In this document: in pieces, positions 1 through 58,864 of the stretch
Position numbering within the stretch: position 1 is the stretch's first letter
Layout of the letters: every line of letters starts with the position of its first letter
Origin: Ferrovibrio sp.
GTDB taxonomy: Bacteria; Pseudomonadota; Alphaproteobacteria; Ferrovibrionales; Ferrovibrionaceae
Length of the DNA: 58,864 bases
Assembly (NCBI RefSeq): GCF_029255545.1
Contig: NZ_JANLJJ010000091.1
Span: forward strand, 1 to 58,864
Reading direction: 5' to 3'
Translations under genes and position numbers: made by a program
The notes under the pieces: model-generated
The model's database searches: none
Told to the model about the DNA's origin: nothing
Seen by the model: only the letters and a program-made list of their open reading frames with translations

Positions 1-872
1 TTCTTGTACATCAGGATGAAGCTGGCGCCGGTAATCGGCCAGCTCTTGTCGCCCGGCTCCTCGGTCAGGATGACCTCGAAGCCCGGCGTGCCAGCCCAAT
101 CCGCATTGGCGGCGGCAGCCTTGAAGCTATCCGATTCCGGCTGAACCGCCTTGCCCGCCTTGTTGACCATGCGCAGGTGGGTCAGTTTGTTCTGTTTGGC
201 ATAGGCATACTCGACATAACCGATCGCACCGTCGGTCTGGCCCGACATGTTGGCGACGCCCTCATTGCCCTTGGCGCCGATGCCGGTCGGCCACTGCACG
301 GCCGTGCTGGCACCAACCTTGGACTTCCAGTCGGCACTGACCTTCGACAGATAGTCAGTGAACAGGAACGTGGTGCCCGACCCGTCCGAACGATGCACCA
401 CGGCAATGGCGGTGGCCGGCAGATTGGCGCTCGGATTCAGCTTCTTGATCGCCGGATCGTTCCAGGTCTTGATCTCGCCCATGAACATCTTGGCAAGGGT
501 CGGACCATCGATCACCAATTCACCCGGCTTGATGCCCTTGACGTTCGCCACCGGGACCACGCCGCCCATGATCATGGGGAACTGGATCAGGCCAGCTTCG
601 TCGAGATCCTTCGGCTTCAGCGGCATGTCGGAGGCGCCAAAGGTGACGGTCTTGGCCTTGATCTGCTTGATGCCGCCGCCGGACCCGATTGACTGGTAGT
701 TCAGGCCGATGCCGGTCTCTTTCTTATAGGCATCCGCCCACTTCGAGTAGATCGGATACGGGAAGGTCGCGCCGGCGCCCGAAATATCGGCGGCCTGGGC
801 GGCACCAAGACCGAGCGTGGTCGCGAACGCGACAACGGCAGCCTTGAGCAGGATTGGCTTGAACTTGAGCAC
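1..872 (-). CDS. pstS: Phosphate ABC transporter periplasmic binding protein PstS (3' end outside window)
   Basis: Binds inorganic phosphate in the periplasm and delivers it to the PstCAB importer. The reverse strand reads from a GTG at 870-872, preceded by a GGGAG ribosome site. The first ~27 residues form a Sec signal peptide ending near AQA, followed by the typical PstS opening [13 protein letters not shown]. Phosphate-loop features such as SIGSGGG and RSDGSGTT are visible. About 290 residues are in the window and the C-terminus lies beyond base 1. phoR lies upstream on the same strand and a PhoB box precedes the gene, so phosphate-starvation induction is inferred. The family assignment is secure; the GTG start is my choice. 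Confidence 0.93.
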
Positions 873-943
873 GGGTCTCTCCCTCTGCTTGAAACGTATA
901 GACGTCGGTCAGGTGATCTGACGCGCCGGCAGGTATAGAGAGG

Positions 944-976
944 GCATATGACGGATAGTTTGCAGGAATATGACAG
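944..976 (-). promoter_or_regulatory. Pho box: three tandem 11-bp PhoB half-sites upstream of pstS
   Basis: Read on the minus strand the block is CTGTCATATTC, CTGCAAACTAT, CCGTCATATGC, i.e. CTGTCAT-like heptamers repeated every 11 bases. This is the known PhoB direct-repeat arrangement. A possible -10 element, TATACC at 937-932, lies about 10 bases after the last heptamer. That matches promoters where PhoB replaces the -35 contact. The start codon of pstS is about 70 bases downstream. Confidence 0.8.
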
Positions 977-1004
977 TTGCAAGAATCATTGCCCGCCCCC
1001 TGCA

Positions 1005-1259
1005 AGATTCATAAAATACTCGAAAGTATATAATTATTCTTTATGCGGATTTTTACTATAATAAAAAATATACCTCAAAATAAATAATGTGGATAATTTC
1101 GAATTCATTATTTTTTGCTTCACCATTCACATGAGAAATTTACTTATTAAATCTACTTGATAACTATAATTACTGAAATAATTCTTATGATTCGTTTATG
1201 ATTTAAAAAATAGATCTATGCATTATAGATCGAGCCGCAGCTTTTATGACAGCGCCTGA
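1005..1259. other. AT-rich intergenic island with one perfect DnaA box
   Basis: Together with the pstS leader, bases 873-1259 hold no gene. From about 1005 to 1240 the composition falls to mostly A/T, unlike anything else in the window. It contains TGTGGATAA (DnaA box TTATCCACA on the minus strand) at 1088-1096, directly beside EcoRI-like GAATTC and long A/T runs. No open frame with a ribosome site is seen. It could be an upstream promoter element for pstS, a curved-DNA spot, or a remnant of acquired DNA. Confidence 0.5.
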
Positions 1260-2693
1260 TTATGACACAGGCGGTCCGGCCGGCAGTCCGGAGCGGGCTG
1301 GCAGGGGCAGTCGCACCATAAAACTGCTGCCCTCGCCCAATTCCGATTCGATGACAAGCCGGCCGCGATGACGGTTGATGATGTGCTTGACGATCGCCAG
1401 GCCCAGGCCGGTGCCCCCGAGGTCGCGGCTGCGGGCCGAATCGACCCGGTAGAACCGCTCGGTCAGGCGCGGCAAATGCTCGCGGGGAATACCCTCGCCG
1501 TGATCGCGCACCCCAACCTCCAGCCAGTCGGCCTCGACCGCGCGCAGGGCGATTTCGACCGGGGTTTCGGCACGGCCGTATTTGATCGCGTTGTCGATCA
1601 GGTTCTGGAACACCTGCATCAGTTCGTCGCGGGCGCCGCGCACCGGCGGCAGGCTCTCGTCCAGGACCAGCCGGATCGGCATCTGCTTGGCCCTGGCCTG
1701 CGGCTCCAGGGCGGCGGCGGCATCGCGCAGCAAAGGCGCCAGGGCGATGGTTTCCGACGGCCGGTCATGTTCGCGCATCTCGATCTGCGACAGCGACAGC
1801 AGATCCTGGATCAGCCGGGCCATGCGCGCCGCCTGGTCGCGCATAATGCCGAGAAAGCGGATCCGCGCCGCCTCGTCATCGCGTGCCGGGCCCAGCAGGG
1901 TTTCGATAAAACCGACCAGCGAGGCCAGCGGCGTACGCAGTTCGTGGCTGGCATTGGCGACGAAATCGGCGCGCATCTTCTCGGCCTTGCGCAAGGCGGT
2001 AAGGTCATGTAGCGCCAACACCGCCGCCGAGCCTTCGCTGCTGGCCGGCAGGGCAACCACGCGCAGGCTGAAACTGCGGCCATCGGGCACCGGCAGGGTC
2101 AGGTCGGCCGAGGCCATGCCGGTCTCGCCGCGCAGCACCGCATCGGCGGCATCCAGCACGGCCGGATGGCGCATCGCCACCGCCAGGTCGTTCCCGATGA
2201 TGTCGTTACCAAAGAATTTGCGGGCGGCGAAATTCGCCCGCGCGATATTGCGCCCGTCATCCAGCAGCAAAACCGGATCTGGCAGCGCGTTGAGAATGGC
2301 GTCGGCGGTGGTGCTGTGCAGCGCAACCTGCCCCTGCTCGTCCAGCAGGGTCTGGCGCAGACGTTCCACCGTGGCGCCCAGTTCGCCGATCATGGTGAGC
2401 GCATCCCATTCGCCGCTCTGGCGCGGCGCGCCACCCAGAATCTCGTCGGTGCGGCGCAGCACCCGCCAGGCGGCATGGGTATGCCACGCAGCGAACAGGG
2501 CCGACACCGCCAGCAACGCGCCGATAATCATCCAGGCGGAGACATCGCTCAGCGCACCGGCCAGGCGTGCCAGTAGAATGATGGCGGCCTGCGGCAGGCC
2601 GAGCAGCACGAACAGGGCGAACCAGCGGGTGACAGGGAACCGGGCCACCGTATTTCCCGCGGCGGGTTGAGGGCTTTTCGCTGGCTCGGTCAT
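1260..2693 (-). CDS. phoR: Phosphate regulon sensor histidine kinase PhoR
   Basis: Membrane histidine kinase that senses Pst activity and phosphorylates PhoB. The 477 residues show two membrane segments (about 24-46 and 53-72), a PAS domain (about 125-230), a HisKA domain with phospho-acceptor His250 in NASHELRTPL, and an ATPase domain with the N box NLIDNAIKYG, DHGEGIP and GGTGLGLAI. Length and layout match PhoR. It lies upstream of pstS on the same strand. The PhoB gene is not in the window; in relatives it sits at the other end of the pst operon. The PhoR name rests on domain order plus the pst context. Confidence 0.88.
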   Translation of the reverse strand: MTEPAKSPQPAAGNTVARFPVTRWFALFVLLGLPQAAIILLARLAGALSDVSAWMIIGALLAVSALFAAWHTHAAWRVLRRTDEILGGAPRQSGEWDALTMIGELGATVERLRQTLLDEQGQVALHSTTADAILNALPDPVLLLDDGRNIARANFAARKFFGNDIIGNDLAVAMRHPAVLDAADAVLRGETGMASADLTLPVPDGRSFSLRVVALPASSEGSAAVLALHDLTALRKAEKMRADFVANASHELRTPLASLVGFIETLLGPARDDEAARIRFLGIMRDQAARMARLIQDLLSLSQIEMREHDRPSETIALAPLLRDAAAALEPQARAKQMPIRLVLDESLPPVRGARDELMQVFQNLIDNAIKYGRAETPVEIALRAVEADWLEVGVRDHGEGIPREHLPRLTERFYRVDSARSRDLGGTGLGLAIVKHIINRHRGRLVIESELGEGSSFMVRLPLPARSGLPAGPPVS

Positions 2694-2720
2694 ATCCTGC
2701 CCCTTATCCGCTGCCGTCCG

Positions 2721-3533
2721 TCAGCCCCGGTCTGCCGGCTGCCAGTGCAGCAGCGTTTCGACCAGTTTGCGCAGTATGGCCATCAACGGCGCGGCGCGGC
2801 CGGCATCCCAATGCTCCAGCCGTCCCTCATCCATATAACAGTCGCGGGCGATTTCGAGTTGCAGCGCATGGATGCCGTCGGCCGGGCGACCATAGTGACG
2901 GGTGATATAGCCGCCCTTGAAGCGACCGTTATACACATGGGTGAAGCCCTTGGCAGCACTGAGTACGTCACAGGCACGATCCGCCAGGCCGGCCGCACAG
3001 CTGGCGCCGTCATTGGTGCCGAGATTAAGGTCGGGCAGCCGACCGGCAAAGAAACGCGGCACTTCGGCGGCAATGCTGTGGCCATCGAGCAGAACGGCAA
3101 AGCCGTGGCGGGCGCGAACAGCCTCAAGCTCGGCCGACAGGCGGCGGTGATAGGGGTGCCAATAGCGGTTCGCCCGGGCCGCCACTTCGGCAGCATCAGG
3201 CCCGTCCCCATCGCGATAGAGCAGCCGGCCATCGAAATCGCGGGTCGGGCAGAGTTCGGTATTGTCCGCGCCGGGGTATAATGCGCGCCCTTCCGGATCG
3301 CGGTTGAGGTCAACGACATAACGCGAATGGGTCGCCACCATCAGGCCGGCGCCGAGTTCGGTGGCAAAGGCATACAGCTTCTCGACATGCCAGTCGGTGT
3401 CGGTCAGGCGCCGGGCCGTGTCGGTCAGGCGCTCCGGCAGGCCGGGGCCAAGCCCCAGGCCGGCATGCGGCACATTGATCAGTAACGGCGTGGCGCCGGG
3501 AACAAGAGTGAACAGAGGTGCGTTTTCGGTCAT
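2721..3533 (-). CDS. N-formylglutamate amidohydrolase family protein (HutG-like)
   Basis: Predicted zinc hydrolase cleaving N-formyl-L-glutamate to glutamate and formate, a last step of one histidine-degradation route. Family signatures are PLLINVPHAG near the N-terminus, then RYVVDLNRDP, LYPGADNTELCPT, LLDGHSI and LQLEIARDCYM. The chosen ATG gives 270 residues, the usual family length. The frame stays open to ATGs at 3563 and 3611, and none of the three has a clear ribosome site. No hut genes are nearby; phoR follows 27 bases downstream on the same strand. Substrate is therefore inferred from family only, and a role on other formylated amino acids is possible. Confidence 0.85.
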   Translation of the reverse strand: MTENAPLFTLVPGATPLLINVPHAGLGLGPGLPERLTDTARRLTDTDWHVEKLYAFATELGAGLMVATHSRYVVDLNRDPEGRALYPGADNTELCPTRDFDGRLLYRDGDGPDAAEVAARANRYWHPYHRRLSAELEAVRARHGFAVLLDGHSIAAEVPRFFAGRLPDLNLGTNDGASCAAGLADRACDVLSAAKGFTHVYNGRFKGGYITRHYGRPADGIHALQLEIARDCYMDEGRLEHWDAGRAAPLMAILRKLVETLLHWQPADRG

Positions 3534-3732
3534 GCTCGAAGGCTGGAAAAGCGGGGTCGACATAGGTAACAAAGCGGACCGCTGGCGCCAAGCCGCGATC
3601 ACCGCCGACATGGATATTTCACAGGTGGTAGTCGCCTGGCCCAGGCCGACATTTGAGGATGACCGGGCTTTACCCTAGAGTGCGGTGGCTTTTTTCAGCG
3701 ACCTCCCCAGTCGCATAACGCAAGGCAGTTCG

Positions 3733-4389
3733 ATGGACCTTACCCTGCTCGGCTATACGATCAGCGCTTCCCATATCAGCGCGTTCCTGCAAGTCATCAT
3801 GATCGACGTCATCCTGTCGGGTGACAATGCCATCGTCATCGGCATGGCCGTGGCCGGCCTGGCGCCGCAGCAGCGCAACAAGATCATCGTTTACGGCATC
3901 CTGGCCGCCACCGTGCTGCGCATCCTGTTTGCCGGCATCGCCGTGCAGTTGCTGCAGATCATCGGCCTGACCCTGGCCGGCGGCATCCTGCTGCTCTGGG
4001 TAGCCTGGAAGATGTGGCGCGAACTGCGCGCGCAGGCCAAGGGGGAAGCCGGCGGCGAAGACGGCGACACCGGCAAGCCGGCGCCGAAGACGCAGCGCGA
4101 AGCCGTGATGCAGATCATCATCGCCGACCTGTCGATGTCGCTGGACAACGTGCTGGCCGTCGCCGGCGCTGCCCGCGAGCATCCCTATATCCTCGCCTTC
4201 GGCCTGGTGCTCTCCATCGCCCTGATGGCGATCGCCTCGAAGTTCATTGCCCGCCTGCTCGACCGCTATCACTGGATCGCCTATATCGGCCTGCTGATCA
4301 TCGGCTATGTGGCGCTGCGCATGATCTGGGAGGGCGGCTTCCAGGTGATGGATGCCACCGGCCTGCAGGCCATGCTGACCGGCAAATAG
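3733..4389 (+). CDS. TerC/YjbE-family integral membrane protein
   Basis: Multi-pass inner-membrane protein of the TerC superfamily, whose members are linked to metal-ion efflux (manganese, calcium) or metal loading of exported enzymes. The 218 residues hold about seven hydrophobic segments and the two paired signatures DVILSGDNAIVIG and DLSMSLDNVLAVAG, whose acidic residues lie inside membrane helices. A charged loop at about residues 95-120 separates the halves. The start at 3733 is preceded by AAGGCAG; an upstream in-frame ATG at 3685 lacks such a site. The gene converges with the alpha/beta hydrolase, with only three bases between the stops. The ion transported cannot be told from sequence. 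Confidence 0.85.
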   Translation: MDLTLLGYTISASHISAFLQVIMIDVILSGDNAIVIGMAVAGLAPQQRNKIIVYGILAATVLRILFAGIAVQLLQIIGLTLAGGILLLWVAWKMWRELRAQAKGEAGGEDGDTGKPAPKTQREAVMQIIIADLSMSLDNVLAVAGAAREHPYILAFGLVLSIALMAIASKFIARLLDRYHWIAYIGLLIIGYVALRMIWEGGFQVMDATGLQAMLTGK

Positions 4390-4392
4390 AGG

Positions 4393-5307
4393 CTATTCAG
4401 CCCAGAATTTGGCGATTGCGTCGGCGAGATCCTCGCCGTAGAGATCCTTGAAGAAATGATCCGCGCCATCGATCGTGATGGTGCGGATTTTTTCTGCGCG
4501 CTTTGCTGACTGCAGTTTCTGCGGCAGATCCTTCACCACCTCATCGGCACCGGCGATTGCCAGCAGCACGGGGCGATTGATACGGGCCAACTGGCTCGGC
4601 GTATCGTTGCGGCCATCGCCGCTATGGTAATCGAGGAAGGTCGCGGCCGCCACGCTGGTTTTCGGACAGTACAGGAAATCCGTGCCGGTCAGCAGCTCAG
4701 CGCCCTTGCCGGCAGAAACCAGTGCTTCAGCCTTTGCGGCAATCGCGTTGAAATCGCCGCCGAAGCGCACCTTGTATTCGGCTGGCGCGGCGGCACGGTC
4801 AAAGGTTGCCGGCGCTGCCAGCACAATCTTCTGCAATGCCGTCGGCAGCTTTTCTCCCGCTTGCGCGGCGTACCAGGCAACCTGGGCGCCGCCGCGCGAA
4901 TGTCCGAGCAGGCCGATCTTCGCCGCGCCCGCCTTGCCGGCCCAGTCGATCCAGGCGGCGATCTCGGCCGCGGCCTGGGCATTGCCGTGGCGATGCGGCA
5001 CGGCGCAATCATACATGCCCTTGCGGTCGGAAACGCCCAGCGACAGCGTCACCGCCACGGTGGAAAGCCCGCGTTCCGCCAGCGTCTCCTGCAGCGCTTG
5101 CATGATCTCCATGCGGTTATGCGCCAGCGTGCCATGCACCAGCACCATGACGCCGTCGCGCAGCGCCTTGCCGCCGGCCAGCTTCAGTTCGCCGTCCAGC
5201 CCACGTCCTTCCTGCACCAGCCGTATCGGCTCGGCACGGACCAGCCCTGTCAGAGACAACAAAGCGACCAGGCTCAGCCCCAACATCCGGCGACGGTTAT
5301 GCGACAT
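4393..5307 (-). CDS. Exported alpha/beta hydrolase
   Basis: 304-residue alpha/beta-fold hydrolase with an N-terminal signal (RRR, then a hydrophobic stretch ending at RAEP), so probably periplasmic. Visible motifs are the oxyanion region MVLVHGT near residue 56, the nucleophile elbow GHSRGG with Ser137, and a C-terminal GADHFF His. One Cys (101) lies in MYDCAVPH. The start follows AGGGAGAA at good spacing. It is divergent from soxS, with 64 bases between the two starts, so the two may share control. The substrate is unknown. The start was moved inward from an upstream in-frame ATG at 5355. Confidence 0.75.
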   Translation of the reverse strand: MSHNRRRMLGLSLVALLSLTGLVRAEPIRLVQEGRGLDGELKLAGGKALRDGVMVLVHGTLAHNRMEIMQALQETLAERGLSTVAVTLSLGVSDRKGMYDCAVPHRHGNAQAAAEIAAWIDWAGKAGAAKIGLLGHSRGGAQVAWYAAQAGEKLPTALQKIVLAAPATFDRAAAPAEYKVRFGGDFNAIAAKAEALVSAGKGAELLTGTDFLYCPKTSVAAATFLDYHSGDGRNDTPSQLARINRPVLLAIAGADEVVKDLPQKLQSAKRAEKIRTITIDGADHFFKDLYGEDLADAIAKFWAE

Positions 5308-5371
5308 GCGTTTTTCTCCCTGTGCAGGCCCGGCTATTGATCGCAGGCGGACCATAAAATAACATCAATCT

Positions 5372-5764
5372 ATGATATTTTTTAAAGTTGCACAATTCAT
5401 ATGTGTTATAATGATTGGATTATGGGCGGCCCTGCCGGCCCATGCCCAGCCCCGGGAGCTTGTCATGTTCGAGCGCCAGGATTGTTCCTGGTGCAAGGCC
5501 TGGCATCGCGAAGTCGGCCCGGGCTACGACAAGTCCGAAGAAGGCCGGCAGGCGCCGCTGCGGCGCGTCGACCTTGACAGGGACTGGCCGGCCGACCTGC
5601 CCCGGCTGGGCATCCGCTATACGCCGACCTTCGTTCTGATGACGTGTGGGCACGAGATCGGTCGACTCGTAGGCTATCCCGGTGCGGATTTCTTTTATCC
5701 CAAGGTTGAGGCTCTACTCGAGCAATCGCAGGGCAATGGAAAAACATCGGGAAATTGCGGTTAA
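5372..5764 (+). CDS. soxS: Periplasmic thioredoxin-like protein SoxS
   Basis: 130 residues: a signal peptide (about 1-25, ending PAHA), then a thioredoxin-like fold with active site Cys38-Ser-Trp-Cys41 and a cis-proline loop YTPTF. In Paracoccus, SoxS is the periplasmic thiol oxidoreductase that keeps SoxY active by reducing adducts on its carrier Cys. It is the first gene of the sox cluster, as in that organism. Two further Cys occur at 92 and near the C-terminus. The start lacks a clear ribosome site, but it is the only one giving a full signal peptide. No soxV/ccdA electron donor is in the window. Confidence 0.75.
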   Translation: MIFFKVAQFICVIMIGLWAALPAHAQPRELVMFERQDCSWCKAWHREVGPGYDKSEEGRQAPLRRVDLDRDWPADLPRLGIRYTPTFVLMTCGHEIGRLVGYPGADFFYPKVEALLEQSQGNGKTSGNCG

Positions 5765-5807
5765 CGCGATGCGACAAAACACCACTTGCAAAATGTGGAA
5801 TGAGTTT

Positions 5808-5824
5808 GTTATGGACACGATAAC
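5808..5824. promoter_or_regulatory. Inverted repeat GTTAT-N7-ATAAC in the soxS-soxX gap
   Basis: The 118 bases between soxS and soxX contain this 5+5 bp inverted repeat, followed by a CAGCC/GGCTG hairpin at about 5831-5846. It is a candidate operator for soxX. No convincing -35/-10 pair was found, and the cluster carries no visible soxR regulator, so the role is only inferred. Confidence 0.25.
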
Positions 5825-5882
5825 CTTCAGCCTTGCAGGCTGGCCTGACCGGATGACCGGCAGAGAACGATCGGGAGGAATG

Positions 5883-6356
5883 ATGCGCCAGATGCGCCTA
5901 CTTACAGCTTGCCTTGCCGGCACCGCCGCCATGCTGGCCGCGACCGTTTCGTTCGCCCAGGAAATCCGCGATGCCAACCTCACCCCCTATGCGGTGAAGG
6001 ATTACGCCATTGAGAAATCGCTGACCGGCAAGCCCGGCGATCCGGCCAAGGGCCGGCAGATCGCCACCACCAGCGGTCAGGGCAACTGCGTGATCTGCCA
6101 CAAGATGCCGATCCCCGAGGTCGCCTTCCGCATCGGCAATGTCGGCCCCGACCTGACCGAGGTGGGCGGACGCCTGACAGCGGCCGAAATCCGCATGCGG
6201 ATCGTTAATCCCAAGCTGCTCAACGAAGAGACCATCATGCCGGCCTATTACCGCGTGACCGGCCTCAACCGCGTCGACAAAAAAGCCCAGGGCAAGCCGA
6301 TGCTGAGCGCCGAGCAGGTCGAAGACCTGGTCGCCTATCTTTCGACGCTGAAATAA
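5883..6356 (+). CDS. soxX: Sulfur oxidation c-type cytochrome SoxX
   Basis: Monohaem cytochrome subunit of the SoxAX complex, which couples thiosulfate oxidatively to the Cys of SoxY in the periplasm. The 157 residues have a signal peptide cut near FAQ-E and a haem site Cys69-Val-Ile-Cys72-His73. A distal Met ligand is likely in EETIMPAYY, as in known SoxX. The ATG at 5883 is four bases after GGAGG; ATG 5880 is too close to that site. It starts the soxXYZA run, ahead of soxY by 32 bases. Confidence 0.95.
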   Translation: MRQMRLLTACLAGTAAMLAATVSFAQEIRDANLTPYAVKDYAIEKSLTGKPGDPAKGRQIATTSGQGNCVICHKMPIPEVAFRIGNVGPDLTEVGGRLTAAEIRMRIVNPKLLNEETIMPAYYRVTGLNRVDKKAQGKPMLSAEQVEDLVAYLSTLK

Positions 6357-6388
6357 ACATCCCCGGATCTGGAACAGGAGCGCCCGAC

Positions 6389-6865
6389 ATGACCGCATCG
6401 TCTCAATCCCTCAACCGCCGCGGCCTCAGCCGCCGCCAGGCCGTCGCCGCCCTCGGGCTTGGCAGCGTCGTCGTCACCCTGGTCCCGCTCAGCGCCGAGG
6501 CAACGCCGGAAAGCGCCAAGAAGATGCTTGGCGATCTGGTCAAGGCCGCGCCGAAAGCCGGCAAGGTGCAGATCAAGACTCAGGAAATCGCCGAGAATGG
6601 CAACACCGTGCCGGTCACCATCTCGGTCGAAAGCCCGATGACCGACAAGGACTACGTGAAGGAAATCCATGTCGTGTCCGACAAGAACCCGCAGCCGGGC
6701 GTCGCCAGCTTCATGCTGACCCCGGCCAATGGCAAGGCGGAAGTGCAGTTCCGCATGCGCATGGCGGAAACCCAGAATGTCATTGCGGTCGCGGTGATGA
6801 GCGACGGCAGCGCCTGGACCGCGGCCCGCGAGGTCAAGGTCACCATCGGCGGCTGCGGCGGCTGA
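6389..6865 (+). CDS. soxY: Thiosulfate carrier protein SoxY
   Basis: Sulfur carrier subunit: sulfur intermediates are bound covalently to the Cys of its flexible C-terminal arm. The 158 residues end in GGCGG with Cys156, the family hallmark. The N-terminus carries a twin-arginine signal (SRRQAVAALG), fitting export as a folded SoxYZ complex with SoxZ riding along. The start follows AGGAG at proper spacing. Neighbour soxZ is 45 bases downstream. Length and motif fit the family fully. Confidence 0.97.
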   Translation: MTASSQSLNRRGLSRRQAVAALGLGSVVVTLVPLSAEATPESAKKMLGDLVKAAPKAGKVQIKTQEIAENGNTVPVTISVESPMTDKDYVKEIHVVSDKNPQPGVASFMLTPANGKAEVQFRMRMAETQNVIAVAVMSDGSAWTAAREVKVTIGGCGG

Positions 6866-6910
6866 TCGGTCGCGCAACGGGCAGGCAGAGACACAGGAAA
6901 GGATCGAACC

Positions 6911-7240
6911 ATGGCTGCAGACATCAAACCGCGTATCCGCGTACCGCAGACCGCCAAGAAGGATGAGATCATCGAGATCAAGACGCTGATCTCGCATCCG
7001 ATGGAATCCGGCCAGCGCAAGGATTCGCAAGGTAAAATCATCCCGCGCAAGATCATCAACAAGATGACGGTTGCCTTCAACGGCAAGCCGGTTTTCGAGG
7101 CCAAGCTGGAGCCCTCGATCTCGGCGAACCCGTACCTGTCGTTCTTTCTGAAATGCAGCGCCAGCGGCAATCTGGATTTCACGTGGACGGATGACGACGG
7201 CAGCGTCTACAAGGCGACGCAAGCCATTACGGTGGCCTGA
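6911..7240 (+). CDS. soxZ: Thiosulfate carrier partner SoxZ
   Basis: 109-residue partner of SoxY, an immunoglobulin-like fold without signal peptide; SoxZ is exported as a complex with SoxY through the Tat path. Family features are the opening KPRIRVPQTAKKDEIIEIKT, the phrase LISHPMESGQRKD, and a C-terminal half SFFLKCSASG...FTWTDDDGSVY. The start follows AAGGA. It precedes soxA by only 10 bases, so the two are probably co-translated. No unusual features are seen. Confidence 0.97.
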   Translation: MAADIKPRIRVPQTAKKDEIIEIKTLISHPMESGQRKDSQGKIIPRKIINKMTVAFNGKPVFEAKLEPSISANPYLSFFLKCSASGNLDFTWTDDDGSVYKATQAITVA

Positions 7241-7250
7241 GGTGCCGCGC

Positions 7251-8117
7251 ATGCCCCGCCTGCGCTCCCCCCTGCTCACCGCCGCAGCGGCGTTGGCTGT
7301 ACTTGGCAGCCTGGCCGCCTGCGATGGTGACAAGTCGAAATCGGCCGCGATGGCCGATTCCGGCGATCCGCTGGCGCAATACCGCGCCAACCCGAAATAC
7401 AAGGCCTTCATGGCCGGCGAGAAGATGTCGGGCTATGTTTTCGCCTCGCCCGAGACCCAGGCGATGCAGGACGACGACTTCGAGAATCCCGGTATGCTGG
7501 CCGTACAGGATGGCGAGGAAGAATGGAGCAAGGTGGAAGGCGCCGCCGGAAAGTCCTGTGCCTCCTGCCACCAGGATGCGGCGAAAAGCATGAAGGGCGT
7601 CGCCGTCAGCTATCCGAAATTCGAGCCCAAGCGCGGTAAGCTGGCCAATATCGAGCACCGCATCAATCTTTGCCGCACCGAGCATATGAAGGCGCCAGAG
7701 CTGAAATGGGAATCCAAGCCCCTGCTCGGCCTGACCGCCTATGTCGAGCATCAGTCGCGTGGCCTGCCGATCAGCGTGAAGGTCGATGGTCCGGCAGCCC
7801 CCTTCTTCGAGGAGGGCAAGAAATTCTACTATACCCGACGCGGCCAGATGGATATCGCCTGCGCGCAATGCCATGAACAGAATCCCGGCATGAATATCGG
7901 CGTCGAGAATCTGAGCCAGGGCCAGTCGAACGGGTATCCGACCTATCGCCTGAAATGGCAGTCTTTCGGATCGCTGCATCGCCGCTTCGAAGGCTGCAAT
8001 CAGGAAGTCCGCGCCGAGCCCTATCCGCGCGGTTCCGACGAATACACAAACCTTGAACTCTACGTCGCCTGGCGCGGCAACGGGCTGAAGTCCGAAGCTC
8101 CCAGCGTCCGCCGCTAA
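7251..8117 (+). CDS. soxA: Dihaem sulfur oxidation cytochrome SoxA, probable lipoprotein
   Basis: Catalytic subunit of SoxAX, forming the disulfide between thiosulfate and SoxY. The 288 residues hold two haem sites, Cys103-x2-Cys106-His107 and Cys204-x2-Cys207-His208. Cys141 (NLCRTEHM) is the axial ligand of haem 1. Cys249 (FEGCN) is the haem-2 ligand and active-site Cys that becomes a persulfide. This is the dihaem type found in Paracoccus and Rhodovulum. Oddly, the signal ends with a lipobox LAAC (Cys24) followed by Asp. That predicts a lipid-anchored protein rather than the usual soluble one. A GTG at 7242 is an alternative start in frame. Confidence 0.95.
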   Translation: MPRLRSPLLTAAAALAVLGSLAACDGDKSKSAAMADSGDPLAQYRANPKYKAFMAGEKMSGYVFASPETQAMQDDDFENPGMLAVQDGEEEWSKVEGAAGKSCASCHQDAAKSMKGVAVSYPKFEPKRGKLANIEHRINLCRTEHMKAPELKWESKPLLGLTAYVEHQSRGLPISVKVDGPAAPFFEEGKKFYYTRRGQMDIACAQCHEQNPGMNIGVENLSQGQSNGYPTYRLKWQSFGSLHRRFEGCNQEVRAEPYPRGSDEYTNLELYVAWRGNGLKSEAPSVRR

Positions 8118-8123
8118 GTCGTC

Positions 8124-8151
8124 ACGGCCACTCCGGTTTCGGAGTGGCCGT
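8124..8151 (+). terminator. Strong hairpin between soxA and soxB
   Basis: A perfect 12-bp stem (ACGGCCACTCCG with its complement) closes a four-base GTTT loop, then TTGCGTATTTTGT follows. Stem and T-rich tail resemble an intrinsic terminator or attenuator, though the T run is interrupted. Its position seven bases after soxA suggests that transcription is partly stopped or mRNA ends are protected there. This would make soxXYZA and soxBCD levels differ. Confidence 0.6.
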
Positions 8152-8177
8152 TTGCGTATTTTGTACATAAAAAAACT

Positions 8178-8192
8178 GCTGAAAAATTCAGC
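8178..8192. promoter_or_regulatory. Palindrome GCTGAA-AAA-TTCAGC upstream of soxB
   Basis: A 6+6 bp inverted repeat with a three-base centre lies 28 bases before the soxB start, just ahead of a -10-like TATAAA at 8196-8201. Lying after the soxA hairpin, it could be an operator for a separate soxB promoter. No good -35 was found at proper distance. Confidence 0.3.
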
Positions 8193-8219
8193 TGCTATAA
8201 AGAGGAACAGAGAGCCCCC

Positions 8220-9929
8220 ATGTTGAGCCGCCGCGATATCCTCCAGGCGTCCGCCGCCGCTGCCGTTCTGCTTGGCAGCGGTATGCGCGTCGGCGCCGCT
8301 GCCGCCACGCAGAAGATCAATCAGGCCGATCTGTTGCGCTTCCAGCCGGTCGGCCAGGTCACGCTGCTGCATTTCACCGATATTCACGCCCAGCTGGTTC
8401 CGCTGTATTTCCGTGAGCCAAGCGTGAATATCGGCGTTGGCGAAGCACTTGGCCTGCCGCCGCACCTGGTCGGCAAATACCTGCTGGATCAATACGGCAT
8501 CAAGGCCGGCACGCCGGAAGCTCATGCGCTGGCCTATCCCGATTTCGTGCAGCTGGCCAAGGACTATGGCCGGTTGGGCGGCGTGGCTCATATGGCCACG
8601 CTGATCAAGGCAATCCGCGCCGAACGGCCGAACAACACGCTGCTGCTGGATGGCGGCGATACCTGGCAGGGCAGCTACACCTCGCTGGCGACCAAGGGCG
8701 CCGACATGGTGAAGGTGATGGAGGCCCTGGGCGTCGATGCCATGACGGCGCATTGGGAATTCACCTACGGCGCCGAGCGCGTGAAAGAGCTGGCCGAAGG
8801 GATGAAAATCCCGTTCCTGTGCGGCAACGTGAAGGACAACAGCTTCGGTGACGCGGTATTCGACGCGATCAAGATGTTCGAGCGCGGCGGGGTCAAGATC
8901 GCCGTGATCGGCCAGGCCTTCCCCTACACGCCGATTGCCAACCCGCGCTATATGATCCCGGACTGGTCGTTCGGCATCGAAGAGGAAAAGGTGCAGGAGC
9001 ATGTCGAGGCGGCGCGCGCCCAAGGCGCCGAGCTCGTCGTGCTGCTCAGCCATAATGGTTTCGATGTCGACCGCAAGCTTGCGGCCCGGGTCAAGGGCAT
9101 TGACGTCATCCTTACCGGCCACACCCATGACGCCATCCCCGCGCCGGTGAAGGTCGGCAACACCCTGCTGATCGCGCCGGGCAGCCATGGCAAGTTCCTC
9201 GCCCGCCTCGATTTGCAGGTGAAGGACAAGCGCGTCACCGATTACCGCTTCCGTCTGATTCCGGTCTTCTCCGATGCCATTGCGCCTGACCCGGCGATGG
9301 CGAAACTGGTCGATGAGGTACGCGCGCCACACAGGGCGGTGCTCGACAAGGTTTATGGCCGCGCCGACTCGCTGCTATACCGTCGCGGCAATTTCAATGG
9401 CACCTTCGACGACCTGATCTGCCAGGCGATGATCGCCGAGCGTGAGGCGGAAATCGCGCTGTCGCCCGGCTTCCGCTGGGGCGCGACCCTGCTGCCCGGC
9501 CAGGATATCACCGGCGACATCCTCTATTCGCAGACCGCGATTACCTATCCGAATGTCTATCGCAACCAGATGACCGGCGAATTCCTCAAGACCGTACTGG
9601 AGGACGTCGCGGACAACCTGTTTAACCCGGATCCCTATTACCAGCAGGGCGGCGACATGGTGCGGGTTGGCGGGCTGGCCTACACCATCGATATCGCCAA
9701 GCCGATCGGCCAGCGCATCTCGAACATGACGCTGCTGCGGACCGGCCAGCCGATCGATCCGGCCAAATCCTATGCCGTGGCCGGCTGGGCCTCGATCAAC
9801 GAGGGGACCGAAGGACCGCCGATCTACGATCTGGTCGGCAAATACATCGCCACGCAAAAGACGGTGAAGATTCCTGAAAACCGCAGCGTGAAAGTTGTCG
9901 GCGCCGATCAGCGCGGTATTGCCGGCTGA
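8220..9929 (+). CDS. soxB: Thiosulfohydrolase SoxB
   Basis: Periplasmic dimanganese hydrolase of the 5'-nucleotidase/metallophosphatase family that releases sulfate from SoxY-bound thiosulfonate. The 569 residues start with a twin-arginine signal (SRRDILQ). Metal-site motifs are DIHAQ (Asp54, His56), LLDGGDTWQGS, LLSHNGFD and LTGHTHDA. The SoxB-specific insert PHLVGKYLL and a C-terminal nucleotidase-like domain are present. Full family length. The start follows GAGGAACAGAGAG. It is separated from soxA by a hairpin and a palindrome, unlike the tight spacing elsewhere in the locus, and is followed by soxC after 25 bases. Confidence 0.97.
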   Translation: MLSRRDILQASAAAAVLLGSGMRVGAAAATQKINQADLLRFQPVGQVTLLHFTDIHAQLVPLYFREPSVNIGVGEALGLPPHLVGKYLLDQYGIKAGTPEAHALAYPDFVQLAKDYGRLGGVAHMATLIKAIRAERPNNTLLLDGGDTWQGSYTSLATKGADMVKVMEALGVDAMTAHWEFTYGAERVKELAEGMKIPFLCGNVKDNSFGDAVFDAIKMFERGGVKIAVIGQAFPYTPIANPRYMIPDWSFGIEEEKVQEHVEAARAQGAELVVLLSHNGFDVDRKLAARVKGIDVILTGHTHDAIPAPVKVGNTLLIAPGSHGKFLARLDLQVKDKRVTDYRFRLIPVFSDAIAPDPAMAKLVDEVRAPHRAVLDKVYGRADSLLYRRGNFNGTFDDLICQAMIAEREAEIALSPGFRWGATLLPGQDITGDILYSQTAITYPNVYRNQMTGEFLKTVLEDVADNLFNPDPYYQQGGDMVRVGGLAYTIDIAKPIGQRISNMTLLRTGQPIDPAKSYAVAGWASINEGTEGPPIYDLVGKYIATQKTVKIPENRSVKVVGADQRGIAG

Positions 9930-9954
9930 ACGGACCCCGGAGGAGGAAACGACA

Positions 9955-11232
9955 ATGACCGAGACGAAAGACAAGCCTTCACGGCGCAGCTTCCTGAAGA
10001 AATCCGTAGCCGCTGGCGGTTTTACCCTACTGGCCGGCGCTGGCGTAGGCGAGGCGATGGCGGCTGGCGAGGACAACCTGCCGCCGAATGTGCCGGAATG
10101 GATGAAGACGCTGGGCTCCGGCGTCACCGCCAATCCCTATGGCTCGCCATCGTCCTATGAGAAGAACGTGATCCGCCGCAATGTCGGCTGGCTCACCGCC
10201 ACGGAAGAATCGTCGATCAATTTCACCCCGATCCACGAGCTGGACGGCATCATCACGCCGAGCGGCCTGTGCTTCGAGCGCCATCACGGTGGCGTGCCCG
10301 AGATCGACCCTGAGCAGCATCGCCTGATGATCCACGGCCTGGTCGACCGGCCGCTGATCTTCACTATGGATGAACTGATGCGCTTCCCCTCGGTCAGCCG
10401 CATCCACTTCCTGGAATGCCCGGCCAATGGCGGCATGGAATGGAAAGGCGCGCAGATGGCCGGCGTGCAGTTCAGCCATGGCATGGTGCATTGCTGCGAA
10501 TGGACCGGCGTCAAGCTGTCTACCCTGCTGGCCGAAGTGGGCGTCCAGAAGGCAGCGAAATGGCTGCTGGCTGAAGGCGCCGATGCCGCCGCGATGACGC
10601 GCAGCATCCCGCTGGACAAGGCGATGGACGACATTATCGTCGCCTATTCGCAGAACGGCGAGCGCATCCGGCCGGAGAACGGCTATCCGCTGCGCCTGCT
10701 GGTACCGGGCTGGGAAGGCAACGTGAATGTCAAATGGCTGCGCCGCATCAAGGTCGGTGACCAGCCCTGGCATCACCGCGAAGAGACCTCGAAATACACC
10801 GACCTGATGCCGGACGGCAAAGCACGGCAGTTCACCTTCGTGCAGGAAGCCAATTCGGTGATCACCTCACCCTGCCCAGAAAAGCCGATGAAATTCGGCA
10901 AGGGTTTCTACGAGATTCGCGGCATCGCCTGGTCAGGCTATGGCAAGATCAAAAAGGTGGATGTCAGTATCGATGGCGGCATGAACTGGAAAACCGCCGA
11001 ACTGCAGTCGCCGGTCTTCTCCAAGAGCCTGACGCGTTTCCGCCTGCCGCTGCAATGGGACGGGCGACCGATGCTGCTGCAGAGCCGCGCAATGGACGAA
11101 AGCGGTTATGTGCAGCCCACCATCGAGGCGCTGCGCAAGGCGCGCGGCCTCAATTCGATCTACCACAAGAATTCGGTCCATACCTGGCGTGTGCTGCCGA
11201 CCGGCGAGGTGCAGAATGTCCAAGTCGCTTAA
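9955..11232 (+). CDS. soxC: Sulfane dehydrogenase molybdenum subunit SoxC
   Basis: Molybdenum-cofactor subunit of SoxCD, which oxidises the sulfane sulfur held on SoxY and gives the pathway its full electron yield. The 425 residues open with a twin-arginine signal (SRRSFLKKSVAAGG). The sulfite-oxidase fold has cofactor ligand Cys155 in HFLECPANGG, and a C-terminal dimerisation domain carries DVSIDGG and RFRLPLQWDG. The start at 9955 follows GGAGGAGGAAAC. The 3' end overlaps soxD by 17 bases, implying translational coupling. Presence of soxCD implies that no sulfur globules need form from thiosulfate. Confidence 0.96.
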   Translation: MTETKDKPSRRSFLKKSVAAGGFTLLAGAGVGEAMAAGEDNLPPNVPEWMKTLGSGVTANPYGSPSSYEKNVIRRNVGWLTATEESSINFTPIHELDGIITPSGLCFERHHGGVPEIDPEQHRLMIHGLVDRPLIFTMDELMRFPSVSRIHFLECPANGGMEWKGAQMAGVQFSHGMVHCCEWTGVKLSTLLAEVGVQKAAKWLLAEGADAAAMTRSIPLDKAMDDIIVAYSQNGERIRPENGYPLRLLVPGWEGNVNVKWLRRIKVGDQPWHHREETSKYTDLMPDGKARQFTFVQEANSVITSPCPEKPMKFGKGFYEIRGIAWSGYGKIKKVDVSIDGGMNWKTAELQSPVFSKSLTRFRLPLQWDGRPMLLQSRAMDESGYVQPTIEALRKARGLNSIYHKNSVHTWRVLPTGEVQNVQVA

Positions 11233-11875
11233 GCTGCTCTCTCTCGTTTTCGTCTGCAGCATTGCCCTGCCCGTCCTGGCGCAGGACAAGGCGCCACCCA
11301 AGCCTTTCGGCTTCGGCAAGCCTGCCACCAAGGAGCAGGTCGCCGGCTGGGATATCGATGTGCGTGGCCCCGACGGCGCCGGCCTGCCGCCCGGCAAGGG
11401 GACGGTCGCCGCCGGCGAGGAGCTGTATATGGCGCAATGCGCCGCCTGCCATGGCGAATTCGCCGAGGGTGCCGGGCGCTATCCAGAACTGGTCGGCGGC
11501 CGGGGCACGCTGAAATCGGAAGACCCGCGCAAGACCGTCGACAGCTACTGGCCGCACGGCCCCGGCGTGTTCGATTATATCCGCCGCGCCATGCCGTTTG
11601 GCGCGCCACAGAGCTTGTCTCCGGATGAAGTCTATTCCATCGTGGCCTGGCTGCTGAACCAGGCCGACCTGTGGCCCGCTGACAAGGACCTCGATGCCGC
11701 CGGCCTGCGTCAGATCAAGCTGCCGAACCGCGACGGTTTCATCGCCGGCGGCGATCCCCGACCCGATGTGAAGCCCGACACATGCATGACCAATTGCCGC
11801 AAGGCTCCGCCGAAAATCACCAGCGATCTGGCCGCCCGGCTGGGCGTGACGCCGACCCAGAAAACCGGCGACTGA
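11216..11875 (+). CDS. soxD: Sulfane dehydrogenase cytochrome subunit SoxD, short monohaem form
   Basis: Electron-transfer partner of SoxC in the periplasm. The 219 residues contain a signal peptide (about 1-22, LAQ), a single haem site Cys75-Ala-Ala-Cys78-His79 and a likely Met126 ligand in RRAMPFG. SoxD of Paracoccus is nearly twice as long and dihaem; here the second cytochrome domain is absent. The tail instead ends in a short Cys190-x3-Cys194 segment (DTCMTNC) and a basic end. GAGGTG precedes the ATG, which lies inside soxC. Identity is supported by position after soxC and by the PDV...C..NC tail. Confidence 0.88.
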   Translation: MSKSLKLLSLVFVCSIALPVLAQDKAPPKPFGFGKPATKEQVAGWDIDVRGPDGAGLPPGKGTVAAGEELYMAQCAACHGEFAEGAGRYPELVGGRGTLKSEDPRKTVDSYWPHGPGVFDYIRRAMPFGAPQSLSPDEVYSIVAWLLNQADLWPADKDLDAAGLRQIKLPNRDGFIAGGDPRPDVKPDTCMTNCRKAPPKITSDLAARLGVTPTQKTGD

Positions 11876-11877
11876 GC

Positions 11878-12336
11878 ATGTGGAGCCGACGCAGCCTGCT
11901 GCTGGCCGCTCTGCCGGCGGCAGGCTTATCCGCGATGCCGGGCATGGCGGTGGCGCAGAAATTCGCCGACCCGCAGCCCAGCATCGACAATCCGCGCAAG
12001 ATCGTGCTCAGCCTGTCGGAAGATGATCCGAAACGGATCAACGCGGTGATCAGCAACATCGTCAATATCCAGAAGTATTACGATGCCACCCAGGTAAAGC
12101 TGGCGGTGGTGGCCTATGGTCCGGGCATCGTCGCGGTGCTGAAAGGCCAGAGCCCGGTGGCGCAGCGCATTGCCGCCCTGCAGGACCTGGAGGTCGAATT
12201 CGTGGCCTGCGGCGCTACACTGGAAACCCTGAAGAAAACCCAAGCCGACCTGCTGCCCGATATCGCCGTGGTGCCCAATGGCCTGCCCGAGATCGTCGAG
12301 CGCGGCCTGCGTGGCTGGATTTACCTGCATCCGTGA
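11878..12336 (+). CDS. Tat-exported DsrE-family protein
   Basis: 152 residues. The N-terminus is a twin-arginine signal (SRRSLLLAALPAAG), with cleavage likely after VAQ. The rest is a DsrE/DsrF-like fold: KIVLSLSEDDPKRIN, KLAVVAYGPG, then EFVACGATLETL with the only cysteine (Cys111) at the position where DsrE-type proteins carry sulfur. Most DsrE proteins are cytoplasmic, so export is notable. It begins two bases after the soxD stop, so it is surely co-transcribed. The inferred role is sulfur binding or relay for Sox proteins in the periplasm; this is not proven by sequence. Confidence 0.78.
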   Translation: MWSRRSLLLAALPAAGLSAMPGMAVAQKFADPQPSIDNPRKIVLSLSEDDPKRINAVISNIVNIQKYYDATQVKLAVVAYGPGIVAVLKGQSPVAQRIAALQDLEVEFVACGATLETLKKTQADLLPDIAVVPNGLPEIVERGLRGWIYLHP

Positions 12337-12350
12337 TCCGGAGGCCCGTC

Positions 12351-12956
12351 ATGCTGACCCGTCGCACCCTGCTCCGCTCTGCTCTCGCCGCCGGCATCGC
12401 TCCGGCGCTGCTGCCTGGCCCGGCCCGCGCCACCAAACTGAACGACGACGGCCTGCATGTGGAGGACTGGTGGCTGGAGAGCTTCCTCGACCTCAAGCAG
12501 GACATTGAGGACGCCGCCGCCAAGGGCAAGCGCGTCGTGCTGAGCTTCGAACAACGCGGCTGCATCTACTGCGCCGAGATGCATGAGAAGCATCTCGCCA
12601 GCCCGGTGATCAGTGGCTATATCCGCAAGCATTTCGAGATGATCCAGGTCAACCTGTTCGGCGGTCGCGAGATCACCGACCTGGACGGCAAGGTCCTGCC
12701 CGAGAAGGACATGGCCCGCAAATGGGCGGTGACCACCACGCCGACGCTGTTCTTCCTGCCGCCGGCAGCCGGGGCTGTCTCGGTGAAAGACGCTGCTTCG
12801 GCCCGCATGCGTGGCCTGCTGCCGCCGCCGACCTTCCTGGCCATGTTCCGCTATGTGGCCGAGCGCGCCTACGAGAAGGGCGAGTTCCCCGCCTATGCCC
12901 GACAGCATGAAGCCGAGTTGGCCAAGGCCATCGCCGCCGGCACGCCGATCAACTAG
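12351..12956 (+). CDS. SoxW-like exported thioredoxin
   Basis: 201 residues with a twin-arginine signal (TRRTLLRSALAAG) and a thioredoxin-like fold: active site Cys71-Ile-Tyr-Cys74 and the cis-proline loop TTTPTLFF. The arrangement resembles SoxW, the periplasmic thioredoxin of sox clusters, and other DUF-type thioredoxin-fold proteins. A strong GGAGG precedes the ATG at 12351. It follows the DsrE-like gene by 14 bases. It probably reduces disulfides or sulfur adducts on SoxY or on the DsrE-like neighbour. It is the second thioredoxin of the locus besides SoxS. The name SoxW is by context, not by a diagnostic motif. Confidence 0.72.
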   Translation: MLTRRTLLRSALAAGIAPALLPGPARATKLNDDGLHVEDWWLESFLDLKQDIEDAAAKGKRVVLSFEQRGCIYCAEMHEKHLASPVISGYIRKHFEMIQVNLFGGREITDLDGKVLPEKDMARKWAVTTTPTLFFLPPAAGAVSVKDAASARMRGLLPPPTFLAMFRYVAERAYEKGEFPAYARQHEAELAKAIAAGTPIN

Positions 12957-12965
12957 ACTGGCGGC

Positions 12966-14510
12966 GTGACCCTGACGCGACAGGCCGGTTACGGCCTCAC
13001 CCTTTTCCTCACTTCGGCCGCCGCGCTGATCGTCGAGATCGTCGCCGGGCGCATGCTGGCGCCCTATGTCGGCATGTCGCTCTACACCTGGACAGCCATC
13101 ATCGCCGTGGTGCTGGCCGGACTTTCGGTCGGCCACTGGATCGGCGGCCGGCTGGCGGCGCCACAGGTCGCGCATCAGACCGCCCTGCGCGGCATCGCCA
13201 TCGCCCTGCTGCTGGCCGGCCTGACGGCCGGCGGTGCCGCGCCATTGCTGAAGGGGCTGGCCGCCCTGCTCGGCGGCAGTGACACGCCCCCGCTGCTGTT
13301 GATCACTCTGCTGGCCGCCGGCGTCTTCCTGCTGCCCAGCCTGTTCGTCGGCATCGTCTCGCCGGTGCTGACCAAGCTGGCGATCGACGACGCGCCACAT
13401 CACCAGGGCCCCATCATCGGCCGCATGTTCGCGCTGGGCGCCGCCGGCAGCATCCTCGGCACGCTCAGCGCCGGCTATGTGTTCATCTCCTGGATCGGCT
13501 CGACCGGCACCTTGCTGGCGGTGACCGCATTGTATCTGTTGTTTGCCATCCTGTTCTGGACTGGCGCCGGCAAGGTGAAGATCACCCTGCCGCTGGCCAC
13601 CCTGGTGCTGCTCGGCAGTTTCGGACTGGCGCAGTTGCCGGGCTTTGCTGCGCCATGCGAGCGGGAAAGCGATTATTACTGCATCCGCATCGTCGATTTT
13701 GCGCCCCAGAGCGGCCGGCCATCGGCCGCCATGGTGCTGGACCACCTGGCGCACAGCATCAACGACCGCGACGATCCCGGCCTGCTCTACAGCCCCTATC
13801 TGCATTTCGTCGCCCTGCGCACCGAACGCCTGCTGCAGGGCCGCGCACCGCAGGCCTATTTCATCGGCGGCGGCGCCTTCACTTTGCCGAGGGCCTGGGC
13901 CGCAAGATTTCCCGAGGCGAAACTGACGGTGGCCGAGATCGACCCCGTCGTCACCGCCATGGCCGCAAAGGCCATGTGGCTCGATCCCACCGCATCGGCG
14001 CTGGATATCCGCCATGCCGATGCGCGGCGTACGCTGGACATCCTGCCTGAGGACCGGCGTTTCGACCTGATCCTGGGCGATGCCTTCCATGATTACGCCA
14101 TCCCGCCGCATCTGGTGACGCGTGAATTCCATCAGCTGCTGCTGCGTCGGCTGGCGCCGCGCGGGGCTTATGCGATCAACGTGATCGACCAGAGCGAGAA
14201 TCCGCGTTTCACCTTCGCGCTGGTCAAAACAATGCAACGCGACTTCCCTGTCGTCGAGGTTTGGCTCGACGATGAAAGCCGCCGGCGCGGTGGCCGGGTC
14301 ACCTTCGTGGTGCTGGGCCTGCGTGAGGCGAGCGACGCGGCCGTGCTGCGCGCGATCGAACCATTCCGCCGCACCTGGCTACGCTGGCCGCAGAACGACC
14401 TCGACACGCGTATTGCTGCCGCAGACCTGCCGATATTGACCGATGATTTCGCACCGGTCGACCGCCTGATGGCCGGTTTCGTGCTGCGTCCTGACGAGAT
14501 GCTGCGCTGA
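12966..14510 (+). CDS. Membrane-fused spermidine-synthase-like protein
   Basis: 514 residues from a GTG start. Residues 1-215 form about seven membrane segments (opening GLTLFLTSAAALIVEIVAGR). The C-terminal part is a class I SAM-binding domain of the spermidine synthase family: AYFIGGGAFTLPRAW, VAEIDPVV, FDLILGDAFHDYAIP. The acidic gate residue region is present, but polyamine specificity cannot be judged. Such fused proteins are common and mostly uncharacterised. It lies nine bases after the SoxW-like gene and ends the plus-strand run, so it may be part of the sox transcript. A link with sulfur oxidation is only positional. Confidence 0.8.
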   Translation: MTLTRQAGYGLTLFLTSAAALIVEIVAGRMLAPYVGMSLYTWTAIIAVVLAGLSVGHWIGGRLAAPQVAHQTALRGIAIALLLAGLTAGGAAPLLKGLAALLGGSDTPPLLLITLLAAGVFLLPSLFVGIVSPVLTKLAIDDAPHHQGPIIGRMFALGAAGSILGTLSAGYVFISWIGSTGTLLAVTALYLLFAILFWTGAGKVKITLPLATLVLLGSFGLAQLPGFAAPCERESDYYCIRIVDFAPQSGRPSAAMVLDHLAHSINDRDDPGLLYSPYLHFVALRTERLLQGRAPQAYFIGGGAFTLPRAWAARFPEAKLTVAEIDPVVTAMAAKAMWLDPTASALDIRHADARRTLDILPEDRRFDLILGDAFHDYAIPPHLVTREFHQLLLRRLAPRGAYAINVIDQSENPRFTFALVKTMQRDFPVVEVWLDDESRRRGGRVTFVVLGLREASDAAVLRAIEPFRRTWLRWPQNDLDTRIAAADLPILTDDFAPVDRLMAGFVLRPDEMLR

Positions 14511-14513
14511 CAG

Positions 14514-15503
14514 TCAGGCCGGAATTTCGCCCGCAGTCTGCGCCGCCTTGCGGGCGCGAAACCGGTCGATCGCTTCGGCCACTTCGCCAGCCAGCGCCGA
14601 GGCATCGCGATCGGGATTGAAAAACGCCAGCACGGCCTCGCCCAGCGTCTTCATGAGATCCAGCGGCTTCTGCCAGTCCGGCGTATAGATAAAGCTCGCG
14701 CCCTGTTCGGCGATTTGCCGCGCTGCCTGCAACAGCCGGTCACAGATCTGGCCTACATGGGCAAATTCGGTATTGGCAACGCGACGCTGGATATCTTCGG
14801 TGGAGGCAATCAGATCGTTCAGCATGGCCAGACTGCCCTCATCCGGCGACAAGCCAGAGCGATAGATCGGCACGATCTGTTCGGCAACGAAGGCGATGCG
14901 AAAAGCCGATGCGCGCAAACGCTGGCGATTGATCTCCTCATTCGCCACCATGATCTCATGCTGCAGTCCATGCGGATCGATCTGCTCGCCTGCCAGTTTG
15001 GCTCGCATCGGATTCGGTACATGGATCAGTTGTACCGTGCTGTTGCCGCGCGCATCGCTGCGCCGACGATCTGGGCCGATATAGTCCGAGGTAACGACAA
15101 ACGGCTTGCGGTTCAGACCAACGGCCTCCACCCGCTCCAGCAGGGACCGGGTCGAAAGCGGTTTGACCAGCAGGTCGTCAGCGCCGGAATCGATGATCCG
15201 GCGAACCGTGGATTGCTGCGGCTCCCAAGTGGTAAGGATCACCGGCAGATAGGGATTGATCCCAAGCCTGCCATGCCGCAGATCGCTGGTCAGCGCGATG
15301 GGGTCGCCGCCCGGCATCTCGACAGCCATGAAAACCAGGTCGGGCTGGGCCACATGGAGCAGGTCGGCGAAGCCTTCCAGGCTCTCGAATTCGCGCAGGT
15401 GGTTATAACCAGACCCCACCAGGGCCTGACGGTACAGCCGCCGGGTGCCCAATGCGGGGTCGCCATATAGTATCCGCACATCCGCGCGCCGTTCAGATAT
15501 CAT
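14514..15503 (-). CDS. Receiver-domain protein lacking the phospho-acceptor Asp
   Basis: 329 residues. Residues 9-130 align with a CheY-like receiver: ILYGDP, FMAVEMPGG and LLVKPLS, with the conserved Lys114. The residue expected to be the phosphorylated Asp is Ala60, and only one acidic residue (Asp15) remains in the usual pair. This looks like a pseudo-receiver. The rest (about 150-329) has the motif IGPDRRRSD, common in alphaproteobacterial signalling proteins, and long helices that could be a coiled coil. No DNA-binding or enzyme domain is recognised. It converges with the spermidine-synthase-like gene, with three bases between them. Confidence 0.72.
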   Translation of the reverse strand: MISERRADVRILYGDPALGTRRLYRQALVGSGYNHLREFESLEGFADLLHVAQPDLVFMAVEMPGGDPIALTSDLRHGRLGINPYLPVILTTWEPQQSTVRRIIDSGADDLLVKPLSTRSLLERVEAVGLNRKPFVVTSDYIGPDRRRSDARGNSTVQLIHVPNPMRAKLAGEQIDPHGLQHEIMVANEEINRQRLRASAFRIAFVAEQIVPIYRSGLSPDEGSLAMLNDLIASTEDIQRRVANTEFAHVGQICDRLLQAARQIAEQGASFIYTPDWQKPLDLMKTLGEAVLAFFNPDRDASALAGEVAEAIDRFRARKAAQTAGEIPA

Positions 15504-15546
15504 GCCGCGATCCTACGGAGCCTTCGCGGTTGCAACAAGAGTCAGC

Positions 15547-18105
15547 TTAGGGTTTCGGGCGTGGCTTGGCCCTGCTGGTCGGCTGCGCCGCCAGGGGATT
15601 CTCCGGCCAGTCATGCTTGGGGTACTGCCCGCGCATTTCTGCCCGCACAGCGCGATAACTCGTCTGCCAGAATCCCGCGAGATCGCTGGTCACCTGCAAC
15701 GGACGCCGCGCGGGTGACAGCAGATGCAACACAAGTTTCACCCGCCCACCGGCGATCGCGGGAGTATCGGCATGCCCGAACATCTCTTGCAGCCGGACGG
15801 CTAAGACCGGCACGTCACCCTGGGTGTAATCGAGCGGGATGTTCGAACCCGTGGGGACCCGCCAATGGGTGGGAGCTTCGGTTTCGAGCACCTTCTGCTG
15901 CGCATAGTCGAGCTGATGCGTCAGGGCCGCATGCAGATCGATCCCGGCCAATTGTGAAAATTTGGTCACGCCATCGAGATAGGGAGCCAACCATTGCTCA
16001 AAGCGCTCCAGCAATGCAGCGTCGTTCATATCAGGCCAGTCGGCCGCTGTCGGCAGGTGCCGGCGCAGCAGGGCAATACGGGCCTGCCATTGCCGCAGGG
16101 CCGGCGTCCATGGCAGCACATCCAGACCGGTTTTACGGATCGCGCGGATGAGCGCATCCCGGATCGCATCCTGTGGCGGATCCTTCAGCGGCTGTTCGCG
16201 CAGCACCAGCGCCCCCAGACGTTTCTGCCGTCGGGCGGCCACTGTCTGGCTGCGCTCGTCCCATTCCACCGTGTCTGTCGTCTCGATCAGATCGCCGAAC
16301 ACACCCTCGATCTCATTTTCAGCAATCGGAGCGGCCAGGAAAACGCGCGCATCGGCCTGGGCGCCATCCACCTCGGCAATGGCGAGATAGGTTCCACCAC
16401 TAAGCGGGTCGAGCGGATCCAGTCTCGCGCCGCGGCCGCCGCTGAGCAGGAAACTGCCCGCCGCGCCGCCGCGTTTCTTGGCCACGCGGTCAGGATAGGC
16501 CAGCGCCACAAGCTGGCCGGCATCCTCGACCGATCCTTTATGCGGCGGGACACCAATCTGCCGGCGCCAGTCGGAAGCCAGGCGTCGGATCTGCCGCACG
16601 GCATTCATGTCGACGCGCAGGCCGTGCGGGGCCGCGTCTCTCTCGCTCTCGCCGGCAACGATTTCGAGGCGCCAGCGCAGATCGGCATCGCGTGGCACGC
16701 CCTTGGCTGCCCGCGCAATGTCGCGCTCGCCGAGCAGAGCCGCCAGCGCGCAGGCCAGGCCACCAAGCTCACGGTCCTTGCCGCGGATCACCATATGAGA
16801 CAGCCGAGGATGCAGTGGCAGCTCGGCCATGGCCTTGCCGTGGGCGGTGATCGAACCGGATTTGTCGATCGCCCCCAGCTCGCGCAGTAGTTCCTGCGCA
16901 TAGGCCATGGCAGCATCGGGCGGCGGATCGAGCCAGGGCAGGGTCTTCGCATCGCGTACGCCCCACATCGCCAGATCGAGCGCCAGCGGCGTGAGATCGG
17001 TGACCGCGATTTCCGGCGCGGTGAACTTGGCCAGGCCGCCATGGGCGGCCTCCCCCCACAGGCGATAACAGATGCCCGGGCCAAGGCGCCCGGCGCGGCC
17101 ACGGCGCTGGTCGGCGGAGGCCTGGCTGACGCGCAGGGTTTCCAGCTTCGCCATGCCGGTGGCCGGGGAAAACCGCGGCTGGCGCATGTAACCGCTGTCG
17201 ATCACCACGCGCACGCCTTCGATGGTGAGCGAGCTTTCCGCAATCGAGGTCGACAGCACCACCTTGCGCCAGCCGGGCGGGCTCGGCTGCAGCGCCGCAT
17301 CCTGCTGTTCGCCGGCCAGATCGCCATAAAGCGGCATCACTGTGGTCTGCACCGGCAGCCGCGCCTCGGCCAGCAGGTTTTCCACCCGGCGAATCTCCGC
17401 CGTGCCAGGCAGGAAGACGAGGATATCGCCTTCGGTTTCATCCAGGGCGGCACGCACGGCGTCGGCCATGGCCGGTTCCAGCCGGCCCTGTGGCGGGGTT
17501 GGCCGCCAGCGCGTTTCAACCGGATAGCTTTGCCCCTCCCCGGTGACAACCGGGCATTTGCCCATCAAACGGGCAAATGGCGCGGCATCCAGCGTGGCCG
17601 ACATGGCAATCAGCTTCAGATCCGGCCGCAGCGCGCCCTGCGCCTCCAGACACAGAGCCAGGGCCACATCGGATTCCAAGCCACGTTCATGGCATTCATC
17701 GAACAGGACAGCCGTGATGCCCTTCAACTCAGGATCGCGCTGCAGCCGGCGCAGGAAAACGCCATCAGTATTCAGTTCGATGCGCGTCCTAGGACCAACC
17801 TTGCTGTCCAGCCGCACGCGATACCCGACGGTTTCCCCCACGGTTTCGCCAAGCAGACTGGCCATGCGCCGCGCTGCCAGCCTTGCCGCCAGCCGGCGCG
17901 GCTCCAGCACGATGATGCGGCCCTGCCCGGCCCATGGCTCGTCCAGCAGGGCAAGAGGCAGCAGCGTGGTCTTGCCTGACCCCGGCGGCGCCTGCACCAC
18001 CAGATTGGTCGACTGCGCCAGGGCGGCAGAGATCGCCGGCAGTACGGCCTCGATGGGCAGCGCATGGGTGAGTTGCAATTTTTGCAATGTTCGCGAGTCC
18101 AGCAA
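15547..18105 (-). CDS. hrpB: ATP-dependent helicase HrpB
   Basis: 852-residue DExH-box helicase of the HrpB type. Motif I is APPGSGKTT (about residues 39-47), motif II DECHERGL, motif III SATLD, and motif VI QRRGRAGRLGPG. An HA2 domain and the HrpB-specific C-terminal domain follow, ending with a basic tail RAKPRPKP. HrpB proteins are widespread; their RNA substrate in most bacteria is unclear. The ATG at 18105 faces the EamA gene, 36 bases away. The receiver-like gene follows after 43 bases on the same strand. Confidence 0.93.
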   Translation of the reverse strand: MLDSRTLQKLQLTHALPIEAVLPAISAALAQSTNLVVQAPPGSGKTTLLPLALLDEPWAGQGRIIVLEPRRLAARLAARRMASLLGETVGETVGYRVRLDSKVGPRTRIELNTDGVFLRRLQRDPELKGITAVLFDECHERGLESDVALALCLEAQGALRPDLKLIAMSATLDAAPFARLMGKCPVVTGEGQSYPVETRWRPTPPQGRLEPAMADAVRAALDETEGDILVFLPGTAEIRRVENLLAEARLPVQTTVMPLYGDLAGEQQDAALQPSPPGWRKVVLSTSIAESSLTIEGVRVVIDSGYMRQPRFSPATGMAKLETLRVSQASADQRRGRAGRLGPGICYRLWGEAAHGGLAKFTAPEIAVTDLTPLALDLAMWGVRDAKTLPWLDPPPDAAMAYAQELLRELGAIDKSGSITAHGKAMAELPLHPRLSHMVIRGKDRELGGLACALAALLGERDIARAAKGVPRDADLRWRLEIVAGESERDAAPHGLRVDMNAVRQIRRLASDWRRQIGVPPHKGSVEDAGQLVALAYPDRVAKKRGGAAGSFLLSGGRGARLDPLDPLSGGTYLAIAEVDGAQADARVFLAAPIAENEIEGVFGDLIETTDTVEWDERSQTVAARRQKRLGALVLREQPLKDPPQDAIRDALIRAIRKTGLDVLPWTPALRQWQARIALLRRHLPTAADWPDMNDAALLERFEQWLAPYLDGVTKFSQLAGIDLHAALTHQLDYAQQKVLETEAPTHWRVPTGSNIPLDYTQGDVPVLAVRLQEMFGHADTPAIAGGRVKLVLHLLSPARRPLQVTSDLAGFWQTSYRAVRAEMRGQYPKHDWPENPLAAQPTSRAKPRPKP

Positions 18106-18141
18106 CCTGAAATGTTAACGCTTTAGAGCCATTCCAGAGCA

Positions 18142-19089
18142 ATGTCAGAAATTCCCCTCCCCGCCGCCGCCGATTCCAGTTCCTCGACGCTGCTGAAAGC
18201 GATGGCGATGATGGCGGGATCTTCCCTCTGCTTCGTCATCATGCATGCCTTGGTCGCCAAGGTGTCGCAAGGCCTGCCGCCGGTGGAAGTGGCGTTTTTC
18301 CGCAATCTGTTTGGCTTCCTGGTGCTGTTTCCCGCCATCGCCCGCAGCCGGTTCACCGCATTCCGCACCACCAAACTGCATCTGCATGCGGTGCGCGGCG
18401 TGCTCAACAGCACCTCGATGATGATGTTCTTCACCGCGCTGGCCATCACGCCGCTGGCAGAGGCCACCGCGTTGTCCTACACCGCGCCACTGTTCATGAC
18501 CATCGGCGCGGTTGTGGTGCTGGGCGAAACCCTGCATGCCCGGCGTATCGCCGCCCTGGTGATCGGCTTCATCGGCGCGCTGGTCGTGCTGCGCCCCGGT
18601 ATGGTGCCGATTGGGCTGGGGCCGCTGCTGGTGCTGGGCTCGACCGTGCTGTGGGCCGGCTCGATGATCGACATCAAGATTCTGGCCCGCACCGATTCCA
18701 GCCTGACCATCGCCACCTATATGACGGTGTTCCTGATGCCGATCACCCTGGTGGCCGCCCTGTTCGTCTGGCAATGGCCTACCTGGGAGCAGCTCGGCTG
18801 GCTATTGCTGCTTGGCGCCTGCGGTTCGGCCGGCCACATGCTTTTCACCGAAGCCTTCCGGCACGCCGATACCACCGTATTGATGCCTTTGGACTTCACC
18901 AAGCTGATCTGGGCGTCGGCCATCGGCTTCCTGATATTCGGCCAGACCCCCGATCTGTGGACCTGGCTGGGCGGCACCGTCATTTTTGCGAGCGCCACTT
19001 ATATATCCTATCGCGAGCACCAGCTGGCCCGGCGCAAGGCCCGGGCCGCAGCCGAGACCGCATCTGGAGCCGAAATGCCACCAAGTTAG
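18142..19089 (+). CDS. EamA/DMT-family transporter
   Basis: 315-residue inner-membrane protein with ten hydrophobic segments in two repeats of five, the drug/metabolite transporter layout. The first EamA repeat runs from about residue 20 to 150 (FRNLFGFLVL, ATALSYTAPLF) and the second from about 160 to 295, closing with SYREHQLARRKAR. The substrate is unknown; members export amino acids, metabolites or drugs. It is divergent from hrpB, and 130 bases separate it from livG downstream. The final 20 residues are charged and cytoplasmic. Confidence 0.88.
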   Translation: MSEIPLPAAADSSSSTLLKAMAMMAGSSLCFVIMHALVAKVSQGLPPVEVAFFRNLFGFLVLFPAIARSRFTAFRTTKLHLHAVRGVLNSTSMMMFFTALAITPLAEATALSYTAPLFMTIGAVVVLGETLHARRIAALVIGFIGALVVLRPGMVPIGLGPLLVLGSTVLWAGSMIDIKILARTDSSLTIATYMTVFLMPITLVAALFVWQWPTWEQLGWLLLLGACGSAGHMLFTEAFRHADTTVLMPLDFTKLIWASAIGFLIFGQTPDLWTWLGGTVIFASATYISYREHQLARRKARAAAETASGAEMPPS

Positions 19090-19219
19090 GCATTAATTTC
19101 GTTAATTCGACTTCAAAATGTTGTCAGTGCAGGACTATTTACAAGTCCGGTCGAATCCCGTTTGATTTGCACCGCGTCCGGAATACCGGCGCCAGGGAGC
19201 AAACAACAAGCGTCCGGAC

Positions 19220-19975
19220 ATGGCCGAAGAATATATTCTTGCGACTGAAGGCCTGACGAAGGAATTCGCCGGCTTTGTCGCCGTCAAAAATGTCAATCTC
19301 AAAATCCGCAGGCACAGCATCCACGCGCTGATCGGCCCCAATGGCGCCGGCAAGACAACCTGTTTCAACCTGCTGACCAAGTTCCTGATCCCCAGCCGTG
19401 GCAGGATCACCTATAACGGCCGCGACATCACCGGCCACAATCCGGCTGCCATCGCCCGCAGCGGCATGGTCCGCTCGTTCCAGATTTCGGCGGTGTTCCC
19501 GCATTTAAGCCTGCTCGAAAACGTGCGGATCGCATTGCAGCGGCCGCTAGGCACTTCGTTCCATTTCTGGCGCTCGGAAAACAGCCTGAATGACCTGAAT
19601 GCCCGCGCGGAAGAGCTGCTGCAGGACGTGGGCCTGATCGAATACCGCAAGCATACCGCCGTCGAGCTGCCATACGGCCGCAAGCGCGCGCTTGAGATCG
19701 CCACGACCCTGGCGCTGGAGCCGGAAATGATGCTGCTCGACGAGCCGATGGCTGGCATGGGCCATGAAGACATCGAAAAGATTTCCGACCTGATCAAGCG
19801 GGTTTCGGCCAATCGCACCGTGCTGATGGTGGAGCATAACCTGAGCGTGGTAGCCAAACTGTCTGACACCATCACGGTGCTGCGGCGTGGCGAAGTGCTG
19901 GCGGAAGGCAATTACGAGACGGTGTCGCGCAATCCGGAAGTGATCGAGGCGTATATGGGGACCGGCCATGCATAA
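19220..19975 (+). CDS. livG: Branched-chain amino-acid type ABC transporter ATPase LivG
   Basis: 251-residue ABC ATPase of the LivG type. Walker A is GPNGAGKTT, the Q loop lies in RSFQIS, the signature region is LPYGRKRALEIA, Walker B is MMLLDEPMAG, and the switch His is in MVEHNL. It energises uptake across the inner membrane with LivF. Its stop overlaps the livF start by eight bases. The order here is livG-livF-livK-livH-livM. The binding protein decides the substrate, which may be an amino acid, amide or aromatic acid. Bases 19092-19106 upstream carry an ATTAA-N5-TTAAT repeat in the promoter gap. Confidence 0.92.
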   Translation: MAEEYILATEGLTKEFAGFVAVKNVNLKIRRHSIHALIGPNGAGKTTCFNLLTKFLIPSRGRITYNGRDITGHNPAAIARSGMVRSFQISAVFPHLSLLENVRIALQRPLGTSFHFWRSENSLNDLNARAEELLQDVGLIEYRKHTAVELPYGRKRALEIATTLALEPEMMLLDEPMAGMGHEDIEKISDLIKRVSANRTVLMVEHNLSVVAKLSDTITVLRRGEVLAEGNYETVSRNPEVIEAYMGTGHA

Positions 19976-20678
19976 TGGCGCGAGTGAACTGGCCGTCCGC
20001 GACCTGAATGCCTGGTATGGCGAAAGCCACATCCTGCACGGCATGCAGTTCGAGGTAAACAAGGGCGAAGTGGTGACCCTGCTGGGCCGCAACGGTGCCG
20101 GCAAAACCACGACGATGAAGGCCGTCATGGGCATGATCCCGAGCCGCAAGGGTTCGGTATTGTTCGAGGGTGAGGAACTGATCGCTCTCCCCTCCAACAA
20201 GATCGCCCGGCGCGGCCTGGCTTTCTGCCCGGAAGAGCGCGGCATTTTCTCCAGCCTCAATGTCTATGAGAATCTCACCCTGCCGCCGGCAGTGCGGCCG
20301 GGCGGCATGAGCCTGGATGATATCTATCAGATCTTCCCCAACCTGAAGGAACGCCTGAAAAGCCAGGGCACGAAACTGTCGGGCGGTGAGCAGCAGATGC
20401 TGGCCATTGGCCGCATCCTGCGCACGGGTGCGAATTTTCTGCTGCTGGACGAGCCGACCGAGGGTCTGGCGCCGGTGATCGTGCAGCAGATCGGAGCCAT
20501 GATTCGGCTGCTGAAATCCAAGGGCTATACCGTTTTACTGGTGGAGCAGAATTTCCGTTTCGCCAGTACCGTTGCCGACCGCCATTACGTGGTCGAGCAC
20601 GGCAAGGTGATCGACATGATTGCGAACGATCAGATCGCCGCCAATACCCAGAAACTCGAGTCATATCTCGGGGTATAA
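19968..20678 (+). CDS. livF: Branched-chain amino-acid type ABC transporter ATPase LivF
   Basis: 236-residue second ATPase of the importer. Walker A is LLGRNGAGKTTT, the signature is SGGEQQMLAIGRIL, Walker B is FLLLDEPTEGLAP, and the switch His loop reads LLVEQNF (Gln in place of His, usual for LivF). It starts inside the end of livG, which suggests translational coupling. The binding-protein gene follows after 22 bases behind a strong AGGAGG site. Confidence 0.93.
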   Translation: MHNGASELAVRDLNAWYGESHILHGMQFEVNKGEVVTLLGRNGAGKTTTMKAVMGMIPSRKGSVLFEGEELIALPSNKIARRGLAFCPEERGIFSSLNVYENLTLPPAVRPGGMSLDDIYQIFPNLKERLKSQGTKLSGGEQQMLAIGRILRTGANFLLLDEPTEGLAPVIVQQIGAMIRLLKSKGYTVLLVEQNFRFASTVADRHYVVEHGKVIDMIANDQIAANTQKLESYLGV

Positions 20679-20700
20679 GTTCAACCAGGAGGAAGCGACC

Positions 20701-21912
20701 ATGCGATTCAAGCATTTGTTTGTGACGACGGCGGCCGTGCTGGCGGCCGGGGCAGCCAATGCCCAGATGTCTGACGGCGTGATCAAGATCGGCGTGATGA
20801 ACGACCAGTCGGGCCTGTATGCCGACGTGTCCGGCCCGGGCGGCACCTGGGCGGCCAAGAAGGCGGTCGAGGATTACGGTGCCGCCGCCAAGGGCATGAA
20901 GGTGGAAGTGGTTTTCGCTGATCATCAGAACAAGCCCGATATCGGCTCCAACGTTGTCCGCCAGTGGCTGGATGTCGACAAGGTTGATGTCGTGGTCGAC
21001 GTGCCGACCTCGTCGGTGGCGCTGGCCGTCAACCAGATCGTCAAGGAAAAGAACAAGGTGTTCCTGGTCTCCGGCGCGGCAACCGCCGACCTGACCGGAC
21101 CGGCCTGCACGCCCAACACCGTGCACTGGACCTACGACACCTGGGCGCTGGCCAACGGCACCGGCAAGGCGATCGTGCAGACCGGCGGCAAGAGCTGGTT
21201 CTTCCTGACCGCCGATTATGCCTTCGGCCATGCGCTGGAGCGCGACACCAAGGCCGTGGTCGAGGCCAATGGCGGCAAGGTGGTCGGCGCCGTCCGCCAC
21301 CCCTTCCCGGGCACCGACTTCTCGTCGTTCCTGCTGCAGGCCCAGGGCTCGAAGGCGCAGATCATCGCCCTGGCCAATGCCGGCGGCGACACCATCAACT
21401 CGATCAAGCAGGCGGCTGAATTCGGCATCGTCGAGGGCGGCCAGAAGCTTGCGGGCATGCTGATGTTCGACACCGACATCCATGCGCTGGGCCTCAAGAC
21501 TGCTCAGGGCCTGAACTTCACCACCGCCTGGTATTGGGATGCCAACGACAACAACCGTGCCTTCGCCAAGGACTTCTCCGCGGCCAACGGCGGCAAGTAC
21601 CCGACCATGGTACATGCCGGCATCTACTCCTCGGTGATCCACTATCTGAAGGCCGTGGAAGCGCTGAAGAGCGATGCCGACGGCGCCAAGGTGGTGGCCA
21701 AGATGAAGGAAATGCCGAGCGAGGATAAGCTGTTCGGCAAGGGCAGCGTTCGCGTGGATGGCCGCCACATCCACGACATGTACCTCGTCGAGGTGAAGAA
21801 GCCGGGCGATTCGAAGAAGCCCTGGGATTACATGACGGTGAAGAAGACCATCCCGGCGGCGGAAGCCTTCCGTCCGCTGGCCGAAGGCAAGTGCCCGCTG
21901 GTCAAGAGCTGA
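20701..21912 (+). CDS. LivK-like periplasmic substrate-binding protein
   Basis: 403 residues with a Sec signal peptide (about 1-22, ANA-Q) and the two-lobed type I periplasmic binding fold: IKIGVMNDQSGLYAD, VDVPTSSVALAVNQI, SGAATADLTG, FFLTADYAFGHALE. This is the Peripla_BP_6 (LivJ/LivK) family. The strong AGGAGGAAGCGACC leader and the hairpins behind the gene fit a need for excess binding protein. The ligand is not deducible; this subgroup is often annotated for aromatic or short organic acids. Confidence 0.88.
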   Translation: MRFKHLFVTTAAVLAAGAANAQMSDGVIKIGVMNDQSGLYADVSGPGGTWAAKKAVEDYGAAAKGMKVEVVFADHQNKPDIGSNVVRQWLDVDKVDVVVDVPTSSVALAVNQIVKEKNKVFLVSGAATADLTGPACTPNTVHWTYDTWALANGTGKAIVQTGGKSWFFLTADYAFGHALERDTKAVVEANGGKVVGAVRHPFPGTDFSSFLLQAQGSKAQIIALANAGGDTINSIKQAAEFGIVEGGQKLAGMLMFDTDIHALGLKTAQGLNFTTAWYWDANDNNRAFAKDFSAANGGKYPTMVHAGIYSSVIHYLKAVEALKSDADGAKVVAKMKEMPSEDKLFGKGSVRVDGRHIHDMYLVEVKKPGDSKKPWDYMTVKKTIPAAEAFRPLAEGKCPLVKS

Positions 21913-21920
21913 GCGTAACC

Positions 21921-21997
21921 CGCAACCCGGAGCCGCCGCAGGGCGGCTCGGGTTGCGGCCCGCAGCCTTGCAGATTGCGGCCCGCCGGGCCGCAATC
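21921..21997 (+). repeat. Two tandem stable hairpins between livK and livH
   Basis: Hairpin 1 (21921-21957) has a 16-bp stem with one bulged G and a GCAG loop. Hairpin 2 (21973-21997) has a perfect 11-bp stem with a GCC loop. Both contain TTGCGGCCCGC (21953-21963 and 21975-21985). No T run follows, so they look like mRNA-stabilising or REP-like elements that favour the binding protein over the permeases, rather than a terminator. Confidence 0.65.
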
Positions 21998-22057
21998 TCA
22001 AAGACTGCCGGATTGATATCTGACAGAGACAAAGCGTAAAGAGGGGACATTCCAGCG

Positions 22058-22939
22058 ATGTTCGAGCTGCTTGGCATAGCGCCGCAGGCCTTGTTCGGCC
22101 AGCTGCTGCTTGGTCTGATCAATGGAGCCTTCTACGCCATGCTCAGCCTGGGCCTGGCGGTGATCTTCGGCCTGCTCAATGTGATCAATTTCACCCACGG
22201 CGCGCAGTACATGATGGGCGCGTTCGTCGCCTGGATGCTGCTGGAATGGGTTGGCGTTCCCTATTGGGGAGCTCTGGTGCTGGTGCCGATCATTGTCGGC
22301 GCGTTTGGCGTCCTGCTTGAGAAAGTGTTCCTCAAGCGCCTCTACCATCTCGATCATCTGTACGGCCTGCTGCTCACATTCGGCCTCGCGCTGATGATCG
22401 AGGGCGTGTTCCGCAAGCAGTTTGGCTCCTCCGGCCTGCCCTATGCCAACCCGCTGCCGGGCGGAACGCGGCTCGACTTCATGTTCCTGCCCAACTACCG
22501 AGCCTGGGTGGTGGTCGCCTCGCTGGTGATCTGTTTCGGCACCTGGTTCCTGATCGAACGCACCAAACTGGGCTCCTATCTGCGCGCGGCGGTCGAACGT
22601 CCCGATCTGGTGCAGGCCTTCGGCATCAATGTGCCGCGCATGATCACGCTCACTTACGGCTTTGGCGTCGGCCTTGCCGCCTTGGCCGGCGTTCTGGCCG
22701 CGCCGATCTACAGCGTCAATCCGCTGATGGGCTCGAATCTGATCATCATTGTCTTCGCCGTCGTGGTGATCGGTGGCATGGGCTCGATCATGGGCGCCAT
22801 CGTCACCGGTTTCGGTCTTGGCGTCATTGAGGGCCTGACCAAGGTGTTTTACCCGGAAGCCTCCAACACCGTCATCTTCATCATCATGGCCATTGTATTG
22901 ATGCTGAAGCCCGCCGGCCTGTTCGGCACGCCGAAATGA
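22058..22939 (+). CDS. livH: Branched-chain amino-acid type ABC permease LivH
   Basis: 293-residue inner-membrane permease with about eight membrane segments. LivH features include GLINGAFYAMLSLGLAVIFGLLNVINF near the N-terminus (residues 19-45), GGMGSIMGAI and a C-terminal VLMLKPAGLFG. It forms the channel with LivM. Start at 22058 by family length; the preceding leader GAGGGGACATTCCAGCG has a usable ribosome site. It is separated from the binding-protein gene by 145 bases of hairpins. Confidence 0.93.
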   Translation: MFELLGIAPQALFGQLLLGLINGAFYAMLSLGLAVIFGLLNVINFTHGAQYMMGAFVAWMLLEWVGVPYWGALVLVPIIVGAFGVLLEKVFLKRLYHLDHLYGLLLTFGLALMIEGVFRKQFGSSGLPYANPLPGGTRLDFMFLPNYRAWVVVASLVICFGTWFLIERTKLGSYLRAAVERPDLVQAFGINVPRMITLTYGFGVGLAALAGVLAAPIYSVNPLMGSNLIIIVFAVVVIGGMGSIMGAIVTGFGLGVIEGLTKVFYPEASNTVIFIIMAIVLMLKPAGLFGTPK

Positions 22940-22949
22940 GAGTCGGACC

Positions 22950-23903
22950 ATGATGAAAGCCGGTACAACCAAGAACCGCGACCTGCAGATTTTTGCCGGT
23001 CTGATGGCCCTTGCCCTGATCGCACCGCTGGCGATCTATCCCGTCTTCCTGATGAAGGTGCTGTGCTTTGCGCTGTTCGCGCTGGCCTTCAACCTGCTGA
23101 TTGGCTATGTCGGCCTGCTCTCATTCGGCCACGCCATGTTCTTTGGCGGCGCCGCCTATATCAGTGGCCACGTGGTCAAGGTATGGGGCTGGAGCCCGGA
23201 GATGGGCATCATTGCCGGCACCGCCTGCGCCGCCCTGCTTGGCCTTGCCGCCGGCAGCCTCGCGATCCGGCGCCAGGGCATCTATTTCGCCATGGTCACC
23301 CTGGCACTGGCCCAGATGGTGTTCTTCTTCTGCCTGCAGGCCCCGTTCACCAAAGGCGAAGACGGCATACAGGCCATTCCCCGCCGGCCGGTTCTGGGCC
23401 TTTTCGATTTGTCGGATGACAGGGCCTTCTACTATCTGGTGCTGGGTATCTTCGCTTTTGGTTTCCTGGTGATCTGGCGCACCATCCACTCGCCCTTCGG
23501 TCAGGTGCTGAAGGCGATCCGTGAGAACGAACCGCGGGCCATCTCGCTCGGCTACCGCGTCGACCAGTACAAGCTGCTCGCCTTCGTGCTCTCGGCGGCG
23601 CTGACTGGCATGGCCGGCGCCACCAAGGCGCTGGTGTTCCAGTTGGCTTCGCTGACCGATGTCGCCTGGCAGATGTCGGGCGAAGTTGTGTTGATGACCC
23701 TGGTCGGTGGCATGGGCACGGTGTTCGGCCCGATCATTGGCGCCGGCGTCATCATCACCATGCAGAACTACCTAGCCGGCTTCGGCGAATGGGTGCTGGT
23801 GATCCAGGGCGCCATCTTCGTGGTGGTCGTGATGGCCTTCCGCAAAGGCATCGTGGGCGAAATCCAGGCCTGGTGGCAGCGGCGTAGCCGCAACCAGGCC
23901 TAA
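22950..23903 (+). CDS. livM: Branched-chain amino-acid type ABC permease LivM
   Basis: 317-residue permease, partner of LivH, with about nine to ten membrane segments. Family features are LAFNLLIGYVGLLSFGHAMFFG (about 46-67), the cytoplasmic ATPase-contact loop RTIHSPFGQVLKAIRENEPRA and GGMGTVFGPIIGA. The start, 10 bases after livH, makes the two co-translated. It ends the operon and converges with rfbB, with a shared hairpin. Confidence 0.93.
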   Translation: MMKAGTTKNRDLQIFAGLMALALIAPLAIYPVFLMKVLCFALFALAFNLLIGYVGLLSFGHAMFFGGAAYISGHVVKVWGWSPEMGIIAGTACAALLGLAAGSLAIRRQGIYFAMVTLALAQMVFFFCLQAPFTKGEDGIQAIPRRPVLGLFDLSDDRAFYYLVLGIFAFGFLVIWRTIHSPFGQVLKAIRENEPRAISLGYRVDQYKLLAFVLSAALTGMAGATKALVFQLASLTDVAWQMSGEVVLMTLVGGMGTVFGPIIGAGVIITMQNYLAGFGEWVLVIQGAIFVVVVMAFRKGIVGEIQAWWQRRSRNQA

Positions 23904-23909
23904 CGGCTC

Positions 23910-23929
23910 GGCCGGTGCTTCAACCGGCC
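23910..23929. terminator. Shared hairpin between livM and rfbB
   Basis: Stem GGCCGGT/ACCGGCC (7 bp) with a six-base loop between two convergent genes; it overlaps the rfbB stop. T runs are weak on both sides, so strength as a terminator is doubtful. Confidence 0.4.
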
Positions 23930-24990
23930 TTGCCCAAACCCTGGCTGCCGAGGCCGATCCGACCGCGGTCGTAAGCCTGGCTGGCCCGTCGGCACCAGGC
24001 GGAATTATCAAGATACCACTGCACCGTTGCCTTCAGGCCGGACGCCAGATCATATTGCGGCCGCCAGCCCAGTTCCTGTTCGCATTTCGACGGATTGATG
24101 GCGTAGCGCGCGTCATGGCCGGGCCGATCGGTGACGAAGGTAATCAATTCGGCATATTTTCTGCTGCCCTGACGCGGCACCAGATCGTCTAGAATGGCGC
24201 AGAGCCGGTGCACCAGGTCGATATTGCGTTGCTCGCCACGGGCGCCGACCAGATAGGTTTCGCCCGGCCGCCCCTTCTCGACGGCCATCTGCAGGGCCGC
24301 GGCATGATCGTCCACATGGATCCAGTCGCGCACCTGCTCGCCCTTGCCGTAGATCGGCAGTGCCTTGCCCTCCAGGGCGTTCAGGATGGTGAGCGGAATC
24401 AGCTTCTCCGGGAACTGGTACGGCCCGTAATTGTTGCCGCAATTGGTGACTAGCACCGGCAGACCGTAGGTGCGGCCGAAGGCGCGCGCCAGATGGTCAG
24501 CCGCTGCCTTGCTGGCGGCATAGGGCGAATTCGGCTTATAGGAGCTGTTCTCGTCGAACAGGCCGGTGGCGCCCAGTTCGCCATAAACCTCATCAGTCGA
24601 AACCTGCAGATGACGGAACTGGCCCTGGGCCGTGGCGTCCAGGCCGCGCCAATGCTCCAGCGCCGCCTCCAGCAGCACCAGGCTGCCGGTGACATTGGTC
24701 TCGATGAACGGCGCCGGGCTGTCGATCGAACGGTCGACATGGCTTTCCGCCGCCAGATGATAAACGGCAACCGGCCGGGTTTCGGCATAGATGCGCCGGA
24801 TCACCGCGCGGTCGCAGATATCGACCTGCTCGAAGCGATGCAAATCCGGCTGCGGCAAACCGGCCAGATTGTCCGGATTGCCGGCATAGGTCAGCTTGTC
24901 GATGGTAACGACGCGGCGTCCCTGGGCATTCAGCCGGCGCACCAGAGCCGAGCCGATAAAACCGGCGCCGCCGGTGACAATAACGGTCAT
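23920..24990 (-). CDS. rfbB: dTDP-glucose 4,6-dehydratase RfbB
   Basis: Converts dTDP-glucose to dTDP-4-keto-6-deoxyglucose, the first step toward dTDP-rhamnose and other deoxysugars. 356 residues: NAD-binding GGAGFIGS at residues 7-14, catalytic region STDEVYGEL, YxxxK as YAASK, and HNYGPYQFPEK-like NNYGPYQFPEKLIPL. The start at 24990 follows AGGGAGA. The frame runs on upstream to 25266, but that part overlaps uvrB and has no match. The usual partners rfbA, rfbC and rfbD are absent, so it stands alone. Confidence 0.93.
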   Translation of the reverse strand: MTVIVTGGAGFIGSALVRRLNAQGRRVVTIDKLTYAGNPDNLAGLPQPDLHRFEQVDICDRAVIRRIYAETRPVAVYHLAAESHVDRSIDSPAPFIETNVTGSLVLLEAALEHWRGLDATAQGQFRHLQVSTDEVYGELGATGLFDENSSYKPNSPYAASKAAADHLARAFGRTYGLPVLVTNCGNNYGPYQFPEKLIPLTILNALEGKALPIYGKGEQVRDWIHVDDHAAALQMAVEKGRPGETYLVGARGEQRNIDLVHRLCAILDDLVPRQGSRKYAELITFVTDRPGHDARYAINPSKCEQELGWRPQYDLASGLKATVQWYLDNSAWCRRASQAYDRGRIGLGSQGLGKAG

Positions 24991-25055
24991 GGATGGGTCT
25001 CCCTGAGCCTTGTATACCGGAGCGCTGGGCTGGTCGGAAGGTCTTGCTCCATGGT

Positions 25056-25074
25056 GCTGCCAGAGTATGGCAGC
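25056..25074. promoter_or_regulatory. Inverted repeat GCTGCCA-N5-TGGCAGC between rfbB and uvrB
   Basis: Perfect 7+7 bp repeat about 65 bases before uvrB and 66 bases before rfbB. It may be an operator for either divergent gene, or a hairpin in the uvrB leader. No LexA-type GAAC-N7-GTTC site is present in this gap. Confidence 0.35.
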
Positions 25075-25138
25075 AGGGTGGCAGCCAGCCCGGCCATGCC
25101 GCTTGGCGGCAGCCCCGTCCCACCCCATATTGGCAGCC

Positions 25139-27372
<2,234 letters not shown>

Positions 27373-27373
<1 letters not shown>

Positions 27374-28164
27374 TGCCGACCATTCCTTCCCACGCCCCAA
27401 CCGCACTGGTTACCGGCGCCGCCCATCGCATTGGCCGTGCTATTGCGTTGCATCTGGCCGGTCGCGGCTATGCCGTAGCCCTGCATTGCAACCGTTCTCG
27501 CGCCGAGGCCGAAGCCCTGCTGGCCGAAATTGCCGCCACCGGCGGCCGGGCCGCCGTGGTGCAGGCCGACCTGGCCAAGCATAATGATGTAACCGGGATG
27601 GTCGAGCAGGCCGCAGCTTTGCTCGGGCCATTGTCCGTACTGATCAACAATGCATCGCTGTTCGACTATGACCATATCGAAACGGCGACCGAGCAGAGTT
27701 GGGACAGCCATCTCGACATCAACCTGAAAGCCCCCTTCTTCCTGTCCCAGGCTTTCGCCCGCCAGCTGCCGGAACAGGTCCAGGGCAATATCGTCAACCT
27801 GATCGACATGCGGGTCTGGCGCCTGACTCCGCATTTTGCCTCCTACACCATCGCCAAGGCCGGCTTATGGACCCTGACCCAGACCCTTGCCATGGCGCTT
27901 GCGCCGCAGATCCGGGTCAACGGCATCGGCCCGGGGCCGGTGTTGCCAAGTCCACGGCAGACCGAAGAACAATTCCGCAAACAATGGGACAACACCCCCC
28001 TGCAACGGGGTGCCGAGCCGAGCGAGATTGCCGCAGCGGTCGGTTTCCTGCTTGACGCCCCGGCCATGACCGGCCAGATGATCGCCCTGGATGGCGGCCA
28101 GCACCTGCCCTGGCAGCAGAGCGGCCGGCCCTTCGCTGCAGGTACCGGCGAGCCGGAGGAGTGA
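27373..28164 (+). CDS. Pteridine reductase-like SDR (PTR1/FolM type)
   Basis: 263-residue short-chain dehydrogenase. The nucleotide site is TGAAHRIGR, with Arg19 placed as in pteridine reductase PTR1. QADL and NNAS follow. The catalytic set is Asp145-Tyr158-Lys162, with Asp where most SDRs have Ser. The spacing 13 and 4 equals that of Leishmania PTR1 (181, 194, 198). FolM-type reductases reduce dihydrobiopterin, dihydromonapterin or dihydrofolate with NADPH. The gene overlaps the uvrB stop by one base and is one base from folB, the next pterin gene. That strongly supports a pterin role; the exact substrate is inferred. Confidence 0.82.
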
Positions 28165-28165
28165 C

Positions 28166-28594
28166 ATGACAATCCATGCCCGCGCTCGTGCCGTCTGGGC
28201 CGAAATTCCGGTTCCGGCCATCACCGAGGCCAGTCAGCCGGCGCGGCGCGTTTTCGTCCGAGACCTGCTGCTGGACGCTTTGATCGGCATTTACCCGGAA
28301 GAACGAATTAAACCACAGAAGATCCTAATTAATCTGGAGCTCTGGGTCGCTGAGACACCGGGCGAGCCACCCCGCTCCTATGCCGAGGTCGTGTGCTATG
28401 AGCAATTGGTGAACCACACCAAGATGCTGCTGGCCAAGGGTCATGTGGATCTGGTGGAAACACTGGCCGAGCGGCTGGCAGTGCTCTGCCTGGCTGACGC
28501 GCGAGTGTTGCGCGCGCGGGTTCGCGTGGAAAAGCCCGATGCCATAGCCGAAGCTGCCGGAGTCGGGGTGGAAATCGAGCGCCAGCGCCGCTGA
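28166..28594 (+). CDS. folB: Dihydroneopterin aldolase FolB
   Basis: 142-residue enzyme of folate synthesis splitting dihydroneopterin to hydroxymethyl-dihydropterin and glycolaldehyde. The family core is VRDLLLDALIGIYPEERIKPQKILINLELW, with the catalytic Glu and Tyr region in Y-P-E-E and SYAEVVCYEQLV, HVDLVETLAERLA, and RVRVEKPDAI near the end. The first 28 residues are an extension typical of some Alphaproteobacteria. It starts one base after the SDR, behind GGAGGA. Confidence 0.9.
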   Translation: MTIHARARAVWAEIPVPAITEASQPARRVFVRDLLLDALIGIYPEERIKPQKILINLELWVAETPGEPPRSYAEVVCYEQLVNHTKMLLAKGHVDLVETLAERLAVLCLADARVLRARVRVEKPDAIAEAAGVGVEIERQRR

Positions 28595-28725
28595 GGTTGC
28601 AATTATTGCAGCTTGGCGATTAAGCCTTGACTTTCGCAACCGCCTTCTTTTCCGGGTCGATTTGTACACAGGCGCCGGAAGCGAATCGATAATTGGCGGA
28701 AAACAACCGGCATCAGCATCTAGCC

Positions 28726-28857
28726 TGTGGATAACTTATATTATTATTTATTTTGAATGCTTTACTCGAGAAGTAGCCTGCTGTGTTTATACGCGTATTC
28801 CGGTGGCATTGCGCGATGCGACAATCTGCCCGAAGTTTCCCCACAAAGTTATCCACA
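28726..28857. other. Paired perfect DnaA boxes flanking an AT-rich tract (origin-like or DnaA-controlled region)
   Basis: The 313-base gap folB-uvrC holds no gene. It contains TGTGGATAA at 28726-28734 and TTATCCACA at 28849-28857, inverted, 114 bases apart. An A/T-rich stretch (28731-28765) lies directly beside the first box. A 13-base palindrome TGCAATTATTGCA sits at 28598-28610. Several looser boxes (for example TTGTACACA at 28663) may add to the set. It could be a replication origin, a DnaA-titration site or a DnaA-regulated uvrC promoter. Confidence 0.45.
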
Positions 28858-28907
28858 GCCTTGGGACGCTTTTGTCAACGCTGTGTAATCATTGAGTTTT
28901 TGTCAGT

Positions 28908-30815
28908 ATGGTGACGCGAATGACTGAGCTTGATCCGCAGGCCGACCCACTTCAAACGGGTGCTTCCCCGGCTGAAATAGGCGCGGCCGTGATCGCTCGT
29001 CATCTGCCGACCCTGCCGCTAGGACCAGGCGTCTATCGGATGATCGATGCCAGGGGCGAGGTGCTGTATGTCGGCAAGGCGCGCTCCCTGCGCAAGCGGG
29101 TAATCTCGTATACCAAGACCGAGGCTTTGAGTATCCGCATCCAGCGGATGGTGCGGCAGGTGGCGACGGTGGAGATCACCACCACGCATACCGAGGCCGA
29201 AGCGCTTCTGCTGGAAGCCAATCTGATCAAACGTCTGCAGCCGCCCTTCAACGTACTGCTGAAGGACGACAAATCCTTCCCTTATATCCTGGTGGAACGC
29301 GGCCACCCCTTCCCGCGCATCACCAAGCATCGCGGAGCCCGGGACGTGCCAGGCGATTATTTTGGGCCGTTTGCCTCAACGGGTGCCGTGCATGTGACGC
29401 TGAATGCGATGTCACGCGCCTTTCCCCTGCGGAGTTGCGCCGACAGCGAATTTGCAGCCCGCACCCGGCCCTGCCTGCAATACCAGATCAAGCGCTGCAA
29501 GGCTCCCTGCGTTGGCCGCATCAGCGAGACCGACTACGCCGCCATCGTAGGCGAGGCGCGAGATTTCCTCAGCAACCGCAATCGTGATGTGCTGGAGGAT
29601 TGGGGCCGGCGCATGCAGACTGCCTCCGACGCCCTCGATTACGAAACCGCCGCCGAACTGCGCGACCGCATCCGTGCCCTGGCCCATATCACCCAGAAGC
29701 AGGACATCAACCTGTCCGAGATCGAAGATGCCGATGTGATCGCCATCCATGCGGAAGGCGGGCTGGTCTGCGTGCAGATATTCTTCTTTCGCGCCGGACA
29801 GAATTTTGGCAACCGCGCCTATTTCCCGGCCCATGCACGCGATGTGGAAATCGGCGAGGTGCTGGATGCCTTCATCGGCCAGTTCTATGCCACCCGTGAA
29901 CCGCCGCGCCTGATCCTGGTAAATCATGCCGCCGATAATGCGCCGTTGATCGAAGAGGCGCTGAGCAAACATGCCGGCCATCGCGTGGAGTTGCATTGCC
30001 CGCAACGCGGCATCAAGCGCCACCTGGTCGAGCTCGCCGCCGGCAATGCGCGCGACGCCCTGCATCGCCGCATGGCGGAGACCAGCACGCAACAGCAATT
30101 GCTGGCCGGCGTGGCGGAGTTGTTCGGCCTGGAAGCGCCGCCGCAACGCATCGAGGTCTACGACAACAGCCATATCATGGGACGCCATGCCGTCGGTGCC
30201 ATGATCGTAGCGGGTCCGGAAGGCCTGCGTAAAAATGCCTATCGCAAGTTCAATATCAAAGGTGAGGATATCGAGCCGGGTGATGATTATGCGATGATGA
30301 AACAGGTGCTGACCCGTCGGTTTCAGCGCCTGCTGAAAGAAGATGCCGAGGAGGAAAATGCCGCCGACTGGCCCGATCTACTGCTGATCGACGGGGGTAA
30401 AGGCCAGCTCAGCGCCACCCTGCAGGTTCTGGAGGAACTGGGGGTCGACGACGTGCCGGTGGTCGGAATCGCCAAGGGGCCGGACCGCAATGCCGGCCGA
30501 GAACAGTTCTTCCTGCCAAACCGCGAACCCTTCATGCTGGAACCCCGCCATCCGGTGCTGTTCTTCCTGCAGCGATTGCGGGACGAGGCGCATCGTTTTG
30601 CCATCGGCACGCATCGGGCCAAACGGGCCAAGGACCAGATCCGCTCTCCGCTGGATGAGATTGCCGGCATCGGCGCCGCCCGCAAAAAGGCGCTATTGTT
30701 GCATTTCGGCTCCGCCAAGGCTGTTTCCCGGGCCGGACTGGCTGACCTGGAATCGGTGCCAGGGGTTAACAAGACCGTCGCCAAACGCATCTACGATCAC
30801 TTCAATGGCGGCTGA
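28908..30815 (+). CDS. uvrC: Excinuclease ABC subunit UvrC
   Basis: 635-residue nuclease making both incisions in nucleotide excision repair. It has an N-terminal GIY-YIG domain (about 40-125; GPGVYRMID and VLYVGKARSLRKRV), a cysteine cluster CADSEFAARTRPCLQYQIKRC (split over 174-195), and a UVR motif near residue 240. The RNase H-like nuclease has DNSHIMG and LLIDGGKGQL, and a C-terminal helix-hairpin-helix pair has IAGIGAARKKALL and SVPGVNKTVAKRIYDH. Start codons 28908, 28911 and 28920 are all possible; none has a clear ribosome site. Confidence 0.96.
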   Translation: MVTRMTELDPQADPLQTGASPAEIGAAVIARHLPTLPLGPGVYRMIDARGEVLYVGKARSLRKRVISYTKTEALSIRIQRMVRQVATVEITTTHTEAEALLLEANLIKRLQPPFNVLLKDDKSFPYILVERGHPFPRITKHRGARDVPGDYFGPFASTGAVHVTLNAMSRAFPLRSCADSEFAARTRPCLQYQIKRCKAPCVGRISETDYAAIVGEARDFLSNRNRDVLEDWGRRMQTASDALDYETAAELRDRIRALAHITQKQDINLSEIEDADVIAIHAEGGLVCVQIFFFRAGQNFGNRAYFPAHARDVEIGEVLDAFIGQFYATREPPRLILVNHAADNAPLIEEALSKHAGHRVELHCPQRGIKRHLVELAAGNARDALHRRMAETSTQQQLLAGVAELFGLEAPPQRIEVYDNSHIMGRHAVGAMIVAGPEGLRKNAYRKFNIKGEDIEPGDDYAMMKQVLTRRFQRLLKEDAEEENAADWPDLLLIDGGKGQLSATLQVLEELGVDDVPVVGIAKGPDRNAGREQFFLPNREPFMLEPRHPVLFFLQRLRDEAHRFAIGTHRAKRAKDQIRSPLDEIAGIGAARKKALLLHFGSAKAVSRAGLADLESVPGVNKTVAKRIYDHFNGG

Positions 30816-30868
30816 ACCCCGGCCGGACTCTGGCCCTGCGCAGCGGCTCATGCGATAATTAAAAAGAT

Positions 30869-31474
30869 ATGCTGAACGGCCTCCCCAATATCCTGACCGT
30901 CTCGCGCATCCTGGCGATTCCGGCGATCTGCGCGGCGTTTTTCCTGCCCGGCGCCTGGAGCGCCTGGGTCCCCCTGGCCCTGTTCGCCGCCGCCGGCATC
31001 ACGGACTGGTTTGACGGCTATCTGGCGCGGAAATGGGGCCAAATGTCGGATCTCGGCCGGTTTCTCGATCCGGTGGCCGACAAGCTGCTGGTCGCCGCCG
31101 TGATCCTGATGCTGATCGCCTTTGAGCGGATTGACCGCATTACTTGCGTGGCTGCAGTGGTGATCATGTGCCGCGAGATTACCGTGACCGGTCTACGCGA
31201 ATTCCTGGCCGAACTGCGGGTGAAGGTACCAGTATCACGGCTGGCAAAATGGAAAACCACGGTGCAGTTGATCGCGCTGGCCATCCTGATCGTCGGCGAT
31301 TACGGCCCCGCCGAGCTGCCGGTTCGCCTGCTGGGCGAAATCGGCCTCTGGCTGGCCGCCGTGCTGACCATCTATACCGGCTGGGATTATCTGCAGACCG
31401 GGCTGCGCCATATGGCAGCGGAACCGGCCCAGAAAGCTACGGCCCAGAAAGCCACGGCCAAGGGAGCCGAGTGA
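30869..31474 (+). CDS. pgsA: CDP-diacylglycerol-glycerol-3-phosphate 3-phosphatidyltransferase PgsA
   Basis: 201-residue membrane enzyme making phosphatidylglycerol phosphate. The CDP-alcohol phosphotransferase motif D-G-x2-A-R-x8-G-x3-D-x3-D is seen as DGYLARKWGQMSDLGRFLDPVAD. About five membrane segments. The C-terminus is an odd repeat QKATAQKATAKGAE. The stop overlaps the moaD start. The order uvrC-pgsA-moaD-moaE is conserved in many Alphaproteobacteria. Confidence 0.93.
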   Translation: MLNGLPNILTVSRILAIPAICAAFFLPGAWSAWVPLALFAAAGITDWFDGYLARKWGQMSDLGRFLDPVADKLLVAAVILMLIAFERIDRITCVAAVVIMCREITVTGLREFLAELRVKVPVSRLAKWKTTVQLIALAILIVGDYGPAELPVRLLGEIGLWLAAVLTIYTGWDYLQTGLRHMAAEPAQKATAQKATAKGAE

Positions 31475-31725
31475 TGCGCGTGCTGTATTTCGCCCTGCTG
31501 CGCGAACGCGTTGGCCTGGCAGAGGAAACCGTGAGCCCGCCGGCCGAGATTCGCACCGTGGGCGATCTGGTGCATTGGCTGCGACAGAAAAGCCCCCAGC
31601 ACGATTACGCCCTGGCCGATCCGGCGATGGTCCGCATCGCGGTCAACCAGGATTACGCCAGGACCGACCACGCGATCGGGCCTGATGATGAAATCGCCTT
31701 TTTCCCGCCGGTGACCGGAGGGTGA
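31474..31725 (+). CDS. moaD: Molybdopterin synthase small subunit MoaD
   Basis: 83-residue ubiquitin-fold sulfur carrier. The C-terminal Gly-Gly is thiocarboxylated and donates sulfur to precursor Z in the MoaDE complex. Seen: opening VLYFALLRERVG and end FFPPVTGG. Its ATG overlaps the pgsA stop. Three bases separate it from moaE. The cofactor made would serve SoxC among others. Confidence 0.93.
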   Translation: MRVLYFALLRERVGLAEETVSPPAEIRTVGDLVHWLRQKSPQHDYALADPAMVRIAVNQDYARTDHAIGPDDEIAFFPPVTGG

Positions 31726-31728
31726 GCC

Positions 31729-32190
31729 ATGACGATCCGAGTGCAGCGCGAGGATTTTGATACCGCAGCCGAACTGGAACGGCTGTCGGCAGGGAACCCC
31801 AGGATTGGCGCCGTCGTGACCTTCACCGGGCTGGTGCGGGATTTTACGTCGGAGCAATCCGCCTCTTCTCAGCAGAGCATGGTTCTGGAGCATTATCCAG
31901 GCATGACCGAGCGCCAGCTGGCCGCGATTCTGGCCGAAGCGGAAAGCCGCTGGCCACTGGAAAGCGCACTGATCATCCACCGCTACGGCGAACTGGCCCC
32001 AGGAGACCGTATTGTGCTGGTGGTAACGGCTTCGGCACACCGGCAGGCCGCTTTTGAAGCCAATGCCTTTCTGATCGACTGGCTGAAAACCAAGGCCCCA
32101 TTCTGGAAACTGGAGCAGGCCGGGGGCGGGCGACGCTGGGTGGAAGCCAAAACCAGCGATGACGATGCCGCCGCCCGCTGGCAGGGCTGA
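31729..32190 (+). CDS. moaE: Molybdopterin synthase catalytic subunit MoaE
   Basis: 153-residue catalytic partner of MoaD in molybdopterin formation. Family marks are GAVVTFTGLVRDF, LEHYPGMTERQL, HRYGELAPGDRIVLVVTASAHR, and the lysine-rich active-site end WLKTKAPFWKLE. Full length. It ends the uvrC-pgsA-moaDE run. A 142-base gap with a GTGGCAT/ATGCCAC inverted repeat (32238-32278) follows before the PAS gene. Confidence 0.94.
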   Translation: MTIRVQREDFDTAAELERLSAGNPRIGAVVTFTGLVRDFTSEQSASSQQSMVLEHYPGMTERQLAAILAEAESRWPLESALIIHRYGELAPGDRIVLVVTASAHRQAAFEANAFLIDWLKTKAPFWKLEQAGGGRRWVEAKTSDDDAAARWQG

Positions 32191-32332
32191 TATACTACCG
32201 GTGCCTCAACAATAGCAGTTTACTACCGCCTGACCGTGTGGCATGTCGTAGTTATGTCCGGTCCGGCGCCAATGCCACGACGCCATCCCGCACATATTTG
32301 AAGCATATCTTTTCACGATTGCGTTGCTGCTC

Positions 32333-32902
32333 ATGGTAACACCCAGTGATCCGAATGCTCTACAGCCCGATGGTGTCGTGCCGGTTGCGTCTGATCGTAT
32401 CCGCAGCAAGTCGCTCAGAAACCTGCTGAGTTACTGGAACGCCAAAGTAGACTACCTGCAGCGGCTGCCGGCACGAGCCGATCTGCAGCCTGACGAAATG
32501 GTACCGTTCCTGCCATTCGTCGCACTCATCAACGTGCAGAATACGGCGCCGCGATTCCAGTTCCGCCTGATTGGCACTGGCATTGTCAGCGCCATGGGGC
32601 GTGAAACCACCAATCGTAGCGTTGACGAGGCGCTGTTCGGTGCGAACACCCCAAATGTCGAAAACTTCTTCAGCATTCCACTCAGCAGTCGCGGACCCGC
32701 CTATGCTACCGGGCAGTATACCGTAGCCCCAAACGGACGGACGCTGGCTTTCGAGACGTTGCTGCTGCCGCTATCGAGCGATGGCGCATCCATCGACATG
32801 CTGCTGGGCGGCCTGGTGGGCGAGCGCATTCAGCGTGACGAACAGATCTGCGGCTTCCAGTACGATTATTACTCTTCCATCATGCAAACGGCCGCGCTTT
32901 AA
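32333..32902 (+). CDS. PAS-domain protein of the alphaproteobacterial PAS_5 type
   Basis: 189 residues, one PAS-like domain and nothing else recognised. Seen: LRNLLSYWNAK and LPARADLQPDEMVPFLPFVALINV at the N-terminal side, then FQFRLIGTGIVSAMGRETTNRSVDEAL. This is the pattern of the small stand-alone PAS_5 proteins common in Alphaproteobacteria, whose role is unknown. No kinase, cyclase or transmembrane part. The ATG at 32333 is preferred over a TTG nine bases upstream. It converges with ilvE and its stop codon sits in the shared hairpin. Confidence 0.72.
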   Translation: MVTPSDPNALQPDGVVPVASDRIRSKSLRNLLSYWNAKVDYLQRLPARADLQPDEMVPFLPFVALINVQNTAPRFQFRLIGTGIVSAMGRETTNRSVDEALFGANTPNVENFFSIPLSSRGPAYATGQYTVAPNGRTLAFETLLLPLSSDGASIDMLLGGLVGERIQRDEQICGFQYDYYSSIMQTAAL

Positions 32903-32911
32903 GCGCGGCCG
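32889..32911. terminator. Bidirectional hairpin between the PAS gene and ilvE
   Basis: Near-perfect palindrome CGGCCGCGCTT-T-AAGCGCGGCCG, at least 9 paired bases in RNA, located in the 36-base gap of two convergent genes and including the PAS gene stop TAA. T runs are short, so termination strength is uncertain. Confidence 0.6.
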
Positions 32912-32938
32912 TGCATGGAAATTCCTGATTTATGCGGC

Positions 32939-33823
32939 TTAAGCGGCCGCCTTACGCCGCGTGGCGGCATCGAAATCAGCCAGCAAGGCCTGGCAGATAC
33001 TTCCCGGCTTGAACATGTAGGGGCCGATTTCCGACACCGGCGTAACCTCCGCAGCCGTGCCAGTCAGGAAGCATTCCTGGAATCCGCTCATTTCCTCCGG
33101 CATGATCGCGCGCTCGATCACCTCGATGCCACGCGCCTTGGCCATGGCGATCACGGCCCGGCGGGTGATGCCGTCTAGGAAACAATCCGGCGTCGGCGTA
33201 TGCAGCTTACCATCCTTGGCAAAGAAGATATTGGCGCCGGTGGCCTCCGCGACCTGGCCACGCCAGTCAAGCATCAGGGCATCCTGATAGCCCTCGCGCT
33301 CGGCCTTATGCTTGGACAGCGTGCAGATCATATAAAGGCCCGCTGCCTTTGCCTTGGTCGGGGCGGTGTTCGGGGCGGGACGGCGCCAGTCGCTGATCTG
33401 CAACCGCAGGCCCTTCATCTTGGCCTCGGGTGAGAAATAGCTCGGCCATTCCCACACTGCGATGGCGAGGTGGATTTTGTTCTGCTGCGCCGATACGCCC
33501 ATCATTTCGGAACCGCGCCACGCGACCGGACGGACATAGCAATTCGGCATCTTGTTGGCGGCAATGGTCTCCCGCGTGGCCCGGTCGATTTCTTCCACCG
33601 AATAGGGGATGGTGAAATCCATCAGTTTGGCCGAGTCGTAGAGCCGCTGGCTGTGTTCGGTCAGGCGAAACACTTCACCATCATAAGCCCGCTCGCCCTC
33701 GAAAACGCAGGATGCGTAATGCAGAGCATGGGTCAGGACGTGCAGTTTGGCGTCCCGGAAAGGGACCAGTTTACCGTCGAGCCAGATATGGCCGTCACGG
33801 TCGTCATAAGGGATGAGTGACAT
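32939..33823 (-). CDS. ilvE: Branched-chain amino acid aminotransferase IlvE
   Basis: 294-residue pyridoxal-phosphate enzyme, last step of leucine, isoleucine and valine synthesis. The fold-type IV signature is present with Schiff-base Lys159 (PTKAKAAGLY), and phosphate-binding Arg in FEGERAYDG and EATGANIFF. C-terminal ECFLTGTAAEVTPV is typical. It is divergent from a MarR-type gene over 190 bases; this pairing is often found in Alphaproteobacteria. Identity is clear, though D-amino-acid transaminase-like substrate range cannot be excluded. Confidence 0.93.
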   Translation of the reverse strand: MSLIPYDDRDGHIWLDGKLVPFRDAKLHVLTHALHYASCVFEGERAYDGEVFRLTEHSQRLYDSAKLMDFTIPYSVEEIDRATRETIAANKMPNCYVRPVAWRGSEMMGVSAQQNKIHLAIAVWEWPSYFSPEAKMKGLRLQISDWRRPAPNTAPTKAKAAGLYMICTLSKHKAEREGYQDALMLDWRGQVAEATGANIFFAKDGKLHTPTPDCFLDGITRRAVIAMAKARGIEVIERAIMPEEMSGFQECFLTGTAAEVTPVSEIGPYMFKPGSICQALLADFDAATRRKAAA

Positions 33824-34012
33824 CGGCTGCTCCTGTGGCGAAAACGGAACAAGGTATTATTATTACCCGTTTCTGACCTTAGAAGTAACAATGTGATCAA
33901 TATATGTCAATACTGCTGCCATATTTATCGCACCGGGGTCTGCAATCTTTCCGCCCCCCCGGGCAAAAGGTTGCCTTGATGCCGGCTATCCCTTTGCGCC
34001 ATATAGATCATC
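33824..34012. promoter_or_regulatory. Divergent ilvE / marR control region
   Basis: 189 bases, AT-rich from 33850 to 33935, with GGTATTATTATTACC at 33853-33867 (GGTA/TACC arms). It must hold promoters of both genes. The MarR-type product is a candidate binder. No consensus -35/-10 pair stands out. Confidence 0.4.
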
Positions 34013-34507
34013 ATGACTGACCTGAAATCGCTGGCTAATCCCCTGTTCCTGCGCGAGGACGAACTTCGCCAGGGCATTGAGCTTCTTTTTTACGCCTACC
34101 GTGATTTCACCCGCGGCCCCGATGAGATTCTTGAGCGCTATGGTTTCGGGCGCGCCCATCACCGCGCCCTGCATTTCATCAGCGGCAATCCCGGCATCAC
34201 AGTCGCAGAATTGCTGGCGATCCTGCGGATTACCAAACAGAGCCTGTCGCGTGTGCTGTCCGCTCTGATCGAGGGCGGTTTCGTGCGTCAGCAGCAGGGC
34301 ACTCGCGACCGGCGTCAGCGTCAGCTTTTTCTCACCGACCAGGGCAAGCACCTGGAAAAGCAGATCAGCATGCTGCAGCAGGCCAAGGTGGCCCAAGCCT
34401 ATCGCGAGGCCGGTGCCGAGGCGGTCGCCGGCTACCGCAAGGTTCTGGCCGGCCTGATCGATGAACAGGATCGTCCGGCCATTCTGCGCGCCATCCAGCG
34501 CCGCTGA
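34013..34507 (+). CDS. petP: MarR-family regulator, PetP-like
   Basis: 164-residue winged-helix regulator. The MarR fold covers about residues 20-150 with recognition helix ITKQSLSRVLSALIEGGFV and wing QQQGTRDRRQRQLFLTDQG. In Rhodobacter capsulatus the petP-petR pair lies together and is needed for cytochrome bc1 production; the same order with an OmpR-type gene occurs here. The symbol is given by order and family, not by a unique motif. Start at 34013 fits homologues. Ten bases separate it from petR-like. Confidence 0.68.
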   Translation: MTDLKSLANPLFLREDELRQGIELLFYAYRDFTRGPDEILERYGFGRAHHRALHFISGNPGITVAELLAILRITKQSLSRVLSALIEGGFVRQQQGTRDRRQRQLFLTDQGKHLEKQISMLQQAKVAQAYREAGAEAVAGYRKVLAGLIDEQDRPAILRAIQRR

Positions 34508-34517
34508 GCCGCTCCTC

Positions 34518-35207
34518 ATGGATATCGCCGAACCCCACATCCTGATCGTCGATGACGACGAGCGCATCCGCAGCCTGCTGACGCGGTATCTCGCCGGACA
34601 GAATTTCCGTGTCACTGGCGCCGAAGATGCCGCGGATGCCGCCGCCAAACTTGCCTCGGTGAGCTTCGACCTGCTGATCGTCGACGTCATGATGCCAGGC
34701 CAGAACGGTTTCGAATTCGTGGCCGAGTTGCGGCGCAAGCAAAACCACGTCCCCGTCATCCTGCTGACCGCCCGTGGCGAGGCGGAAGACCGCATCGCGG
34801 GGCTGGAAACCGGTGCCGATGATTATCTGCCCAAACCGTTCGAGCCACGCGAACTGACCCTGCGCATCAATGCCATTCTGAAACGCGCGGCCCGGCCGGC
34901 ACCCGTGCCGGCCAGCGCAGCGGTCCGGTTCGGCGATTTCTCCTTCGATGCCATCCGCGGTGAGTTGAAACGCGGCGATGATCTCATCCCGCTGACCACC
35001 GGCGAAGCCCAGTTGCTTCGTATTCTGGCGCGCAGTCCTGGCACGACCGTGCCGCGCGCCGCCCTGGCCGATCCCGCCAGCGGCGGCGAAAGCCGCGCCG
35101 TCGACGTTCAGATCACCCGTCTGCGCCGCAAGATCGAGGCTGATCCCCGTAACCCGCGTTATCTGCAAACCGTTTGGGGCGAAGGCTATGTGCTCTGGAC
35201 GGAATAG
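34518..35207 (+). CDS. petR: OmpR-family response regulator, PetR-like
   Basis: 229 residues: receiver domain (about 5-120) with phospho-Asp56 in LLIVDVMMPG and acidic pair VDDDE, Lys in LPKPFEP; winged-helix DNA-binding domain (about 138-226) with SRAVDVQITRLRRKIEADP. Matches PetR of Rhodobacter capsulatus in type and neighbour. The ATG at 34518 was chosen; the frame is open to 34461 inside petP. A kinase gene follows after 19 bases and should be its partner. Confidence 0.75.
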   Translation: MDIAEPHILIVDDDERIRSLLTRYLAGQNFRVTGAEDAADAAAKLASVSFDLLIVDVMMPGQNGFEFVAELRRKQNHVPVILLTARGEAEDRIAGLETGADDYLPKPFEPRELTLRINAILKRAARPAPVPASAAVRFGDFSFDAIRGELKRGDDLIPLTTGEAQLLRILARSPGTTVPRAALADPASGGESRAVDVQITRLRRKIEADPRNPRYLQTVWGEGYVLWTE

Positions 35208-35226
35208 ATCACAATAGGCCATCTGC

Positions 35227-36537
35227 ATGTGGCTCAAGCGATTCCTGCCCCGCAGTCTGTTTGGCCGCTGGCTGCTGCTGCTCGTGGCGCCGATGGTCAT
35301 GCTGCAGGCGCTGTTGGCCTATATTTTCTATGAACGGCACTGGGACACGGTGACACGGCGACTGGGCCTGGGCCTTGCCGGCGAAATCGCTCTGCTGATC
35401 GACATGCGCGACGCCGGTGTCGATCCGGCAACGCTGACCGATCTGGCGATCCGGATGACCCGCACCTTGGAGCTGGATATCAGTTTTGAGGCTGGTGCGA
35501 ATTTCCCCCTCAATATCCCGCCGCCGCGCCGTTTTTCCATCCTTGACCGCATGCTGATCCAAGCTCTGGGCGAGCGGCTTAGCCAGCCCTACCAAATCGA
35601 TGCGCAGCGCAGCGACCGCACTGTGGTGGTCTATGTGCAACTGACTGATGGGCTGCTAACGGTGACTGCCCCGGAGAGCCGGGTTTTCTCGGCCAGCACC
35701 TATGCCTTCATGATCTGGATGACAGCTGCTTCGGCGCTGCTGCTGGGCATCGCACTGCTATTCCTGCGCAACCAGATCAAGCCCATCCGCCGTCTGGCAG
35801 AGGCTGCCGATGCTTTCGGCAAGGGGCGCGAGATCAAGGATTTCCGCCCCAGCGGCGCCAATGAGATTCGGGCCGCGGCCCATGCTTTTCTCGCGATGCG
35901 CGACCGTATCCGCCGCCATATCCGCGAACGCACCGATATGCTGGCCGGTGTGAGCCATGACCTGCGCACGCCGCTGACGCGCATGAAACTGCAATTGTCG
36001 CTGATGCCACCGAATGGTGAAATCGACGAATTGAAGCGCGATGTCGATGAAATGGACAAGATGGTCAGTGCCTATCTGGCTTTCGCGCGGGGCCAGAGCG
36101 AGCAGCCGGCAGAGCCGACCGATCTGGGCCATCTGGTCAGCGAACTGGCCGACGACGTGCGGCGGCGGGGGCGCGAATTGCAGGTCGAGATGCCCGAACA
36201 CCTGACCCTGCCATTGCGCCGCCTCAGTCTGAAACGCGCGCTGGCCAATCTGATCGAAAATGCCCTACGGTTCGGACGTCAGGTGCGTCTCAGTGTGGTT
36301 CGCACCGCCAGAGGGGTTGAGATCAATGTCGACGATGACGGCCCCGGATTGCCGGAAAAGGAACGCCACCGGGTGTTCCGGCCATTCTATCGCCTCGACC
36401 AGGCCCGACATGGCAGCGGCAATGTCGGGCTGGGCCTGACCATCGCCCGCGATGCGGTGCTGGCCCATGGCGGCGAGATTGCCCTGAACAAATCCCCGCT
36501 TGGTGGATTGCGGGTCACAATCCGCCTGCCTGGCTGA
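35227..36537 (+). CDS. EnvZ-like sensor histidine kinase
   Basis: 436 residues: membrane segment 1 (about 12-35), a periplasmic sensor domain (about 36-158), membrane segment 2 (about 159-180), HAMP (181-235), and HisKA with phospho-His244 in GVSHDLRTPL. The ATPase domain has NLIENALRFG, DDDGPGLP and NVGLGLTIA. EnvZ-like kinases pair with OmpR-type regulators; this one follows its likely target petR. The signal is unknown. It converges with the DUF2914 gene after nine bases. Confidence 0.85.
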   Translation: MWLKRFLPRSLFGRWLLLLVAPMVMLQALLAYIFYERHWDTVTRRLGLGLAGEIALLIDMRDAGVDPATLTDLAIRMTRTLELDISFEAGANFPLNIPPPRRFSILDRMLIQALGERLSQPYQIDAQRSDRTVVVYVQLTDGLLTVTAPESRVFSASTYAFMIWMTAASALLLGIALLFLRNQIKPIRRLAEAADAFGKGREIKDFRPSGANEIRAAAHAFLAMRDRIRRHIRERTDMLAGVSHDLRTPLTRMKLQLSLMPPNGEIDELKRDVDEMDKMVSAYLAFARGQSEQPAEPTDLGHLVSELADDVRRRGRELQVEMPEHLTLPLRRLSLKRALANLIENALRFGRQVRLSVVRTARGVEINVDDDGPGLPEKERHRVFRPFYRLDQARHGSGNVGLGLTIARDAVLAHGGEIALNKSPLGGLRVTIRLPG

Positions 36538-36546
36538 CCCTGTGGC

Positions 36547-36978
36547 TTAATCCTCGGCCGGCTTTTTCGGATCGGCGACGGTGAAGCGGCGCTCGGCCTG
36601 CAGCCGGCCGCTGCCGTCTTTCAGCAGCACGGCCCAATCGCCCGGAAAAATGCGCGATTGGGACCAGATGCGCCAATTGCGGCTGACATCGACGCGTGCC
36701 TTGGAGCGGCCAACCTCCTGGTCATTACGCAGCCAGTGAAACCAGAAGGTTTCGCCAGCCCCGACCTGGGTGCAATCGAGCCGGGCAAAGGCATAAGCCC
36801 GTTCGGTGCCAGGCGGATAATCACCCTCCACCAGTCCCTGCGGCTCAAGATTGATCACGTTGCGGGTCATGGCGAATTGCCGCACGACACAATCGTGATC
36901 CTGCGCGACAGCAGGCCGGGTAATGGTCAGCAGAGGCGCGAACAGCGCGATGGCCAGGAAACAGGTTTTTTTTGTCAT
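36547..36978 (-). CDS. Exported DUF2914-family protein
   Basis: 143 residues: signal peptide (about 1-24, ending AVAQ) then a DUF2914-like domain: TEYRAYAFARLD-type segment ERAYAFARLDC, ETFWFHWLRNDQEVGRSKARVDVSRNWRIWSQSRIFPGDWAVLL. Cys pair at about 29 and 67 could form a disulfide. Function unknown. The chosen start avoids overlap with csaA; an upstream ATG in frame (37059) does not. It is downstream of the csaA-like gene on the same strand. Confidence 0.7.
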   Translation of the reverse strand: MTKKTCFLAIALFAPLLTITRPAVAQDHDCVVRQFAMTRNVINLEPQGLVEGDYPPGTERAYAFARLDCTQVGAGETFWFHWLRNDQEVGRSKARVDVSRNWRIWSQSRIFPGDWAVLLKDGSGRLQAERRFTVADPKKPAED

Positions 36979-37039
36979 TGGGCTGGTCCGTTCGCGGGAT
37001 TGTCGGCTGAGGGCCGCGCCAGGGTCAATACACAGCGCA

Positions 37040-37399
37040 TCAATACATCCGGCCGCCATTCGGCACCGGCTGGTCCGGCCCGATCAGCACAACCTGGCCG
37101 TCTGGGTCGGGCAGGCCCAGAACCAGGATTTCCGACATGAAGGAGCCGATCTGGCGCGGCGGAAAATTCACCACGGCCAGGACCTGCCGGCCCGGAAGAC
37201 TGTCAGGATTGTAATGGCGGGTGATCTGGGCGGAGGATTTGCGGATCCCGAACGACGCGCCGAAATCGACCCACAACTTTATGGCCGGCTTACGAGCCTC
37301 CGGGAAAGGTTCGGCGCGGACAATGGTCCCGACCCGGATATCAACCTGGTGGAAATCGTCTATCGATATCTCGCCCACGCCTGCTGCCCTCACGGCCAT
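37040..37399 (-). CDS. csaA: CsaA-like tRNA-binding / chaperone protein
   Basis: 119 residues, an EMAP-II-like OB-fold domain: DDFHQVDIRVGTIVRAEPFPEARKPA, LWVDFG, SSAQITRHY, LPGRQVLAVVNFPPRQIG, ending GGRMY. CsaA of Bacillus binds tRNA and aids protein export; in Gram-negatives the role is unclear. The usual family length is about 110. It lies between the phasin hairpin and the DUF2914 gene. Alternative start at a GTG eight codons in is possible. Confidence 0.85.
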   Translation of the reverse strand: MAVRAAGVGEISIDDFHQVDIRVGTIVRAEPFPEARKPAIKLWVDFGASFGIRKSSAQITRHYNPDSLPGRQVLAVVNFPPRQIGSFMSEILVLGLPDPDGQVVLIGPDQPVPNGGRMY

Positions 37400-37412
37400 T
37401 GCTCAACACGAA

Positions 37413-37437
37413 ACGGGCGGGATTTGTACCCGCCCGT
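37413..37437 (-). terminator. Hairpin after the phasin gene
   Basis: Stem ACGGGCGGG/CCCGCCCGT (9 bp) with a seven-base loop. On the minus strand it is followed by TTCGTGTT, 36 bases after the phasin stop. Fits an intrinsic terminator with an imperfect T tract. Confidence 0.6.
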
Positions 37438-37472
37438 TGCATGTCTGGCAAATCGCCGGTTGAGGCGCCGGT

Positions 37473-37889
37473 TTACTTTTTCGGTGCCGAGAACGCCTTG
37501 CGGAATTCCTCGAGGTTCTCGTTCATCCGCTGGTTGATAAGCTCGAAGGCCTCGCTGTTGGTCTTCGACATCATCTCGGCCAGTTCACGCAGGTTGGCGA
37601 CGGCTTTTTCCACCGCCTGCTTGGCCACAGTCGGATCAGGCATGCCTGTCGAAACGCCACCCTTCATCAGCGTCGCCGCTTCAGCGGCCGCCTGCTGGAA
37701 AATCTCGGCCTGACGCTTGGCAACAGCCTGATAGCCTTCCAGCGCCCGCTTATTGGCAGCGCTGATCGCCTCGAGATTCTTCTGCTGGGTCGCCGCCAGC
37801 GCCATCGGGTCAATGCCCGGCAGCTTGAGATCGGCGAACATCTTGGTCGGATCGAAAGCAGCGAACGGATTTTCAGCGGTCTTGCTCAT
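37473..37889 (-). CDS. Phasin-family granule-associated protein
   Basis: 138 residues, mostly amphipathic helix, with the phasin core NLEAISAANKRALEGYQAVAKRQAEIFQ (about 38-66, split). The C-terminal part has further heptad-like helices. Phasins coat polyhydroxyalkanoate granules. No pha synthesis gene is in the window. The opening SKTAENPFAAFDPTKMFADLKLPG is usual for the alphaproteobacterial phasin_2 type. Terminator hairpin follows. Confidence 0.87.
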   Translation of the reverse strand: MSKTAENPFAAFDPTKMFADLKLPGIDPMALAATQQKNLEAISAANKRALEGYQAVAKRQAEIFQQAAAEAATLMKGGVSTGMPDPTVAKQAVEKAVANLRELAEMMSKTNSEAFELINQRMNENLEEFRKAFSAPKK

Positions 37890-38014
37890 ACCTGGCTCCG
37901 GGGTTGCATGTCATGACATCGGTTAAAGCGTACGCGTGACAAAGGCAGGCGTCAAGGCATTTATTGTGCAGTGCACAATTAATTATTATCAATACTTATC
38001 AATACATTATATGC

Positions 38015-38686
38015 TTACCTAACGGTTTTTTCTCGCAAATGCGAGATGGGCCCTCGCGCCGCCAGAAACCGCATTCCCTGGCCAAGCCTTTTGTCCAGAT
38101 GCGCCATGGTAGTCGCTAGGTCGGGCAATTCGTCCCTGAGCCAAACCCGCAGGGTATCCAGATAGATGGCGCCGAGCACCTTTCGGCGCAGCAGGCCGGC
38201 GAAACCCGGCCGATCCAGGCCGGCGGAGGCCAGCGTCCAGTCCAGGCCGCGCCGCAGGCCGCCATACAGAAAGCAGGCCAGGGCCGGCGGGTCGGTCGGC
38301 AATTCCCGCATCAGCACCCGAATCGCCGCTTTGTGCGGGGTCAGGGCGTCAAGCCGGGCCATGATCGCCTCGAACAACCGGTCTTTGGCAACGGCGACAT
38401 CCTCGCCGCCATTGTCCTGGGGGACCTCCCCCACGGCCGCCAGCATCGCCGCATCAATGCGGTGGGCAAACTCGGCCAACATATCGGCTTTCGATGTATA
38501 TTTCTGGTACAGGGCGCCAAGGGACAGGCCACCGGCCTCGGCGATCTGCGCCAGGGTGACGCTGCGCCAGCCATGTTCCGTCACCAGCGCCAGCATGACA
38601 TCCACCGGATCTCCACCGGCCATCATGCTGCGGCTGCGTTTCCCTGCAGGGTGTTTTTTCGCCGTCTGTTTCGCTGCCTTGGCCAT
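38015..38686 (-). CDS. TetR-family transcriptional regulator
   Basis: 223 residues: Lys-rich start (AKAAKQTAKKHPAGKRSRS), then the TetR helix-turn-helix SVTLAQIAEAGGLSLGALYQKYTSKADMLAEF (about 42-73, split), and a ligand-binding region of helices. The effector is unknown. It lies upstream of the phasin gene on the same strand with a 125-base AT-rich gap and could control it, but this is only by position. The 60 bases before it lead from proC. Confidence 0.83.
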   Translation of the reverse strand: MAKAAKQTAKKHPAGKRSRSMMAGGDPVDVMLALVTEHGWRSVTLAQIAEAGGLSLGALYQKYTSKADMLAEFAHRIDAAMLAAVGEVPQDNGGEDVAVAKDRLFEAIMARLDALTPHKAAIRVLMRELPTDPPALACFLYGGLRRGLDWTLASAGLDRPGFAGLLRRKVLGAIYLDTLRVWLRDELPDLATTMAHLDKRLGQGMRFLAARGPISHLREKTVR

Positions 38687-38748
38687 GACCGTCTCCCGGG
38701 TTGGGATTGCTCTAATCTGGTGTGCAACGCGCCGGCGACAAGATTGGT

Positions 38749-39552
38749 TCAGCCAGCCAGTTCTTTCGAACGCCTTGCCGCCGCCGCCACGGCCCGCTCC
38801 ATCAATGGCGCCAAGCCATCCGGAGCCATCAGAACATCCAATGCCGCCTGGGTCGTGCCGTTCGGACTGGTAACATTCTTACGCAATTGCGTCGGGCCGT
38901 CCGTACTCTGGCGCATCAACAGGCCAGAGCCACTGACTGTCGCCGAAGCCAGACGGGCCGCCAGATCCGCAGCCAGGCCGGCTTTTTCTCCGGCCGCGGC
39001 CAGGCATTCGGCCAGCCAGAACACATAAGCCGGTCCGGAGCCGGATACGGCTGTGACGGCATCGATCAGGCTTTCATCCTCGACCCAGGCGACCTCGCCA
39101 ACGGCAGCAAGCAGATCGCCGCAGAAAGCGCGTTGCTCCGCCGTGACGCCTGCATTGGCGCAGCAAACGGTGATGCCGGCTCCTACGGCTGCCGGCGTGT
39201 TCGGCATCGCGCGCACGATGGCAGCTCCGCCACCCAGCAGGCGATTGAGCGTGGCGATCGTCTTGCCGGCGGCGATGGACAGGATGCAGGCGCCTTTGCC
39301 GGCATAGGCGGCATAGGCCGGGGCCACGGCGTCCATGATCTGCGGTTTGACCGCCAGCATCACGAGAGCGGGAGAGAACCCGGCTGGAACCGCATCGGCC
39401 GATGCCGCCTGACGAATCCCGGCGGGCAGATCGGAAACCGGGTTGGGCTCAACGACAACGATATCGCTGGCGGCAACGCCCTGGCGCAGCCAGCCGGTCA
39501 GCAGCGCACTGCCCATTTTGCCGCAACCAACCAAAAGAATGCCCCGGCTCAT
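38749..39552 (-). CDS. proC: Pyrroline-5-carboxylate reductase ProC
   Basis: 267-residue NADPH enzyme, last step of proline synthesis. Seen: GCGKMGSALLTGWL, VVEPNP, LAVKPQIM, RAMPNTPAAVGAGIT, and the signature VSGSGPAYVFWLAECLAAAGEKAGL, LLMRQSTDGPTQLRKNVTSPNGTTQAAL. A GAGGAG site precedes the start. It follows ybjN-like by 97 bases on the same strand. Confidence 0.95.
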   Translation of the reverse strand: MSRGILLVGCGKMGSALLTGWLRQGVAASDIVVVEPNPVSDLPAGIRQAASADAVPAGFSPALVMLAVKPQIMDAVAPAYAAYAGKGACILSIAAGKTIATLNRLLGGGAAIVRAMPNTPAAVGAGITVCCANAGVTAEQRAFCGDLLAAVGEVAWVEDESLIDAVTAVSGSGPAYVFWLAECLAAAGEKAGLAADLAARLASATVSGSGLLMRQSTDGPTQLRKNVTSPNGTTQAALDVLMAPDGLAPLMERAVAAAARRSKELAG

Positions 39553-39649
39553 CCTGCTCTCCTCGCCTGCATACTCAGAAACACCGCAGGAAAGTAGCCG
39601 GATGCCGGGGCCGGGTTAAGGGTTGGCCCTGAAAATCAGGTCGTGAAAA

Positions 39650-40153
39650 TCAGGCTTCGCCGACGCACTCGAACATGGCGGCCGCGACCGCATCTTCCGG
39701 CGTCCGCCCGCCCCAGACCAGGAACTGGAAGGCCGGATAGAAGCGTTCGCATTCCGACAGGCCGATTTCCATCAGGTCTTCAATCTGTTCGGTGGTGGCG
39801 CCATGCCCGCCGCGCAGCAGCAGGGCCTGGCGGAACACCACCATGCCTTCTTCGACCCAATAATCGAAATGGCCGATCAGGGCCTTCTCATTCACATAGG
39901 CCAGCAGGGAATGCAGGTCGCGCCGGCGATTGGCCGGCACTTTCATGTCGAAGGCGCAGGTGAAGCTGAGCGCGCCAAGTTCGTCGCGCCAGGAAAACCA
40001 CATCTGCTGTTCGCAATAGCGGCCGGAAACGCCGACGGTGAGTTCATCGGAACCCTGCCGGTCGAATGGCCATTCATGCTCGCCGACGATCTGTTCGACT
40101 AGGTCGAGCGGGTTGAGGCGGCTGGTGGTTTCGGCTTCGATCAGTGTCCGCAT
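39650..40153 (-). CDS. YbjN-domain protein
   Basis: 167-residue protein of the YbjN family (type III secretion chaperone-like fold). Seen: DLVEQIVGEHEWPFDRQGSDEL, GRYCEQQMWFSWRDELGALSFTCAFDM, VNEKALIGHFDYW, MVVFRQALLLRG. The role is unknown in Alphaproteobacteria; the neighbour proC is conserved downstream in relatives. Ribosome site GGGGGAG precedes the ATG. Confidence 0.85.
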   Translation of the reverse strand: MRTLIEAETTSRLNPLDLVEQIVGEHEWPFDRQGSDELTVGVSGRYCEQQMWFSWRDELGALSFTCAFDMKVPANRRRDLHSLLAYVNEKALIGHFDYWVEEGMVVFRQALLLRGGHGATTEQIEDLMEIGLSECERFYPAFQFLVWGGRTPEDAVAAAMFECVGEA

Positions 40154-40419
40154 GCGCTAGCGCTCCCCCTCTGCGGCGTGCCGGTTCTCGGCAGGTATCC
40201 CGAAACGGCTGATAAGGTTGGGAATTTGACCCCAAGCGGAGGCGGAAACCGCCCCGGCCGAGTAAGCCCCCTCCTCTCGGCTGACCATATATAGGTGTCG
40301 CGAAACAGTAGGCACCATAGATTTAGAGTATGCGGTGGAATCCCACTGTGCAAGGGTGGATTTACGAAAAATTCATGAAATTCGCCTGATCCGGGCGAGA
40401 GTTAGGACAGCTCACCGAA
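40154..40419. other. Gap with stacked hairpins, no gene recognised
   Basis: 266 bases between ybjN-like and ubiK. It contains GGCGG-AAA-CCGCC (40241-40253), GCCGAG/CTCGGC (40257-40281, 13-base loop), GCCG/CGGC around 40180 and GCGCTAGCGC (40155-40164). No tRNA, 4.5S or other known RNA pattern fits. It may be the ubiK terminator and the ybjN promoter, or a structured small RNA. Confidence 0.3.
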
Positions 40420-40668
40420 TCAGCCACTCTGTTTGGATTCGAGCGCGGCCAGACGTTCAGCCAGGCGGATATTCTCTTCCCGGGCAGCCTCGGCCATGGC
40501 CTTCACCGCCTCGAACTCCTCGCGGGTGACCAGATCCATCTCGGCCAGCCCCTTTTCCAGCCTCTGGCGGAACGCCTGCTCCACCTCGCCTTTTACCCCC
40601 TGCAACGCCCCAAGCGCGCCGGTGGCGATGCGGCTGAGATCGTCGAGCAGGCGGTTATCGGTCTGCAT
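40420..40668 (-). CDS. ubiK: UbiK-like accessory factor of ubiquinone synthesis
   Basis: 82-residue BMFP (YqiC-type) protein: N-terminal amphipathic half NRLLDDLSRIATGALGALQG, membrane-seeking helix, and C-terminal coiled coil TREEFEAVKAMAEAAREEN...LAERLAALE that gives trimers. In enterobacteria UbiK aids aerobic ubiquinone formation. The start at 40668 follows ACGGAGT; the frame upstream to 40833 has no match. Divergent to lysS. Confidence 0.82.
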   Translation of the reverse strand: MQTDNRLLDDLSRIATGALGALQGVKGEVEQAFRQRLEKGLAEMDLVTREEFEAVKAMAEAAREENIRLAERLAALESKQSG

Positions 40669-40794
40669 GGTGCGACTCCGTGGCAAAAGCAGTCTTTCCG
40701 ATATGGCGGGGGATGGCAGGAGCCGCAAGCACCCGGCGTGCTTTTCCACAGCTATTCCACCCCCGGAAGCCCCTGAAAGGCCGCCCCCGAAGTG

Positions 40795-40823
40795 TTGGAA
40801 AGCCGGGGGGCGGGTGCTAGGTT
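40795..40823 (+). promoter_or_regulatory. Probable sigma-70 promoter of lysS
   Basis: TTGGAA, 17 bases, TAGGTT, about 36 bases before the GTG start of lysS. Fair agreement with -35/-10 consensus. Confidence 0.45.
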
Positions 40824-40859
40824 CCGCCCCCAACGTCCAGATTTAGCGGCAGAATTATC

Positions 40860-42383
40860 GTGACCGAGCAAACACCCGTCGACGTGTCCGGCGAACGCGC
40901 CAACCGTGAAGCCAAGCTGGCGCAGTTGCGCCAGATCGGCCTTGATCCCTATGCCGCGCCAAAATTCCCCAAATCACACAAGAATGCCGCGGTGCATGAG
41001 GCCTATGCCCATCTGCAGCCAGACGAGCGCACCGAAGACAGCGTGGCGGTTGCCGGCCGCGTGATGGCGATCCGCAACAGCGGCATGTTCATCGACCTGG
41101 TCGACGATACCGTGAAACTGCAGGTCTATTCCGCCAAGGAAGACGTGCAGGGCCAGTTCGCCACGGTGATGAAGGCGCTGGACCTGGGCGACATTATCGG
41201 CGTACGCGGCATGGTGCGCCGCACCAAGCGTGGCGAGATCACGGTGGATGCCAGGGAGATCGTCGTGCTGGCCAAGGCGCTGGAGCCGCCGCCGGAGAAA
41301 TGGCACGGCCTGAAGAATATCGAGCAGCGCTACCGCCACCGCGAATACGACCTGATCGGTAACGACGAAAGCCGCGTCACCCTGCGCACGCGTTTCCGCG
41401 TGATCCAGGCGGTGCGCAACTTCCTCAGCGGCGAAGGCTTCCTGGAAGTCGAGACGCCGATGCTGCACACGATCCCGGGCGGCGCCATCGCGCGGCCCTT
41501 CGTGACGCATCATAACGCGCTCGATATTCCGCTCTACATGCGCATCGCACCCGAGCTGCATCTCAAGCGGCTGGTGATCGGGGGCTTAAGCGAGAAGGTG
41601 TTCGAGATCAACCGCTGCTTCCGCAACGAAGGCATCTCACCGCGCCATAATCCCGAATTCACCACCATGGAACTCTATCAGGCCTATGCCGATTACGAGG
41701 ACATGATGGATATCGCCGAACGCACCATTGCCAATGCGGCAATCCTGGCGACCGGCAGTACCAAGGTAAAATTCGGCGGACACGAAATCGACTTCACGCC
41801 GCCCTTCCGCCGCGCCACCATGCTCGGCCTGATCGAGGAGCACGGCGGAGTGAAGCTGGACGGCCTGGACGATGCTCAGGCCCGTGAAGCTGCGAAAAAG
41901 GCCGGCGTCGCGATCGCCGATGGCGTCAGTTGGGGCAAGGTGGTGGAAGCCTGCTTCGAGCATTTCGTCGAGCCCAACCTGATCCAGCCAACGCACGTGG
42001 TGGCCTTGCCCAAGGCGATCTCGCCGCTGGCCAAGGCCAACCATGCAAACCCCGAGATCGCCGAGCGGTTCGAAACCTTCTGCAACACCTGGGAAATCGC
42101 CAACGCGTTTTCCGAGCTGGCCGACCCGCTGGAGCAGCGTGCCCGGTTCGAGGATCAGCAAAGCCAACGCGACGGCGGCGACGACGAGGCGCACCGCATC
42201 GACGAGGATTTCCTGAAGGCGCAGTCGGCCGGCATGATGCCGATGGGCGGACTTGGCATCGGCATCGACCGTCTGGTGATGCTGCTGACCAACTCGGCGA
42301 CCATCCGCGAGGTAATCGCCTTCCCCACGCTGCGCCCCCGTGCCGATGAAGCGGGCGCAGCGGGTGAAGCTCAGGACGAATGA
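40860..42383 (+). CDS. lysS: Lysyl-tRNA synthetase, class II
   Basis: 507 residues from a GTG start. N-terminal OB-fold anticodon-binding domain (about 60-150, VAVAGRVMAIRNSGMFIDL), then the class II catalytic core with motif 2 FEINRCFRNEGISPRHNPEFT and motif 3 GGLGIGIDRLVMLLTN. It attaches lysine to tRNA. A short Ala/Glu-rich tail follows. This is the class II form, not the class I enzyme many Alphaproteobacteria carry. It is followed directly by lgt, whose ATG overlaps its stop. Confidence 0.96.
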   Translation: MTEQTPVDVSGERANREAKLAQLRQIGLDPYAAPKFPKSHKNAAVHEAYAHLQPDERTEDSVAVAGRVMAIRNSGMFIDLVDDTVKLQVYSAKEDVQGQFATVMKALDLGDIIGVRGMVRRTKRGEITVDAREIVVLAKALEPPPEKWHGLKNIEQRYRHREYDLIGNDESRVTLRTRFRVIQAVRNFLSGEGFLEVETPMLHTIPGGAIARPFVTHHNALDIPLYMRIAPELHLKRLVIGGLSEKVFEINRCFRNEGISPRHNPEFTTMELYQAYADYEDMMDIAERTIANAAILATGSTKVKFGGHEIDFTPPFRRATMLGLIEEHGGVKLDGLDDAQAREAAKKAGVAIADGVSWGKVVEACFEHFVEPNLIQPTHVVALPKAISPLAKANHANPEIAERFETFCNTWEIANAFSELADPLEQRARFEDQQSQRDGGDDEAHRIDEDFLKAQSAGMMPMGGLGIGIDRLVMLLTNSATIREVIAFPTLRPRADEAGAAGEAQDE

Positions 42384-43195
42384 TGTTCGCCACCCTGCCT
42401 GCCATCGCCTTTCCGGTGATCGACCCGGTAATCTTCGCCATCGGGCCGTTCGCGGTGCGCTGGTATGCTCTGGCCTATATCGTTGGTCTGGTCGCGGGCT
42501 GGCGGCTGGCCATGCGGATCGCCAGGCGGCCGGGCAGCGCGGTGGCACCGGAACAGATTGACGGTTTCCTGCTCTGGGCCACGCTGGGCGTCGTACTCGG
42601 TGGCCGCATCGGCTACGTGCTGTTCTACAATTTCGGCTACTACATTCAGCATCCAGCCGAAATCTTCGCAGTCTGGCAGGGCGGCATGTCCTTCCATGGC
42701 GGCATGCTGGGCGTGATCATCGCCATGATCGGCTATTGCCGCTGGACCGGCATCCGCTTTCTCGCCTTCACCGATGCAATTGCCTGCGTCGCGCCAATCG
42801 GATTGTTCTTCGGCCGCATTGCCAATTTCATCAACGGCGAACTCTGGGGCCGCGTCGCGCCGGATGTCGCCTGGGCCATGGTGTTTCCCACCGGGGGCCC
42901 CCTGCCGCGCCACCCCAGCCAGCTTTACCAGGCGGCGATGGAAGGCGTGGCGCTGTTCCTGCTGCTCAACCTGATGCGCTGGAACAGCAAGGCGATGGAT
43001 CGGCCCGGCCTGCTGTCGGGCCTGTTCCTGATCGGCTATGGCATGGCGCGCATCATCGGCGAACTGTTCCGCGAGCCCGATGCGCAGATCGGCTATCTCG
43101 TCGGCGGCACCACGATGGGGCAGTGGCTGTCGCTGCCGATGGTGCTGGTCGGCATCGGTGTCGTCTGGTGGACGCGCAGGCCTCGGGTGGCATGA
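42383..43195 (+). CDS. lgt: Prolipoprotein diacylglyceryl transferase Lgt
   Basis: 270-residue membrane enzyme moving diacylglycerol from phosphatidylglycerol onto the lipobox Cys of prolipoproteins. About seven membrane segments. The Lgt signature GRIANFINGELWGR is at about residues 143-156. FGPFAVRWYALAYIVGL and HPSQLYQAAMEG are further marks. ATG 42380 and 42383 are adjacent; 42383 is better placed after AGGA. Its stop overlaps the midA start. SoxA and the lipoprotein at 45146 are possible clients. Confidence 0.95.
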   Translation: MFATLPAIAFPVIDPVIFAIGPFAVRWYALAYIVGLVAGWRLAMRIARRPGSAVAPEQIDGFLLWATLGVVLGGRIGYVLFYNFGYYIQHPAEIFAVWQGGMSFHGGMLGVIIAMIGYCRWTGIRFLAFTDAIACVAPIGLFFGRIANFINGELWGRVAPDVAWAMVFPTGGPLPRHPSQLYQAAMEGVALFLLLNLMRWNSKAMDRPGLLSGLFLIGYGMARIIGELFREPDAQIGYLVGGTTMGQWLSLPMVLVGIGVVWWTRRPRVA

Positions 43196-44280
43196 CCGTC
43201 GCGCCGCTGCGCGACATCCTGCGGCAGCGCATCGCCGCCGAGGGGCCGATTACGGTCGCGGCCTACATGGCCGACTGCCTGCTGCATCCTGAACATGGCT
43301 ATTACCGTACCCAGCAGGCCATTGGTCTGGGCGGCGACTTCACCACCGCGCCGGAAATCAGCCAGATGTTTGGCGAATTGCTCGGCCTGTGGGCAGCCGA
43401 CTGCTGGCTAAAGCAGGGTGGTCCGTCGAAATGCTATCTGGTCGAACTCGGCCCCGGCCGTGGCACCCTGATGCGCGACGCCCTGCGCGCGATCCGCGCC
43501 CTGCCGCCTTTTCGCAAGGCATTACAGCCGGTGCTGATCGAGGCCTCGGCGCGGCTGCGCGGCATGCAGGCCGAAGTTTTGGTCGGCGAGGACGCAGTTT
43601 GGCACGAGAGTCTCGCCGCGATTCCGAAGGATGCGCCGATCTTTGTTCTGGCCAATGAATTTCTCGATGCCTTGCCAGTGCGCCAGTTCCAGCGTGGCGA
43701 TGACGGCGCGTGGCATGAACGATGCGTCGGCCTCGACGATTCCGGCAATCTCTGCTTCCTGCTCGATCCGCGCGCCCTGCCCTTCGACGACCTGCTGCCA
43801 CTGGCCTTGCGCGACGCACCGCCCGGCGCCATCGTCGAATCGAGCCCTACTGTGCGCGCCGTTGCCACCGACATCGCGGCACGCTTGCGCCTGCAAGGTG
43901 GCGCTGCCTTGTTCGTCGATTACGGCTATGCCGTGCCCGGCATTGGTGAAACCCTACAGGCCGTATATCGCCACGCCTATGCCGACCCATTAAGCGATCC
44001 GGGACTGGCCGATCTCACCACGCATGTCGATTTCGCCTCATTCGCACTTGCGGCGACTCGCGCCGGCGCTGCCGCCTATGGCCCGGTCGGCCAGGGCGCC
44101 TTCCTCGAAGCCCTGGGCATCGGGCAGCGCGCGGCCACGCTGAAACAGGCGAATCCGGCGATACAGGGTGACGTCGACCGCGCCCTGCAGCGGTTGACCG
44201 CGCCAGAAGCGATGGGCACCCTGTTCAAGGCACTGGCACTGCTGCCGCCCGAGTCGCCGATACCAGCAGGTTTTGCATGA
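43192..44280 (+). CDS. midA: MidA-family SAM-dependent methyltransferase (NDUFAF7-like)
   Basis: 362 residues. Seen: GPITVAAYMADCLLHPEHGYY, GDFTTAPEISQMFGELLGLW, SAM motif VELGPGRGTLM, and IFVLANEFLDALPVRQF. Human NDUFAF7, the mitochondrial member, methylates an arginine of a complex I subunit during assembly. The same role in this bacterium is inferred. It starts inside the lgt stop and its end overlaps pgeF, so lgt-midA-pgeF is a tight unit, a conserved alphaproteobacterial order. Confidence 0.92.
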   Translation: MTVAPLRDILRQRIAAEGPITVAAYMADCLLHPEHGYYRTQQAIGLGGDFTTAPEISQMFGELLGLWAADCWLKQGGPSKCYLVELGPGRGTLMRDALRAIRALPPFRKALQPVLIEASARLRGMQAEVLVGEDAVWHESLAAIPKDAPIFVLANEFLDALPVRQFQRGDDGAWHERCVGLDDSGNLCFLLDPRALPFDDLLPLALRDAPPGAIVESSPTVRAVATDIAARLRLQGGAALFVDYGYAVPGIGETLQAVYRHAYADPLSDPGLADLTTHVDFASFALAATRAGAAAYGPVGQGAFLEALGIGQRAATLKQANPAIQGDVDRALQRLTAPEAMGTLFKALALLPPESPIPAGFA

Positions 44281-45071
44281 TCCGCCCCGCGTCAGAAGGA
44301 ATGCCTGACGATATCACGCCCGTTACGGCCGTGACGCTGGGCGATACGCCGCATGGTTTCTTTACCCGGCGCGGCGGCGTTTCGACCGGCCTGTACGCCT
44401 CGCTCAATTGCGGGCCGGGCTCGGGCGATGACCCTGCCGCCGTGCAGGAAAACCGCCGTCGCGTGGCGATGCACCTTATCGCCCCGCATGGCCTCGCTTC
44501 GCTCTATCAGGTGCATGGCAATGAGGTCGTCACCGTCGATGCCGGCTATGACATCATGCACCGCCCGAAAGCCGATGGCATGGTCACCGCGCAGCGCGGC
44601 ATTGCCCTCGGCATCCTGTCGGCCGATTGCGCGCCGGTACTGTTTGCGGACAGCGACGCGGCGGTGATCGGCGCCTGCCATGCCGGCTGGCGCGGCGCCC
44701 TCGCCGGCATTACCGATGCCACGGTGGCCGCGATGGAACGGCTCGGCGCCAGCCGTAGCCGTATCCGCGCCGCGATCGGCCCCTGCATCAGCCAGTCATC
44801 CTACGAGGTCAGCGCGCCGTTCCACGAGGAATTCCTGAAGGCCGACAAGAACAATGCGCGGTTCTTCACCGATGGGAAACGGGAAGGCCATTGGCAGTTC
44901 GATCTGCCGCGCTATCTGCTGCAACGCCTGGGCCGCGCGGGTATAACCACCGAGAATCTCGACCTCGATACCTGCAGCGATCCGGCTCGTTTTTTCAGCT
45001 ATCGCCGCATGACGCTGGCGGGCGAGACCGATTACGGTCGGCAGGTTTCGGCCATTGCCTTGCCGGTCTGA
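44277..45071 (+). CDS. pgeF: Peptidoglycan editing factor PgeF (laccase-domain family)
   Basis: 264-residue protein of the YfiH family. Seen: HGFFTRRGGVSTGLYASLNCG, YQVHGNEVVTVD, ADGMVTAQRGIALGILSADCAPVLF, and the zinc-site region GACHAGWRGALAGI. PgeF in E. coli corrects mis-incorporated serine in murein precursors; older annotation calls it polyphenol oxidase. The first ATG (44277) overlaps midA; ATG 44301 is a second choice. It closes the conserved trio. Confidence 0.88.
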   Translation: MIRPASEGMPDDITPVTAVTLGDTPHGFFTRRGGVSTGLYASLNCGPGSGDDPAAVQENRRRVAMHLIAPHGLASLYQVHGNEVVTVDAGYDIMHRPKADGMVTAQRGIALGILSADCAPVLFADSDAAVIGACHAGWRGALAGITDATVAAMERLGASRSRIRAAIGPCISQSSYEVSAPFHEEFLKADKNNARFFTDGKREGHWQFDLPRYLLQRLGRAGITTENLDLDTCSDPARFFSYRRMTLAGETDYGRQVSAIALPV

Positions 45072-45090
45072 TCCTTCTGGCTGAACAGCC

Positions 45091-45159
45091 ATGCCGCATT
45101 TGTTTATTTTTCTCGCGATGTTCATTCTGGCCATGATGGTGAGCTGTGTCCTCGGTTAA
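45091..45159 (+). CDS. Possible 22-residue hydrophobic peptide
   Basis: Open frame MPHLFIFLAMFILAMMVSCVLG, one membrane-spanning stretch. It starts 19 bases after pgeF and its end overlaps the GTG start of the lipoprotein gene by 14 bases, a layout of translational coupling. There is no clear ribosome site. It may be a leader peptide, a membrane microprotein, or chance. Confidence 0.3.
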   Translation: MPHLFIFLAMFILAMMVSCVLG

Positions 45160-46030
45160 AGCCCTGTCCCTGATGCTGATTCTGGCCGGCCTTGCCGCCT
45201 GCCAACCGCTGCCGCAGCCCTTCCAGGCTGATTCCCGCACCAAGGCGAGCAGCCCGCTGGTCCGCCCGATCGGCGAGACCAGCATCTTCGTGCCACCTGT
45301 CGCCGGCCTGCCGGCTGGCCAGGGAACCGCTCTGGCCAGCATTCTGGCCGATGCCCTTGCCGAGAAGGAAGTAGCGGCCAGCGCTTCGGCGCGCAGCCGG
45401 CTGTCCTCGGTGCTGACGGTTGTCGTGGAGCCGCGCGGCAACGAGACGGTGTGGCGCTGGACTGAAAGCTCGTTCAATGGCGGCCAACCGCAGGATGGCG
45501 GCCGACCACTGGGGATTTCACCCGACCGGCTGGCCGCCGGCGATGCCGGTGCCATGAAACAGGCCGCGACAACCATGGCTGCGGCGATTGCCGCCCGGCT
45601 GAATGAAAGCACCATTGCCGCCGCCCAGGGAGCCAATGCCGGCCCCGCCAAACTGGCCGTGCAGGAATGCGAAGGCGCCCCTGGCGACGGCAACCGCAGC
45701 TTGCGCCAGGCCATGCGGGAATTGCTGATCCTGGGCGGCCAGCCGCCGCTGCCCGATCCGGCCGGGGCGGATTTCGTCATCACCTGCAAGGTACAGGTCT
45801 GGGCCGACGGCCCGGCGTCAGAGCGGGTGACCATCGAATGGGCCCTGCTGGCGAGCGACGGCAGCCGGCTGGGCGAGGTGAAACAGGCCAATCGCATCCC
45901 CAAGGGCCAACTCAGCCAGGCCTGGGGCAACACCGCCCATATCGTGGCCCAGGGTGGCTGGCAGGGCCTGAGCGAGATCATCGAGACCCGACGCCGCGCC
46001 CGCCCCATACTGCCACCCACAAAATCCTGA
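45146..46030 (+). CDS. Putative lipoprotein of unknown function
   Basis: 294 residues from GTG. Lipobox LAAC puts the lipidated Cys at residue 19, followed by Gln, so outer-membrane sorting is likely. The body has an alternating Ala/Gly-rich region (ALASILADALAEKEVAAS), VWRWTESSFNGGQPQDGG, a mid part with two Cys (about 172 and 210), and an end TRRRARPILPPTKS. No family recognised. It lies between pgeF and prs and looks like a conserved hypothetical of Alphaproteobacteria; this is not checked. Confidence 0.72.
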   Translation: MSSVKALSLMLILAGLAACQPLPQPFQADSRTKASSPLVRPIGETSIFVPPVAGLPAGQGTALASILADALAEKEVAASASARSRLSSVLTVVVEPRGNETVWRWTESSFNGGQPQDGGRPLGISPDRLAAGDAGAMKQAATTMAAAIAARLNESTIAAAQGANAGPAKLAVQECEGAPGDGNRSLRQAMRELLILGGQPPLPDPAGADFVITCKVQVWADGPASERVTIEWALLASDGSRLGEVKQANRIPKGQLSQAWGNTAHIVAQGGWQGLSEIIETRRRARPILPPTKS

Positions 46031-46050
46031 AATTAAAGGATAATTCCGGG

Positions 46051-46079
46051 TTTACAGCGCTCGGGCCGGCGGCTATAGT
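46051..46079 (+). promoter_or_regulatory. Sigma-70-like promoter of prs
   Basis: TTTACA, exactly 17 bases, TATAGT; both hexamers match consensus at 5 and 4-5 of 6 positions. It lies 48 bases before the prs start, after a TTAAAGGATAA stretch. The best housekeeping promoter seen in the window. Confidence 0.65.
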
Positions 46080-46126
46080 CCGCGCGGTTTTTCTCCCCTG
46101 CTCCGGCGCATCCACAGAGCTCTGTC

Positions 46127-47059
46127 ATGAAAGTTTTGGCGGGTAATTCCAATCGTCCGCTGGCGGAAGCCATTGCGGCTTATCTGTCGGTCCCGCTCGC
46201 CAAAGCCAGCGTGCGCCGCTTCTCCGACATGGAGGTGTTTGTCGAGATACATGAAAATGTCCGCGGCGAGGACGTCTTCGTGATCCAGTCAACCTCCTAT
46301 CCGGCGAACGACCATCTGATGGAATTGCTGGTCTGCATCGATGCGCTCAAGCGCTCGTCGGCCCGCCGCATCACTGCCGTGCTGCCGTATTTCGGTTACG
46401 CCCGGCAAGACCGCAAGCCGGGTCCGCGCACGCCGATCTCGGCCAAGCTGGTCGCCAACCTGATCACCGCCGCCGGCGCCAACCGCGTTCTGACGCTGGA
46501 CCTGCATGCCGGCCAGATTCAGGGCTTCTTCGACATTCCGACTGACAACCTGATGGCCGGCCCGGTGCTGACCGCCGACATCAAACAGCATCTGCAGGGC
46601 GATGACCTGATGGTGGTTTCGCCCGACGTCGGTGGCGTGGTACGCGCCCGCAACATTGCCAAGCGCCTGGAAGCAGACCTTGCCATCGTCGACAAACGCC
46701 GCGAGAAGGCTGGCGTGTCGGAAGTGATGAACATTATTGGCGATGTCGAAGGCCGCCGCTGCATCCTGGTCGATGACATCGTCGATTCCGCCGGCACCCT
46801 GTGCAACGCCGCCGAGGCGCTGAAGAAGCACGGCGCCAAGTCGGTTTATGCCTATGTGACTCATGGCGTGCTGTCGGGCGGCGCGGTCGCCCGCGTCACC
46901 GCCAGCCAGTTGGAAGGTCTGGTCATCACCGACTCGATCCTGGCGACCGAAGCGGTCCGCCTGGCGCGCAATATCCGTCAGGTGTCGATCGCGCCGCTGA
47001 TCGGCGAAGCGATGCGCAGGATCAGTGAGGAGACCTCGGTCTCGAGCCTGTTCGATTAA
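46127..47059 (+). CDS. prs: Ribose-phosphate pyrophosphokinase Prs
   Basis: 310-residue enzyme making phosphoribosyl pyrophosphate (PRPP) for nucleotide, histidine and tryptophan synthesis. Seen: [59 protein letters not shown], and the PRPP-binding loop [18 protein letters not shown]. Full length. It heads the conserved group prs-rplY-pth-ychF. apt, another PRPP enzyme, is at 52.1 kb. Confidence 0.97.
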
Positions 47060-47153
47060 GTTTCAGAGTTTCGGCGCGCGGCACCCCTGGAGGCCGGCGT
47101 CGGAAACGGAGCTGGCACGGTGCCGGCGCCGTATCTAAGCAAGGAGCGCAATC

Positions 47154-47834
47154 ATGCGTGACGTAAACACCATCGCCGCCGAGGCGAGGTCGAGGGCTGG
47201 CAAGGGGACCGCCCGTGCAACGCGACTGAAGGGTCGCGTGCCGGGGGTCATCTATGGCGAAAAGCAGACCCCGGAACTGATTTCGGTCGAAAGTCGCGAA
47301 CTGCTGAAGGAGATGCACAAGGGCAGCTTCTTCTCGCGCCTGTTCACCATCGATATCGGCGGCAAGACCGAGCGCGTCCTGGCGCGCGACGTGCAGCTCG
47401 ATCCGGTCAGCGACCGGCCGATCCACGTCGACTTCCAGCGCATCGGCAAGGACTCGAAGGTCCGCATCTTCATTCCGGTGCTCTTCCAGGACCAGGATCA
47501 GAGCCCGGGCATCAAGAAGGGCGGCGTGCTGAACGTGGTGCGCCACGAGGTCGAGTTCTTCTGCCAGCCGGACAATATCCCGGAAAGCATCTCGATCAGC
47601 TTGGCCGGCATGGAAATCGGCCACTCGATCCACATCTCGGCTTTCGAGCTGCCTGCCAGCATCAAGGCGGTGATCCAGGATCGCGACTTCACCGTTGCGA
47701 CCATCGCGGCCCCGACCAAGGAAGACGAGACCGCGCCGAAGGCCGAAGCTGCGGCGGCACCGGCCGCTGGCGCTGCGGCCCCGGCCGCCAAGGCAGCCCC
47801 GGCTGCTGCGGCCAAGCCGGCCGCCAAGAAGTAA
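47154..47834 (+). CDS. rplY: Ribosomal protein L25, long Ctc form
   Basis: 226 residues: N-terminal 5S rRNA-binding domain (about 1-95), C-terminal TL5/Ctc beta domain (about 96-190), and an Ala/Lys-rich tail (AAPAAGAAAPAAKAAPAAAAKPAAKK, about 200-226, split). It binds 5S rRNA in the large subunit. The tail is of the same low-complexity type seen in other proteins here. Start behind AAGGAG. Confidence 0.95.
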   Translation: MRDVNTIAAEARSRAGKGTARATRLKGRVPGVIYGEKQTPELISVESRELLKEMHKGSFFSRLFTIDIGGKTERVLARDVQLDPVSDRPIHVDFQRIGKDSKVRIFIPVLFQDQDQSPGIKKGGVLNVVRHEVEFFCQPDNIPESISISLAGMEIGHSIHISAFELPASIKAVIQDRDFTVATIAAPTKEDETAPKAEAAAAPAAGAAAPAAKAAPAAAAKPAAKK

Positions 47835-47843
47835 CGCTGACCC

Positions 47844-47870
47844 GGGCGGCGCATCGCTGGTGCGCCGCCC
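47844..47870 (+). terminator. Hairpin between rplY and pth
   Basis: Stem GGGCGGCGCA/TGCGCCGCCC (10 bp), seven-base loop, followed by GCCCCTTTCC. Without a real T run it may be an attenuator or a processing site ahead of pth rather than a full stop. Confidence 0.45.
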
Positions 47871-47918
47871 GCCCCTTTCCGCCCACTCACGATACTTCAT
47901 TCCGGACGCTGAAACGCC

Positions 47919-48512
47919 ATGCTGCTTCTCGTCGGACTGGGCAACCCGGGCAGCGAACACAGGCGCCAGCGCCACAATGTCGGCTTCATGGCTGTCGATG
48001 CCATTGCCGAGCAGCATAATTTCCAGCCCTACCGGAAGCGTTTCCAGGGTGAACTGGCTGAGGGCGTGCTGAATGGCACGAAAACCCTGATCCTGAAGCC
48101 TCAGACCTATATGAACCTGTCGGGCAAATCGGTTGGCGAGGCGGCGCATTTCTTCAAGCTTCCACCGGCCCAGATCGTGGTGGTGCATGACGAGCTGGAT
48201 CTGGCCGCTGGCAAGATCCGCATGAAAACCGGCGGCGGCCATGCCGGCCATAACGGCCTGCGATCAGTGGATGCCGCCATCGGCCCGAATTACCGCCGCC
48301 TGCGCATCGGCATCGGCCATCCCGGCAAGGATCGCGTGCTGGGTTATGTGCTGCAGAATTTCGCGGCCGAGGAACACGACTGGCTCGACCCGTTGCTGGC
48401 CGCCATGGCCGCCGAGGCAGGCTTCCTGGCCCGCGATGACGACGCGGGTTTCATGACCAAGGTGGCGCTGCGCCTGCAACCGCCCAAAGCAGAGAAAACG
48501 AAGGAAAGTTAA
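47919..48512 (+). CDS. pth: Peptidyl-tRNA hydrolase Pth
   Basis: 197-residue enzyme recycling tRNA from peptidyl-tRNA. Catalytic features: LGNPGSEH with the active Asn, RHNVGF with the catalytic His, YMNLSGKSV, and HDELDLAAGKIR with the active Asp. C-terminal Lys-rich tail. It is one base from ychF. Confidence 0.96.
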   Translation: MLLLVGLGNPGSEHRRQRHNVGFMAVDAIAEQHNFQPYRKRFQGELAEGVLNGTKTLILKPQTYMNLSGKSVGEAAHFFKLPPAQIVVVHDELDLAAGKIRMKTGGGHAGHNGLRSVDAAIGPNYRRLRIGIGHPGKDRVLGYVLQNFAAEEHDWLDPLLAAMAAEAGFLARDDDAGFMTKVALRLQPPKAEKTKES

Positions 48513-48513
48513 A

Positions 48514-49614
48514 ATGGGTTTCAAGTGCGGCATCGTCGGCCTTCCCAATGTCGGCAAGTCGACCCTGTTCAATGCGCTGACGCAGACCGCGGCAGCTCAG
48601 GCGGCGAATTACCCCTTCTGCACGATCGAGCCGAATACCGGTTTGGTCGGCGTGCCGGATGATCGCCTGGACGTGCTGGCCCAGATCGCCGGTTCGCAGA
48701 AGATCATCCCGACCCAGCTGACCTTCGTCGACATCGCCGGCCTGGTGCGTGGCGCCTCCAAGGGCGAAGGCCTCGGCAACCAGTTCCTCGCCCATATCCG
48801 CGAGGTGGACGCGATCTGCCATGTGCTGCGCTGCTTCGAGGATGGCGACATCACCCATGTGGAAGGCCGAGTTGATCCGGTCGCCGATGCCGAAACGGTC
48901 GAGACCGAGCTGATGCTGTCCGACCTGGAAAGCCTGGAGCGCCGCGTTGACATGACGGCCAAACGCGCCAAGCAGGGCAACGAGGAAGAAAAGGCCCGGC
49001 TGGCCGTGATGGAAAAGGTGCTGGCCGCCCTGCGCGACGGCAAACCTGCCCGCACCGTGGTGCCAACCGAGGACGAGAAGAAGCTTTACAAGGAGCTGAT
49101 GCTGATTACCGCCAAGCCGGTGCTCTATGTCTGCAATGTCGAGGAAGCTTCCGCGGCGGAAGGCAACGCCTTCTCGGCCCGCGTGAAGGCCAAGGCCGAT
49201 GCCGAGGGCGCGGCCATGGTGGTGATCTCGGCCGCCATTGAGGCCGAGGTGGCGCAGCTTGACTCTGATGAGGAAAAGCAGGCCTTCCTGGCCGATCTGG
49301 GCCTGAAAGAAACCGGCCTGGCCCGGGTCATCCGCGCCGGCTACGGCCTGCTCGAACTGCTTACTTTCTTCACCATTGGCCCCAAGGAAGCCCGCGCCTG
49401 GACCGTGCGTAAGGGCGCCAAGGCGCCGGAAGCGGCCGGCGCGATCCATACCGATTTCGAGAAAGGCTTCATCCGCGCCGAAACCATTGCCTATGCCGAT
49501 TATGTCGCCGGCAAGGGCGAAGCCGGCGCCCGTGATGCCGGAAAATTGCGGCTGGAAGGAAAGGATTACATCGTGCAGGATGGCGACATCATGCATTTCC
49601 GCTTCAATACATAA
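48514..49614 (+). CDS. ychF: Redox-regulated ATPase YchF (OLA1-type)
   Basis: 366-residue P-loop protein that binds ATP rather than GTP. G1 loop GLPNVGKST, switch region [11 protein letters not shown]3 [20 protein letters not shown], then an A-domain coiled coil, and a TGS domain at the end ([22 protein letters not shown]). It binds ribosomes and is involved in stress response. Stop at 49614; a MaoC gene follows after eight bases. Confidence 0.97.
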
Positions 49615-49622
49615 GACACGAC

Positions 49623-50072
49623 ATGAAATATCTGGAAGATTTCGCCGTCGGGCAGGCGCTGGACTTCCCGCCCCGCCAGGTCAGCGAGGAAGAGATCGTC
49701 GCCTTCGCTCGCGATTACGATCCGCAGCCCTTTCATCTCGACAAGGAGGCCGCCAAGCAGTCGCTGTTTGGCGGCCTTTGCGCATCGGGCTGGCATACCG
49801 CCGGCATGATGATGCGCATGCTGGTTGACAACATGATCGGCAAATATGCGAGCATGGGCTCACCCGGTGTTGACCAGTTGCGCTGGGTCAAACCGGTTTT
49901 CCCGGGCGACACGCTGCATCTGCGCGGCGAAATCCTTGACGTCCGCCCCTCGCAGTCCAAACCCGACCGTGGCGTGGTCACTTCGCGCTATGAAATGCGC
50001 AACCAGAATGGCGACATCGTGCTGACCATGCAGGCCAAGGGCATGTATGGCCGCCGGCCGGTGCAGGGCTGA
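49623..50072 (+). CDS. MaoC-family dehydratase, first of a tandem pair
   Basis: 149-residue hot-dog fold protein of the MaoC (R-specific enoyl-CoA hydratase) type. The hydratase motif with catalytic Asp and His is in FARDYDPQPFHLDKEAA, followed by SLFGGLCASGWHTAGM. The acyl substrate is not known. It is 11 bases from its paralogue, which is about 45% alike by eye. They may form a heterodimer. Confidence 0.85.
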   Translation: MKYLEDFAVGQALDFPPRQVSEEEIVAFARDYDPQPFHLDKEAAKQSLFGGLCASGWHTAGMMMRMLVDNMIGKYASMGSPGVDQLRWVKPVFPGDTLHLRGEILDVRPSQSKPDRGVVTSRYEMRNQNGDIVLTMQAKGMYGRRPVQG

Positions 50073-50083
50073 GGAACGCTGCC

Positions 50084-50530
50084 ATGCAGTATTTCGAGGA
50101 TATCGAGATCGGCGCCGTCCGCGATATCGGCAGCCACACCTTCACCGAACAGGCGATCATCGCCTTTGCGAAGCAGTTCGATCCACAGCCCTTCCATATC
50201 GATCCAGTGGCTGCGAAAGGCTCGGCCTTCGGCGGCCTGATCGCCTCGGGCTGGCATACGGCAGCCACCGTGATGCGGCTGCTGGTGGATTCCGCCGTCG
50301 AGCTGGATGCCAGCCTCGGTTCACCGGGTTTCGATGACCTAGCCTGGCTGAAACCGGTGCGGCCGGGCGACACCATCCGTGCCCGCATGACCTGCCTCGA
50401 CAAGGCGCCCTCGCGCAGCCGCCCCGGCATTGGCTCTGCCCGCTTCCTGGTCGAAGCCTTCAACCAGAATGACGAGATGGTGATGCGCTACACCAGCATC
50501 GGCATCATGCGCTTCCGCAATCCTGCCTGA
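50084..50530 (+). CDS. MaoC-family dehydratase, second of a tandem pair
   Basis: 148 residues, same fold and motif as the gene before: AKQFDPQPFHIDPVAAKGSAFGGLIASGWHTAATVM. Here the Asp/His positions are kept too. The tandem is a likely local duplication. It is followed by the dienelactone-hydrolase-like gene after 10 bases. Function uncertain; fatty-acid or polyhydroxyalkanoate links are possible. Confidence 0.85.
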   Translation: MQYFEDIEIGAVRDIGSHTFTEQAIIAFAKQFDPQPFHIDPVAAKGSAFGGLIASGWHTAATVMRLLVDSAVELDASLGSPGFDDLAWLKPVRPGDTIRARMTCLDKAPSRSRPGIGSARFLVEAFNQNDEMVMRYTSIGIMRFRNPA

Positions 50531-50540
50531 GGAGACCGCC

Positions 50541-51206
50541 ATGGGTACAATGACCAGCCTGACCGCCGCCGACGGCCACCGTTTCGGCGCTTATGTCGCC
50601 GAGCCGAAAGGCACGGCCAAGGGTGGCATCGTGGTGATCCAAGAAATCTTCGGGGTCAACAGCCATATCAAGGCTGTGACTGACGGCTTCGCCGCCGATG
50701 GTTATTACAGCATCGCGCCTGCTCTGTTTGACCGTCTGCAGCCCGGCATCGACCTGGGTTATACGCCTGAAGATGTGGCCAAGGGCCGCGAATGGCGCGG
50801 CAAGATGAACTGGTCGGACTGCATGAAGGATGTCACCGCTGCTGTGACGGCAGCCAGCAGCGCTGGCCGCGTCGGCACCGTGGGCTATTGCTATGGTGGT
50901 GGCGTAACCTGGCTGGCGGCCGCCCTGGTGCCCGGCCTGGCGGCTTCGGTAGGCTATTATGGCGGCCCCTGGGCCGAGCTGATCGAACGTGCCCCGCTCT
51001 GCCCTGCCCTGCTGCATTTCGGCGCCCGGGATTCGATGATCCCGCTCAGCCTGGCCGATGGCATGAAAACCCGGCACCCGACCATCACGACGCATATCTA
51101 CGACGCCGACCACGGCTTCAATTGCGACCAGCGCGCCAGCTATGATGCCCGCGCAGCCACGATTGCCCGCCGCCGCACGCTGGCCTTCTTTGACGCGATT
51201 CTGTGA
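50541..51206 (+). CDS. Dienelactone hydrolase family protein
   Basis: 221-residue alpha/beta hydrolase. The Cys nucleophile is in GTVGYCYGGGVTW, the acid in GARDSMIP, the His in DADHGFNC, and the Glu in VVIQEIFGVN, matching the dienelactone-hydrolase set. The real substrate is open, as most such proteins are not in aromatic degradation clusters. It ends the pth-ychF-maoC-maoC run and converges with the VOC gene. Confidence 0.88.
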   Translation: MGTMTSLTAADGHRFGAYVAEPKGTAKGGIVVIQEIFGVNSHIKAVTDGFAADGYYSIAPALFDRLQPGIDLGYTPEDVAKGREWRGKMNWSDCMKDVTAAVTAASSAGRVGTVGYCYGGGVTWLAAALVPGLAASVGYYGGPWAELIERAPLCPALLHFGARDSMIPLSLADGMKTRHPTITTHIYDADHGFNCDQRASYDARAATIARRRTLAFFDAIL

Positions 51207-51215
51207 TCTTCCAGC

Positions 51216-52070
51216 TCAGGGCCGGCTGGAGAATTCCAGGAAGCAGCCATTGGCGGCCGCAGCCGGCACCAGCACGGTGCCGTCCATGCTGCGTGCGTGG
51301 TCAATGCCCGCGGCGCTGAAATAGGCCGCGGCAGCCTCGGTGTTGTGCACGCGCAGGCGCAGCCCGGCGATATACGGCGTCGGCCGGACCGGATGCTCGA
51401 TATCGGGGAACAGCGTGTCGAGATCGTCAGGCGTGACAAACAGGATCGACTCGTCGCCGGTACGCACCGCCAACATGCGGTCGGTGCGCACGGCGCTGCC
51501 GGCGCCGATCAGGGTTTCATAGGGCAGTTCCAGCGCCGGCGGATCGTCAGTCACCACGACGATGCCGCTGACATGCTCCGCGCCGTTGGGATGCAGCAGC
51601 CATTCCGGCCGGCGCAGCAGGTCCGGCGTCAGATGCTGGCACAGGAAGGTCGGGAGTTGCGGCGATGCCTCGGCAGGCAGCATGAGCAGCGTGAAGGACG
51701 GCAACACTGTGCCCTCGGGCAGTTCCAGTTCGCGCTTGAGGCTTTGCGGCTCGGGCGGATTGAGGCCCGACACCTTCATCTCGGCCGCCGCCGCCATGGC
51801 GTCATCGGTAGCGAAAGCCACCTTCTGCATTCCCTCGCCCCGGGCCTTCAGTGCATCTTCCAGTCCGGCCGTATACCCGCCTGGCTCGGCAATACCGAGT
51901 AGTTCGTGGTAGTTGCGCGGAAACATGATGCAGTAATTGCCGGTGGACCAGCCGATATGCCGGCCACGCGGCGTGAGCGTAAAGCCCAACCGCTGCCAGT
52001 TGGCTTTTGCCGCCTCAAGGTCGGCGACTGCGTGAACGGTATGGTCCAGGCCGGTGATGCGGTGCGCCAA
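51216..52070 (-). CDS. VOC-family (glyoxalase-like) protein
   Basis: 284 residues with two repeated vicinal-oxygen-chelate half domains: GLDHTVHAVADLEAAKANWQRLGF at the front and GIVVVTDDPPALELPYETLIG in the second half. HIGWSTGNYCIMFPRNYHELLG is typical. Metal ligands can be guessed but not proven. I choose a TTG start at 52070: it has GAGGGG seven bases upstream, in the end of apt, and gives translational coupling. The frame is open up to 52085. Confidence 0.72.
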   Translation of the reverse strand: MAHRITGLDHTVHAVADLEAAKANWQRLGFTLTPRGRHIGWSTGNYCIMFPRNYHELLGIAEPGGYTAGLEDALKARGEGMQKVAFATDDAMAAAAEMKVSGLNPPEPQSLKRELELPEGTVLPSFTLLMLPAEASPQLPTFLCQHLTPDLLRRPEWLLHPNGAEHVSGIVVVTDDPPALELPYETLIGAGSAVRTDRMLAVRTGDESILFVTPDDLDTLFPDIEHPVRPTPYIAGLRLRVHNTEAAAAYFSAAGIDHARSMDGTVLVPAAAANGCFLEFSSRP

Positions 52071-52071
52071 A

Positions 52072-52602
52072 TCAGTGCCCCTCAAACTCGCACAGCGACA
52101 ACACTTTCACATCCAGGGCTTCCAGGCGTTTGCGGCCGCCGAGCTCGGGCAGGTCGATGATGAACGAGCAGCCGATCACCTCGCCCTTATGGGCGCGGAT
52201 CAGTTTGACCGCCGCCTCGGCCGTGCCGCCAGTGGCGATCAGGTCGTCCACCAGCAGAACCTGCTCGCCGGGTTGAATGGCATCGACATGGATTTCCATT
52301 GCATCGGTACCATATTCAAGCTGGTATTCCTGCGACAGCGTCCTGGACGGCAGCTTGCCGCGCTTGCGCACGGGCACGAAGCCGATTGAGAGCTGGTGCG
52401 CGATGGCGCCACCCAGGATAAAGCCGCGCGCCTCAATACCCACCACCTTGTCGATCCGGGTGCCGGCAAAGGGCTGCACCATCTCGTCGACGGTCTTGCG
52501 GAAGCCGCGCGCATCCTGCAGCAACGTGGTGATGTCGCGGAACATGATTCCCGGCTTGGGGTAATCGGGGATGGTGCGGATCTTGTCCTTGATGCCCTGC
52601 AT
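52072..52602 (-). CDS. apt: Adenine phosphoribosyltransferase Apt
   Basis: 176-residue salvage enzyme making AMP from adenine and PRPP. Seen: [40 protein letters not shown] loop [17 protein letters not shown]. Full length. It is downstream of mtnP, which yields adenine from methylthioadenosine, so the two fit one salvage path. The stop overlaps the leader of the VOC gene. Confidence 0.95.
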
Positions 52603-52625
52603 GGCGTTTCGAAATCCTTTTCGTC

Positions 52626-53738
52626 TCAGGCCTTGAGAATGCGGCTGGCGACCGCGTCGAGTTTCTTCAGCAGCGCGGGATCACGCTTTTCCGGCGCCGT
52701 GATCAGCGCCGTGTCCAGCACCCTGTCACAGCCCTGGGGGCAATGCTCGGGCCGCTGCTTCAGATACGGCACGGCCTTGGCGACCAGGCTCTGGCCTTTC
52801 TCGGCATTGTCGAGCAGCACCCGGATCACCGACGCGACATCGACATGGTCGTGTTCAGGGTGCCAGCAATCGTAATCGGTGACCATGGCGACCGAGGCGT
52901 AGCAGAGCTCGGCCTCGCGGGCCAGCTTGGCCTCAGGTGCATTGGTCATGCCGATCACGTCGCAGCCCCAGCTCTTGTACAGGAAGCTTTCCGCCTGGGT
53001 GGAGAATTGCGGGCCTTCCATGCACAGATAGGTCCCACCGCGCTGGACGGTGATGCCGGCATCTTTCGCGGCCGCCTCCAGCGCATCGCCCAGGCGGTGG
53101 CAGACCGGATGCGCCGCCGAGACATGAGCCACCAGACCGGTGCCGAAAAAGCTTTTCTGCCGCATGAAGGTGCGGTCGATGAACTGGTCAACAATGACGA
53201 AGGTGCCCGGCGCCAGCGCTTCCTTGAACGAACCGCAGGCCGAAACCGAAATCACGTCATGGCAGCCGACGCGTTTCAGAGCATCGATATTGGCGCGGTA
53301 ATTCACTTCCGAGGGGGAATGGACATGGCCCCGGCCATGACGCGGCAGAAATACCAGTTCGGCGCCATCCAGCGAACCAAACAGCAATTCGTCGGATGGG
53401 TCACCCCACGGCGTCGCGACCTTGCGCCACTTGGTATTCTTCAACCCAGCCATGCCATAGATGCCACTGCCGCCCAGCACGCCGATCCGCACCGGCTCGC
53501 CATGCTTGACGATATAGGGCTTGGGAATGCCGGCTGCCTTTGCGCCGCCACGGACCGAACGCGCCGCCGCCCGGGCAACGCCGATGGCCGCCGCGCTGGC
53601 GCCTTCCAGTTCGACAGGACGGCGCTTCTTGCTCCTGACCGCTTTTTTAGCTTTCATGGGCAGCTTCGCCTTGGCTGCCGGCTTGCGGGCCACGGCCTTC
53701 TTCCTTGCCTTGCCAGATTTCTTCGTCTTGAGCGCCAT
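52626..53738 (-). CDS. mtnP: Methylthioadenosine phosphorylase MtnP with a Lys/Ala-rich N-terminal tail
   Basis: 370 residues; the enzyme usually has about 290. The catalytic part begins near residue 83 ([13 protein letters not shown]), with [21 protein letters not shown] and [18 protein letters not shown]. It releases adenine from methylthioadenosine, a by-product of polyamine synthesis. The first 80 residues are extra: 19 of the first 40 are Lys or Arg in histone-H1-like repeats. A GGGAG site stands before ATG 53738, so the tail is probably translated. It sits before apt on the same strand. Confidence 0.9.
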
Positions 53739-53822
53739 TACCGCTGCTCCCGCTGATTGGAAAGGCCCTGACGGGCCGGAATGCCGCGCGCGACTTAAGC
53801 AAACCGCCTGTCGGGGTGCAAC

Positions 53823-53851
53823 AAAAAAGGCCGCCGGAATGGCGGCCTTTT
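53823..53851 (-). terminator. Intrinsic terminator of petABC
   Basis: Stem AAAGGCCGCC/GGCGGCCTTT with a five-base loop. In the minus direction it is followed by TTTTTTGTTG, a classic rho-independent stop. Placed 26 bases after petC. The plus strand also has TTTT. Confidence 0.85.
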
Positions 53852-53876
53852 CCGTGGTGTCGGTGAGGTATCCCGA

Positions 53877-54641
53877 TCAGTGCAGCTTGCGCCAGATGCG
53901 CTTCTTAGCGGCAAAGAACAGGCCGGTCAGCACGATCAGGAAGATCATGACTTTCAGTCCCATCCGCTTGCGGTCTTCCAGCTTCGGCTCGGCAGCCCAC
54001 ATCAGGAAAGCCGAGACGTCATGCGCCATCTGCTCGACGCTGGCCTTGGTGCCGTCGGCATAGGTGACCTGGTCGTCGTTCAGCGGCTGCGGCATCGCGA
54101 TCTGATGGCCGGCGAAATACTCGTTGTACTGCAACCCCTCGCCCAGCGCGAAGCCGGCCGGGGCAGGCTTGTAGCCAGTCAGCAGCGCCTTGATGTAGTC
54201 CGGGCCCTGAGCACGGGCCTTGGCAATCAGCGACAGGTCGAGCGGATAGGCACCGCCATTGGAGGCCCGCGCCGCCTTCTCGTTCGGGAAAGGCGACGGG
54301 AACTTGTCCTGCGGCTGACCGGCGCGCTGGAACATTTCACCGGCATCGTTCGGGCCGTCGTTTACCTGGAAGGTGGCCGCCAGGGCCTTCACCTCGGCTT
54401 CGCTGAAACCAAGGTCGCGCAGGTTGCGGAACGCCACATACTTCATGGCGTGGCAGGCGGCACAGACTTCCTTGTAGACCTGATAGCCGCGCTGCAGTTC
54501 CGCGCGATCAAAGGTGCCGAACGGGCCGTTGAAGCTCCATTTCACCGCCGGCGGCGCCGGCTGTTCGCCGGCGGCAAAAGCCGGCGCGGCAAGGCCGAGC
54601 GTCAGGGCTGCGAGGATCGCACGCATGGTTGTCATTTTCAT
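53877..54641 (-). CDS. petC: Cytochrome c1 of the bc1 complex (PetC)
   Basis: 254-residue cytochrome c1. Signal peptide (about 1-23), haem site Cys60-Ala-Ala-Cys63-His64, distal Met in AGHQIAMPQPL, and a C-terminal membrane anchor (VMIFLIVLTGLFFAA). It accepts electrons from the Rieske protein and passes them to a soluble cytochrome c. Third gene of the operon petA-petB-petC. Here c1 is separate from cytochrome b, not fused as in Bradyrhizobium fbcH. Confidence 0.96.
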   Translation of the reverse strand: MKMTTMRAILAALTLGLAAPAFAAGEQPAPPAVKWSFNGPFGTFDRAELQRGYQVYKEVCAACHAMKYVAFRNLRDLGFSEAEVKALAATFQVNDGPNDAGEMFQRAGQPQDKFPSPFPNEKAARASNGGAYPLDLSLIAKARAQGPDYIKALLTGYKPAPAGFALGEGLQYNEYFAGHQIAMPQPLNDDQVTYADGTKASVEQMAHDVSAFLMWAAEPKLEDRKRMGLKVMIFLIVLTGLFFAAKKRIWRKLH

Positions 54642-54657
54642 TGTCCGATCCCCCGCC

Positions 54658-55881
54658 TTAAGCCTTCAGCACCGGTTCGCTGATCGAGGCCGGCAGCTTG
54701 AGCGGCTTCTCGAACCAGCCGACCAGCGGCAGCAGAATGATGAAATGGGCGAAGTAATAGATCGTGCAGGCGCGACCGATCACCAGCGCCAGGCCTTCCG
54801 GCGGCTGACCGCCAGCATAGGTCAGGCCAATGCAGGCGATCAGGAAAACCCAGAACAGTTGCTTGTAGATCGGGCGGAACTTGGCCGACCGCACCTTGCT
54901 GGTATCCAGCCAAGGCAGCACGAACAGGATCAGGATCGCACCAAACATCAGCAGCACGCCGCCCAGCTTGTCTGGCACCGAGCGCAGGATCGCGTAAAAC
55001 GGCAGGAAGTACCATTCCGGCACAATATGCTCCGGGGTCACCAGCGGATTGGCCGGAATGTAGTTGTCCGGGTGGCCCAGGTAGTTCGGTGCATAGAACA
55101 GGAAGAAGCTGAAGAAGATCAGGAATACGCCGACGCCGAACGCATCCTTGATCGTGTAGTAGGGATGGAACGGGATGCGGTCCTGCGGGCCCTTGGTGTC
55201 AATGCCCAGCGGGTTGTTCGAGCCATGCTGGTGCAGGGCCAGAACGTGCAGGATCACGATGCCAACGATCACGAACGGCAGCAGATAATGCAGCGAGAAG
55301 AACCGGTTCAGCGTCGGGTTGTCGACGGCAAAGCCGCCCCACAGCCAGGTGACGATCGGCTCGCCAACCAGCGGAATGGCCGAGAACAGGTTGGTGATCA
55401 CGGTGGCGCCCCAGAAGCTCATCTGGCCCCAGGGAAGCACATAGCCCATGAACGCGGTCGCCATCATCAGCAGGAAGATGATGAGGCCGAGCCACCACAG
55501 GATTTCGCGCGGCGCCTTGTAGGAGCCGTAATACATGCCGCGGAAGATATGGATGTAGACCGCGATGAAGAACATCGAGGCGCCATTGGCATGCATGTAG
55601 CGCAGCAGCCAGCCATAGTTCACGTCGCGCATGATGTGCTCGACCGAATCGAAGGCCATCGCGGTGTGCGGCGTGTAATGCATCACCAGCACGATGCCGG
55701 TGAGTATCTGGATGACCAGGCACAGACCGGCCAGCGAACCGAAGTTCCACCAGTAGCTGAGGTTCTTCGGGGTCGGATACTGCGAACCGACCATATGATC
55801 CAAGGTAGAGAAGACCGGCAGGCGGTATTCGATCCACTTGACGAGCGGGTTGGCAAAAAAGCCGGAATTATTGTCAGCCAT
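54658..55881 (-). CDS. petB: Cytochrome b of the bc1 complex (PetB)
   Basis: 407 residues, eight membrane helices with two haem b sites (His pairs in helices II and [14 protein letters not shown] and [11 protein letters not shown]) and the Qo-site PEWY ([15 protein letters not shown]). It moves electrons from quinol and pumps protons. Follows petA after 12 bases. The end (ISEPVLKA) is ordinary. Full family length. Confidence 0.97.
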
Positions 55882-55893
55882 CGGTTGGGGTCC

Positions 55894-56424
55894 TTAGCCG
55901 ATGCGGATGCGGGTGTCGTTCAGGAAGGCATAGTCCGGAACCGGAAGGTTCAGCGGAGCAGGGCCTTTCCGGATACGGCCGGAAGTATCGTAATGCGAAC
56001 CGTGGCACGGGCAGAACCAGCCACCGAAATCGCCCTTCTGGCCGAGCGGCACGCAGCCCAGATGGGTGCACACGCCCATCATGACCAGCCATTCCGGCTT
56101 TTTGACGCGATCGGCATCCTTCTGCGGATCCGGCAGGGCGGCCGTATCATCCTTGCGGGCCAGCTCAATCTCGGCCTCGGTGCGGTGCCGCACGAAAACC
56201 GGCTTGCCACGCCATAGAATGGTGACGCTCTGGCCGGCGGCGATCTGGCTCAGATCAACCTCGGTGCTCGAGAGCGCCAGCACGTCGGCCGACGGATTCA
56301 TCTGGTGAATGAACGGCCAGACGGCCGCTGCCGCCCCTACGGCGCCGAATGCCCCCGCGGCGACGACAATAAAGTCGCGGCGGGTCGGTTCAGTGCCGGC
56401 CTTTTGGGTCGCTGTCCCTGCCAT
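55894..56424 (-). CDS. petA: Rieske iron-sulfur protein of the bc1 complex (PetA)
   Basis: 176 residues. Twin-arginine start (TRRDFIV, Arg15-Arg16) and one membrane anchor (about 17-40), then the Rieske cluster: ligands Cys119 and His121 (CTHLGC), Cys138 and His141 (CPCHGS), disulfide Cys124-Cys140. It moves electrons from quinol to cytochrome c1. The start was placed at 56424 behind GAGGGAGCT; the frame runs upstream to 56550. Operon petABC; petP/petR-like regulators are 20 kb away. Confidence 0.96.
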
Positions 56425-56601
56425 AGCTCCCTCGAAGATAATAAGGACTTGGAAACGAGAGGGGATATTTCTCACTATATCTGGGCGAAGTCCAGCGCTT
56501 AGCCGGAAGCATGCGACAGGTTGCCGCAGGGGTCCTGCGGTTGGAATCACCCCGGCAAACCGCGAAAAAACCGGCGTAACTCGGATCGTCTGAAAGACCC
56601 C

Positions 56602-57060
56602 ATGCGGCTAGCCCTGTTCGAACCCGACATACCGCCCAATCTGGGCACGATTCTGCGCCTTGGCGCCTGTCTGGGCATACCTGTGCATGTGATCGAACCC
56701 TGCGGCTTCCCATTTTCGGTGCAGGCCGTGCGGCGCAGCGCCATGGACTATCTGGAGCATGCCGAAATCCATCGGCATGACAGCTGGGAGCATTTCGCCT
56801 CCGAGCGACCGGCCGGCCGGCTGGTGCTCATGACCACCAAGGCCGCCATCCCCTATACCGAGTTCCGGTTTGCCGCCGACGACATTCTGTTGCTCGGCCG
56901 GGAAAGCAAAGGCGCGCCAGATTATGTTCACGCCGCCGCCGAGGCTCGTCTGCTGATCCCGCTGAAACTCGGCCTGCGCTCGATCAATGTCGCCACCGCC
57001 GCTGCCATGGTATTGGGCGAGGCCCTGCGCCAGCTCGATGCTTTCCCGCACCGCCCCTAA
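56602..57060 (+). CDS. trmL: tRNA (cytidine/uridine-34 2'-O)-methyltransferase TrmL
   Basis: 152-residue SPOUT methyltransferase acting on the wobble base of certain leucine tRNAs. Seen: [51 protein letters not shown], and the knot [20 protein letters not shown]. The ATG at 56602 is chosen over upstream frame; divergent from petA. hemF follows after 20 bases. Confidence 0.93.
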
Positions 57061-57080
57061 GCCTAAGGAGACTCGTCACC

Positions 57081-57935
57081 ATGACGTCAGCCCCCATCGC
57101 CGAACGCCAGACCCGGGCGCGTGACTGGTTTGAATCCCTGCGTGACCGCATCTGCGCCGCTTTCGAAACCCTGGAGGATCAGTTGACCGGCCCGCTCAGC
57201 GACCGGCCGGCCGGCCGGTTCGAACGCAAGAGCTGGGATCGCCCAGGCGGCGGCGGCGGAGTGATGAGCGTAATGCGCGGCCGCGTATTCGAAAAAGTCG
57301 GCGTCAACGTCTCCACCGTGCAGGGCGAATTCTCGCCTGAGTTCCGCAAGCAGATCCCGGGGGCCGCCGAGGATGGCCGGTTCTGGGCCTCCGGCATCTC
57401 GCTGGTGGCCCATATGCAGTCGCCGAAAGTGCCTGCGGTGCATATGAACACCCGCTTTCTGGTCACCAGCAAGGCCTGGTTCGGCGGTGGCGCCGACCTG
57501 ACGCCGATGATTCCCGATGAAGCCGATACCCGCGACTTCCATGCCGCCCTGAAGGCGGCCTGCGACCGCTTCGACCCGGACTACTACCCCCGATTCAAGA
57601 CGTGGTGCGACGAGTATTTCTACCTGCCTCATCGCGAAGAGCCACGCGGGGTCGGCGGCATCTTCTACGACCAACTCGACAGCGGTGATTGGGAAAGCGA
57701 TTTCGCCTTCACCAAAACGGTCGGCGAATCGTTCCTTGAAACCTACCCAAAAATCGTCCTCCGACACCTCAATGATTCGTGGTCAGAGGCCGAAAGAGAG
57801 CACCAACTGATCCGTCGGGGGCGTTATGTGGAGTTCAATTTGCTCTACGATCGGGGCACGACATTCGGTCTGAAAACCGGCGGCAACACCGAAGCGATTC
57901 TGATGTCGATGCCGCCCAGCGTGAAATGGCCCTAA
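57081..57935 (+). CDS. hemF: Oxygen-dependent coproporphyrinogen III oxidase HemF
   Basis: 284-residue haem synthesis enzyme; it decarboxylates two propionates of coproporphyrinogen III using oxygen. Seen: [77 protein letters not shown] little short at the C-terminus, ending [16 protein letters not shown], as in other Alphaproteobacteria. Start after AAGGAG. A terminator hairpin follows. Confidence 0.95.
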
Positions 57936-57939
57936 TTAA

Positions 57940-57965
57940 AAAAGTCCGCAATTCATGCGGCTTTT
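57940..57965 (+). terminator. Terminator after hemF
   Basis: AAAAGTCCGCA-ATTCA-TGCGGCTTTT: CCGCA/TGCGG stem extended by A/T pairs over one bulge, five-base loop, directly followed by a T run. It lies five bases after the hemF stop. A 58-base distance to no other gene supports a real stop. Confidence 0.75.
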
Positions 57966-58135
57966 CATGATGTCGTGAAATTCCGAAGTCTTCGTCGCCG
58001 TTTTACTTCAACGATGCTTTTTCGTTCGATCGGCGTGCTATTCAGCGTGTCGGATAGGGCACGCTATTAAGGATTTTTTAGTACTACGCAAGATTTAGTG
58101 GTTAATACCGCGGCGTTGTGCTACAGATACGCTTG

Positions 58136-58155
58136 TTCGGGAAACATTTCCCGAA
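58136..58155. promoter_or_regulatory. Palindrome TTCGGGAAA-CA-TTTCCCGAA upstream of the H1-like gene
   Basis: Perfect 9+9 bp palindrome with a two-base centre, 45 bases before the H1-like start. The two-base centre is poor for an RNA hairpin, so a DNA operator for a dimeric regulator is more likely. The rest of the 264-base gap (57936-58199) holds the hemF terminator and no gene. Confidence 0.5.
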
Positions 58156-58199
58156 ACTTCGTTGCGGTGAAAACCGTACTCAAATCCATGGAGGAGAAC

Positions 58200-58334
58200 A
58201 TGGCTGCTGCGAAAAAGAAGGCCGCTAAGAAGAAGGTGGCTAAGAAGGCTGTGAAGGCGAAGAAGGCCCCGAAGGCCAAGAAGGCGCCGAAGGCCAAGAA
58301 GAAGGCCGCCAAGAAGAAGGCTGCCAAGAAGTAA
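58200..58334 (+). CDS. Histone H1-like Lys/Ala-rich small protein
   Basis: 44 residues of only Lys (23), Ala (16), Pro (2), Val (2) and Met. The KKxAAKKK and KAKKAP repeats resemble the C-terminal tail of histone H1 and of bacterial Hc1/AlgP-type proteins. It should bind DNA or RNA by charge. A perfect GGAGG with good spacing stands before the ATG, and a strong terminator follows. A longer frame upstream (58098) lacks a ribosome site. Specific function unknown. Confidence 0.8.
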   Translation: MAAAKKKAAKKKVAKKAVKAKKAPKAKKAPKAKKKAAKKKAAKK

Positions 58335-58359
58335 GTCGTAGCGTTTCATAGTTCTTGGC

Positions 58360-58410
58360 CTCGAGCTCCACATCGACGTCCGGGTTTACGGCGCCGACGT
58401 GGAGCTCGAG
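58360..58410 (+). terminator. Long hairpin after the H1-like gene
   Basis: Arms CTCGAGCTCCAC (58360-58371) and GTGGAGCTCGAG (58399-58410), with partly paired inner bases, then TTCTTTCT. Acts as a terminator for the H1-like gene; on the other strand it may end the CCA gene transcript. Confidence 0.7.
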
Positions 58411-58528
58411 TTCTTTCTAGGGGTATGTATTTCCGCGTCGGACTAGCGTCCCACCCCAGCCGCACAGCGGCGAACATTCGCGAAAAACCAAATAAAATTA
58501 TATACTTATCCCGTTCCGCCGATCCGGA

Positions 58529-58864
58529 TTATGGTCCTTCGACCGTCGTCTGCACGCGGGCGCGCAAGTGTTTGAGGCAGGCTTCACGATCGGCTCGGAA
58601 GCCCCCGGCTGCCCACCAGGATTCCAGTTCGTTGAGCAGCGCGCTGACTGTCGGCCCGGGTGAAAACCCGAGCGCCAGGACGTCGGCGCCGCGCAACGGA
58701 AAGATCGGCCGCTGCCATGTGGCCGTGGCAACCGCCCGGCGAATGGCCAGATCCTGTCGTTCCGGCGCCGCGCTGGCCAGCAACAGTAACTGGTCGCGGC
58801 AGCGTTCGGCCCCATTGCGATAGAGGATTTCGGCAAAGGCCGCGTCGCCCTCCAAGACCGCGAT
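58529..58864 (-). CDS. CCA-adding tRNA nucleotidyltransferase, C-terminal part (5' end outside window)
   Basis: About 111 residues to the right-hand window edge. Seen: RNGAERCRDQLLLLASA, PIFPLRGADVLALGFSPGPTVSALLNELESWWAAGGF and ADREACLKHLRA, the end pattern of alphaproteobacterial CCA tRNA nucleotidyltransferase (poly(A) polymerase-like head is off the window). It adds or repairs the CCA end of tRNA. Assignment rests on the C-terminal pattern only, so no symbol is given. Confidence 0.75.
   Translation of the reverse strand: MAVLEGDAAFAEILYRNGAERCRDQLLLLASAAPERQDLAIRRAVATATWQRPIFPLRGADVLALGFSPGPTVSALLNELESWWAAGGFRADREACLKHLRARVQTTVEGP

What the first reader, a model, noticed from the sequence alone, without database searches (positions are those of the whole stretch)
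11878..12956. Tat-exported DsrE-like protein plus Tat-exported thioredoxin behind soxD: possible new sulfur-relay module
Two genes follow soxD at 2 and 14 bases. The first is a DsrE fold with a single Cys (111) at the sulfur-carrying position and a twin-arginine signal. The second is a thioredoxin with CIYC and also a Tat signal. DsrE proteins normally work in the cytoplasm. An exported pair could take sulfur from, or repair, SoxY in the periplasm.
Basis: inference. Interest (0 to 1): 0.72.

Follow-up and report, generated by a model that had tools for sequence, protein, structure and literature searches.

The report
Exported sulfur-carrier gene in sox operon
A small sulfur-handling protein of a family best known from inside the cell is here made for export and sits, with a known thioredoxin partner, in the operon for burning thiosulfate; the same link recurs in many sulfur bacteria, but what it does has not been shown.

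Summary
Directly behind soxD (gaps of 2 and 14 bases) lie a DsrE-fold protein with a signal peptide and one cysteine (Cys111), and a thioredoxin (CIYC) with a signal peptide. A fused MFS/spermidine synthase follows 9 bases on. The AlphaFold model (pLDDT 92.4) matches MTH1491 (Z 21.2) and the DsrE/Tus group. Cys111 is invariant in 60 of 60 aligned rows.

The link to Sox is strong. Of the 80 loci kept from a scan of named genomes, 61 hold core sox genes; of the other 19, 17 genomes have SoxB elsewhere. In 398 sampled Pseudomonadota, 37 of 50 family carriers have SoxB, against 23 of 348 others.

Corrections: (1) the thioredoxin is SoxW-type (45-46% to the one at the soxW place in Bradyrhizobium). 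(2) The pair is not tied to soxCD: 40 of 48 checked genomes have no SoxC over the cut-off. (3) Tat is a clade trait, not a family trait. (4) Already in print: dsrE-soxW-soxH1 beside sox genes in Sulfurovum, raised on thiosulfate (PMC10045233), and a DsrE orf in Sulfitobacter sox clusters (PMC11034169). I found no functional test. Best reading: a periplasmic persulfide carrier or reset factor for SoxYZ, served by SoxV/SoxW.

The parts
11878..12336 (+). DsrE-fold protein with signal peptide, 152 aa (signal about residues 1-26; single Cys111, codon 12208-12210)
   Evidence: PF02635; Cys111 in 60 of 60 rows; AF2 pLDDT 92.4; DsrE folds
12351..12956 (+). thioredoxin with signal peptide, 201 aa, CIYC (12561-12572), SoxW-type
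   Evidence: Thioredoxin_2; 45-46% to the thioredoxin at the soxV-soxW-soxX place of three Bradyrhizobium loci
12966..14510 (+). fused MFS/spermidine synthase, recurring neighbour of this DsrE
   Evidence: NF037959, 609 bits; immediate neighbour of DsrE in 20 of 80 loci
5372..5764 (+). SoxS-like thiol-disulfide oxidoreductase (CSWC)
   Evidence: Thioredoxin_2 below cut-off; 46-48% to the gene at the soxS place in two Bradyrhizobium loci
5748..6356 (+). SoxX
   Evidence: TIGR04485 over cut-off
6389..6865 (+). SoxY, ends GGCGG
   Evidence: TIGR04488 over cut-off
6911..7240 (+). SoxZ
   Evidence: TIGR04490 over cut-off
7242..8117 (+). SoxA
   Evidence: TIGR04484 over cut-off
8220..9929 (+). SoxB
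   Evidence: TIGR04486 over cut-off
9955..11232 (+). SoxC
   Evidence: TIGR04555 over cut-off
11222..11875 (+). SoxD (cytochrome c), start chosen here
   Evidence: position behind soxC; homologues behind soxC in related loci; no SoxD model hit
4393..5355 (-). alpha/beta hydrolase with signal peptide by eye; homologues lie beside this DsrE in other sox loci
   Evidence: family F32

Best explanation
The gene at 11878 encodes a periplasmic DsrE-type sulfur carrier that serves the Sox system together with SoxW. Cys111 takes a sulfane sulfur (or a stuck sulfur adduct) from SoxYZ, or from periplasmic polysulfide, as a persulfide. The neighbouring SoxW, kept reduced across the membrane by SoxV (CcdA), discharges it, so that the sulfur is released or handed on and carrier and SoxY are reset. 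Shown here: fold, invariant lone cysteine, signal peptides (by eye), operon position, co-occurrence with Sox, and SoxV-like and SoxT-like genes side by side elsewhere in the same genome. Inferred: persulfide on Cys111, SoxYZ as donor, SoxW as reductant, direction of flow.
For: Gaps of 2, 14 and 9 bases. C111, T114 and G135 are invariant in 60 of 60 rows, window included, and 59 of 60 mature domains have just one cysteine. In the model Cys111 ends a strand at the start of a helix; the same cysteine aligns in MTH1491 and ST0148 and, weakly (E about 0.03), in 2fb6 and 2qs7. Of 80 loci kept (best 80 of 117), 61 hold core sox genes and 17 of the other 19 genomes have SoxB. A SoxW-type thioredoxin is in 44 of 80 loci, next door in 27; SoxV/CcdA in 37. 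Phylum sample: 37 of 50 carriers have SoxB against 23 of 348 (Fisher p 1.8e-25), and in 20 of the 37 the two genes lie within 10 kb (26 genomes measured, the other 11 by eye). Class sample: 15 of 18 against 25 of 367. Seen in Pseudomonadota and Campylobacterota. Sulfurovum dsrE, soxW and soxH1 are raised 2.17-3.83-fold in thiosulfate oxidation (PMC10045233, passages). CcdA-like and PF04143 genes are adjacent on another contig of this genome.
Against: I found no biochemistry. 13 of 50 phylum carriers lack SoxB (8 of them one genus, E 2e-15 to 8e-19), and 23 of 60 SoxB genomes have no family member at the threshold used, so the protein is an accessory. In the class sample only 11 of 22 matches lie near sox genes. 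Relatives (export not checked) lie away from sox clusters on Azospirillum, A. caldus and Hymenobacter plasmids. Sulfuricurvum loci showed no thioredoxin close enough to P0002 to be found, so a SoxW neighbour is not universal. The genomes share ancestry, so the p-values overstate independence.
Confidence: 0.5

Rival explanations
1. Repair factor: DsrE and SoxW do not carry pathway flux but clear mixed disulfides or over-loaded sulfur chains from SoxY, a job close to that of SoxS.
For: [quoted passage not shown] No family member found in 23 of 60 SoxB genomes fits an accessory role. Presence with and without SoxC fits a general service to SoxY.
Against: A SoxS-like protein is already in this cluster (5372-5764) and in 22 of 81 stretches, window included. 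A lone-cysteine DsrE looks more like a sulfur acceptor than a disulfide reductase (inference).
Confidence: 0.25
2. Feeder to import: the DsrE hands sulfane sulfur to a SoxT (YeeE-like) transporter for cytoplasmic sulfur use or for signalling to SoxR.
For: SoxT-like and CcdA-like genes are adjacent in this genome. The SoxT paper proposes that periplasmic thiol proteins present SoxYZ-bound sulfur to SoxT (PMC11582611, passages). A Hymenobacter plasmid DsrE lies near a YeeE gene.
Against: SoxT is not in the DsrE operon here. With SoxCD present the sulfane sulfur can be oxidised in the periplasm without import (general knowledge).
Confidence: 0.15
3. General periplasmic buffer or scavenger for sulfide, polysulfide or other reactive sulfur, clustered with sox only by co-regulation.
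For: 13 of 50 carriers in the phylum sample lack SoxB, and several plasmid copies have no sox cluster nearby.
Against: Strong SoxB co-occurrence, and soxD or soxB as the next gene in several groups.
Confidence: 0.1

Closest known systems
DsrE-fold proteins of the MTH1491 / ST0148 type (PF02635)
   Same: fold over the whole mature domain (MTH1491 Z 21.2, rmsd 0.8, 111 residues); aligned cysteine and similar C-terminal end
   Different: their chains start with the domain itself (match begins at residue 2-5), while the window protein has a signal peptide; both are deposited as hypothetical or of unknown function
DsrEFH and TusBCD
   Same: fold (2hy5 chain A Z 13.2, 2d1p chain A Z 13.6)
   Different: one gene here, not a trio; signal peptide; identity 15% and 9%; residue-level match with their active cysteine not tested
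SoxW (periplasmic thioredoxin, partner of SoxV)
   Same: the thioredoxin at 12351 is 45-46% identical to the one at the soxV-soxW-soxX place in three Bradyrhizobium loci
   Different: CIYC where 42 of 44 members have CPYC; encoded behind DsrE, not behind soxV
dsrE-soxW-soxH1 of Sulfurovum indicum
   Same: DsrE and SoxW side by side at a sox cluster, raised in thiosulfate oxidation (PMC10045233, passages)
   Different: another phylum; the passage calls the two proteins thioredoxins and gives no sulfur-carrier mechanism; I did not have that sequence
orf2 (DsrE family) of Sulfitobacter sox clusters
   Same: DsrE-family gene inside a sox cluster, between soxB and soxC (PMC11034169, passage)
   Different: listed as unknown function; export not mentioned in the passage seen; sequence not compared

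Membership tests
DsrE/DsrF-like family PF02635 | model score over curated cut-off | tested here: met
   33.2 bits, cut-off 22.7
DsrE/DsrF-like family PF02635 | DsrE fold | tested here: met
   model pLDDT 92.4; ten DsrE-type entries at Z 12.8-21.2, the next row (Tm0979) at 7.0
DsrE/DsrF-like family PF02635 | conserved cysteine that carries sulfur | tested here: inconclusive
   cysteine invariant in 60 of 60 rows; that it carries sulfur cannot be tested here
DsrEFH / TusBCD complex | three linked genes forming a hetero-hexamer | tested here: not met
   two PF02635 matches at E 0.001 or better in the held genome (97.6% complete), on different contigs
DsrEFH / TusBCD complex | cytoplasmic location | tested here: not met
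   signal peptide in P0001 and relatives, judged by eye; no experiment
SoxW | periplasmic thioredoxin with CxxC | tested here: met
   Thioredoxin_2, CIYC, signal peptide by eye
SoxW | homologue of the thioredoxin encoded between soxV and soxX | tested here: met
   45-46% to three Bradyrhizobium proteins at that place; soxVW order from PMC5748708, passages
SoxW | reduced by SoxV | not testable with these tools
   a CcdA/SoxV-like gene exists in the genome
Sox operon component | genetic linkage with sox genes across species | tested here: met
   core sox genes in 61 of 80 loci; 17 of the other 19 genomes have SoxB
   SoxC in 25 of 80 loci; over cut-off in 8 of 48 further genomes (49 of the 55 loci without soxC were given; many are MAGs)
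Tat substrate | twin-arginine signal conserved in the family | tested here: not met
   by eye RR in 10 of 14 members of the window's clade, KR in 4; one search's rough rule flags 5 of the 67 loci outside that clade

The most novel reading that the evidence does not exclude
A periplasmic branch of the Sox pathway that is not in the textbook scheme: SoxYZ-bound sulfane sulfur is passed to an exported DsrE carrier and discharged by SoxV/SoxW, giving Sox bacteria with or without SoxCD a common route to take sulfur off SoxY for storage, import, release or signalling.
Probability: 0.35. Interest if true: 0.75.

Novelty: new variant of a known kind. Interest (0 to 1): 0.5.

Why it matters
How SoxYZ-bound sulfur moves on in bacteria without SoxCD is stated as unknown for H. 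denitrificans (PMC11582611, passages), and the role of SoxW is, to my recollection, also unsettled. A linked, exported, lone-cysteine protein of a sulfur-carrier fold with an obvious reductant next to it is a concrete candidate with one residue to mutate. Named isolates carry it (for example Rhodospira trueperi, Roseospira marina, Magnetospirillum sulfuroxidans and Bradyrhizobium japonicum SZCCT0153), so tests in culture are possible.

Tried and rejected
Rejected: that the association is chance or a local oddity. Rejected: that the thioredoxin is a new family. Rejected: soxCD-specific function. Rejected: DsrEFH membership.

Led nowhere or of little weight: PMC3511301 was a false lead (the text hit was DsRed). 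The passages seen of PMC13047784, PMC8528874, PMC10305379, PMC9237845 and PMC10318464 show no exported DsrE in a sox cluster. The automatic twin-arginine count misread the window's own N-termini and failed on several others, so its totals are used only as a rough outside-clade figure. The promoter and terminator scan found no more than shuffles. A profile comparison with the cytoplasmic-looking DsrE of the same genome lines Cys111 up with its cysteine but at probability 25%. The tree is poorly resolved (125 columns; 31 of 97 inner branches open; its deepest split has support 77). One search scored at most 9 candidates a genome, so absences there are soft. The home-made ORF caller misses some genes, for example the thioredoxin of L072. 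A model of DsrE with SoxYZ or SoxW could not be run. Print searches: (open-licence PMC only; of 29 papers, 20 were listed).

Full report
What is there. The window carries a sox operon: a SoxS-like thioredoxin (5372-5764), soxX, Y, Z, A, B, C (each over its NCBIfam cut-off) and soxD by position. Behind soxD follow a DsrE-fold protein (11878-12336), a thioredoxin (12351-12956) and a fused MFS/spermidine synthase (12966-14510; 609 bits), with gaps of 2, 14 and 9 bases.

The DsrE protein. PF02635 scores 33.2 bits against a cut-off of 22.7. An AlphaFold2 model from a 60-row alignment, window included, has mean pLDDT 92.4. Its best solved match is MTH1491 (Z 21.2, rmsd 0.8 over 111 residues), then ST0148 (19.1), YchN (14.5), BT1422 (14.0), TusBCD chain A (13.6), SSO1126 (13.4) and DsrEFH chain A (13.2); after ten DsrE-type entries the next row is Tm0979 at 7.0. 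Cys111 is the only cysteine; it closes a strand and opens a helix. Cys111, Thr114 and Gly135 are invariant in 60 of 60 rows, and 59 of 60 mature domains have one cysteine. The residue two after the cysteine is Asn in 54 of 60 rows but Ala in the window, Ferrovibrio and three Acetobacteraceae/Roseomonadaceae sequences (Tyr in one more).

Export. The N-termini I could read have a hydrophobic signal by eye (22 proteins, 82; a few starts are uncertain; no predictor was available). In the window's own clade (14 rows, SH-aLRT 98) 10 DsrE signals have RR and the four Elioraea have KR; all 13 SoxW-type thioredoxins called in that clade have RR (by eye). Outside it the rough rule flags RR in 5 of 67 loci. 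So export is the family trait and Tat, if real, a clade trait.

The thioredoxin. It is 45-46% identical to the thioredoxin encoded between soxV/CcdA and soxX in three Bradyrhizobium loci; soxVW order is described for B. diazoefficiens in PMC5748708 (passages). That makes it SoxW by place and homology. It has CIYC where 42 of 44 members have CPYC; the Ferrovibrio MAG has CIFC. SoxW is named a periplasmic thioredoxin reduced by SoxV (a reference title in PMC10451225). The own genome has a CcdA-like gene (C116:5918-6676) beside a SoxT-like gene (C116:6704-7912) on another contig.

Association with Sox. A scan of genome contigs with five close relatives found 117 loci and kept the best 80. In 61 of 80 a core sox gene lies in the same stretch (up to 10 kb each side, many cut by contig ends): SoxB in 55, SoxC in 25. 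A SoxW-type thioredoxin is in 44 (next door in 27, within two genes in 34), SoxV/CcdA in 37, the MFS/spermidine synthase next door in 20. For the other 19 loci, 17 genomes have SoxB elsewhere; the two without (L073, L103) are MAGs. In 385 genomes of the class, 15 of 18 P0001 carriers have SoxB against 25 of 367; of the 22 matches in that search 11 lie near sox genes by my reading, and 11 do not. In 398 Pseudomonadota the family model hits 50 genomes; 37 of these have SoxB against 23 of 348, and in 20 of the 37 the two genes lie within 10 kb. Eight of the 13 exceptions belong to one genus with weaker scores. The own genome is in all these samples, and relatedness inflates the p-values. Plasmid records add Methylosinus trichosporium OB3b (soxZ-soxB-DsrE-DsrE-DUF302), Sulfurovum mangrovi (soxXYZA, then MBL hydrolase, DUF255, DsrE, DUF302, DsrE) and Indioceanicola (a sox cluster with SoxW and DsrE). 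Of the 19 plasmid records matched I opened six; Azospirillum, A. caldus pLAtc2 and Hymenobacter copies have no sox cluster nearby (one weak SoxA-like match in Hymenobacter).

Not tied to SoxCD. Of 48 further genomes (49 of the 55 loci without soxC), 8 have SoxC over the cut-off, nine more only a weaker homologue, 31 none; many are MAGs. The Magnetospirillum genomes and four of the Magnetovibrio MAGs or isolates carry DsrE and SoxW-type with no SoxC found. In three Bradyrhizobium and five Roseomonas-type loci (L058, L063, L064, L066, L068) a DsrE also follows soxD; the Bradyrhizobium ones fall in another, weakly supported, branch, so the place behind soxD may have been reached more than once.

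In print. Sulfurovum indicum: dsrE, soxW and soxH1 beside soxABXYZ, up 2.17-3.83-fold in thiosulfate oxidation, the first two called thioredoxins (PMC10045233, passages). Sulfitobacter: orf2, DsrE family, between soxB and soxC, unknown function (PMC11034169, passage). I saw no paper that gives an exported DsrE a sulfur-carrying role in Sox in the searches; the library holds only open-licence papers, and most hits were seen as listings only.

Mechanism. Shown: fold, lone invariant cysteine, signal peptides by eye, operon and genome co-occurrence, and genes for a SoxV-SoxW electron path. Inferred: persulfide formation on Cys111, SoxYZ as partner, discharge by SoxW. A carrier, a repair factor and a feeder for SoxT differ mainly in the direction and fate of the sulfur and cannot be told apart by sequence. 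I give 0.5, 0.25 and 0.15, and 0.1 to a general scavenger.

Noticed in passing
4393-5355 (-): An alpha/beta hydrolase with a signal peptide (by eye) is divergent from the sox operon; homologues sit beside DsrE in two Bradyrhizobium, two Roseospira and two Rhodospira-type loci (family F32). Its role is unknown.
   Followed up: partly
12966-14510: A fused MFS/spermidine synthase is an immediate neighbour of DsrE in 20 of 80 loci; a polyamine-type enzyme tied to a sox sulfur protein is unexplained.
   Followed up: partly
L135:5918-7912 (G000 contig 116): A CcdA/SoxV-like gene lies beside a SoxT-like YeeE gene, on the same strand as what looks like a tungstate/molybdate ABC transporter (read by eye).
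   Followed up: partly
L098-L122 (Sulfuricurvum and other Campylobacterota): DsrE in a recurring order soxB - porin - SoxH-like hydrolase - DsrE - DUF302-domain protein, sometimes with a second DsrE. DUF302 also follows DsrE on Methylosinus and Sulfurovum plasmids.
   Followed up: partly
P0001 residue 113: The Asn two after the reactive cysteine (54 of 60 rows) is Ala in the window and four relatives, all in the clade with RR signals.
   Followed up: no
L138 (Sulfurovum mangrovi plasmid): soxB between soxA and the hydrolase matches in several pieces and has no listed gene, so it looks interrupted or mis-sequenced.
   Followed up: no
L060: A contig filed as Stygiobacter (Ignavibacteriota) carries a Magnetospirillum-like sox/DsrE cluster and groups with Magnetospirillum sulfuroxidans in the tree; probably a binning error.
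   Followed up: no
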